This document shows, in pieces, positions 1-64,000 of a DNA stretch of 64,000 bases. Position 1 is the first letter of the stretch. Every line of letters begins with the position of its first letter. Under the pieces are notes generated by a model. It made no database searches. It worked only from the letters and a program-made list of their open reading frames with translations, and was not told the origin of the DNA. The DNA is from Apostichopus japonicus (taxonomy: Eukaryota; Echinodermata; Holothuroidea; Aspidochirotida; Stichopodidae). Location of the stretch: contig NC_092567.1 of the NCBI RefSeq assembly GCF_037975245.1, positions 19,474,876-19,538,875 of the forward strand. Reading direction: 5' to 3'. Made by a program: the position numbers and the translations under genes.

Positions 1-117
1 AGCATTTGCTCCTGAACTAAAGCAACTATGCCCATAGTATAACCATCACTTTCTTGTGTATACCTTAGAAGAAATTTCTAATCTGAGTAGTGTTTCAAAG
101 ATCTGTTTAGAAGAGAT

Positions 118-727
118 ACAAACCCAACCCTTTATTTATGTGATAGAGATCGGACATGAACACCCCTCCACAAACACTATTGATTTATGTGATAGAGATA
201 ACTGTCGTAAACAACACCCCCACCCCTTTCCACTACCACAGACAGGAGACACAAACCCAACCATCATTATTGATCTTTGTGATAGAAATAACCGTCATAA
301 ACTACCCCCCCCCCTCCCTCCACAGACGGTAGACACAAACCCAACCATCTTATTGATCTGTGATAGAGATAACCGTCATAAACTACCCCCCCCCCCCTCC
401 CTCCACAGACAGGAGACACAAGCCCAACCATAATTATTGATCTATTTGATATAGATAACCGTTATAAACTACCCCCCACCCCTCCCCCTCCAAAGACAGG
501 AGACACAAACCGAACTATCATTAATGATCTATGTGATAGAGATAACCATCATAAACTACCCCCCACCCCTTCCCCCTCCATAGACAGGAGACACAAGCCC
601 AACCATAATTATTGATCTACTTGATATAGATAACCGTTATAAACTACCCCCCTCCCCCCTCCCTCCACAGATGGGAGACACAAACCCAACCATCATTAAT
701 GATCTGTGATAGAGATAACGGTCATCA
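118..727. repeat. Minisatellite, about 86-bp unit, about 7 copies
   Basis: The block 'gacacaaacccaaccat' followed by 'gtgatagagataaccgtcat' and a C-rich run recurs near 119, 251, 337, 419, 507, 592 and 677, giving a period of roughly 86 bp. Each copy ends in a run of C with scattered T or A. The first one or two copies are more diverged than the rest. An open frame across the array only reflects the repeat and is not a gene. Confidence 0.85.
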
Positions 728-3700
728 ACAATGACATCATTGAGCCAGAAATGGTTTTGCAATATCAGAATCTAAAATGTTAACATTTTTTAGCTGATCT
801 AATGATGGCAGTAGCTTCCAGGTCAACACTGTTAACATTTTGCCTTGAAATGATGGGAAATTCATAAAAGTTTCAGGGCCTAGTGGCTCTATGACATCAC
901 AAATGGCAGTACCGAGACATGATTTTTAATTTAGTATATATCGCAATAATTTGGAGAATAATTTTCTGCAGCTGTTTTGTGCAGTCTGCAGTTTCGTTAT
1001 ATAAGTCAAAGATAATTGGTTGGGTTTGTCCCCTTTAGAACCAATACCACACTCCATCTTGAATTGAGGAAGTTAACAAGCACCTAACTGTAAATTCCTT
1101 TTCCATTTGGTATTCGTTTGACATCCCAAGGGAGTCACACTAAAGGTTTAGTCTCCGGGTATGAAGTTGGAGCTTTGATGAAGATGTCAAGAGTGCCCAG
1201 TGCAAGCATGTTACCAATTGTTGTAAGCTAGTTAGAGAGGAGTTCACATGTTAAGGAGACAGATGTAAATTCATTAATGACAACAGCACTTCTTGTGGAT
1301 TAATTTCATTCTTTTTTGGTGGGGGGGGGGGGGGTTGGGGTGCTTGATTCTAACTACTCTTATGTCTAATGATTAACTGTGGTTTACAGATCTCTGATTG
1401 TTTTCTGGCGACACTTCAGCCACCTTACAATGTAATGTCATAATAATTCTTTTGTACACAATGATCAGTTTAAACCCAAGTAAGTCAACTTATCACTGAT
1501 ATCTAACATCTTTCCTTATCCTTATATTTTCCTTATCATTCCTCATCAACAACAGAGAGAATTTTACGACTCTTGGAGCAAGTTACCCTCTCTGTGGTCC
1601 TCCGGAATAATTTAAAGGTTTGAAAACTTCACAAAGGTACTTTTTACATCTTTCCGTAAAGTTTTATTAGACCGACATGTTTCGGCACAAACTCAACTGC
1701 ATAATGAACAGTTAACTGTGAAAAAGGTTTATTATGTTGTGTATTTGTTCAGATTTATCCTACTTTTCTTAGTAAACCAGAGAAAAAGACAAATATAAAA
1801 TGAAACTAAATTGTGTTTATTTTCTTTATTTCTTTTTCTCTCTGTATTTACATAAAAAATATTGCTATTATGAACAAGAAGAAGACTTTTACTGAGAGGC
1901 AGCCTGAAGGAACTGAAGAAAGAAGAAGTGCAGAGAGATGGTGAATAGAAAAGAAAAATTAATCTGATGCAGCACTGTATAGTTATGTTAGTTTACCCTG
2001 TTACAAAAAAACAAAAAACATTATCTACAGTATTGAATATGGTACGCTAAAGATATCAGTGCAATGCAGACCACAAGTTACTTTTACTGATTATATCTGG
2101 TGAAGGCAATTGTCATGAGGCAACATAAACCAATACAAATAATTAAAACACCATAATCCAAGTCTTTAACATCATTCACATAAATGGGAACGAAGTGGTG
2201 GGGGGGGGGAGGACTTAATTTTAAGGCCTGTCCAAGATCACCCAACCAGGTCCACTGACGTTCAATGTTACCAGTTTAACAGGGAATAACATATATGATA
2301 CACTGAGGCAAAACGCCAAAGTTGCTAATATGTGCAACCGTTTTATTTTTAGACAGACATCCAAATCACTTTAAGTATTTACAACACCTTTTGAATATGT
2401 AAAAACTCAAAAAATGTTGAATTGTCAAAGTACTGTGACAAACAATGCTAACCTGAGTGTTGTACAAAGGACGACCTTCAAAATACCTCAGAACTCAGAT
2501 TTTACAATATATACAACACTTAAATAGACCAGCACAACCCTGGCTTTAAGATTTAAAACTTAGTAAAATAAATACTAAATTTCACTAATTGAAATTTCCA
2601 TACTTTGGATTTAACTGTAATCCTTCTATGAACTTTTATCATCATCTTTTAACCCTCAAGAACAATGAACATTTCCAAAACAAATCTTTGCAGTTCACTA
2701 TCTCTTTTCTCTTCTTTTAAGGTAAAGACTCAATTTCCCACAATAAACATTGTTTTGTGACCAAAAAACTGAACAATGCTCTTTAGGAAGGACACGACAC
2801 ACAGTCCTTCCCGGAAGAGGATCCAATTTGTTTTGCTTCAGTAATTTTTTTTATTATACAAGAGTTCAAAATTTTACCTAATAATTCATCATAATAAACA
2901 TTTCAATTCAGACAAATGCATGTCTGTATTTCCCCTTTGTTATATTTTCCAACAACAAAGCAACACCCGGCAGCAATATCATACACAGCCAGGTGATGTA
3001 GAACAACTTGGCAAGCAAAATGGAAATGATGTAATTAGCTTCAGCCATTGCTAACGAAAATTGAACAAGCCGTTACATTACTAGCTCTAATGTTAAGAGG
3101 TCTTTGGTTGACTTTGATGTAATAGAAGTATGACAAATGTTTTTGCATTGCAAGTGAAAAAGTGAAAGCCCCCCCCCCCAAAAAAAATGAAAAAACCTGA
3201 TTGTGTACACTTTTGAATCAAATTAAATTTAACTACATTTTTTCATGCACCTCCACAGATGTTTACCACTCACCATGCAACCAACATCCTCCCTCCCTTC
3301 CTCCCAAACACATGTCCTCATTTTTCCCTTTGAAGTGAATCTTTGAATAAGAGGCAAGTCTATTATGCTGCAGGTCCTAAAACGTCAACACTGCAAAGGA
3401 ACGCCTCATTTTAACCAAAAGTATCTTGCATGAAAACTTGTCCACTAGATTAAAAATGTGCAACATTTTGGTGAAAACTTTTTGAATCCTATGGGCAAAT
3501 AGCAAACGATCACACTTGGAAAATAAGAGGCCATTGGTGGCGTTTCAATATAGCTGTTGTACAGTACATCTTACGTTATCACCTATTGTGTTATATATTC
3601 CATTACAGCCATTTTCAATCAGCCAGAAATAATAATGTAATAATGTGTAGCATGATAATGAAAAGGTATTTATCTGCTTCGTGACAAGTAACGATCCGTC

Positions 3701-5328
3701 AGCATTTCCAAGGGAACCTTTCATTTGTAGGCAGTCGACACTCACACCCAAAACGAGCGATTCTCTATGCCGCAAAACGGTAACTTTCAGATGTCTTCAA
3801 GAGGATGCATTTTGCTTTCGCTGGTGAACACTCAAAGATCTTTCGCTATAAATCTCTCAATAATTCAGGTAAAAACTCCATTGCAAATTGAAATCCGACT
3901 TTTTCTTCTTTCGACAGGGAGAACCAAACTCGGGAGCAAATTCCATCACAGAAGCAGTGACCGTTGGCATCATGATGGCATGGACGAAAGAAGAATGGAG
4001 TAGCACTACAATTGTTGCATGATTCTGTGATTTCACAATTTTCCCCTCACGTAAAATATATGATGAAATGAATCAACAGAGATTTAAAAGAAAAAAAGCT
4101 TTTGCATTCTTTGAGAGAAACTGGAAGGATGAGAAAGCCCGACACCTGTTAAGTGCCAGCACATGAACATTGATTTCCCACGACAACAGGACAATGTCCA
4201 TATGCCAGTACTAACATGTAGCGAGTACTTGAATAAAGCAAGAAGGATGAGTGGGTTGGCTTATGCAGTGTCCCAAGTGCCCAAGGTCCGCGAACAACGG
4301 TAGATACAAAAGGAGAGGTTAATCGAACCAAGCTTGTTAGTATTTCCATCTCCTTGAGCAAAGAAAACGTTAACAGCCGACTAGCCAAAGTAACCTGTGG
4401 TACATGAATAGAAACCTTAAAATAAGAACTGCAAACAGCTCAATTTGAATGTTACATCCACTCAAACCTATCAGAGCAACTTGATAACAAAAAATCTACA
4501 TGCATGATGCTTCTATTTTTTAAATCAAACTCAACTAGTTTGCCCTCATAGTTTTTCCAGTTTGGTGGAGTTATCCTTTATAAAACAAAAGTATGCCCCA
4601 TTGACGATATACCATCACCCACACCTCTGTAACTACAGCAACACCCCCCCCCCCCTGTAATTACTCACACACCCCATTAACTTCTTCCACAAATGCTGTT
4701 CCTTTTTGAAACACCAGCGTGATTTTGCAGCACTTTGGTAAATGGGTCAGACCTTTGAACGAAGACTGCAGCAATTCACGTTCGAAAGCTATCAACTTAA
4801 AAAGAGTCAAACAGTTTAGCTCCCCCCCATTTTTACCATCGCGAAATACATACTCAGGCAGTATGAATGATAATGAGGGCAGAAATATGCAGGCATATTA
4901 ATGAGAAAGTGACCTACAGTTTTATGACTAAATGCTAATTTAGCTAATTTTTTTCTTGTCATACAAGAAGTTTCCAATGAAATGACAATGTTCCAAAAGA
5001 TAATTTGCCGTGAAACATTGCAATACCCACCTGACTCAATGAGAGAGAAAAAAAAAACAGAAAAATAAATGTCATAATATTTTAAGCAAGCTAGTAGCAT
5101 ATGCATTGCTGCTTCCTATAAAAAACCTTTTAAGATATACAGGTGATATTGAAGAGAGAAAATTATTAACTTCGTACAATGAGCAACTCGCAAACTTGTA
5201 AAACATTCAACAGCTCTCATTGATTTGATGTTTCCCCCTAAATTATTGACAGATCTATGTAACTTGTTTCGATACTAAAATTTCCAACGACTAAACTTAA
5301 TAACACATCATTGTTACCACAGTGACAT

Positions 5329-5365
<37 letters not shown>

Positions 5366-6348
5366 TACTAACCTACAGTCAAACTTGACCATACTTAATA
5401 CAAATACAGTCAAAAAGTTGCAATAATTGATACCTTGAAGTTCAAAGACAGCTGTGTTTCATAAAAAATTAAATAAAACTTAAACTTTTTTTCAAGATCA
5501 GAGTTCAAAATTTAAAAAAAAAAATACGGGGAATAAATTATCCGGCGTCACAACGAAATGCTACGCAAAATGACCAAATTGCTGTATACAAGTTGAAATA
5601 TGTATGCCACTTTTCATACACAGGAAATAAAGTACTTTTATACGATACAAAATTCAGTGCACAAAAACTGCTAATTAATCTTTGCACTTGTATAGCAGCT
5701 TGTCAATTTTGCACTCCATTTTGCGATGCGATACTGGATAAATTTTTCCCTATAAAATGAACTGCTAGATTAAGATACTTTCTTTTTTAACTTTCGGAAT
5801 GTAGTTTTGTCCAATACTATAGTAGACCTACATAGATTCAAGTTAGTTCTAATACCCTCATGACACTGCCTCCACCAGTCTTACGTAGCATAATGTGAGT
5901 TGCACTTATTGTTATCCCGTACGAATATTGTGATTATTCACGAATGGAAAAGTGGTCTTCATCTTTCGAGCAATGATATTTTTTCTAAAGTGATACGAAA
6001 CACAAGTAGCTTCTACTTCCACATTGCATTGATATCTTTTGTGCATTAATATTCAAACAGTTCCTGACAAGTACCAGAAATTTGCAATTAAATCTTCAGT
6101 GCAAAAGTTTCTTTCTTTCACTAATTTTTTCTTCTTCTGTAGGCTGCCTCTTAGAATAAAAGTTCTTATTACAAGCCACATCAGTACGTCCAACATAATT
6201 GTCAAAAGTCCCATTCTGATCTTAAACTAGTGAAACTAGGTGAGAAAAGTGAAAAATAGTTAGGTCATTTCAGAAATGAAATGGAATCAGCAGCTTTAAA
6301 ATGGAAGAGGAGGTCAGAGGTAAAGAAGAGGAAGACAGAGTTTGATAC
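728..6348. other. No exon recognised; probably DNAI7 intron
   Basis: Reading the minus strand I found nothing matching the rest of DNAI7, so this stretch is most simply a long intron whose next exon lies before position 1. It is AT-rich, with poly-G or poly-C runs near 1320, 2202, 3170 and 4642 and a (TA)n tract at 5331-5364. The small open frames at 3545-4388 and 4719-5106 lack splice context and resemble no family I know. A terminal 3' UTR cannot be excluded. Confidence 0.5.
5331..5364. repeat. (TA)n microsatellite
   Basis: Seventeen uninterrupted TA dinucleotides in AT-rich non-coding sequence. Confidence 0.95.
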
Positions 6349-6495
6349 CTTCAATAATTCAAATGTTGCTGCATCTTGTTTGGCATGGAGGAGATCTTCC
6401 AGTTCCACGATGGTCTCTTCGTATCTCAGGACTTCGCCATCGGTAAGGTCGATGTTATCAGCCGCTTCCAAGTACTGCTGCAACTCGTTTATTAA
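6349..6495 (-). CDS. DNAI7: DNAI7 exon 6 (last seen)
   Basis: Residues 150-198, LINELQQYLEAADNIDLTDG through FELLK. The acceptor is ACAACAG and the donor GTATCA, so coding continues in an exon I could not find toward position 1. Confidence 0.92.
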
Positions 6496-9400
6496 CTGTT
6501 GTGTAAATAGAAAACACACTCTGACATGAATGATTATTCTTCACTGATGCCCTTCATACAGTCGTAAGCCTTGTTTAAAATAAGGCCAAGGTTGAAAAAG
6601 GAAAGAATGTGTTAAAGTAAGTGGGCCTGACGTTTCGATCCTAGCAGGATTTCGATCCTAGCAGGATCTTCTTCAGACACTGAATGACAAGTTAATCTCT
6701 TACACAGGCACTTTACTGGATTAGCAATTTGCTACATTTTTTTTTCTTGAAAAAAGAAGAAGAAGAAGAAGAAGAAAAATATCTTAAAATGAAAGCAAAT
6801 GTAAAACAAACTAAGCTTTTGTTGTCTGACAAGCAAGTTTATCTGTCTCGTACCAGTGGAAGACATTGAGAAAGTTAGCTCTGCCGTGTGTGTATAGAGG
6901 CAGTTGTCCTTACATTAAATGAGACTGCAGGTAGGTGTAAGACACACACATATCCTTTATTGTACTACAATAATAATTTTCTTAAGAACTCCAGCTTCAC
7001 ATGTCTACGGTGATTCACTGTTGTATCTTCTAACCCATTGAGCCCAAAAGAAATGATTTCCCATTTTCTTCCAGTCTCCTTTCAAAAATAGTCTTGCAAG
7101 TTGACATTATAATTTTCATAAAAAGGTACTCCTCTGTTCCAACCAATTTGTATTCTTTCAATAAACAATTATAAAAATTTACTCCTGCTTTATTATTAAC
7201 TTTTCTTTCGTCCTTTATGACGACGATCTTTTTTAACGTTTTCCTCAAAATATATATGATCGGACAATGACAGCACTAGTTTGCACTTACATCCAGTGTC
7301 TGGTTACTTTCCTTCAAGACAGCATCGAGATCATTCCTGCTCTCGTCTTCCTTCCAAAGATTTATGTAAGTATTAATCTCTGCATTTACAGTTGGGTCAG
7401 GACTCCCATCGCACTTCATGAAGCGAAGCCACTGAGGACAAAAGATACACACAATAGGAAAAGTAGTTATTGAATTCTCCCATACTTCTTACCTCCACAC
7501 CACACCCCATCCCTTCCCACCCAGCCCAGTAGAAAATTGTGGAAGGAATTAACCTGCTGCCCTATTAAACATGCTGCTGATCTTGTGAGTCTCTGAGTAA
7601 GATGATTCCCTTGATAATGATTACTATCTTGTTTGCATAAAATTCTGGAAGTTTACATCTCAGTCAATAGAAGAATGCACCCCCCCCCCATTCCATCCTC
7701 TTTGGTTATTTCAACGCACCAATGCTTGCTAAAAGGCTTGGTGTCATTTATTTCTGATGTACACAAACTTATGTGAATACCAGAACAATAGAGAACAACG
7801 GATGGAAGTGGGAACAACTGTTTAAATCCAAAATGAGCAAACCCTACAGTACCACTCATGTCATCAGGACGCACGGCTGAGCAACATTTTAAATGACATT
7901 ATCCGATAGCAAAGCAACGTGCAAAGACATCCGAATACAACTTCTGAGCTAACCTCCTAATCATTATTCCGTGAGAACATAGCAATCTCCTTAAATTAAA
8001 GTGATTAACCCGACTGCTACCGTAATGAGAGACATCCTTAAGATGGGAGAATGGCGAGGAAGTGGTAATGAAAAATCATGATTCAAAAACGTTATGACTT
8101 GTTGGCACCAAAGAAGAGACTTATATTGTTAGTGTATCTGCACAGTTATATTTTAACTGCATTATTGAACTTGTAGAGGAAAACATATTAATGAGCAATT
8201 TCCTTTTGTCGAACTTGGCAAAAAGCAATGTCTGGTACGTGAATGGAAAAGTAAAAAAGAAAAAAAAAAGATTTTGCTCTGGCTACACAGCTGTACAGGT
8301 AATAACTTATATGGTATCACACAAAATAATCACCAAAACTAACTGGTGTGCAAAGTGTTATCAAGGGTACATACTGTAGGTTTAAAACACACAGTTTGTA
8401 CACAGAACTACATATTTTATATATAGCTTTTCATGAAAAACCCAATCGATAAATACCTCAAATCTTTTGCACAGATTACAAAAAAACTAAGTTTTTCCCC
8501 ACAGTAACTTCCACAGACATGTTTACATGCACTTTGTATATTTCATATAGGCACAAACTTATTTAAAAAAAATAAAAATAAAAAAAGGAAATGAAGGTTG
8601 CTATGGTAACAGCTACAAATTAAACATGTCCATTTTTTACCTGTGCTTTTTGTTTTCTATCTTCTAAGAGAGTTACTAAAGCATTCCTGTTGCCTTCCAA
8701 CAGGGATAACAAATCTTGACTCTCTGCAGTATAACGCTGACTTTCCTGTTAAAGAATCAAAGATGGAAAAAATCAAACAAAAGTTACGGTACTGATCTCA
8801 GCTTTCAACTGAAATATGACCAATAGTGCAACATCATGGTAGAAAATACACAGCAAAGGCAATTTTTGATTAATTGCTGATAAAGCTAAATATAATATCT
8901 AACATTATTACATCATCTGCCATGTCACCAGAACCAACAACTCTCTAAATCCGCTAAAAATCAGTACATTTCAACTTTCAACTAAATATGACCTCTAGTG
9001 CAACATCATGGTAGAGAATACACAGCAAAGGCAACGTTTGACTAACGGCTGAAAGAGCTAATTTATATAATATCTAATATTATTACATCATCCGCAATGT
9101 CACCATAACTCTCTAAATCCACTTCAAATCATGAGTTGCCAATGGATCTTGGGTGAATAAATACCCAAAGCCACTCCATTGTTCTATAACAGAAATGTTG
9201 TACTGTAGTTAAAAGACTTAATGCTCTGTATGCATTAATATGCACATGGCACACTGAAAGCTATAGCATCATATCAAACAACAGTACTGCTGTAGAGGAA
9301 ACACGACACATTCACAGGTTATATATCTTGTGATATGGCCAAATTTTTTGGGGAGATAATGCTGATTGTATACAGAAATTTGCTTACTCACTTCCTACTG

Positions 9401-12400
9401 TAGTGTACAGAAATATTTGTATATCGTTTTACTTTTCTACCACAGGGTGGGCTGTGACCAATTGAGCAATATAGTACAAGAAATTAATAAGTGACAATTC
9501 ACCAAATGAAATCTATAAACCATACAACTTATTTCAAGGAGCTGGCCACTTTTTTTGCAATGTAATGCCTCCCAACGAGAATGCAATTGTTAGCTTGTAT
9601 ATGGGCCATCGACGTAACATTGGGTGATGTGAAGAGAGGGTCTTGACACCCTTCATTAGAAATGTGACCACTAACAGTACCCTTGTCACCCTTCATAAGA
9701 AATGTGAACAATTACAGAAGCCTTAGCCAGGGATTCTCAAGAAGCAGCCCCTGAAAGATTTAAATCCTCTCTCAGCTGAAAACAATAATCTTTCCACAAT
9801 CTTGCATTCATAAGTTATACATGCTCATACCGTCTTCAGCACCTCACAAACTTTACACTACACATTGTTTCAATCTAGGCGTGGTTAAGAAATTAAAATT
9901 GGTTTCTCTCTCTGTTCAGTTGCTCCACCCGATGTTTCCTGCTGGCAAACATCCGGCTGGCCCTCGTACTATTATTCTGTCCTAGACATTTAATACTCTT
10001 ACAGCCAATGCACATGCACCCACCCAGTAAGCATTTGCCATCAACTGGTACTAAAGCTTACAACAACCTTTCACAGATGAGCATTACTTCAAACCATTCA
10101 AGAGTATCAAGACTATTATCTGACCTTTAATCGTTTTGACAAATTAAACTCAGTTGATTGTGCCAGAATTGGTATACAACCTGCAATTAATGACTGCAAG
10201 GTTACCGAAACTTACTTGAATAACTTCACTTATTCATGTATATTTCTACCATTACAATGCTAAGTGATAAACCCTGAACAGATGAAGCATCTAAATAACC
10301 AGTAAACATTCCTGAGGAAGATTGTCTTAACTTTCAGTGTACATATCCTATTGTAGGATCTGTAATGTTAAACAAGTGCAATATCAACAGTATCAACAAT
10401 CTAAATCAGTTAAAAGAATTTCAGATCTGTCGCAGCATGAAGGAAGAAAAATTGCAGTTTTAAAACTTACAGCAGCTTCTATCCGTTCACGTTCCTCTCT
10501 TTCCAACCTTTCTCTCTCCAACCTGTCCTTCTCCTCCTGCTCTGCTTTTAATCTAGCATCCTCTGAGGGGAAAAAAGACAAAAAAAAATCCAAAGCTATT
10601 CTAAGAAATGTGCACTGACATAAAAGTAAAATTTAATAACACAAAGTTGACCATTTCTAAGAAGACGGAACTGGTTTAGTATGAATTTGCCATTTCACTT
10701 CATTACAAAGGAAAAGTATTTTGGAAACTGTACAGAAAACAATAACATGTATCAACTTCGGGAGAACTTATTTTTTCTTTGATATGAAAATGAAAGGACT
10801 TAGTATTGCTGAGAATCCTCATAATCGCAACAAACAACTTTGAGTTAACTGACATTGTTCAAACACGAATGATTTCGAGTGACGACTTACTTAGTTAAGT
10901 CAGTGTTCCTACAGTTTAAATCTTCATACACTGGACAGTGTGCATTTCCATTAACATAGGTATAGAGTGTTAGTTTTCATATTGAAACGAGATAACTGCA
11001 TGCTGTTTATACCTGCATTAAAGCCATATAAATATACAGTATGCCACTCAACAATACTAACAGTACTAGTAACCATCTATTGCTCTACCATACATGGTTA
11101 CAACTTCTAACAAAGGAAACCACTACGAGCCAACACAAGGCTATTTACACTGATTAGACAGACTTGTGGTTGGCTTACACCCCCCTGAGTTACTGGACAT
11201 GTGTTCTCATTTTCCTTTGTCCACATTGAAATACCCTATACTGCCAGTGATAAGCAAACATCCAAGATGGAGTAACAATACATACAAAATAAATTAATAC
11301 CTACTGTAATGGACAACAAAGGATTACATGTGCCTGTACAGAATAATATTTATCTGCCATGTAAAGCATCTTTGGCAAAATGCTATACAAACTTGCTACA
11401 CAAAATACAAAGATTCACCCAGCAATATTGTTGGAATTAAAGTAGAGTCAATCTTTGTATTTTTTGGAATTTTGTGTTAAAACTAACCGATGGCACTCAT
11501 GTTATGCAGAATGTGTAAGCGATAAACTAAGTCCCTGCTAAAGAGCATCAAAACATTTATCAAAATCAATGCAAACCCTGATCATGCATCAACATCTGCA
11601 AGTAATACAGAATTCACTGACAAGACTCAAAAAGTCGTTTAGAATTATTTAAAACAGACAAAAATAAAAGAAATGAGAGCAGATAAATAAAAACACTTAC
11701 CTACAACATATATATATTGCCAGCAGTCTAATGTATTAACTCCACAAAGTTAACAAACTGTTTGAGGCTTGTTAAATCTACACAGTAAGTAAAGTGCTAA
11801 CGTGTACACGCTACTTTAGTATCACCAGCAGTTCTACAGAAAACTAACGATGAGGATGTTCAGCTACCATTAGCAATCCCGTGAATGAGCTGCCCTACTA
11901 ACTCCAAGTGGCCTTTTATGCAAACACAACAGGAAAAGAACCATTTAAATTACAAACCTATAAGGCCATTCCATACAGGGTTTTACTGTTTCACAGCTCC
12001 ACATGTATAGGAGGAGCAAGGGACTTTTTGAGGTGCATAAGAATGGAAATGACATGCTTCCTGTGTACAGGAAATTAAGTTTGTTAGCTAACGAAAGTGT
12101 CTCCTCACTACTCCAAACATCGAAACAACCGAGAGGAAATTAGATAATGTGTAGTGTCCAGGAAGGACCACATTTTCCATGATGGAAAAGACAAATGCTG
12201 CAGAGCAGTGTTAACAAAGAGCAGTCAAATCTTGAAAGTAAATCCGAATTTGAAACAAAAAGCTCGTCAGAGGAACCGTTTGGCGATGTGCATTTAAACG
12301 GCAAAGTTTTCGTTCGTTTAAACGTGACCTTTTGACCTCGACTTCTGTAAGAATCGAGCAACATGAAATATAAGGTTAACAATCCAAATTTACCCAGATT

Positions 12401-15400
12401 GAGTAGAAAATGCACTAAGGAAAGTATATTTACTGCTTCAAATCATGCGGTAATTTCCCCCCTCATTTGAAGCTATGTATTACTTCCGACCGTAATACAT
12501 ACCCCCCCCCCCCCCTCAGGGTTCACATTAGCCGTGGGATTGTGCGATTCCCTTTATTTGATTTCAAATCCTGAATGTTAAAAGTTGCCAAGACAGGATT
12601 TCCCGCAACAAATTTCAACGCTCAAGTTGAAAAATTTGTGCAGTGTAGTGAATAAGGGGTAAACAATTGCATGTGGAATAAACATTTAGGGAAAAGCCAC
12701 TTGCAATTATTCTTTTCTTAGTTATCCTGTCTATAAACCATCTTAACATCCCATAAATTTCCTTCTATGAAATAATCAAAGGAAAAAATAATACTTGTGC
12801 GAATGCTTTCAATATTTACATTTGGATCACCAACATGTACATTAGCTATATCGAGAGCAAAGCATATGCTATGGACTAGCAGAGCTAGCTGCTTGATGAC
12901 AACAAAGACACATGAATTCGACACACTATGTTAGCCTAAAATCCCCACAGATCTCCGACCATAGTAGCCTTACATCAAATAAGTCAACATTGCAATCTAG
13001 CCTAACCATTTGTTTACTTGCTCAAATTGTGCCGAAGAACTTTAGCTGGCACTAAAAATATTCAGAGAATACATTCGTTACTGCTATCTTCGACCACATA
13101 ATAGCCTAACACCACACTAAGTCAATGGGAAAATCTAGCCTAACCATCTGTTCATTCGCTGAAATTGTCACGCAGTTAGCTGGAACTAAAATATCCGTGG
13201 GATACTTTCATTACTGAGGCTATCTTCGACTAACTTCACTCAGTTATGCCCCCCCAGTGTACACAAAGAAGTAATACCAAATGAAGAGAATCACTGTTCA
13301 CAAATATGGTTGCATGAAGAACAGATGCTTCAAATTGCAAGGGAAAGGGAGGGGTGAAGTCAGCAGGAAATAATTCAGGTTGAGTACAGCCCCTGCTGCA
13401 ATACCAAATATTACTCATCCCACAACAGAAGGGAACGAGTTGCACACATAAAACTATTAACTACTACTCTATAAGCAAAAGAGCAAAGGAATTTTCTTTG
13501 TTTCTTTTCCATTGTCTAACATTTTCCCAGTCACTTTTCCATTTACTTATTGAACTACTCTACATGTAAGAATAACCACCAGGGAATAATTACTGGCCTT
13601 CCAACTCAGTGTGAAATCTGTCCTTTCTTAACATTTTTTGTACAGTTTTGACCTTTGCTAACCTCATCCAAGTAAAAGACGCTTCTTATACACATTACGA
13701 AATATGGACATCTGCAAGTTCTCTTTTCCCATTCAATGGTTAAAAGATTTCAGACAGTTGATCTGCTGACCACAAAATGCAGTTTGACCTACAATAGAAA
13801 ATCATACACTATTCTTGCAGATAGTCATACACAAGAAAATGTGTACAATCTTCCATGGTTTGAGACACCATGCTAGGCATCATAAATACATGCAAATGTC
13901 AACATGAAAGACCAAAAATATTAAATGGATATAAGTTGAACAAAAGTTACTCATTAAGAGTTTCTGTGGGATCAAAAAAGTTAAACACATAAACTTCCTT
14001 TTTCAAAAGATGGAACTCTGTTAAGTTGCTTATCCGACCAAACATGAAAAATGAGGTTTCATCAAGTTAATTTTGCCAAAAACGTTTTATTAATTAAGAA
14101 ATTAACAATCGAAAGTATCAAAATATTTATCCGCTGAAGACAGATTTTATCCATGTATTCTGTTACGCTGTGCCTCTTGATTTAAACAAGCCAATGAGAT
14201 AATGAATTGCAATGCAATATTTAGTACCAAAGAAGCTCCTTTGCACGAAGAACAGCTGGTCGTCGAAGCGACTAGCAGATTAGTGTGAACAGTAATATGT
14301 GTGCAAATTTGCAAAACCTAGCCTATGGTCATGCATAATACATCTTAGCACAATGTCTCTCTGACTCTTCATCAGAACTAGGTCTCTGACTAGGCTACTG
14401 ATATTATACTGTACTAAGACCTACTGTAGGCTTCTACCTCTGGTACTAGCACACCTGCTAACAGTAACAGTTAGCTCAAGTTCTAACTGACGTTCAATGA
14501 AGCTGATCGAAGGAAAGCTGACTATAATTCAGCACAAATCTCATTTCTAAAGTCCTATGATAAGACAACAGTTGTCCAGTGATAAAACCTAATGCAGAGG
14601 AAGAATTAAGTCACGACAGAAAACAGCCTACAACTATCTTATAGGATTAGCGTGTACTATAAATGCAGTATGCATACCTTACCAGTATGGAATACTGCTG
14701 ATGGAGTTTAACAAATATAAACTGGCCATGAGGCAGTTATTTTTAAGACCACGAATGTGGGAGAAGCCGGCAAGGGCCTTATGGATTACATCATCATGTG
14801 GGGTGGCTTCACATTCAACATTTTAATTCAAGTTTGGAATCTAAAAGTAGACCTAAAACTTGAATATGATGCAGGTACTGTATTACACTGCGGTGACACC
14901 ATCACTGTTTAGGTTTGTATATTCATTACTAAACTCACTTCTAGGCTTTGTCTAGCATTTATAATGAGAATCATTTCTACACCAATGCTGTCAATGTTAC
15001 CATTTTTACGACATCTCCGTTAGTCTACTATCACTGTCATTTTCAGTCATTTAAATGACCTAATTCATCCATGAACAACACTGACCCAGTGTTGGAAAAC
15101 CTTGTTCAATTTCCTGCGAACACACTTCCGATTTCCCGCCGGTGTTTGTGCAGCGAACACGCCAAGCACGCAAAGCGTGCGAGCATAAAGGCGTGGGGTC
15201 CAGGGGCCCGCCTTAGGGCCCTGTTGGGGTCAAGGGGTGGAAACCCTTGTGGGGGTCCAGGGGGCAAAGGCCCCGGAAAATTTTGGTATTTTTGCGTGTC
15301 TGGCGATAAAAAATTCACAGTTGAGGATGCAAAATACTGACAACTTTTTGAATTTAAATTGTCACGAAGCTGATGAAAATTTTAAAATGACAAGTTAGAA

Positions 15401-18400
15401 TAGCTATATCATGTTATAAAATGAAAAGAGATTTAATCTGTCTTACAATCTTTAAAAAGTTTAACTTACAGAACTCCCGATATTATGAAACAAACAACGT
15501 TCGGCAAAGCCCCGTTTATAGACTGCCTAACAATGAATAGCGCACACTTTACGTACATCAGTTTACAACTGCAATACGGTTTAACCCTACTTCAATATTA
15601 CGTTAGGATAATACACATGTACTGCGAATTTCCCGGGTACCTTTCCAAACAACTGCGCGCTCATCCCGTCTAACACCTGTTTGTTAACATTTCTGGCACG
15701 TTTCCAAGAAACGTTTCATGGAGAATTCCCCATGATACACGAGGCACAATCCATACCATACACGCAGCACATCAAGGCCCCACTAGCTATGGCCATCTTT
15801 ATGAAAGTAAACCTTGTAATAAAATATGTTTTAAGCCACTTGGCATGAATAACTAAATGCTTAATATTATTTCCATGTTCTTGTAGAAAACATCAAGTTC
15901 GCAAAATACAATTAGTTGTGTTTTTGTAGTTACGTGAGATCTGTAACGACGAGGTGGTTAGGCTATTTGCTATGCACTTAACTATGGTAGGATATTATTT
16001 TTTCCGTATTTTTGGAAATTCTAGAAAATAATCTTTCCCTCCCCGCTAAAAACCAGATGTGGTCTTACGGTTTATTCATAAATGGGTGTACTAGAGCCTT
16101 GTTTACATGACATTAGTTGCATTTAGCACGATATGCCAGTTTCGCGTGAATTTTCGAAAGTGTTTTGCTGGATCTTTCGTAAAATTTGAAATGTGTACCA
16201 ACTTACTTTTCGTACACAATTGGTAATCTCTCTACTGATTTTCAGATTTTTTTTACAGTCAAGTGAATACGTTGTGCATTGAGTATAAACTTATCGCGAA
16301 TGCAAGAACGATGCGGGGATTTCCAGCAGACAAATGTTTTCTTTGCGGGATCACTGAGTCAGTTGAAGGGAATCCCACACATTAAAGGGAACACTGAATT
16401 GAAGTCAAATTCATACGAAAGAAAACGTTTACTAACATATAATATAAGTATAAAAAAAATGTGGAATGGCAATATTGTTCAAAACATTTCCCGCGAGGCT
16501 GATTTATTACAGCAACCTTCCCGCGCTGGGCCATGTGTGTCCGTGTGACATTGCCCTTGTGAGTGGTTTGGGGACACATCATTACTCGTTATAGGCTATT
16601 GTGACTAAAATTGCGAGCACCGTCTCTGGACATTTTTGTTTTGTTTCTGAAACGTTTCTTTTGAAATTGTCCTTATTGTTTTTACAGATGTACTTTTTTG
16701 CTTCTTCGTATTTTTTTTAAAGTTTCGTCCCGCTTTTTTTTTTTCGTTTTTTTTTCCTCAATTTTTTTTTTCCAGCCAGTCTGGATTTCCCGCGAGCATT
16801 GCGGATTTCCCGCGAACCTGGTTCGGAAGGTTCGTAAGGTTTTCCAGCCCTGCACTGACTCATCAAGTTGATCTAGATAGAGAATAATCTAGTGAAGATT
16901 CACATTTTGTGTTGGATGCGTTGAATTTCATTTCTCGTAAAATACTGAAAACAAGTATGCACCTGAATCCAAAAACTGCTTAACATATTTTTTTGGTGTA
17001 GCAACTTTCCTATCTTTCATAGCATTTTGTGATGATTATTGCATAGCTGTATAGAAGGTTTTTTAGAAGGAAGAATAGCACTTGTGGTATGTCATGAGAA
17101 ATCAACTTCAAAAGTCCCATAAATGCTGTGTCACGCTATACTATGTTGTGCCTGCAAGGAGAGGAAGACAACACCAACATTGCTTACCTTCTTCTTTTTC
17201 CTTTCTTTCAAGTTCTTCTTTTTTCAAACGTTCTTTCTCTGCTTTACTTAATTTTCCTTTCTTCCCCTTAGCAGGTGACTTTGGTTTAGGCGGCTTTACC
17301 AATATGAATAAAAAGGAAGACAATTATTGAGTCTAAACTCTAATACGTGCACAGAAAAATGCTGTCAACACTCCTACTAATTTATACTTTATATGTTACA
17401 AAGAAAAGGTAAATGACCACAGGTTTCCAAATGAGACTAACCTCAGGCAAATTTAGAAAAAATAATAAAATGACTTTTGTAGGACGACTTAAAGGAGAAT
17501 TTTAATCTTGAAGACTTGATATGTCTTAGTTCAAGAAGAAAGAGAGCATGTCTCCTTTGTACCCAGCCATCATATTCCACTATCAAGACTTAAGATGGGA
17601 AAGCTTGTAACTGCTGTGTATGTTTGTGTAGAATTACACATGACCTGGTGGCCTAGCCTAAAGTTAGGTGATGTATTGTAAACTTTACTAGGCCTAGTTC
17701 ACCCAATGAGACTTGTGGAAACAGCATATTCTTTGTAGCCTAGGTGTGAAAGTAGGTTAGAATATGAGGCTAAGTATCACAGTCATCAAGTACTACTGCT
17801 AGTTACTACTGTGCACTAGCCTATAGGGTGCTGCGAAATTAAGCCATTCCTTGGGCCTAGACTAGTCTAGAGCGCCTGCCTGAGCAACATTCCAAACCTT
17901 GCATGTCGATTGTCGGAATGCAAGAGCCTAACTTACTTAATCTGCATAAATAATAAGCTGAAATTTGTTGGTGGCAAATAGTTAAAATTGTTACAAAATT
18001 ATTTGTTTTCTGTGGTACCATTATTTGCCTTGTCATAAGAATACTTAAATCATTGGAAGAGGCGCAAACAATACTATAATTGTCTCGAAATATGCACCTT
18101 TTAACTTTTATTTATAACGCTAAATGAGGCTTGGCAACGAGCTTACTAACGCTAACAGTGAGTTTACACAATTAACTCTGCATATAGATACCACTGTCAA
18201 TGTACAGTAGGCTAGCGCAATGGATATCATGCATACACAACGATAAGGTATTGTATGTTAGTTGTTACAATGACCGGCTTCCAAACATTTAGCTTAAGAA
18301 ACTGCAACTTGTAGTTGCTACGTTTACGCAGAAAATATAATAATTTGACAACAAGCATAACATTTTTAATTGGATCTATACTCAAGATAGCTTACGTAAA

Positions 18401-18449
18401 AGAAACAGCTATATTGATCAAGAAAAAACACAGAAATTTCACTTACCAT
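6349..18449 (-). CDS. DNAI7: DNAI7/CASC1, N-terminal part (six exons)
   Basis: Dynein axonemal intermediate chain 7 (CASC1/Las1; IC97/FAP94 in Chlamydomonas) is an inner-arm dynein-associated protein needed for ciliary beating. The exons, in gene order, are 18447-18449, 17188-17293, 10471-10562, 8641-8745, 7291-7431 and 6349-6495. They join in phase to 198 codons. The product starts with a Lys/Glu-rich coiled region containing KLSKAEKERLKKEELERK, the hallmark N-terminus of the family. It continues with ARLKAEQEEKDRLERE, the block around KCDGSPDP, and the helix ending LEDLLHAKQDAATFELLK, all in the order seen in vertebrate DNAI7. Vertebrate proteins have about 700 residues, so most of the protein, including the C-terminal CASC1 domain, is outside the window or undetected. 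The gene is divergent from ETFRF1. Confidence 0.93.
6755..6777. repeat. (AAG)n microsatellite
   Basis: Short pure AAG repeat in the intron between DNAI7 exons 5 and 6. Confidence 0.85.
7291..7431 (-). CDS. DNAI7: DNAI7 exon 5
   Basis: Residues 103-149, WLRFMKCDGSPDPTVNAEI and onward, ending ESNQTLD. The CDGSPDP motif and the following NLWKE match vertebrate CASC1 closely. The acceptor is TCCTCAG and the donor GTAAGT; both ends are in phase 0. Confidence 0.93.
8641..8745 (-). CDS. DNAI7: DNAI7 exon 4
   Basis: Residues 68-102, starting ESQRYTAESQDLLSLLEGN and ending EDRKQKAQ. It is 105 nt with both ends in phase 0, an AACAG acceptor and a GTAAAA donor. It is too short and too masked by other frames to stand out as an open frame. 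It was found from the gap in the protein. Confidence 0.88.
8802..9122. repeat. Diverged tandem duplication, two copies of about 150 bp
   Basis: The block from 'ctttcaact-aaatatgacc' through 'aactctctaaatcc' occurs at about 8802-8954 and again at about 8975-9122. Shared anchors include 'gtgcaacatcatggtaga' and 'acacagcaaaggcaa'. It lies inside the DNAI7 intron upstream of exon 4. Confidence 0.85.
10471..10562 (-). CDS. DNAI7: DNAI7 exon 3
   Basis: Residues 37-67, a Glu/Arg-rich helix (LERERLEREERERIEAA). The acceptor is CCCCTCAG and the donor GTAAGT. It enters in phase 1, leaves in phase 0, and lies 6.6 kb from exon 2. Confidence 0.92.
12957..13227. repeat. Tandem duplication, unit about 136 bp
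   Basis: 'gaccata...tagcc' opens copies at 12957 and 13092. Both contain 'tctagcctaaccat', 'ttagctgg-actaaaa' and 'gctatcttcgac'. It lies in DNAI7 intron 2 and has no coding signal. Confidence 0.8.
15087..16857. mobile_element. Possible DNA transposon remnant with TIRs
   Basis: The left end reads CAGTGTTGGAAAACCTTG. The right end, reverse complemented, reads CAGTGCAGGGCTGGAAAACC and then TTACGAACC. Both therefore begin CAGTG and share TGGAAAACCTT. The inside has a GC-rich patch at 15120-15290 unlike its surroundings, and several 'atttcccgc' motifs near both ends. I found no convincing target-site duplication (cactgacc against actcatca), so the boundaries are tentative. No transposase frame survives. 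Confidence 0.5.
17188..17293 (-). CDS. DNAI7: DNAI7 exon 2
   Basis: Encodes residues 2-36, beginning PPKPKSPAKGKKGK and followed by the conserved KLSKAEKERLKKEE block. The acceptor is GGTAAAG and the donor GTAAGC. It ends in phase 1. The sequence is highly basic and then alternates Lys and Glu, which predicts a long charged helix. Confidence 0.9.
18447..18449 (-). CDS. DNAI7: DNAI7 exon 1: start codon only
   Basis: The minus strand reads CAAAACA-ATG followed immediately by the donor GTAAGT at 18446-18441. The initiator codon is thus the only coding sequence of this exon, and phase 0 fits exon 2. The 5' UTR extends upstream, to higher coordinates, and its end is not determined. Confidence 0.75.
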
Positions 18450-19035
18450 TGTTTTGGGATGGTTGTCAATTTAAGGATGGCAACGCTCTACTGGATTTTT
18501 TCCAATGTCAACGCGCAAGCGCAATATAATTTTTGGCGGGCCTTTTCACTACTTCATTTGCATAGCATGCAGAGAACAAAGTCGTATTAAGCTTTTGTCC
18601 ATTATCATTAAGAAAACTATTATGTATTTACATGAATAAACTTAAAAATCATCAGAGGAACTGTGTGTTATATTGTCGGAAGTTCTGCCCTTTCATCGTG
18701 AATAGTCCTGACAGATATAAAGTGTCAGATATAAAGTGTGCTAATTTCAAATATATTTCCGAATAGTATAGGCGATACCATTTTTGTCTTACATTTTGGT
18801 AGATTATAGGGTTTTGTTGCCGTAAATATTTCACGTTTTGAAATTTAAAATAAAGTTATTGCAATAATATTTAAATGTAGATATTGTATTTATCATTTAA
18901 ATTTATTAAATTGTAAGTAATGTTGCATAGAATGTTCCACTATCTGATAGGGAGTCTGAATTTTATCATAGTGCTTGGGCTCATGCAGGTAGATACAGTG
19001 GATAGTGTAGGGGCATATGACTTTACGTACGTATA
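18450..19035. promoter_or_regulatory. DNAI7 5' flank
   Basis: The sequence just upstream of the DNAI7 ATG must hold its 5' UTR and promoter. A comparatively GC-rich stretch (about 18480-18545, with CGCGCAAGCGCAA and TGGCGGGCC) is the best candidate core. No TATA box is clear in the expected place. Confidence 0.35.
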
Positions 19036-20163
19036 TGGTAGGCCATAGTGGACATAATTCGCGATAAAATATGGACATTAATTCCATTTAATTTCGGCAT
19101 TAAATATTAGCAGTGGCGGCGCCAGGAATTTTTAGTTGGGGAGGCTAAGGGGGGGGGGCTGAGCCAATTTTTTGGGTGGCTTACAAGATTGAGTGATCGC
19201 CGTCCTGGGGGAGGGGTATAAGGGGAGGGAGTGCCCCCTCCCCTTTGAAATTTTTCCCAATCCTGGAAAGGCCTACATGCAAAATGGTGGCATTTAGCGA
19301 GGCTTTTGTCACCTGAAAGTTTCTCCAAAAATATGCATTTTTTGTGAGTAACTTTAGTCAAATTAGAATGGAAGATACCAATTCACAGTTTTCGTATCAC
19401 TAAAATATTACCTGCTGTGAAAGATCCAATTCCTTTGCTCAATTATTATATCGTGCAATTATTATATCATGCAAAATTATTATAAAAATTCATCAAAATT
19501 TCCATTGGCCATTGTAGCACTGCGTTATGGCTGACAAAATTTGGGTAGGCTATATTGTTTCAATGAGGTTTATTTTTTTTGTGCCTATTTCAGTTGGGGG
19601 GGCTAATGGGGGGCTGACTACTTCAGTGGGGGGGTGGGGCTAAATCCCCCTCAAGCCCCCCTTGGCGCCGCCACTGAATATTAGCCAATAAGGCTGCATT
19701 TTTATTTGTCTGCATTCATACTGTTTAATGCGGACATTTAATCAAATATATGTGGACACTTATTCGAATTAAAACGAATTAATATCGACATTGATTACAT
19801 TTGATGTTTACATTAAATATTTAATATGTTTTATACTTCAGCATCAATTCTATTAACGTGGACATTAAATCGAATATATGTTGACATATATTCGAATATA
19901 TTTATGATTTGTTGTCGGGAGTGAATGTTTTGTGTGGGGAGTGAATTAATATTCACATATAAACCTCTACAGTGATTGGTTGATGAATATCCACGTATAT
20001 TCGATTCAAAGTTCTCATTAATAGAATTAATGCTGACATATAAAACTGCTCACTGATTGGATAGTATTAATGTCTACATTAAAATCAAATTAATGTTCAC
20101 ATTAAATCGATTTGACGTGGACATACAATCGGATTAACGAATTATGTCCACTGTGGCCTACCA
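19036..20163. mobile_element. TA-flanked DNA transposon, interrupted by a MITE
   Basis: 26-bp terminal inverted repeats, TGGTAGGCCAYAGTGGACAT plus AATTCG with one mismatch, lie at 19036-19061 and 20138-20163. Each is directly bordered by TA, as in Tc1/mariner-type insertions. The inside is AT-rich with many variants of 'gacattaaatcgaatta'. No transposase is seen. Subtracting the inserted hAT MITE and one target copy leaves about 554 bp. Confidence 0.8.
19111..19676. mobile_element. hAT-type MITE with 8-bp TSD, nested
   Basis: TIRs are CAGTGGCGGCGCCAgG and the mirrored cTTGGCGCCGCCACTG. The 8-bp target duplication AATATTAG is exact on both sides (19103-19110 and 19677-19684), which is diagnostic of the hAT superfamily. 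The inside is G-rich and shares a 'ggggagggagtg...ccctcccctttg' core with the elements at 34093 and 50390. No coding capacity. Confidence 0.93.
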
Positions 20164-21565
20164 TAGTATGTACCGTATAAGTAGGGAGCTGCTAGAGTAG
20201 CAGCTCCCTGATCACATGGTTCACAGTACTACATGTTAGTAGCCATGCCGCAACTAAATGTCACTTATTGTTAGCATACCGCCCCCCCCCCCCCCAATAA
20301 AAAACACACACACCCAGAAAAAGAATTGATCTGAAAGGTGGTTCAAAAAATGCAAAATATACATGCACTACTCCGAACAAAATGGTCACTAAAGTTGCGC
20401 CTCTGATGGTATAGTAGCCTGGAGTTCACAGTAATGTACAGCTTTTCATTTCTCAAAAGTTAAAAGTGTTAAGGAAATACAACCTGCACTAATAGCTGTA
20501 TTTTGAAACGGTCTCAAACATTTTGTAATTGAAGTCACCTTTCATCTGACGCAAAATCATGTAAGGAACAGGCATTCCATGTTATATGTACTGGGATTCA
20601 GCCTGTTGCCTGAATTAATATGAACATTTCTTGTTACCTCTGAGAACGAGCAGAACATCCAAACAAATAATGGAACGTATCAACCACATTATCTCCTACT
20701 GCTTACATACGAAAAATCTGTCCAGATATTTTACCTAAAGTTGGGATGCAACATTGGAATAAACGTCAGTATCCAACCAAGTTTTGCCCCAAAGCAAGGA
20801 AAATTACCACGGTTCATACATTTTCTTGCAGAAGGTGATGAATTGACCAAAGTTTTCTGCTTTCTACTTGTTTGGAGCAAAACATTTTTCGTGACAAATG
20901 TTCCCCTCTCCCTCCTCGTCCTTCCTCTCCTCTCCTCTCCTCCTTGTCCTTCGATCCCCTCCCCTTGTCCTTGCCTTCCCCAAGTCTTCCCCTTGTCATT
21001 TCTTTATGCACCCTCCTCCCAAATATACCGTGATACGTTCCAATTCGTTGTCAAGGCACTTGCATACTTGGCCGATATTTTAGCGATATCGTTTTGTAAT
21101 AATCTGGTAACGTACTTCGTAAAGAGCAGTTTGTTGTTGAATTTTTGGACAAGGGGTTTACTGTATGTTTTTTAACTAAAAAGACAGACACCTGGAAGAA
21201 CTAGAGAACACCGAGGGTATAAACCAATAAATAATACATCAAGTTGCAAGTTTTGGACTAGGTACGCACATTATGATTGAAATATTACGTTACAAAATAT
21301 AAGTTTTTATCTTTTGTAAATGGGGCAATGACGACGTTCATGCTCGATGTAGTTCTACTACTAGTCTTTCCTTTAATAGACCTAACACTGTAACACTATA
21401 GCTATACTAATACCTCAGCAGTCAGAGGCCAGACCTAGCCTACATCATAACTTGCTGAAGTCTGTAGTGTTGATCGATTACATCGATAGCTATGTTCTAC
21501 GTGAGAATTCTAGGCGCCTGGCCTGTTACAAGTTTTAGGCCAGGCTTAGGCCTCATACGAGATAC

Positions 21566-21792
21566 TGTGATACTGTAATTTAATGATGCTTGTGGCTATT
21601 GCCAGATAAGCTAGTGTCTATGCTATGCTATGCATTTATGTTATGTAAATAGCTAGACAAGCAGTCTAATTAGTAAGACTGAATAAAGAAGTAAGGCAGA
21701 GCCTCCCAGACCCTCAGAGTGTGCACATGTATTTTCTTGTTTCTGTGTTTTGTGTTCAAAGTCTGTCCATTGTCAAGCCCTCGGACTCTACA
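21566..21792 (+). mobile_element. Candidate LTR of a Ty3/Gypsy element
   Basis: The segment begins TGTGATACTG and ends CTCTACA (TG...CA). It carries AATAAA near 21682 and is followed after one base by a tRNA-primer-like sequence. The right boundary is well supported by that context. The left boundary is a guess. Confidence 0.5.
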
Positions 21793-21793
21793 A

Positions 21794-21811
21794 TGGCGTA
21801 GTCGGCAGGGT
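21794..21811 (+). other. Primer-binding-site-like sequence
   Basis: TGGCGTAGTCGGCAGGGT begins with the TGG complement of a tRNA CCA end and lies directly after the LTR end, as a Gypsy PBS should. Confidence 0.55.
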
Positions 21812-21814
21812 AAT

Positions 21815-22715
21815 GTTGAAGATGTTGGCATGCATGGTTATGTAATGGAGGAAGACCTACTAAAGTACAAGATCGGGCCAGCCGGGCAAAGAGTTGTAGT
21901 CCCGGATCAGTTAGTGAATGAAGTTATCAATCAATACCATTGTTCACCTACGTGCCCCCACTTAGGTGTAAGAAAGACAATTTCTAAAATAAGGGAGAAA
22001 TTTTGGTGGAAGAGTATGAAATCTGTTGAAAAGTTCATCAAACAATGTAGGATTTGCCAGTTGACTAAACCAGTGTATCGAAAATCATCAGGGTATATGC
22101 AGTCTACTGTGAGCAGGTGTCCATGGGATATTCTGGCTATGGATCTTTTGGGCCCCTTCCCAGAAAGTAAAGAGGGCAAATTATATATACTGGTAAAATT
22201 TTAGCAGCCGTAATTAGACAATTATTTTGTACTTGGGGGGCTTGTAATACTCTAGTCTCTGACAATGGACCACAAATGATTTCACAGAAGGTGGCCCAAG
22301 TATGTGTTCTCTGGGGTGTAAAGAGGTCATTTACAAGCCCCTATCATCCTCAGGCCAATTGGGTTGAGAGGGTTAATAGAAACTTAGTTTCTATGTTGTG
22401 TTGTTTTATGAAGGGTGATCATACAGAGTGGGATGACTTGGTACCAGAGTTTATGTTTGCCCTTAATTCCTATGTACATGATTCCACTGGATTCTCACCA
22501 GCAGAGTTATTTCTTAACCGTACCCTGAGAGGACCTGGAGAATGGGTGGGGAGTGATAGCAAGGTAGTAAGGGATAAGGAAGCCATGTGGGCAGTTGCAA
22601 AACAGAACATGGAACGCCAGACAAAGGTCAATAAAGGGCAGTATGATAGAAAGAGGGAAGAGTCTATAGTCAGAGTGGGTGATGTGGTGGCACTCCGATC
22701 ACATGCTTTATCAAA
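21815..22715 (+). pseudogene. Gypsy integrase fragment (broken)
   Basis: The frame up to 22203 holds the integrase zinc-binding domain: HLGVRKT, a tryptophan-rich helix, then CRICQLTK (HHCC pattern). It continues into the catalytic core with DLLGPFPESKEG. The frame then breaks. It resumes in another frame with the second catalytic Asp (SDNGPQ near 22260) and the third catalytic Glu (VERVNR). Roughly 25 codons between the first and second catalytic Asp are missing. In the conserved HPQANG motif Gly has become Trp. Gag, protease, RT and RNase H, which should lie between the PBS and integrase, are absent. The copy is dead. Confidence 0.85.
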
Positions 22716-23801
22716 AACCAGAGCAAAGGCCCTTAACAAGTCTCTCCCCAAAAGTACCTGACAAGGAATGTCAGCCACATAAAGCTCAACTTCTTCAGTC
22801 TCCCCTGCAATAGTCATGGAGGTAGACACCTTACCTGTGACAACCAGAGGTGTGTCATCCAAAAGCTTAAACCACAGGGGTTCATTCAAAGGCATAACCT
22901 CACAATTTTCAACCATTAAGGTACTGATGAGTGACCTTTCTGCTCCACTATCAGCATAAGCAAGAACTTTCCCACCAAATAACATTGCCTCAAAATACGC
23001 CCCATCCAACTTGCATACATTTGTCACCTCAGAGCTATGCTCCAATGAGACCCTAACTCTGAACAACCTTTCCTCCACCTCCTTGTTAGAAATTCTCACC
23101 AAATTAATGCCAACATTAGCATTTTGATCACGTGACACATTTGAACAGTTATATACCGTATAACTGAAATGTCCCCATTCACCACAGGTATAACATCTGA
23201 TGTTATTAAGATCTGTAGCTGGTCGGCGAATTCTACTCCCTTGGCTAGAAGCTGGCCTCTGTGACTGCCCTGTTGTTTCACCGGCAGTTTGGAAATATGG
23301 TCGTGTAGTAGCTGACATCGATCTGGAACCTTGACTCTGTCGATTCCTGCTAGTGACCCTGGCAACCAAGATGTTATCAGCAAAATCCGAAATTTCCACA
23401 AGGGAAGTCCACTTCTGCTCCAGTAACTGTAAACGCAAAGATTCGTCTCTTAATGAGGAGATCATTTGATCAACAGCAATCAAATCCATTATTCTAGTAA
23501 ACTCGGGTGAAGATGCCAATCTATCTGTGGGAGCTGTCCAACGTCTCAAATACAAACTAAGCCGACTACCGTACTGTCTGAAAGTTTCTGATGGGCCCTT
23601 TACAGCGGAACGAAACTTCTCCCTGTACGTATCTGGAGTAAGCTGAAATGCTGCCAACAATGCATCCTTAACTACAACATAACTTTGTTTCTGACTTTCA
23701 CTTAAAATGTGGAAAGCTTTCTGTGCCTTGCCAGTCAAGTATGGTTCCAATAGAATAACTTGATAAGGATGTTCAAGTGATGCATAGATCAACTCTACCA
23801 A
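22716..23801 (-). pseudogene. Gypsy gag-protease fragment, inverted relative to integrase
   Basis: The minus-strand frame reads a SCAN-like retroelement Gag (LTGKAQKAF, TYREKFRSAVKG, LSLYLRRW). A CCHC knuckle follows (CYTCGEWGHF...C) in which the last spacing is three residues too long. Next come an aspartic protease active site (ADSGAERSLIS) and the LLGRDLL motif. The Gag N-terminus is missing. The end meets the plus-strand integrase fragment head-on near 22700-22745, so this is an inversion inside one element or two fused insertions. The frame is intact for over 1 kb. Confidence 0.85.
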
Positions 23802-24025
23802 TTAACGTCTTATTAGGCCTTGTCTGTACCAAAATCACGCTGCTACTGTACTTTAATGCTCAACATACATTAAGCCGTGATTGCAAATTCTGGTAAATAA
23901 AACGGGACAAATATATGAATATTCTGGTATTTCAGGTTTGGAGAGAAAAAGTGTTGCAGTCTTCCGTGTTCCACCTGCATCTGTGTACCATTATGACGCA
24001 ACTTCAGCAATTAGCGTCGGTCAAC

Positions 24026-24058
24026 ATGAAATTTGCTGTCAAAACTTTGTACAAAAAT
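24026..24058 (+). CDS. ETFRF1: ETFRF1 exon 1
   Basis: Eleven codons, [11 protein letters not shown], ending in phase 0 before the donor GTAAGT. Confidence 0.85.
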
Positions 24059-25107
24059 GTAAGTATTCCTTTTAGACTGTCAGTCTGCCGCAAAGGTGTA
24101 TTTGAAAAGAAATCATTAGTGACTATAAGGGTGGGCCATTTGAGCTTTACTAAAACAGCCAGTGTACAGAAACAGTTACTAAGAAATAAATTGTAACAGG
24201 CAATTGAAAGTATGTGATTATATAGATTTATTCACCATCCCCCGCTTATCTTGTCTTCTCCCACCCCTCCCCCCCCCAAAAAAAAAAAATTGGTTTAGCC
24301 TCCTGGGAGAAGCTGCATTGTAAAGACTGCTGTGCTATTGTAGATGTTCATCCTAGATTTAAAGATAAGAGTAAAAGTTTTTAGATCTCAGGAGAATTAC
24401 TAGTGAACATCTGTTTCATTTAAACTTTTTATCGCAGGATTTAAAGAAGCCAGGAATTTATTCATGTTAAAATTATGTCTAACAGTTTTGAACACTGATT
24501 TTGTTTTTATCATTGAAAAACTCTAGTTCCTATGTAGAAAACTGCTATACATCTTTACACTTGTATAGCAACTTGACAATTTGGCATAGCATTTTGTGAT
24601 GCAATACTGGATTAACTATTCCCTGTATTTTGCAAACCATTTTGTGATTGTGAATTTGTGATACCAGATAAATAGTTCCCTGGTAGCTCCTTAATTTCAA
24701 GCAATTTTAAAAATACATAAGGATGTGATAAGTGAGGAATTGTTGGTAGGGTTTTGCTTAGTCCTTTTGAAAAGTAGTAAAGTTCAATTCACTATTATTA
24801 GTAAACTATTTTATAATTTTGTTTTATAACAGTTTGAACAGTTTGAATTTTGGCTTGACTGGTGTGTGTCTCTCTTTTTTTTTCCACCTTCTGATTCAAG
24901 CTTATATTTCTTGGAAGAGAGTACCCCAAGGGCGAGAAATATTTCAGGGATAGATGTCACCAAGCATTTATGAAAAACAAAGACATGACAGATCCAGAAA
25001 AGATTAAGGAGCTCATCGGACGAGGAGAATATGTCATGAAAGAATTAGAAGCCCTATACATGTTGAGAAAGTACAGAGCTTTGAAGAAACGATACTACGC
25101 AGAATGA
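24026..25107 (+). CDS. ETFRF1: ETFRF1/LYRM5, complete
   Basis: Electron transfer flavoprotein regulatory factor 1 is a small mitochondrial LYR-family protein that binds ETF and promotes FAD loss. Two exons (24026-24058 and 24901-25107) give 79 aa; vertebrate ETFRF1 has about 90. The first exon encodes [11 protein letters not shown] and contains the L-Y-K version of the LYR motif. The second starts [15 protein letters not shown] and contains [29 protein letters not shown] and a final RYYAE, a near line-by-line match to LYRM5. An in-frame ATG at 23993 would add 11 residues. I prefer 24026 because the family starts shortly before LYK. It is head to head with DNAI7, across a 5.6-kb spacer full of transposons. 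Confidence 0.95.
24901..25107 (+). CDS. ETFRF1: ETFRF1 exon 2
   Basis: 68 codons plus TGA, after a pyrimidine-rich tract and the acceptor TTCAAG. Confidence 0.95.
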
Positions 25108-25233
25108 AGAAGATGAAGATATCAAAGTGTCGGGAAAATGGTGCGGTAAAAATGTCGTGAATGGACCCTCCATGTCTTTTGGAGTTCTGTGGGATCTGTG
25201 GTAGGTTCTATCACTGCGTTTGAAGTTATGCAC

Positions 25234-25239
25234 AATAAA
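25234..25239 (+). terminator. ETFRF1 poly(A) signal
   Basis: AATAAA 127 nt after the stop codon. Further AATAAA copies follow near 25399 and 25460 and could give longer 3' ends. Confidence 0.6.
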
Positions 25240-25654
25240 GGTTTGGTTAAACGAAGGATACTTTAAAAGGTTTGCAGTGTGTGAAACTGTTAACACACCA
25301 TCAGCATAGTTACTTCAAGTCTACTGTATAAGCTTAATTGCGAGTATCAAAATGAAGTCAATAATCAGTTATTGTGAATCAAAGTCTAGTAATCTGGAAT
25401 AAAATTCTATACAGTAACAATTAGCACCATGTCCTAGCCATATTGCCATTTTGTATCAGAATAAAAATGTTTATAATTTTTGTGATGTATTCAACATCAT
25501 TAACAAAAGGGTGCACACCGTTGAAAAGATGGCCCAATGTTACAATCCTAGCAGAATCTTCTAAGGATTAATATGGATATCTTGTTAGGATTAAAATAAT
25601 GTCAGACTTAAATACTGTTGACTGTATGTATTATTTTATATATTTTTTATTCCT

Positions 25655-26400
25655 TGCCGGAGGCAAAAGGAATCTATGCGATTGTGATGGAATGTGTGTG
25701 TGTGCGTGTATGTATGTATGTGACACTTGCTTGTAAACATGGTAAATCAAAAAGTTAATGGTGGATTAAATTCATAGTTTGATAGTTGGATCCGTCTTGA
25801 GTACAAAAAGCCTATTGTTTTCTGTGAAAGTTCACTATCCATTTGGGGTCAACATTTAAACGAAAGTCTGAAAATCTTGTAAGCTAGATAACGCAACAGG
25901 TATACCTTTCTAGAACTTAAAAACTTGTAGATCCAGCTTGGTGAGTGCAAGAATCCTATTGAAATTTGTAGAGGTTAAAGGTCACAAGAGGCCAACAGGC
26001 ATAAAAGTTTGAAAACCTTTTTAACATGATAACTCTGAAGTTAAAGCTACAATTATTTGTTAATTCTCCAATGCTATGATTTTCTTTTGGTGGACATAGT
26101 TTGGTCAAATTTACTTCAGTTCTGTTAGGGGGCTCTATAGGTCTTCAACGAAACATACCTGGCATTTAGCAGGTAATGAAATCTGCTTCAGAGTTCATAC
26201 TCTTGCTTTAAACATTCACTTAATCCTCCTATCAGTTTTTAGCCTCTGAGTCTCAAGGGGTCAACGGGTTATCTCAAATGGGCACAAACTGGCTCAATAG
26301 TCAATAGGTTAAATCTCAAATGGTGGAGAAATTGGCCAAATTTCTCAAAACTATATCACAGTGTTAAAACAATGTCAGGTAACTCTCAACAAGTATGACA
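25655..26400. repeat. Possible interspersed repeat with (TG)n stretch
   Basis: It opens with TTGCCGGAGGCAAAAGGAAT and a TG/TATG microsatellite at about 25692-25724. Non-coding sequence follows that contains many 'aggtcaaa/ggtcaac' words. It reads like a dispersed repeat of marine invertebrates, but I cannot define its ends or class. Confidence 0.35.
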
Positions 26401-28801
26401 TAAAGGAGACCTAAATCAAGCCAAATAATCTTTAAAAAATAAGTCTTTGATGATGGCTGTAAAATCCTTGTCCATATTCAAGCGTGAGAGACCACCATCT
26501 TTCTCTCTACCATATTCAGGGATAAAAAAAAGAAAAAGAAAAAGAGAGTACTTATATTACTGTACATCCTTGGATCATTAGTAAATCTATTTTAACATTG
26601 ACGAAACAAACTGTATCTAGATGACCTCTGATACTGGATTTGCCTATATTTCAGTGATGAGCTAGGTTGATATCTTCAGGAGGGAATAATTCAGTTTTAG
26701 AATTTATCATTTCCTCCTCTGTGAAGTGTTCATTTCCTGCTGCAACAGTTGGCCAGCTGGGTAGCAGAAACAAAAAGATGGCGCTATTGATAAATAGAGA
26801 GTAATGTGTATGTGAATTGTATAAGGGTGCATACTCCATATCATTTCCCAATTGAACTACACACTAAACTGTCATAGTAATTTTGTCTCTAAGTCCTTGT
26901 AGAAGTTCTCACTGAGCGAAACCCTACCCATCATTGGATAGCTAATATGCCACCTTCAAGTTTCTGTCCAGGAGGACTTTTATTGCCATGAGAGCCTGAA
27001 GTTTTTGTCACTTGTAAACAAACCTATTTACTCATCAGTCAACAAGTTTTGTACGCAGCTATGAGAAGGTCAAAATTGGTCAGCAATTGCCTCCACTGAC
27101 CCAGTTTTGTCTACCACATTTGTGTAACTCTAACATCCAAGCCACAAAAGGAACAGATCTTGTTTGAAAACGTATCGAAAAAATGTTCCCCTGTTGCTTC
27201 TTCGGTACATTTCCTGAGGGAGACCACTCCAGCAGATTGATATGTCTGCTGTATATGGAGTGTGCCACCATACATACTAGTCTTCCTGGTAGCACTTGCA
27301 CCCCCCCCCCCTGTCTGTGCAAAGATGGCAGGCCAAAGTGCAGTGTATGCATGCATAGGGTGGCAGCATTACACAATTGTAGCTGAACAGCATGTTAGTA
27401 TGTAACTACAGTCATCAGAAGCCTCACATGCTCTACAGGCCACTCCAACCACAACTTGTATAATAATCATTCTTCAAACTTTGGTTTGGGATAAAAACTT
27501 TTTACTCACTTAAGTGGAAACTTTCAAACACAATTAAAAAGTCAGCAAATATTCTATTTTTGAATGCTTTAAATTTAAAATTGAGGTGATTCCTTCGGAA
27601 CACAGGGAGAGTACATGTCTTCGTAAAAACCATAACTGGTTCATAACTTTTTATTTATTTATCTTTCTTTTGAGTGGAAGAATGAGCATCTGGAATCAGT
27701 GAGGATGCATAGATATATTTTTTTCTTGTCTCTCAGATGAAATTCTTTGCAAATCTAGTTTTACGTCTGGTGCCATTAATATTATACCGACAATTTTGAG
27801 TTTGCTTGGACTTGCAGAGGAAACAAATGAGGAAAGAATCAAAAGTACAGTATGAAATGGTGCCCCAAATGTAATGAGGGCGGTATTGAATAACTTAGCA
27901 TGCATAGATCCCGGATGTGTGACCTGCTTAATTCACTTTGGCTTCGGCTTTGAGTACAAAGTTTCTGTTTGCTGCGGTATTGGTAGAATCACACCGTTAC
28001 AGACATTGTGATCCGTGTTATAGTGCTTGTAGACAAGAATACAGAAGACCTTTTCTTCTCAATGAATGTCAGTCATAGAAAGGTTAACCATTTCTACATC
28101 CTTCGTTTTGCTATTAAATTTGTTGAAAGTGTAAAAGTATGACGTTACTTTCGTGTACACTGTTGTGAACTCATTATAAAGCATAAACTGTTGATGGGGG
28201 TGGGGGGGGTGAGGGGTATTTAGCTAAACAAGTCATCCCCAATTTCATTGCGGTAGAACTTGCAGTTCTCGGTGGTACTGGCGTTTATAATACAAATATA
28301 TTTATTCAGTGTAGAGATAATTATATGGAGAATACAGAAGTTCAATCTTGATATGTCATATAGTCCAATATAACAGGAAAACTTAACTATGTTTCTGCAT
28401 CTGTTCAAGATTTTGAGATATTCCTCGTTAAATATATATAGGATGGTACGTAGGATAGTTTAAACAAAGATGTGTTCACATGGGAAGCCACTCCCACCAG
28501 CTAAAGCGCAAATCTTCTTTTAAAATTTTGGTCTGCCATTTCAACTTTCATATCTTTCATTTTCTTGATGCGAGTCATCACTACGAGTTAATTTGTGCAG
28601 TAAATATTTTCACTTGAAATGGTATTTACTAATGAATATTCATTTTTGTATAGTAGGGTTCACTAAAGATAAAGTTAAAAGCTTGAAAAGAACACGTGTA
28701 TGAAGTGTATTGTTTCATATAAGAAAAAAGAGTGAGAGCTAATAAACTGTTTTCCTTTCAGAGAGATATTACGTAACAGTTTTGTTGTTAACTACTTTTC
28801 T
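26401..28801. other. Intergenic, no gene recognised
   Basis: Short open frames at 26651, 27080-27386 and 27696 lack coding character. A C-run lies at 27301. The only item with splice context is the exon-like segment at 27737. Confidence 0.5.
27737..27849 (+). CDS. Orphan exon-like segment
   Basis: A pyrimidine tract and TCTCAG acceptor are followed by 37 open codons (EILCKSSFTSGAINIIPTIL then SLLGLAEETNEERIKST) and a GTATGA donor. The peptide composition looks protein-like. I do not recognise it and found no partner exons, so chance or an exon relic is as likely as a real gene. Confidence 0.25.
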
Positions 28802-28809
28802 TTTTAGCG

Positions 28810-29201
28810 CAGGGTTGTCCAACGTACGGCCCGCGGGCCACAGTTCATGCATCCAGCTCGCCAGAGATGCTCTATGGTGCGAAATTTTAATGAGCAGATT
28901 TATTGATAACAATTTGAAGCTATATAATCAATCATTCGAACCTTCTGGGTCCAAAAAACTGCATACAGGTCAGTTTGTGTGACACTCTCTCAGCGGAGGG
29001 GGGGGGGTGGGGCGGCTGGACTTTATTCATCTGTTTTATCAGGATGGAAAATAAATCAGTGTACTCCGCGCGCAATGCTCACGTTTTGTTGCCTTGGGCT
29101 TCGGGCAAAAAATCGAAAAATCGAGCGTAGGGTTCATGCGGCCCCTCCTTCATCTCAATCATTCCATGTGGCCCTCCTCTGCAAAAGGTTGGACAACCCT
29201 G
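28810..29201. mobile_element. hAT-type MITE with 8-bp TSD
   Basis: TIRs are CAGGGTTGTCCAACGTACGG and, mirrored, AAAGGTTGGACAACCCTG. A GCCCGCGGGCC palindrome lies just inside the left end, typical of hAT elements beginning CAGGGGTGTCCAA. The target duplication TTTTAGCG is exact (28802-28809 and 29202-29209). 392 bp, non-coding. Confidence 0.95.
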
Positions 29202-31235
29202 TTTTAGCGTATCATGACGACCATTCCAGTTGTGCCTGTAGCTGTCAAGGGTTGGAATAGTATAAATTCTTTTGTTTGTTAGTATGCCTCATTTAAATTT
29301 GATTTGGTTCAGTATGGTTTGTAGGTTCCCGATCACCGAGGTGGGGTGGGTGGGGGAGGGGAGGAGGGGACTTGAACACGAGATTCTCAGCAAAGGTTTT
29401 TTCCCGCGTACTGCTACCATATGTGTCAGTCACTATCACTGGACATAGATCTACCACCTCCAACCCTACCCCCCCCCCCCCAATCTGAAACCTGTGCAGA
29501 TCCCTCTGGTTTCAATTGATCGAAAAAATGGTTGGATGGAGGGGAGTAGTCACATGAAAACCATATTAAAAATATGATAATCCTAACAGAACCTAGAATC
29601 CTACCATAGTGGTTAAACTAGCATCGACATATCTATCATTCTCAAAATATTGTGAGTATTCGACAGCACAAACGTCTCGGACGAGCCATTCCATTCAACA
29701 CCTACTCACCCACCCCACCCCCTCCCTCCCATCATAAAACATACTTGTCACAGAATGTAGGCATATAAAAGTATTTAACGTTTCGGGGAATCCCCTCCTA
29801 GAACACCCCCTACAAGGGAATTTGGCTTCAATGACCTCAGGACCAAACTCCTGCTTGCTCAACTCCTGAATCCACCCACTTTTTTTAACTGGCTGGATAT
29901 AGTCGGAAAGTTTATGATCGTTGGCACGCGAGTAACTGCTCTTATTTTGGTCTTGTGGGAAGGCAAGGGCGAGGTAGGCGTGGAGAGGGGGTCGTTGAGA
30001 GAGGGGCGTGGAGAGATGGATCTTGCACTGTAAATATCGGTGACCTTGCGGGTACCAAAAGCTCTGTAGCAACCATAGAGCAGAATATAAGAACTGTTGT
30101 ATGGTAGCAACTTAATTGCGTCGCAGAGCAGTCTACCATTATTATACTACAGTATGAGTAGTAAAAATAACCTTTTTGATTTATTCACCTTGTTCCCTTT
30201 GAAGTGTACATCAAGGGCCTGCCAAATTCAGTTAATCCATTTCATACCACGGTTCGTGTGTAAACATGGTCAAATCGCAAGGAATTTGGTTTTACGAGAG
30301 AAACGAGCCTGTATCACTAGGGACATATTAACATAGAACAGCCCTTACAATGTATGCAATTGGGGGGGGGGGGGGGGTAACATGCCTATACATGCGCGTA
30401 GATTACGTCATATACACACATGTATAGGCATGTAAGCCCCCTCCCCCTTCTATTCTAATCTTCAAAAATTCACAATGGGAGTATTGTGGCTACCATTAAC
30501 GGAGTGATTGTATGTGTTATACGAGTAAAAAAGAAGGTGATGAGATTTTGTTACTTTGTGTGAACATGGATTCATTTCGGTTTTTATTGTACATCAGTCA
30601 CCACCAATTAGTGTGTAAAATGTGTTTACCATAACAGCCTCAATGACACAGTTTTGACGTGATAACTTGAAAGGGCTGTAAACTCATTGAAATGAATCGT
30701 CACTTTTTATTAGAACATTTATACAGACATTATTACAATATTCGTCTGCTTTCTAGTTGCCAAGCGATGGGAACGGCGCTTTCAGATTGCACGTGATTTT
30801 AACTTGGAAAGCGAAAAACAATAAAAAAAGTGTAATCAGGCTCTGTCGAACAGACTAAATAATACTGGTAGTAGATTATAGTGGTCCGACTTGTATATAA
30901 ATATATTTATACGTGTATGCGAAAAGCACACATCACCACTGAAAAAAACGGTATACGCATTTCTGCTTCAACGATATCGATATGCGGATTAAAACTTAGC
31001 AGATATTTGACTCAAGGGCACAGACGAAATTCTAGCTCTTTATATTGGATCTGTTGTGAATTTCCTGCAGTCTACCTATAGTGTAATAGGAGCATCACAC
31101 TCACGTGAAATAAGTTGAGGCCTAGCCACCGATATATGATGATGTAGTAGAAAGCTATATCTCTGCCACTCATGTAAGGGAAGTTTCGAGCATCAAAGCA
31201 TTTCAATAAATTGTGCGTAGGAATTTTCATCTTTC
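29202..31235. other. Intergenic, upstream of NT5E-like gene
   Basis: Contains poly-C and poly-G tracts (29471 and 30362) and a hairpin at 30362-30453. It must include the NT5E-like promoter and 5' UTR, but no TATA box or initiator is evident. The overlapping minus-strand frames at 29695-30139 show no recognisable domain. Confidence 0.5.
30362..30453. repeat. Inverted repeat capped by G-run and C-run
   Basis: ACATGCCTATACATG at 30380-30394 is mirrored exactly at 30419-30433. Outside the arms a run of 16 G on the left faces C-rich sequence on the right, extending the potential stem. Confidence 0.75.
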
Positions 31236-39103
<7,868 letters not shown>

Positions 39104-39574
39104 ATTGCGGTGACGTCATTATATTCTCTGCCTGACGGATTTAGCACAGCATGATTACGTAGTTCAGTTTTTGGTGATCAGTGGTGTCATTAAGTTTGCG
39201 TAGGGTAGTGGTGGGTGAGGTGAGGGGGGGGGGTGGGTGGCAGGGGAGATTAACAAATAGTTTTAGTAGGTCACTATTTGTGCAAATGAAAAGGGGTGGA
39301 TGGAAGAATTTTGTAAGACAATGTAATGACTAAAAATGATTGCAATGTGTTATGTTTATTAAAAGATACCTTGCTAAACCTGCCAAAACTTTACAATGAA
39401 AAATAATGATAATATTAATCATGTAATAACATCTCGTCTTTCTCATCAGCAGTGTTAATACTCATAAGTTACAAACAACATGGTGGTACTGTACAGAGAA
39501 AAATGTCTATTATGCCTACCCAAAGGAAGAAAAAATATGCATTAGGAGAGTTAAACTTGTAAAAGCAGAACATA

Positions 39575-39580
39575 AATAAA
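39575..39580 (+). terminator. Possible NT5E-like poly(A) signal
   Basis: First clear AATAAA after the stop codon, about 470 nt downstream. Another lies near 39898. Confidence 0.35.
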
Positions 39581-40569
39581 TTTAAGAAAAAAATCATTCG
39601 AAGTCTTTTGTCTAGGCCAGATTTAGAAGTATTCCGACAGTGTCAAAGACAATCCTTAAATACTAATATCGAGGCCTATCTACAAGCTTTTCAGTGTATT
39701 TGTTATCTGTGATAAACATCACAGCCTGCTACAAAAATGATTGTATTCATTTCTTTATCTACGTTTCAGATCAGATGGGTTATTAATTAATTGCAAAATA
39801 TTACACAACAGAAACCGATATTTTTTACATTTTTTTTAATGTTAAAGTTCTTTATGTTATACTTTACAATCAAAGGATTTTTTTAATGTTAAGATGCAAT
39901 AAAATAAAACGGTACCAAAAACCTTCGAGATATGTTATAGTATTCATTTCTATGTGTGACTTGTCTTATTGATTTCTATACCTGAAAGCAGAGGAATTTA
40001 TTGTTCACGGCGTGTTTGGTGCAAAAATACATCAAAGTAGTAGAGGTCAAAAGTAATTTGAGGTCATCAGAGGTCAAAGTCTGAAACACAATGCGTAAAT
40101 AGAATGTACAGTTTGACGTTTAAAGATGATTTCTTTTTTCGGGGTACATATATATATATATATATCATTTAAAGCCATACTTCGTTTCGTAATGTATAAC
40201 AGGTCTACCAGAATTTTGTATAGTGTTAATTTTAATATATACGATTACTGATTATTTTGTGATTTGTGTGATATTGTCAAGCACTGGTTCTTTCTTTTTT
40301 CCCCTTTCTTATTAAAGTTGTACATTACTGAAATCAACGTTATCTGTATGATTCAAATTTCACACAGATATTGTCCTTACGTAAAATACATTACTGGTAT
40401 CAGTTTAACTGGTTATTTCTTCTTATTGTTAACGCGTTCAACCGGTTGTTTGCTTTTTTGCTCCCTCCAACGTTCATAGTTCAATATCACCGGAATCGAG
40501 TTCCCCGCCCCCCGCCCGCCCCACCCAAAGGAGGAAAAGGAGACTGAGACGAGACAAGAGGAGGAGGAG

Positions 40570-40921
40570 CAGTGGCGGCACCAGCCAAGGCAATCGGGAA
40601 GTGCGGGGGGGGGGTGCAACTAGGGGGCAAGGGATATTGTTTGGGATGGGGACAAAAATATAACATTGATACGGGGAGGGATCTAAGAGGAGGGAGTTCT
40701 TCTTCCCTGTGGGAATGTTTCTACGAGTAAAGTGACTTAGACGCAAAATGGTGCTATCATTTGATATTTGTTCATATATTAATACATTGCATTGGAAGCT
40801 GCAGTTTCTGATACAAACGATTAGTCTAGTTCTATATATTTGGATAAGAAGCATATCTCAACCTGGGCAGAGGGAATGTTGGGGGGGGGGGGGCAATTTC
40901 CCCACCCAACATTGCGCCGCT
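40570..40921. mobile_element. Decayed hAT-type MITE
   Basis: The left end CAGTGGCGGCACCAGCC resembles the 19111 element. The right end ATTGCGCCGCTA is eroded. The internal 'gggagggatctaagaggagggagt' region (40675 on) matches the core shared by the other G-rich MITEs. No target duplication can be read. Confidence 0.55.
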
Positions 40922-42036
40922 AAATATATAACTTGGAAGAATTTCACAAAATATCATATTTTGAAGACAGACTTGAAGAATATTGAATGAATGAACTTAC
41001 ACTGAGACAGCGCTTTACGCAAATTCGTAATTAAAAATTACATCAAGATTTCACTACCAAGAAATTTTAATCAACTGCATAAACTATAAGGAATAAAAAA
41101 AGGATATCTGTAGATCTTTCTGACGAATCCGTGAACATTAAAATAATATTCACTAATTGATTGCACGAAAACATGTTCTAGCATGATCAATGACAGTCTC
41201 TTCTAGCGATATCAAATGTCGTTTATATTTAGCGCCATCTATTCGTAGCCGGGCAGTGAGTGGTTTTGAATTGATTAAAATGACTCATCTTGCGTTCGCC
41301 GCCCCTTTTCGATCCCACAGTCCCTCTACAACATTCTTTCGACGCCCCTTTGCAATATCTCAATCCCTCGACCACATTCTTATCGGGAATAAACTCCATT
41401 AAATGGATAAACTGGCATTTCATGACACTGTATAATGTTCGGCAAGGGGAACCTGTTAAACCTTTTACACATTTTGCGAAATGAATCGGAACCTGTTCTC
41501 TCAAATCGGACTGTCAACGTTTTCCATCCTCAGTATGGTTTACCCGAAACGTAAAAATCGTCTTACTTAATCGTCCCAAAACTTTTACTTATCTCTAGTC
41601 TTTAGGATTAGGTTATTCCAAAGGTATGTATCTCACGCACAGCATTCAGTAACTTTTAAACTTAGCAGACACAGTGGAGTTGGTCTCGAATCTGTATGTT
41701 ACGTTCCATAAGAACACTTTCATAGCAGCAATTCAATTTATAAACAGGGATGCTTCATGACGTCACTTAATCTTACTGGCACTCTTCCCCATATGATTGT
41801 ATCTGTCAGCGATTAGGATTTCGCATAGGTTTTTATTTCTTTTGAAACTTGAATTAACAAAACAATTCTAGGAATCCCATCGTCATCCCCCTATGAATTT
41901 GTTTAACAATACTATCACTCGTCGAATTTTCGAAACAATTCAAGTTCCACCTTCCGAATTATCTTAAGTTGGTTACGATCGTGTGAAGGCATCTGTTCTG
42001 TTCAGACACACTATACATTGAATACCTGCCTAAGTG

Positions 42037-42105
42037 ATCGCTTCTCGGCATTTTGGTTAAGATCATGGGTAATATCTATTCCCTTTCTAAGGGACTCGTG
42101 ATACA
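42037..42105 (+). pseudogene. U2 snRNA 5'-end pseudogene
   Basis: It begins ATCGCTTCTCGGCATTTTGG and TTAAGATCA, 28 of the first 30 positions of metazoan U2 as I recall it. The branch-point recognition GTAGTATC is changed to GTAATATC. After about 40 nt it departs from U2, and the Sm site and stems III-IV are missing. A diverged second copy of its downstream half follows at about 42125-42192, with a period near 85 bp. It could be the head of a snRNA-derived SINE. Confidence 0.65.
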
Positions 42106-44463
42106 CATTGAGTAGTTTAGCTTTCTTGGGTGACTTTTCTTAAGAGTCACGGATATTTATATATTCCCTTTCTAATCGACTCTTGATGCTCACGTGACTT
42201 AACGTCATGATTATACGGTTAAAGTCTTGATGTTAGTGGATTGGGCTTGAGAGTGGATCACGTTTTTCGTGCGAGGCTCCATCTTGTGTGACATTTGACT
42301 TTGGTAGGCGTGGGGACAGGGACCGTTATGGCAGGGCCAGAGATAGAGCCAGGTTTGATAAAAGGGACCTTGTGGCCCTGGGGTCGTTGAAGCCTACTCC
42401 TACGAATAGAATAAAATGAACATGTATGTCAAATGGTGAATTCCTGGGCATATTAAGACTATTAATTCGGTCAAAACACAAAGAGTGGTCTAATACCCCC
42501 CCCCCCCTTCATCTAAAACCCACAGACGTGGTGGGCGTGAGATGGGAATGATCCTCTATTGTATACACTAGAACTTAGTACAGGCAGGTTCTTTCGTACC
42601 TTGGTAAGGAAACGCAAAATGCACAATTTGCAAATGTATGTCAAATAGACATCAATCACAATATATTAAAATATTAAACCACAGAAAAAAAGGACAAGAA
42701 AAGAATAACAAAAGGATTGAACAAAAGGATCATGTGCTAGGTTCTATCTTATTTCAGGTTAGAAACTATTTCAGCTGACAGTTTAACTTTTTTACAAGAA
42801 CATGAAGAATTTCTTATTTTTATTTAGTTTGCCTTTATTCAATTACAGTTTCCAAACGCAAGGCATTAATAAATTAACATGACAAGAAAAAACCCCAGAA
42901 GTGATACACTGATTTTAAAAACGTTATTCAAAAAGATATATAATATAAACATTTCTGGATTATTAAAAAACCAGCTGACAATACCAATGTTGTGACTTAC
43001 TTTGTGTAAACATTTTGCAAATTACATACTGGTTACACCATTTTGGTCAAGAAGATAATTCTCATGACAAAGGCATATTCAACTCTTTTAAAGTAAGTAA
43101 CTGAATAATACCAAACAAATGAAATAAAAAAACTAATTATGAAGGCACTTAAGTTGGTTTATTGAGTAATGTATACAGGGGAAGATTAACTTGGAGATAA
43201 TAAACACATGTTTATGACAAATGGCTTGTTACTCCAGAAGATATTCTGGATTAAAAATTATATGAAGAGGTACGAAAGCTAATTCCTAGTGGAGCTGCAA
43301 GATAAAGATTAACTTACTTCACAAAGGATAAATACTGAAAGAAAAAAAACTACTTCAAGAAAAAAAAAAACAATCAATAATGATATAAAAGCGAAAAATA
43401 CAGTACCGAAACACAAAATCCAAAAGCGTTTCACTATACACAACTGTAAATTGACTTCAAGATTTCAATTTGAATGGACAATTAAGCAATTAAATACTAT
43501 ATTGTTGTTTTCTGTTACCTATACAGCCAAGTTAACGCACCAGTTTAGTATGTCACTTGCAAATGTGAATGTAAATTTAAAGGAGAAGTTGGCTGAATGT
43601 GTAAATGGTGTCGGGAATTTGCCTCAATGTGCACGGTAGAGTGTAGAAGTATATCTTACGTCGTACAGAACGAAAGATACAAACTAGCTACTGGCCAAAT
43701 TCCAATCATCCAAACTCTTATGTAACCGTGTAGATTTTGGAATACAATGTTGCAAAAGTGAGTCTTATTTTGAAAACAATTCGAATGACTTTATTCCAGA
43801 TATGATGGAACGAGATAAACTTGTATGGTTTCATAATTTCTGACAATTTGGGAAATGAAACCAGGGTCACTACTGAAAAATTACCTAAAGGGCTATTGTG
43901 CCGAACATCTTTTCGTTATATAGAGAGATAGTGACCAATCTCCCATCTCGTTGTGGGATTAACGACCAAATGTTACATTCCAACATATTTTTGTCTTTAA
44001 ATAATTAGATGGCAATTGAAGACGATGGTAAGAACTGTCTAGGCAAAGTTTGTTTGATTCCTACTGTGCATGTATCACCTGGACCACAGTAGATTTAGTG
44101 CTCATTGAAATTTCACAATTGCGAAAATGATGCCACACACCTTCCAAAGAATTTGTTGACTATCTTCACATGTATAGAAATTCCATTGCATAAAGTTAGT
44201 GGGAACTCGTACGAGGGATTGAGAAGGGCAAGGCATTATCTTCCCCGAATTGAATTATGTATATTGTTATTGTAAACTGTACATGTAGTGACAGTAGAAT
44301 TAATATTGACACAAAGGCTATTTTCACTATACCGCTATATAAAATTCTAGTTGAAGTGCTTTTCATTGTACATCTCCATTGACTTCTTCAAACCTTCAGT
44401 GCCATGAATTATGGTCATTTCCTCACCGATTCTTGCAATCTGTTTTCTAACCGTTTCGATCGT

Positions 44464-44589
44464 CTAACTGCTTTCATCTGCTTCGTTCGTTTCAAACCAC
44501 TTTACCTCACCATGCTTCATTGTGAAAAATGTTTCGTCACATTCTTCCCTTTTAGCCTTCTTTAAATCTTCAATGGGTTCATTTATTTT
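44464..44589 (-). CDS. NAPEPLD: NAPEPLD exon 4, stop
   Basis: Residues 325-365, KINEPIEDLKKAKREE and FFTMKHGEVKWF, then TAG. It matches the vertebrate C-terminal 'FFVLKHGE' block. Confidence 0.92.
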   Translation of the reverse strand, partial: KINEPIEDLKKAKREECDETFFTMKHGEVKWFETNEADESS

Positions 44590-47500
44590 CTACACAAGAC
44601 AATACAAGGGGAAGAAATATGTATTAAGTCCTTTTTAACAATTACCAGTAAAACAAGAAAATTCGTTGCAAAATGAGTCTGAGCATATATTTTTAAAGAC
44701 ATCAAGTAATATAAACAGTGGATGAAGATCCAATTTAGGCTACTTCTTAACCGGCTACTATGTAAATGTTAGGCTACAGTGCTTACTGTACATGACAGAC
44801 TATTGTAGTGGATACAAACCTAGATAATGAAGTTCTTCTTTGAACGAAAGTTACGATAGACCAATATTCCAAACTTGGAATTTTATTCCCGGACTTTTCC
44901 TTAAGCTGGTAAAAAGTCTTGAAGCCAAGATATTGTTGCAAAAATTTAATTGATTAAACATACAAAGTTACTTTATTAAACAAATAAAACTTGACGGTAG
45001 GTTTTATATTTAAACTTTCCAGCTGCGGGGTTATAGTGTTATGAAAATGTGCAATAAAAATAGTGATATGCATTAACAGACTGTTTTTGTATCGGATCGG
45101 ATTCACAGTGATTTAGTTGGGCTATGTTGTTAAACAAAAGAGGTTAGAACAAACTCATCCATGAAATTTTGTCCAAGATGAAAATTCCAATGTCAAACCC
45201 TAAGGTCACTGGAAACATTAGTATTCATCACGTTTCACAACATGATGCTTTTCATGTGAATTACAGGCTATATGAGATTATCCAAAGATATGGGTTGCCT
45301 TTATCGGTGAGGCATAAATGCAGTTAACATGAGTCATTAATATCTTATGTTTCATGACTCATAAATTAAAACTATACCTCATTGCTCAATGCAAACATTC
45401 CCCAGTGAATTGCAATTGAGTTCTTCGCATCTAGCTCCCTGTGGACAATCAGTGCTTCTTCAGGGTTAATATGTTGTGCCTGCATGACTGGTCTAAAAGG
45501 TTAAAACAAATGCATATATATATTTATATATTTTGTTATAGAAGCAGCTATTTCAATTTGGTGGACAATTTTTAAGACTGAATCTACCAAGTACTGCTTA
45601 AAACTAGAGATATGGAAATTGATGAAATTATGATGAAATGAGATAATAAACTGAAACATACAGTACCACCCAATATCTGCATGCAAGCTCAATCTGTATT
45701 CAACCTTCACTGATTAAAAGCTTACAGTAGTTGTTATAAATACATGACTTAAAGTACTCACCTTGGCTTGCATGCACCAATCGGGATAGCTGCAAGGTCT
45801 GGTGACCCATACTTATTCTTAATTGAGGGGTAGAGTCCTTGAGCATACCCAGTATCCCCTGCAAAGAAGAACTTTGAGCCTCTAGGGCCTACAATGTACC
45901 ACGAACACCAGAGGTGTCTGCAGTAATAATAACGCAGATTTCTCCCACACCAGTGTTTCGCTGGTGTGCATGCAACGGTTAGGTTTCCTGTTGTCGTCCT
46001 CTCTTCCCACCAGCCTAACTCGGTCACATTGGTACAGTTCCTGTCTTTAAACCATTGAGACATATTCTTTGGTACATACCATTGGATGTCCGCTTTGTAA
46101 GCAACTAACTCTGAGACGCTTTGCTCATCCAGGTGATCAAAGTGATCATGGCTTATCACAACTGCATGAATCTGTATGTTTTCGTCTTTCAAGTCTTTCA
46201 CAGTTACAGCGGGTGGTCGGAACCTCTTGTAGTTGAAGATACGAAACCCACAGATCCTCGGACCACAGTCATAAAAGACCGGATCCGTGAGGATATTGAT
46301 ACCATCAATTCGAACCAATAGTGACGCATGTCCAATCCATAGTACCCGAATCCCCTTTTCAGGAGGATTCCGCAACCATTCCAACGATTCCCTGGCTGAC
46401 TCTGGTAAGTGTTCCTTCAACTCCTGAAAACAAGGAACACCAATAGATCAAATAACTATATGGAAGAAAGGTTTTATGCTTCCAGTCATTATCTCAAATG
46501 ACAGTTACTTTCCCGAAAATGGTAATTAAAGGAGTGTCCATAGGTTGCATCTCTTGCTTTCAAGGTTTCCCAGACTTTGACCACTAGTGACATCTGAATT
46601 CACACTTGATCTCTATAAATAAGTACAGGGTTTTATAGTCACTGAGTTAGTCTTAAATGTCAATTAAAATTTTTCTACAAACTGTGCTTTTGGAATTAAT
46701 TATCATACTTACAAGATTGTCATACTTTTCATTTAACTTCATCACACCGTTGACCTCTACAATTTTCACTTTTTGTACTAGAGTGGACCAATATATTAAG
46801 AAAAAGTTCATCCTTGTTTGTTGTTATTTTATAACACTGTTTTCAGACTTTTTTCTGTGTTGGCCTCCTTTGACCCTACAAAGGTCCAAAAATATGGATT
46901 AATATACCATATACTAAATTATCTCAAATGATATCTGGTAGCCATGAAAACTTTTAAATATCTTTACTAAATAAGTCGGACATACTGTGAGAATTTCATT
47001 GAAGCTTGAATTTTGGTGTTACCCAATATTCGCTAAATTGTTGTACTTGAAGGTATAGTTATCTCACATAACCTTTGACCGTTACAAACATACCAAGCCT
47101 CACTTTTGTAGTTATTGTTTTAAAAATGTTTTCAGGCTGACCTCAAACAACCGATTTTCACACTCACTAAGATGGATCTATAAAAGTACAAAGCTACTGT
47201 ATAAGTGCGTCTTTACAAGGTTTTATCAAGTTTTAATATTTTGATCTTAAATAAGAAATTTAATTTATTAACTTTAAGTAACATTAACGCATGTGCAAAG
47301 TTATGTTAATTTTTTTATGTTTTTTATTTGTAATCTACCGTCAGTAATTAACTCGTAAAAAGAAAAATTGTACTATATTGCCTGGTTCACTTTACAGAAT
47401 AGCCTTAAGACTTTGTAAGTGTATACAGCAGAACGCTAGGTAAGATGCAGTTTCTTTTCGCAATATTTTTTTACACAGTACGATTTCACACCCTGATTCA

Positions 47501-47859
47501 GCCTCATTGCAGATAATTTGTAGCAGATGCTGCCCTTTTACCCCAAACTTTGCCAAATGGTGTTCAACCACAGATTAATCAACTAGAAAACAATATAAAC
47601 TGTGGAATGGACACAAAACATTGGGGTCTAGGTAATATGTTACGTTGATGACAAGTTGACTTACCTCTGAATTTGGCTCGCTTGCTTTGTGGAATAAGAA
47701 GTATTTCAAGTAGGGGTAGATATTTGTGCAAATATGAAAAACGTTGAACAGAGAGAACTTCCATTTTTCAGGATTCTTGTAGCAAAGCCAACCAGTTCTG
47801 AACTGCACCAAGTTCTGATCTTGCATCAGAGATGTGTTCTCATCATCTTCAGAACTCAT
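44464..47859 (-). CDS. NAPEPLD: NAPE-PLD, complete
   Basis: N-acyl-phosphatidylethanolamine phospholipase D is a membrane-associated zinc hydrolase of the metallo-beta-lactamase fold. It releases N-acylethanolamines such as anandamide from membrane NAPEs. Four coding exons (47665-47859, 45762-46423, 45378-45492, 44464-44589) join in phase to 365 aa; human has 393. Ligands are visible: H157, H159, D161 and H162 in SHDHFDHLD, H222 in PAKHWC, D255 in FAGDTGY and H315 in IHWG. Other family blocks are IGHASLLV, LTDPVF, LDWWEE-like LGWWEE and DLAAIPIGA. The N-terminus is shorter than in human. The acceptor CTACAG lies four bases before the ATG, so a non-coding 5' exon must exist; a donor at 51494 is the best candidate. 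It is convergent with the NT5E-like gene. Confidence 0.96.
45378..45492 (-). CDS. NAPEPLD: NAPEPLD exon 3
   Basis: Residues 286-324, QHINPEEALIVHREL and AIHWGMFALSNE. Acceptor TTTTAG, donor GTATAG. Confidence 0.94.
45762..46423 (-). CDS. NAPEPLD: NAPEPLD exon 2 (catalytic core)
   Basis: Residues 66-285 with six of the seven metal ligands. Acceptor TTTTCAG, donor GTGAGT; ends in phase 2 within an Arg codon. Confidence 0.97.
47665..47859 (-). CDS. NAPEPLD: NAPEPLD coding exon 1
   Basis: Residues 1-65, MSSEDDENTSLMQDQ through HKASEPNSE. RTGWLCYKNPEKWKFSLFNV corresponds to the vertebrate NPWPTWKNPS region. Donor GTAAGT. Confidence 0.9.
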
Positions 47860-48981
47860 CTTTCTGTAGATTAGAAACAAAAAAGGGTTCTTCAATTATA
47901 TTTTATTAGATGGGAATCCATGTCAACAGTTTTGAATACAAAAATCATGCAGAATCTATGCACTGAATGATTTGATTAAGTGAGTTCATAACCCATTCAC
48001 AATGTGTCTTATTTGAAAATGTTCACACAGAACTATCATCTTTGCTTTTATGATAACTCTTGCGGTGAATTAAACTTCCCCAATTATATATTGAAAATAT
48101 TGCCATCTCAGGGAGATATCACCAGGTTTAACAGTCATGTGAGGGGGGTTGGGCATTTTTTCCATATTCTGTTCAATTATGGTGAGTGAAACTTATGCTA
48201 CTACCGGATCATGTTGGTTAGGACCTCTGTGCATTGAATATCATTTGCATAACAAATTCTATATCACAGTATATATTGTAATAGGAAGGAATAAGTAACA
48301 TAAATATATACAAATTATATAATATATACATACCGAAAATATTACAAAATGGAAATATATATTACAGCATGTGGCTTAATGACGTCATATCTATGGACTT
48401 TCCTTCTTAAAGGAGGGTAATGTGTTGCCAAAAACACTTAACAAAAAACAATGGAAATATGTATCATAGACTCTTCCTTTGGCCTCAAATATGAATAGGT
48501 TTTGTATTAGGTTGTTTGATAGGATTTATCATTGGATGTTTAATATACCTTGAAGGTATGTGATCAACTTTGAATAAAACTTCAGTAATTCGTTTTACAC
48601 AACAAACTACCCTCCTTTTAACGTTGACTATATAGATATAGAAACATGTAAATGGTGTTCAGTTAACTGTGCCGTACGGTTTGAAGACCATTACTAAATG
48701 AAAGTAGGCCTACAGCACAGTTACAGTAGCACTACAGCTGGTATATGACTATATAGTTATCTGAAACCCTCGACCTCATGCACTCATTTGATTGCAATGA
48801 AACACATCAAATATCGACAATAGGTGCACTTTCAACCTACCAACCCTTTTTAAGTCCTGTTAACCGTATTTGCCCTTCTTGAATTGACGCTGGCAGATCA
48901 CCACAATAACCAGGTGTGGAACAATCATTTTTGCCCGGGAGCTAAAAGTTTATTTTGTCGAGGGATGGGTGGCCTTCTACC

Positions 48982-50098
48982 CATAGGCGTAGGAGGCGGG
49001 GGGGGGGGGCTGGCTGCAGCACCCAACCATTTTTGTTGTTGAAAATTAAGGCAATATGCTGAGAGTTTTTCGGGCACCTACTGATTTGCATTGTTTTTTA
49101 ATAGTTAAACTGATATGATTATATTAATTATTATTGTAACGACTTCCCCAATAAATGTAACCAATAGGGAAGGGTAATAACACGCATAGGTGTACAAGGC
49201 GGGGTGGGGGGGGGGCAGGGGAGAATGTTTTGTGTTATTTGTCTTGTGATATTAATATGGGCCTCATGATTTTCTTTATTTAGCATCATGATGCCCGAAT
49301 ATTTCCGTGTAAAACCACCGATTATCGACATCTTTGGCCACAGAAACTTTTTTTCTAACTAGTCAATTGTATACCTGGACATCCCCGACATGAGTGTTTA
49401 TAAGAAACATTTTCTTTTTCATGGATAGTTGCGGGTGGGGGGAGGGGGGTGGGTGGGGGAGTGCCTACAAGCCTAGAAGTACAGGTTTACCATATTCTTT
49501 GTTATCTTTTATATTTTTTTTGTGAGACAAATTGCAGTCTCACCCGACACAGCGACATTATCCCGCCTACGTGTCGTTGAACAATGTATGTTTTTCTGGA
49601 GGTAGCTGAGTACTGTGTTAAAATAATAAATACTTAAACTAAATAGGAGCTTAAAAAATATACTGTCCTATTGTTTCCCCTTCAAAGTGATGTTACCATT
49701 TTTTCTTCTTCTAATTTACCAAATTTTTGGGGAAGTGTTAATTTCTAAAACGTGAGATTAAAACATAGAGAATGTTTAGATGCAACTTGCAAGGCCTCAA
49801 AAGTGCCATTTCCGGCAATCTGAGAGGCACTTTTTGCCAAAAAAATTCTTGTACGCTACGCGCCAACTGATGGTGGCGCTCCGCTTAGATAGTGTCACGG
49901 GAACTTTCGGGCACAAAAGTTTCTGGCCCAAAACTGAAATGGTCCCGTACGCCTATGAAAACACGGCAAATGATTGTATGTTATTGGCATGCGGTGCAAT
50001 ACCCGATGCATGCCAATATGATATGAAAATAAATTGTTGTTATATTTTTCGGGCATGTCGTTACAGACCACAAATCAAATTGGGCTCCTATGCCTATG
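48982..50098. mobile_element. hAT-type element (family B) with 8-bp TSD
   Basis: Ends are CATAGGCGTAGGAG and, mirrored, CATAGGCATAGGAG. The target duplication CTTCTACC is exact (48974-48981 and 50099-50106). 1117 bp with several G-runs and no transposase frame. It lies in the NAPEPLD 5' intron. Confidence 0.88.
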
Positions 50099-50389
50099 CT
50101 TCTACCATTTGAGATCTTTGGGTAAATGGAGAGTGCAAAAATAGAACATTGGGGTCTATATTGTAACTTTCTGAAACACTACTGAAGAATCTTTTTATAT
50201 AGTTTTATCTTCTATATAATGTTATATCATTTTTATTGTAATATTCTATGCGCTAGTGGGTAAGTGGGAGAAGGGGGAATGGGAAGGGGGCTGTGCCCAT
50301 CATGAATTTGGAAAATAGAGGGTGATTGAAGACCAGTGGGCGCTGTGTGTCTTTGACCTATGCTTACAGCTTGCTCATGTGCATGGGAT

Positions 50390-50761
50390 CAGTGGCGTGG
50401 GAAGGTACTTTTGCGTGGGGGGGGGGCTGAAGACTGATGGCCGGCCTGGGGGAGGGGTATAAGGGGAGGGAGTGTCCCTCTCCCCTTTGGATTTTTTTTT
50501 TGCATTTCCAGGTGGCCTCAGATGCAATTTGGTGCAATATAGCACACTTCAACCCACCCACTCCATTTTGTATATAATTTTGCATTTTCCCCTGGCCTTA
50601 GATGCAATTTGGTGCTCCAAATGAGACTTTTTTTCCATTTGGAAATGAAAAAGGGGTTTTCTGACTTGCGAAGCGGGGGGGGGCGGAATGATACTTCCGC
50701 CCCTCCATATTTTTCACTGGAGGGGGGGCTGGCGCCCCCAGCCCCGGTTCCTACGCCCTTG
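50390..50761. mobile_element. hAT-type MITE (family A), second copy
   Basis: Ends are CAGTGGCGTGGGAAGG and, mirrored, CAAGGGCGTAGGAACC. The target duplication is catgggat/cgtgggat (7 of 8). The inside matches the 34093 copy over most of its length, including 'ggtggcctcagatgcaattt'. Only 292 bp separate it from the end of the 48982 element. Confidence 0.93.
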
Positions 50762-51494
50762 CGTGGGATCCACATGAGCTGTGTCTCTCTGACCTATTTT
50801 TACAGGTATTCATGACTTGGAACTTTCTTGACAGTGAGCATAAAAATACTTAAAATCTATACGTGCTTGCAATGGTGAAACGCTTCACTTGTATGCTAAA
50901 TATGCCCCAGAACGCACCATTTGATATCTTATTAATTCCTGAGTGGATGGCCCCTTTGCCCTTTCCTCCTAATTGGCCAATCGGTCTCGACCATCCCAAC
51001 TCCACTCCCTCTCCTATACAAAATCTTGGATCCACCCCTGATCAGCAGATTAATAAATTATTATTAATCTCTCTAAAACCTGGATCAGACTTGGCCCCGT
51101 CGTTCAACAGAAGCATGTAAGCTGTGTGAAGGATAATGGTAGCTTACAAACTTCAAAGTGGACGTACGCCCCTACAAGGAAGAACAAATTGCACTCACAT
51201 ATGTTTCTTCTGTATGTGGCAAGGCAAGTTATAGATAGAGGCATTACATATTATATATATAAAGGTTTACGTTGCCTACACACGTTTCTGTTCTTGTTAA
51301 AAAGAAAGAAAAAAAGAACAAACACACACGATTTACTATCATTATCAAAATTGGTCGTTATTAGAATTAAGTATCGACTAAACATTGTAAATTGCACAAA
51401 CAAACAAACAAAACAAAAGCCAATGCAGTGAACTAAATCTTTTGATTTTGGACAAACGAGAATAGAAATAGATTTAAAGGAACTTCAAACTTAC

Positions 51495-51650
51495 CTTTCA
51501 CAACACGTATTCATGTGGTAATACTCAGATATTTCACGCTATTTGTCCGTTAATTTATCGATCCGCTGTTGTCATATATTCTGCTCAAATTTTACTAGTC
51601 TGCCGACAGTGCCAGTTCGTTTTTATAAAGGCGCAACTTACTCTACTGTG
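51495..51650 (-). other. NAPEPLD: Predicted non-coding first exon of NAPEPLD
   Basis: On the minus strand ATGTGTTGTGAAAG-like sequence ends at a strong donor GTAAGT (51494-51489). The NAPEPLD start exon begins with an acceptor four bases before its ATG, and nothing nearer offers such a donor. The upper end is arbitrary. Confidence 0.45.
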
Positions 51651-51967
51651 TACAACTCCCACTGGAGGCCTCCATATAGCCTCTATACTATGCAGTAATG
51701 TGCTGTAGTGAAAGGATAACCTTTGCCGATATACACTCACACATACAATTTATTTCCGTTTGCCAGTATACATAATATACATATATATATAAGCCTATAG
51801 ATATTAGTACATGTTTCAACGAGCGTGCCGATTGTCACTGTACTAGTTAGTCCCAACGAGCGAGTGAATGAGCTCATTTTTCTTGTAGCCCCGCCCCCAA
51901 ATTTGGTCAGACCTATGAAATTTCGCGTAACTGCTTGAGACCTACCCCTAGTTTAAAAGCTTGAATA
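51651..51967. promoter_or_regulatory. Likely divergent promoter interval
   Basis: A minus-strand donor exon (51495) and a plus-strand exon-like start (51968) face away from each other across about 320-470 bp. No TATA box is convincing at the expected distances. Confidence 0.35.
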
Positions 51968-53811
51968 ATGCAGAAGAAGGCGTCGCTAGCCACCATGACG
52001 CGGTAAGTTGAATCTCATAACATTGATTTTTTGTAATAAAATAGTTAAAATTTCTATTTTTGTCGGTCTTTCTGATAAATCTCCTTCATGATTAAAAGAA
52101 AGTGCCGTTAAATTTACCGTGAACTTGACTTTGTTACAGGAGAAAAATTGTACATTTTTGGTAAAATTGGCTAGACTACAATCTTTTCATTGATTTTAAA
52201 TTCGCGATTGGAAATGCACTAGTCTTCTCAATAATTAACGTATTAACATACGGCAAAACACAGTGTAATGTAATATAGATGTTAGGAATTTGTGTTGGCT
52301 CTGCGTGTACATGAAATGATGTACATTGCTTTAGTCCTTGGAAAACGTCCATGCCAAACTATAATGTACACACCTCATACAGCATAGTCATTATACTATA
52401 GCCCTGATATTGGAGCAGAAAATGCTCATCTCCTTGCAACTCATTATGCAAGCTCAGAAGATGAAGTGTAGCCTTGGAAAAATTAACTCGCACTAACAAC
52501 GGCAAAATAGCACCCTTTCTCCATGGTAAACTGTGGTATAATACCACAATTTGACTGGGGTATTTTGGTCATATGGATGCGGTTTACCATAGTTTTACCA
52601 TGGTACCATACCACAATTTTACCATGGTTTTTCATCATGGTTTTATCTCAAATTCACCCTATGTGTACTATGGCATTACTATAATTGTACCATAATTAAC
52701 CACAATTTTACCCTACAGCTCTTCCAAAGTTTTACCCTAATAGTTTTACCCTAATTGCACCACTGGCAGTTTTTTCCTACTTGTCCTAATCAGTACACCA
52801 CAAATTACATTCAATTTCACCATTGGTGTATTGTATCATAATTGGGCTAGTTGAAACATACAACAAAGCATCTCATACTGTATGTCATAATGTCGTATGT
52901 ATATTAGGGCATACTATTTTATATTGACCAGATTTGGGTAAATATGCGACAGTCAAATAATGCATGACAACAATATAAAGGTTACATAGTTTTACAGTAT
53001 ATGGTATGTATAGTTTTTGTCAAGTGAAATAAGGATGTGCCATAATTTTATTCTATAAGGCTACTGTGGCAAACTTACCTGTGTTACCCCAATTTAACCA
53101 TAGTTTACTGTTGTAAAACTATGGTACATTTTTGGCTGGGAGCATATATATAATATTTCTTATATCTTATATAGGGTGATATAATATTGTATTCATGTAC
53201 TTTCTACCTGTTGGACCAAACTTTCTTGCCATTCATGGACTTGCCTCTCATTTAAACATTCCGTCCTACTGCTTTACCTCAAGTCTTTTCATAGTGTTTA
53301 AAAGCTATGTTTTGTTGTCTTGTTACTATTTTGTAACAGTTTCACGTCTCAAAGTTTTATGTAATATAAACGAGAAATAAAGAGACCAACAAAAAGACAT
53401 TTTGTTGTCATTCTTAAAAAACGAAAGTTCTCCAGACTGATCAAAAGTCCCTCAAAGCTGACCTCATCGTGGTGTCAGAGTGGCAACTACTGTCTTTTCA
53501 GTGGGTGAAGTATATAGAGCTTCTTCTGGCTATTTTTAAGCCAAAATGCCCTCTCGGGTTTCAAATTTCATTGCCTGTTGTATAACCTGAATGTTTCCTA
53601 AAAACTAGTTATGCTTGAAAATAAACTTAATAAAAAGGCCCATGTCTCGATAACATCAGGGCTCTATAGGCTGATTACTAACAACCCCATGTACAATTTC
53701 AGGAGGGTGAATTTGAAGGGGCACTGGCAGGGCTTGGACACTTTGCAGTGGCAGGGCTTGCACTTGGAAGAGCACCAGCATGGGTCCATCTTCATGAGAG
53801 TCTCTAAATAA
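51968..53811 (+). CDS. Candidate two-exon small gene or lncRNA
   Basis: The first exon has ATG at 51968 and, in frame, a textbook Kozak start GCCACCATGACG (ATG at 51995). It ends at 52002 before the donor GTAAGT. A terminal exon starts at 53703 after TTTCAG, with a perfect TACTAAC branch point at 53675-53681. Joined, they encode 47 (or 38) residues ending IFMRVSK. The TAA stop lies inside the poly(A) signal AATAAA at 53807-53812. The peptide resembles nothing I know. The second exon is open in another frame as well and is partly an internal repeat (ggcagggcttg twice), so coding is doubtful. Confidence 0.35.
52515..53150. repeat. Cluster of 'TTTTACCATGG' repeats
   Basis: Dozens of direct and inverted variants of 'accatggtaaa', 'ttttaccat' and 'ccacaattt' fill this stretch. 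It probably represents a decayed DNA element rich in internal palindromes. The ends are not clean. Confidence 0.6.
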
Positions 53812-54030
53812 AATTATAGAAGGTGATAAATGTAAGCCATTGTTGAATGTCTGACTTCAGCTAGTAGTGTTTAAAGTACCGATTGTAACGATATGGTATT
53901 GCTTGCATGTATTGTTATGTGTGGATACCGGATATAGCAAATCGATGTATTGGCAGTGAATATTTCATGATCTCTAGGGGTCCTTATGCCCCTATCCACA
54001 CAGAAAAGTCATTTCACTGACATGAAAAAG

Positions 54031-54090
54031 TCCTCTTATCATTCGATATATGCATGGGGTTCCTCTTATCATTCGATATATGCATGGGGT
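54031..54090. repeat. Perfect 30-bp tandem duplication
   Basis: Positions 54031-54060 and 54061-54090 are identical ('tcctcttatcattcgatata' plus 'tgcatggggt'). The absence of any difference implies a recent event. Confidence 0.97.
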
Positions 54091-55302
54091 TCCATGATGT
54101 AAGCAATTCAATTCCGCTAGTTTTATCACGCTTAGTTATGGCATTTCGCGCAATACGTACCAACGTGTAACGAGACAGTCACCACTTTACTCGCAACCTG
54201 TATTCGTAACCTGTATTCGTGTGTGTATATAGTTGTCGTGAACTTGATTTTCGTTACAAGATGATTTGAAGAGAAATGCATATTAATTTGTGGTAAAGGA
54301 GTTTTTTTCAGCGAATATACCAGTTTTCAAAATTTGAAATGATGATAATCATGCCTCATGCCAAAGAAAGCATTTTTCTAAACAGTTCGAAAATGGTTAA
54401 TTTGCGTTCAGAAATTACGGCCGAAACTCCGTTTCCACTCCTTATTTGTGTCTTTTGTCCGTAATGATTGAATTAAACACCTTTCCTCCATCAAATTCAA
54501 CAATTACCTAACATATTATTGCTTAATGACTGAGAAATTGACCTTCGAATATGATAATTATTACCTAATTAAATATTAATGAGGAGTGACATCAGGAAAC
54601 CCCGTGCATATTCTACAAGAAAAGAAAGCACTTTTCGCACCGCTGGAGCCTGACTGTACCGTCCGGAAAACCCCTCGTTTGCGAAATTGTATGAATATGG
54701 TTTTGTTTCCTTCAATACACCCCAAACCAGGTGTTATTTATGAAAGTATTACAAGATAGAGTCTGGGAACAAGAAAATCACGTACTTGTGACATCCACAG
54801 TTTTGGAATATCGATGTAGTGTACATGTACGTAGAAAGAGTCAAATAATTTTACTTACCTACCGTGGCTCACAGCGGCCATCCAGGTTTTGCCTACACGT
54901 TGTAAAAGGCTCCATAGCACAGCTCCATGATATTGTCTATATAAGTCTAGCTATCTTAGATTTTGGTAACAGCTTGCCTGATGTGTTTTCAACGTGCTTT
55001 CATTGGAAAAGGGTCTCTTCTTTTACATTTTGAAAGTAAAAAAGTCCGTTGATCCTTGGAATGGCTATAAACAGTGTGTATGCTGGGAATGGGAGGGGGA
55101 AGGGGTCGGGGAGGGGAGTCACGGTTGTACGATTTATATTAAATTAAGAAAGCATCAGCATGTATGTAGTGATATCAAATTTGGCTAGCATGCCTGCCAG
55201 CTGTTTTCTCAAAATTGATACGCACATTTTATTCCGTCCCTCCGTCCAGGTGCTGACACATAGCGAAAACTACAGACCATTTTTGCGTTGGTAAATGGTG
55301 GA

Positions 55303-55541
55303 AATCGAGGTAATTCGTCCGTTTACACACCTTCCAATCGAGGTATCACCGACAATCGAGGAATACCTCGATTAGAAAAGTACTGGCGTGGCGCTATTTG
55401 TGATCCTTTAAATGCTAGGAAAGTGATTTTGGTTCAATTTGAAGTAGTACCTCGTTTGGCATCATGCCACCTTGTTTATATACATCTTTGTGTATACATG
55501 ACTACGGCGCGATTTCACACAAAAATGTCAGTACCTCGATT
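55303..55541. promoter_or_regulatory. Inverted array of AATCGAGGTA motifs
   Basis: Forward copies lie at 55303, 55336 and 55354 (the last ends AGGA). Reverse copies TACCTCGATT lie at 55364, 55448 (CGTTT variant) and 55532. All six fall within 240 bp, three in each direction, about 600 bp before the SET-recombinase ATG. They may be protein-binding sites. The surrounding sequence is richer in CpG than the rest of the region. Confidence 0.45.
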
Positions 55542-56146
55542 ACACGATGGACTGACGGCTGCGAGTCACTACATCGAATGGCGGGATCCCGCATGATTTC
55601 CTCGGTTTTGCGGTGGAAAACTGTCCCGTCGCAATACGGTGGTAAATATAAAATCACTTTTTTATTTAGTCAAAAATGTAATATGATCCTAATGTACCCG
55701 CTTGAATTCACTAATCGAAAAGCCATAGGGCCTAAGACTAGAGTTATGATTCGTGTTGACCATAGTCTAGGACTAAATGCCTAGGCCTATATATGTTGCT
55801 AGGCTATATATTTTAACAGCCATAACATAAGGTTAGGCTCTGCAATAACATGCAGTAGATGCAGTTTTGATAAGAGATAACAAGTGATCTCATCTGTGGT
55901 AGCCTATGAACTAATGCATGTGGGCCTAAGTTTGTATGGTCCTTAAAACCTATGTTGAAATAATTTAGCCCTTTCATTTTTTTTTTGCGCCTACGAGACT
56001 ATTGTTAGTTTTTTATTTATGCATTTACTTAACTTGCATTTAGGGGAATGCATTCAGCCAAATTTATTTCTTTCTTTTAATATGATAACTTAACTTAATC
56101 GTTAATTGTTAACATTGTCTCTGTGACATTGTTTTGTTCTTGATAG

Positions 56147-56255
56147 ATGGGGCGCAGAAAAAAACCTGATTATGCTGTAGCAGCTAGAGAATGGATAAAT
56201 TCACATAATGAAGACCCACCTGGCTTTTACATTAAAGAAGTGTCACCCACGATTG
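56147..56255 (+). CDS. SET-YR gene coding exon 1
   Basis: MGRRKKPDYAVAAREWINSH then NEDPPGFYIKEVSPTIG. The acceptor TTGATAG directly abuts the ATG, so at least one upstream non-coding exon is implied. Donor GTGAGC, phase 1. Confidence 0.8.
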
Positions 56256-59200
56256 GTGAGCATTACATGCGTACATTTGTTAACCACAATGACATTAATT
56301 TAAGAGAATATGTATCTAGTTTGTAATATTTATTGTCCTTAAACTGCCTACTGTCTAAACGTTTCTTTTTTATAAGTGTTTGTAGAAAAGTACACTGGGT
56401 CTACAATTGTATTACCTAGATAAAAGAAGAACTATATGGACATAGGTGGAAGATGCATGTTGTATATTTACTTGTTCTACTTACTACAGGTAAAGGGCTG
56501 TTTGCAGACAAAAGCTTCTCAACAGGCGAATTTTTGGTGGAATACAAGGGGAAGTTGGAAGCAGCATCTAACTATGAAAATGTTGATGACCTGACATATG
56601 TTTACTATTTTGTTGATGGGAGGAAGGAGTTGTGGTAAGTAGGTCAAATGTCTTGTAATACCTCTACTCATTCCACAGCAGCTTCTACTTGAATTGGATA
56701 TGGTGTGTACTAAGCAGCATAAAAATGTGTTATAGTATCAGGACCAAAGTAAATTTCCTTTCATATTATTAAATAAATGTTGTAGTTCTTTGAATAAACT
56801 CAATTTGTGTAGCATTCCCTTCCTCATACCACATCATCTTATCACCCAGTGCTGTAGGAATCAAGTCCTTTTGTTGTGGACTAGGACTCAGACCTGGGAT
56901 GTCTTGCAGTCAGACTTGTCTCGGACTTCAGATCCCCTGGACTAGGTCTCAAGTCTGAGTCGAGATGTATTCCACATTCTGTATGTCAGTATAGTAGGAG
57001 TTAACACATATGGCCACACAGTGGACCTTCACTAATTGATTGTATTATTGTAAGTGAAGAACTATGTAAACGATTGTGGTGCCAACTGAAGTTGTAGGTT
57101 TCATCAGTAGATGATTGCAAACAAATAATTTGACTTATTATTACCAGTGCATTCACAACATTTACTTTCTTTCAGTGTTGATGCAACTTTGAACCATTGC
57201 TTAGGGAGATATGCAAATGATGCATGGAAGAGTCCCAATGCCAAAGTATTAAAGATTCTCATAGATGGCACTGCACACCTTGTTTTGGTAGCAAGGTGTG
57301 ATATCCTTCCTGGTGATGAAATTCGATATGATTATGGTAGAAAAGATGCACCATGGAGACAAGTTAGACAACAGGTATGTAACTTGACATGCTACAATGA
57401 CTAACACTGTATACTTAAACATCCTTTTTATTTACTTTTGTACATTACTCATTCTTTTCAAACATGTAGGAATGTTTCTTGAGGAGACTTTTCAAACAAC
57501 AACAAAATTCCAAGTTTCCTGTTGAGTAGGATACTTCAGGTAAAAATGTTACAATTCATGTTCATTGTAGCATATTGCACATATATTGTGTGGCATGTAC
57601 TTCATTTTGCAGATCATAGCCACAAAATGGATGGTTTTTTGTGCATGTCTTTGTGATATTCTTTAGTTTTATGTCTTTTTCAATTTCATGGAATTTCTTA
57701 GCTTCTTAATTTAACTATATTCACTTTTTCTCCTACAGAGTTTAGGAGTTAATGAAACTGACAAACCTAGTTCATTAGGTTCTAATGGGGAACATACTGA
57801 GGAAAGTGATAGCACTGATAAAAATACTATTAGAAAACAAACTGCTACAGCAAGCAATTACCAAAAAGAAATACCTAGTACAACAGAAACATGTGAAAAT
57901 GAGAGTGTAAGTTTCAAAAGAGATACTGAAGAAGTGGTCAATGAATTGTTACTTTCTCTTGACAACACTTTATTTGGTAAAGCTGCTAAGGAGGCAACCT
58001 CAGATACATCTAGTGCAACACATACTAACGGGGAAGCAAGTGAGAATGGAGCTCAGACAGATAAAGCTAACAAGGTGGTGCATTCAAACACATCTAGTTC
58101 CAGTAAGAATGAAGCTCAGACTGAAAACAACAAGCTGGCTTACTCAGACACATCTAGTACACCACATGTTCTTAAAGAAGCTAGTATGACTGAAGCTCAG
58201 ACACACTCAGACATGCCCAGCTCAGCAGTTGCATCTAATAAGAAATCTAGTATAAATCAACCTGAGAGTGATAATGCTAGCAGGCAGACACAACGAGACA
58301 CAGGCAGTTCAACAATCACTTCTCATAGGGAATCAATTCCTAATGAAGCTCAGAACGATAAAGCTAAAAGTCAGACACAATCAGATACATATGTTTCGAC
58401 AATAACAAGTAGTTGTGAAGCTATTATGAGTGAAGTTCAAACACAAAAAGCTAATACCCAGACACAATCAGAAACTTCTAGTTTAGCAATTACTACCAAT
58501 AGCGAAGCTAGTATAAATGAAATCCAGACTGATAATGCTAGTAGGCAGACACAGCCAGACGCAGACAGTTCAACAATTGCTACAAATAGTAAAGCTACAA
58601 TGAGTGAAGTTCAGAAGGATAATGCTAAAAGGCAGACACAATTAGATGTATGTAGTTCCACAATTACAACTAGTTGTGAAGCAGGTATCAATGAAGTTCA
58701 GACACAATCAGAAACGTCCAGTTTAGCAATTAGTACTGATAGCAAAGCTAGTGTAAACGAAATCCAGACTGATAAAGCTACCAGGCAGACACTTCATACT
58801 TCCTTTGCAGAAAGCAATGCTCAAGATAAAATTGTTGTAAAAGATATTTTCAGGTTTGAGTTTATTCCGGAGAGTCCTGTAAGGCAGGCTGCATCATCGG
58901 TAATAGATATCAGTAACATTTCATCAACGTCCCGTGACTCAATTGACATTTCAAACAGCTCTCGATGGCTTCGTACCAAAACAAAGACTTGTACTTATGT
59001 TGAAACATCTAGTAGTGAAGACAGTGGCAGTGAATACAATGAATCAGACGATAGATACGAATCTGAGAGTGATTCCTCTGATACCTCTTATGTGATACCT
59101 GTCCAGAACAAAATTTCATCTTCTAAGCCTGTAAGTCCATCACCACAGGTCTTTTCTAACATTGTCTCATCAACTTCTAATTCAGGCAGTGAAGTCAATG

Positions 59201-62200
59201 AAGAAGGTAGTAAAGAGGAGCAAAATGTCTTTGTGAGGACAACTAATAATGAAGGTAGTAGGACGTGGGACAAAGTAGACTACTGCATCTTTTGTGAGGA
59301 GAGCAAGTCAAAACTATCCCAACATATTCAAACACAACACAAAAATGAATCTGAAGTCATTGATTGGATACAGACAAAAGACAACAAACTTAGGATACAA
59401 AAGTTGAAGAAAATGCGGAATATTGGGAATCATAGGCACAACTGTAAAGTTTTAAGAGAGGGCAAGGGGGAACTTATTGTAACATACAGGCCATCCCCAT
59501 CAGGTTATCCTGCAAAGCCAAGTGACTATGGCCCATGTCCTAACTGCTATGCTTACCTAGTCAAAAGAGAAATGTGGAAACACAGATGCCCTGAAAAAGT
59601 ACCACAAACTCAGAGGAGGAAAGTTATCCAGAGTAGTAATTTATTGCTACCTGCTACTGTGTCAACAGACATGTCACAGCATCTACAGCGGGTACTATCA
59701 TCTATGAAATCAGATTCAGTTGCTAGATGTATTAAAAGTGATGCCCTTATTGTTGAAGTTGCAAGCAAAGAATGTTTTAAGCTTGGACATAATTCTGAAC
59801 AAGATAGTTACATTAGAGAGAAACTTAGAGAACTGGGGAGACTAGTTTTACAGCTGAGAGAGACTTTTGGTGATGAAAATGCATCTTTGTTGGATTTTAT
59901 AAACCCTGAAAAATTTCAACAAGTCCTCAAGTCAGTTAGGACTATGTGCGGATTTAGTGACAGCTCTCACACATACATCAATCCAAGTCTGGCCCTGAAA
60001 GTAGGTCATACTTTGAAAAAAGTTTCCACTGTCGTGAAAGGCCAGGCATTAGAAAGAGGTGATGACATATTGTTTCAAAGAGCCAGTGGTTTTCTTGATC
60101 TGTGTGGGATTCGTTGGACTGAAGAAATATCAAGCCATGCTCTTCGTACACTTTATCAAAGGAAACGGAATAGTCCACAGCTTCTTCCGCTTACTTCTGA
60201 TATTGTCTGTTTAGCCAACTATACCAAAAGTGTGGCAGCTAAACAATTGTCAATTTTGCAAAACAAAGGCTTGTGTAAACAAGATTTGCATTCAGCATGG
60301 GTCAAACTAGCTGAAGCAACCCTGACAAGGGTTATCACTTTTAACAGACGTAGACAGGGTGAGGCATCAAAACTGAAATTAGTTGACTACAAAAGCTGCT
60401 CAATAGGTGCCAAAGAAACAGCATTAGAAGAAACATTAACAACATTTGAGAAAACTCTATGCAAGTCTTTGAGCCGTGTGGAAATTGTAGGTAAAAGAGG
60501 CAACACAGTTCCTGTCATTCTTACAAGTGATATGAGAACACAGATTGACATGCTTGTAGCAACAAGAGATCAAGCAGGCATAAGTGCTGACAATCCCTAT
60601 GTCTTTGCCAGAACATGTTATGGGTCACTGAGCTTCATTCGGGGGGCTGATTGCCTGAGAAAACTTTCTGAGACATCTGGAGCAGATAAGCCAGAAACAT
60701 TAAGATCTACACGTTTACGCAAACACATTGCTACAGTTTCTCAAATTCTACATCTTGATGAGAATGAATTAGAAGTACTTGCAAAATTCATGGGTCATGA
60801 TATCCGAACACATAGAGCCTACTATCGGTTGCCAGATGAAACAATGCAATTAGCCAAGATGACTAAGTTTCTGCTGAATCTAGAGAAGCCAGGTTCATTA
60901 ACAGAAATGAAAGGAAAATCTTGGAAGGACATGCAAGTCAGTGCAAATGAAGGTAAGTTTTTTTTTTTTTTAAATAATATATTGACAAAAGTTTCAATGT
61001 AAATTGCTTGAATATAGTTTATGTCTATTTAGGATGAGATATTAAATAAATGCAATCATAAATGTGATCAAACCATCTTGGTAGCTATTTTGCCTTAATG
61101 TTCATTGCCAGAAGGTTTCAGACAGAAGGTTTCAGACCTGTAAATCCAAACAGGATAAAGCTAGCACTAACAAAAAATTTAGTGGTATGCGAAACATGTA
61201 TGCAATTTGTTGGATTAAGAATATTTTTTATCATGAAGCGATTATGTGTGGCATTGCGAGATCAGGTCTGATATCACTAATCAGTTGGTCATGTACTGAT
61301 GCCAATGCATATTTCTATTCAGTTTGAACGTTTGGTAAAATCTAATTTGATGAAGCTGTATAGAATTGTATTTACAGTGACCAATCTCATAATGACTATG
61401 TGTTTTGTGATTTTATAGAAGTTGTAGAGGACCCTGGTGATGCTGATAGTAATGATGAATGTTCAGATGCAGATGTTGAGGATAATGCTGCAGCACAGGA
61501 ACTACAGGAACCAGAAGCAATGCTAGAAGAAACTGGTGAGTGTTTCTATTTTATACAACACCTAATTATATTCCGGCCATTTGATTGGTCAATTGCTCGT
61601 CGATTGCATGCAAAATCCGCTCTATTGCACTCTATGAAATAGAACCATGGGTTATACTTTTTTGATAGCACTTTTTTTCAATGGTAAGAGAGCAGAGAAA
61701 CCTGTCTTTCCAAAACAATCTGTTGCATGAGTGCATTTTACATCCAATTATATCCAAATTTGAAGGTGTTGTATAAAACAAATAATGCATGGTTTCCATT
61801 CGTGCAATAGTGCAAATATTTCAACTCATGAAATATTTGCACTATTGCACTCATAACCATTCATTATTTGTATAACAATGAATGCAAGTAAAGTCAATCT
61901 CATAACAAAGCAATATTCACATATGTAGTGTAGTGGGAATATGTAGTGGGAATGAAATGTTGTTAAAAGCAAGGTGATTACTTCCCCTTGTTTCCAATTA
62001 ATCAAATCATTTACACTTCTGATGGTTAGTATGTTAAAAATATTAATTTTAGAGATATGTTTGTGATTACAGATGATAATGCATTCAAGGTTCGCAGTAC
62101 TACAAGCTCTTCAAATGTGCCACAAAAGACTACAAAGAGGAAAGCCTGGAGCACGGATGAAAGGGACGCCATAATGAAGCATTTTTCAGGGCTGATCTTA

Positions 62201-62335
62201 CGGAACAAGCTTCCTGGCAAAACTGAGATTGAGAGTGTAATGGTAAAAGAGAAATCTCTTCATTCTAGGTCATGGAGGAACATTAAGGATTTCTGCAGAA
62301 ATTGTATTGTCTCAAAATCAAGGAAGCTGCATTGA
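56147..62335 (+). CDS. SET / zinc finger / tyrosine recombinase-like / SANT fusion protein
   Basis: Six exons (56147-56255, 56490-56634, 57176-57374, 57739-60952, 61419-61535, 62073-62335) join in phase to 1348 codons. Residues about 36-146 form a KMT5A-like SET domain: GKGLFADKSFSTGEFLVEY, ELCVDAT, GRYAND, DEIRYDYG. In the usual NHS motif the His is Asp here. Residues about 250-500 are 31-residue S/T/Q-rich repeats, followed by an acidic Ser-rich stretch. Zinc fingers lie at C667-C670-H680-H685 and C751-C754-H766-C768. A tyrosine-recombinase-like domain follows: R1023 (RQGE), K1070, TRLRKHIAT with R1145, MGHD with H1171, and HRAYYRLP with Y1179 or Y1180. The tail (about 1280-1340) is a SANT/Myb-like module. 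From memory, similar uncharacterised proteins with this domain set are numerous in fish. Whether this is an active element, a relic or a host gene is open. Confidence 0.88.
56490..56634 (+). CDS. SET-YR gene exon 2
   Basis: First half of the SET domain, GKGLFADKSFSTGEFLVEYK to GRKEL. Donor GTAAGT, phase 2; the next codon, Cys of CVDAT, is split. Confidence 0.92.
57176..57374 (+). CDS. SET-YR gene exon 3
   Basis: Second half of the SET domain: VDATLNHCLGRYANDAW, HLVLVARCDILPGDEIRYDY, then RQVRQQ. Acceptor TTTCAG, donor GTATGT. Confidence 0.93.
57470..57529 (+). CDS. Possible alternative last exon (SET-only isoform)
   Basis: After the acceptor ACATGTAG, 19 codons in the right phase for exon 3 (ECFLRRLFKQQQNSKFPVE) end in TAG. 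Use of this exon would give a 170-aa protein with only the SET domain. It could equally be chance. Confidence 0.3.
   Translation, partial: ECFLRRLFKQQQNSKFPVE
57739..60952 (+). CDS. SET-YR gene exon 4 (repeats, zinc fingers, recombinase domain)
   Basis: A single 3.2-kb exon covering residues 152-1222. It opens in frame before any ATG (SLGVNETDKPSSLGSN), after acceptor CTACAG, so it is not an independent gene. Donor GTAAGT. Confidence 0.93.
58030..58800 (+). repeat. In-frame 93-bp (31-aa) coding repeat
   Basis: About eight diverged units with the pattern NE-QTD-A-RQTQ-D-SST-T-SEA (for example INEIQTDNASRQTQ, MSEVQKDNAKRQTQ, VNEIQTDKATRQT). Rich in Ser, Thr and Gln, presumably disordered. Confidence 0.85.
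61419..61535 (+). CDS. SET-YR gene exon 5
   Basis: Acidic linker EVVEDPGDADSNDECSDADV to AMLEET. Acceptor TTTATAG, donor GTGAGT; phase 1 at both junctions. Confidence 0.82.
61546..61880. repeat. Nested inverted repeats, MITE-like
   Basis: A perfect 22-nt arm pair (61802-61823 and 61829-61850, loop ACTCA) sits in a longer imperfect palindrome with 'acaaataatg' facing 'cattatttgt'. A further 'ttttatacaacacc' at about 61549 is mirrored at about 61766. It starts 11 bp after the donor of SET-YR exon 5. Confidence 0.75.
62073..62335 (+). CDS. SET-YR gene terminal exon (SANT/Myb-like)
   Basis: TTKRKAWSTDERDAIMKHF and SWRNIKDFCRNCIVSKSRK, ending KLH and TGA. Tryptophan spacing and charge fit a SANT/Myb-like helix bundle. 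Acceptor GATTACAG. Confidence 0.88.
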
Positions 62336-62404
62336 GAGTGGAATATTGTTTTCTGACATGCAGTAGTGCAGCAACACATCGATGTCTTAAATGCAAATTG
62401 ATGC

Positions 62405-62410
62405 AATAAA
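62405..62410 (+). terminator. Poly(A) signal of SET-YR gene
   Basis: AATAAA 70 nt after the stop codon. Confidence 0.6.
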
Positions 62411-64000
62411 AGAGAAAAAACACAACATTCAGCAAATACTTTCTATCCTGGAACTATGTTTATTTTCCCTCACAGTGTTCTTTGAGTTTGGATTCTTTTT
62501 ACCTCTCATTGTTTAAGAAGTACCATTTGTTGTATAAGAAGCATTTTTTTAAAGTCACTTTTGGATTATTATGTTGTAGGGCAGTGACTTTGAAACTTTT
62601 AACAAATCCAATCTCTATGTGTACTGTACTCATAGTCTTGTCATGTGCATGAGCTCAACTCTTTACTGTGAGTACACCCTGTTTAATTCTTTCCAAAGTT
62701 ACTTCAACATGGTTTTAACTTGAGATCAGAACATTGCTACCAATTTAAAAAAAAAAAAATCCTCAAAGTAATTTTCAATTGGCGTTAAAAATGATTTATA
62801 TTCTTTGAATCTTTGTAGTAACAGTTGAATATTTTGAACAAAATGTTCTGGTCTATTGATAATAGTTTATCACACCTGATGTTGTGTTCTTGCAGAACCT
62901 CAATCATTGTGTAGCGTATAGCATATGTTTGTCAGTTTCAAGGACTTAAACTTCTTTCTAGACCTATTTTGTGCATTATTCATGCAGGGTCAGTTATAAC
63001 AGTGTTCATTCCTATTTACTTCACATGTTGTCATTTGTTACATAAGTGGTGTATTTTAGCCTTCAAAAAAGAAGTATGTTTTTGTATAGATTGTAAAAGT
63101 ATTAAGGAAGGTATATTTGATTTTGAGAAAACGTACAAGATTATCAGTAAGTATAAAGGGGCTTCTCAGTGACCAAGACCTGCCCTCCCATGAAATATGT
63201 ACTTTACTTGTCTGATAAAACAGATTCTTTTTAGTCACCATGTTCTACAAAGTTTGATATAAAGGGCTCCTTTTTCATCACCAAAAAATAGCTAAAACTG
63301 GCAAGAAGGTATGGAACAGACTTGAAGAAGAAATGTTAGTGTTTATTCTAACCTACCTCTCATCACTTAATCTACTCTTTAATTAGTCTCCTTTTTATAT
63401 TTTAACACGTTATACCACTTGTTTTATTGTTCATTTTAGAGAAAACATGTTTGTGTTTGAGTCACCTTTATGTTCGATCTTCTTTCTTTTCTATCGTAGT
63501 AAACACTAAAGCAAACTTCAAGGTTCAGTGGAGTACAACCAATACTTATCTGTCCCTCCTAAACATAATATATGGCAATACAATTTTTCATGGTATAAGA
63601 AATGCACTGATTCCTCGATTTGATGTTATGATAGGCTCGATAGCTAGTCAAGTGTATATGCTATTCAATAGTCAGTACTTCCTTGGATGGTATATGGACT
63701 TCTGAAGTTTCATCAATGAAAAATATTCCATGTTTCGGTTGTATTAGGAGTACATTGATTACTATATTCATGAACCCAAATGAAGAGTTTTTCTCGATTG
63801 TCGGGTGAATTTCTCAAGTTTACACACTGTTTAAATTATGACAGATACATATAGGTTAGCCGAAATAGTGTAAGCATTGAGTCGCATGTATATGGGTATA
63901 TCTATTATATCATCCATTCGTGTATGCTCCTCTGAATACAAACTGCTGTCCGACAAATTAGCCCCATGTCCGTTGACATAAGAAATACCTAGACTCCTCG
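62411..64000. other. Intergenic, no gene recognised
   Basis: AT-rich sequence after the SET-YR gene. Open frames at 62969 and 63427 show no domain. A single CCTCGATT near 63614 resembles the motif array at 55303. Confidence 0.5.

Follow-up and report, generated by a model that had tools for sequence, protein, structure and literature searches.

Histone methylation is generally regarded as something done to transposons, whereas in the element described here, most of which lies in a 64,000-nt window of Apostichopus japonicus (C7:19474876-19538875, within a 671.6-Mb genome of 35 contigs), the recombinase itself bears a methyltransferase-like domain. The methyltransferase domain of DIRS elements is of the DNA-methylase type, KDZ elements carry epigenetic enzymes (TET/JBP genes), and SETMAR is a domesticated single gene whose transposase is a DDE/D enzyme. 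By analogy, the nearest counterpart of the fusion between a SET domain and a tyrosine recombinase (YR) is SETMAR/Metnase, in which a SET domain is reported to be joined to a transposon enzyme able to bind the ends of transposons (PMC4593633, PMC8327481) and which is also named as a mariner fusion (PMC2200798); here, in contrast, a KMT5A-type SET domain accompanies a YR, and the fused gene is present in multiple copies that come with element ends.

Cryptons (CryptonA and CryptonI of animals) resemble the window element in being DNA elements that encode a tyrosine recombinase but lack a reverse transcriptase. They are described as having neither terminal inverted repeats nor long direct repeats, with circle-mediated movement as a proposed model (PMC3212892), and section 8 of the same paper presents animal Cryptons as lacking terminal repeats and a C-terminal domain, and mentions non-autonomous derivatives. 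A YR as the sole protein domain is the definition given in PMC4157794, and Cryptons with extra domains are reported as well (PMC3212892). The window element, unlike these, encodes zinc fingers, a homeodomain-like tail and a SET domain alongside its YR, and its ends show inverted arms, a sub-terminal array and TG tracts in the flanks. Measured against these published descriptions, it falls outside the strict definition of a Crypton, since it encodes more than a YR and has inverted arms.

The DIRS group also consists of YR elements, and YR retrotransposons sometimes encode a methyltransferase domain (PMC4157794); unlike DIRS and Ngaro elements, the window element has no reverse transcriptase, judged by ORF length, and its SET domain has the fold of a protein-lysine methyltransferase and is part of the same protein as the YR. 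Starships, with their captains (DUF3435), are likewise large eukaryotic elements with a YR, but neither DUF3435 nor DUF3504 was among the 7 Pfam families matched by any of 52 YR homologues of the window gene, an absence that is not in itself proof. For the SET domain, the closest sequence among PDB matches is KMT5A/SETD8/PR-Set7, from which the element SETs differ at the NH motif and in belonging to SET+YR proteins of 884-1,660 aa. KMT5A is described as carrying out H4K20 monomethylation, with roles in replication and the DNA damage response (PMC5034662, PMC8897848). Among the open-licence papers listed in literature searches, no title or abstract opening describes a SET-YR transposon, and a repeat database such as Repbase or Dfam may already contain this element under some name.

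Gene model and protein domains

The window gene (56147-62335) comprises six exons that join in phase, as the first-pass annotation had proposed, into a protein of 1,348 aa with a single terminal stop, and GT/AG borders were found at all six exons of this sequence-based model:

56147..56255, + strand: exon 1, start of the SET part (splice borders and translation)
56490..56634, + strand: exon 2, SET domain (splice borders, translation, Pfam)
57176..57374, + strand: exon 3, SET domain with CVDAT, GRYAND and YDYG (splice borders, translation, Pfam, PDB sequence matches)
57739..60952, + strand: exon 4, low-complexity linker, two zinc fingers and tyrosine recombinase (splice borders, translation)
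61419..61535, + strand: exon 5, acidic linker (translation)
62073..62335, + strand: exon 6, homeodomain-like tail and stop (translation, fold prediction)

From N to C terminus, the protein thus reads as a KMT5A-type SET domain, a linker, two zinc fingers, the tyrosine recombinase, and a homeodomain-like tail. Protein P0121 (listed identity 100%), a candidate transcript of this gene, runs into an intron and hence provides no RNA evidence. By eye, an exon-like piece at about 57470-57540, outside the in-phase model, carries a TAG in the frame of exon 3.

The KMT5A-type SET domain that had been read from motifs was recovered by Pfam (PF00856, E 2.7e-12), and a PDB sequence search placed KMT5A/SETD8 on top (about 1e-15), the 14 best of 36 matches all being SETD8/KMT5A. 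Relative to KMT5A, the window SET motif shows an NH to ND change. Locus L007, presumed from its NHSKTGN motif to be the genome's own host KMT5A, differs at this position from the element SETs, which read NHG, NHA, NDD, ND or similar, suggesting that the substrate or activity of the latter may have shifted. The tyrosines of the YxYG motif are intact in 19/20 aligned SETs, the exception being Cyprinodon (YDSG).

Downstream of the linker, exon 4 encodes the following features, with residues numbered as in window:59230-60954:

59284..59340, + strand: C2H2 zinc finger 1 (conserved columns C19 C22 H32 H37)
59536..59589, + strand: zinc finger 2, C-C-H-C (conserved columns C103 C106 H118 C120)
59722..60864, + strand: tyrosine recombinase core-binding and catalytic region (R375, K422, R497, H523, Y532; predicted fold)

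Both zinc fingers of the first-pass annotation correspond to conserved Cys/His quartets in aligned homologues, and its recombinase boxes (RQGE, LRKHIAT, MGHD, HRAYY) stand as well, the catalytic residues R375, K422, R497, H523 and Y532 being invariant or at least 90% conserved in an alignment of 52 homologues. Across 61 rows (the window and 60 SET-bearing proteins), K is present in 60/61 and R, H and Y in 61/61 each, and an FNRxRxG pattern occurs in 59/61; the H of the HxxR motif is Thr in the window YR and Ile in 9/61 rows. Structural similarity of this region to tyrosine recombinases had been set beforehand as a test and was found, the predicted YR model matching XerH, Cre, lambda Int and others in fold comparison. 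Pfam Phage_integrase (E up to 0.01) was matched by 5/52 YR homologues, a Pfam scan of the 3.2-kb exon and the tail returned no YR or SANT match, and a PDB sequence search with the YR returned no YR match; the YR is evident only via its homologues and fold comparison. The tail had been called SANT-like, which is plausible given its predicted three-helix fold but not specific: a tail fold search gave nothing at E 0.001, with homeodomains as top rows (E 0.4-4), and the tail profile yielded three PDB sequence rows (E 0.36-0.91), including a Myb protein. Because these fold and profile matches are weak, we call the predicted tail homeodomain-like only.

Element ends, copies and insertion sites

Comparison with other copies in the genome delimits an element around this gene, with the following extent and terminal structures:

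55284..64000, on to window-equivalent 65546 (C7:19540421), 10,263 bp in total, + strand: transposon copy (common left limit; right end from comparison with the C17a, C11 and C19 copies)
55284..55317, no strand assigned: left terminal arm (18/22 aligned bases are the reverse complement of the right end)
55303..55541, no strand assigned: left sub-terminal array (6 copies of AATCGAGGTA, up to 1 mismatch)
63611..64000, no strand assigned: start of the right sub-terminal array (11 copies in the element's last 1.95 kb, most past the window)

In a genome search with window 53000-63500, the left limit at 55284 recurred at five other places, namely two on C17 and one each on C19, C9 (one base earlier) and C11. 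Against C17a (C17:29678600-29696400), which retains introns and has a 615-bp insert, homology extends from 55284 to 65563, and C17b (C17:21792300-21794800) confirms the left side of the element; a search for the missing ends of C17b (right) and C14 (left) found neither. One and the same internal deletion, joining window 57213 to 61205, is found in the C11 and C19 copies; it removes the recombinase exon and most of exon 3, and the flanks of the two copies differ. A common deletion in different flanks suggests that this derivative spread after recombinase loss, presumably moved in trans. Two further subfamilies were delimited, X3 (C3:10802432-10813181, 10,750 bp) and X8 (C8, 16,841 bp).

Between the window copy and C17a, introns differ at 39/2,124 sites and the three SET exons at 2/453, both synonymous, while synonymous/non-synonymous counts are 6/5 in the zinc fingers and YR, 7/16 in the linker, and 1/5 in the tail; C17a itself is no longer intact, having a frameshift in the linker and a stop codon ahead of the tail. 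Among other loci, the zinc finger and YR segment gave 4/2 for L010/L011 (p 0.022), 3/1 for L011/L012 (p 0.033), and 0/3 for L010/L012, and 5 synonymous and 36 non-synonymous differences for L013/L014, the latter probably reflecting shifted reading at the end. The SET segment shows zero differences in all four of these pairs.

The 10-mer AATCGAGGTA occurs, with up to one mismatch, 17 times in the window element, with 6 copies within 260 bp of the left end, 11 within 1,950 bp of the right end and none in the middle 8 kb, against an expected mean of 0.37 and a maximum of 2 over 30 Markov resamplings. The left ends of X3 and X8 carry other motifs, of TGGGGATA type and CGCGGACG type respectively, chosen by inspection, and the spacing of left-end motifs is alike in the three subfamilies (20/53/71 in the window element, 18/51/69 in X3, and 21/54/72 in X8). 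This likeness of layout is restricted to the left end: most further motif copies in X3 form a tandem array 2.8-4.3 kb inside, and the exact X8 motif has three occurrences only. A degenerate motif, AAT[CT]GNGG, proved less clean than those of the individual subfamilies. All three have imperfect inverted arms of 20-28 aligned bp (18/22 in the window element, 27/28 in X3, 16/20 in X8), a match equalled in 1, 0 and 1 of 2,000 shuffles and in 0, 0 and 8 of 2,000 interior pairs, respectively. YR sites are described as two inverted arms around a short core (PMC3212892).

The right edge consists of TATG followed by a TG-rich tract in 10/10 copies located, and the left edge is preceded by a TG-rich tract in 8/10, the exceptions being the window copy and the C9 copy, while only 42 of 127,972 window 14-mers (0.03%) reach the same TG level. 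These counts are based on flank strings transcribed by hand and omit a truncated C12 copy, and they are not all independent, as the X8-type C8 and C19 copies have part of a flanking repeat in common. Several copies lie inside a repeat family with its own TG tract, and when the X3 flanks were joined, 40/40 scored matches, from 2,947 first-look candidates, spanned the junction in a single alignment, which indicates that uninterrupted repeat copies with the TG tract exist. By eye, the C11 and C19 deletion copies and C14 are located in other DNA; thus, from the flanking sequence, the common factor of insertion sites seems to be the TG tract rather than a single repeat family.

SET-YR pairing and its interpretation

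At four other loci (L010, L011, L013, L014), the C-terminal half of the SET domain (GRLVNH..YDYG) and the YR lie within one unspliced ORF of 951-1,498 aa, so that the fusion does not depend on predicted splicing alone; at L012, a 1,336-aa ORF stops inside the YR, where one TGA was counted. Genome-wide, with at least 77 YR matches and at least 110 SET matches, a same-strand upstream SET match within 40 kb was found for 59/77 listed YR matches, compared with one downstream on the same strand, none upstream on the opposite strand, and one downstream on the opposite strand. Among the 18/77 without a SET match are the window copy and the two relatives nearest to it, all of which do have SET exons in their DNA, and several pairs among the listed YR matches are near-identical. 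Databases contain at least 287 YR proteins, many of them single-exon ORFs from raw contigs. Of the 287 analysed, 60 have a SET domain, N-terminal in 60/60, and the names of these 60 point to echinoderms (sea cucumbers, sea urchins and the starfish Acanthaster and Patiria), the mollusc Solemya and a large number of teleosts.

SET and YR distances are correlated (Mantel r 0.97, p 0.0001, 20 rows), a value to which shared host history contributes and whose rows, made up of the window copy plus 19 proteins from an initial set of 28 (9 omitted as isoforms or near-duplicates), retain near-identical pairs from Solea, Pimephales and Carassius (two each). On the YR tree, SET as a label requires 12 changes, and 39/500 shuffles were equally low; hence the tree neither dates nor counts the fusion. 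Some tree rows scored as having no SET are incomplete models: P0160, for instance, has a YR identical to that of P0162, which does bear a SET domain, and the sequence of P0134, read by eye, begins within a SET domain. Other such rows, e.g. Danio, have a different N-terminus.

We consider it very probable that the window gene is the recombinase gene of an animal YR DNA transposon with a SET domain in the same protein, moving by the mechanism proposed here. The zinc fingers, YR and tail would bind the inverted terminal arms and sub-terminal 10-mers, although which domain binds which repeat is our inference. The YR would then recombine the TG dinucleotides at both edges and release a circle, whose junction of arm, TG core and inverted arm would resemble a lox/dif-type site, and this circle could recombine into TG microsatellites because these offer the same core. 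Copies without a recombinase would be mobilised in trans. The SET domain would travel with the YR as part of the machine, probably methylating a lysine (H4K20 or other) on chromatin at the element or its target.

That the locus is a mobile element, as the first-pass annotation had ventured, is supported by dispersed copies with a sharp common left end, terminal structures, the deletion present at two loci, differing flanks, uninterrupted copies of the target repeat, and insertion at TG tracts. Its alternative, a domesticated Crypton-like host gene in which a recombinase-derived DNA-binding domain and SET were kept for host regulation, could account for the splicing, the intact reading frame and some indication of purifying selection in the comparison with one relative, and domesticated YR genes are reported in animals (PMC3212892). 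We nonetheless rejected this highly improbable reading on account of the multiple copies and element ends: neither the recurrent left end, the shared deletion, the terminal arms and array, nor the abundance of YR matches, some near-identical, fits a host gene, and the catalytic residues are retained here, whereas DUF3504 genes are described as having lost the tyrosine (PMC3212892). It is extremely improbable that the copies arose by segmental duplication or as a YR retroelement of the DIRS/Ngaro kind. Sea urchin and zebrafish do have YR retroelements (Ngaro, PMC4157794), but the window element holds no other stop-to-stop ORF over 113 aa (by ORF length rather than domain scan), which leaves no room for a reverse transcriptase and led us to reject a retroelement; moreover, C17a has introns, and the copies start at the same base in unrelated flanks, contrary to segmental duplication.

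A further rival reading concerns whether the SET domain acts with the recombinase. It could instead be a passenger or second gene making a separate protein, since the exon-like piece at 57470 with its in-frame TAG would end a SET-only product, or an enzymatically dead binding module, as the NH to ND change might indicate. We regard this as unlikely: unspliced ORFs hold half of the SET domain together with the YR, domain order is identical in all 60 proteins with both domains, the YxYG tyrosines persist in all but one of the aligned SETs, and SET diverges along with the YR. A bolder reading, which we think less likely than not, is that an old YR transposon lineage found across Bilateria captured a KMT5A-type enzyme and has kept it fused because it writes a lysine mark, H4K20me1 or a similar one, at the element or its TG-repeat targets, which would link transposition with replication licensing or chromatin state; either of the KMT5A roles, in replication or in the DNA damage response, could benefit a transposon. 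If true, the recombinase would edit chromatin where it cuts.

Why a jumping gene should bring its own chromatin-modifying enzyme is the question raised by this pairing, and its presence in echinoderms, a mollusc and fish makes directly testable whether mobile elements write chromatin marks, with the defined ends, TG-tract target and deletion copies as parts for an assay. As a tool, too, a eukaryotic YR with simple repeats as its integration sites could be useful. Element genes can inflate counts of KMT5A-like host genes, and some are deposited as KMT5A-A, KMT5A-B or under other host names.

Repeats flanking the element

An abundant repeat bearing a TG tract (2,947 first-look candidates, 40 of them scored) was found in the flanks of the element copies on contigs C3, C8 and C16 and of the two C17 copies related to the window copy, C17a and C17b. 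This repeat, which starts near GGTTCCTTGC, is a frequent landing site for element copies. Another repeat, distinct from this one, sits a short way to the left of the window element (53000-54658), and a genome search placed it at dozens of genomic positions with 74-86% identity.

Genomic distribution of SET and tyrosine recombinase (YR) matches

Among the matches listed for genome G000, YR matches were enriched on contig C17 (17/77, binomial p 9e-7) and likewise on C16 (13/77). SET matches on C13 lay at about 9229189, 9269216 and 9309243, spaced by exactly 40,027 bp (n=3, among the matches listed), and one of them falls within a catalogued locus:

L021, C13: contains one of the three evenly spaced SET matches

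This regular spacing may reflect a tandem triplication of a 40-kb unit or else an assembly artefact.

Internal arrays, an exon-like segment and database names

Tandem arrays with periods of about 178, 490, 210 and 1,070 bp occur within element bodies at loci L013, L014, L017, L019 and L020; at L013 and L014, where the C-terminal half of SET and YR share one unspliced ORF, the motif of the subfamily is found again in the array units. In the window, an exon-like segment (57470-57540) kept in two element copies contains, as read by eye, a TAG that is in frame with exon 3, the last SET exon (57176-57374), and may be an alternative exon terminating a SET-only product. Five retrieved YR homologues of SET-YR type (P0137, P0171, P0170, P0233 and P0240) are listed in databases as KMT5A-B, KMT5A-A, PHD finger 11, PAK 1 or NCK2a, entries that are probably misnamed or chimeric models.
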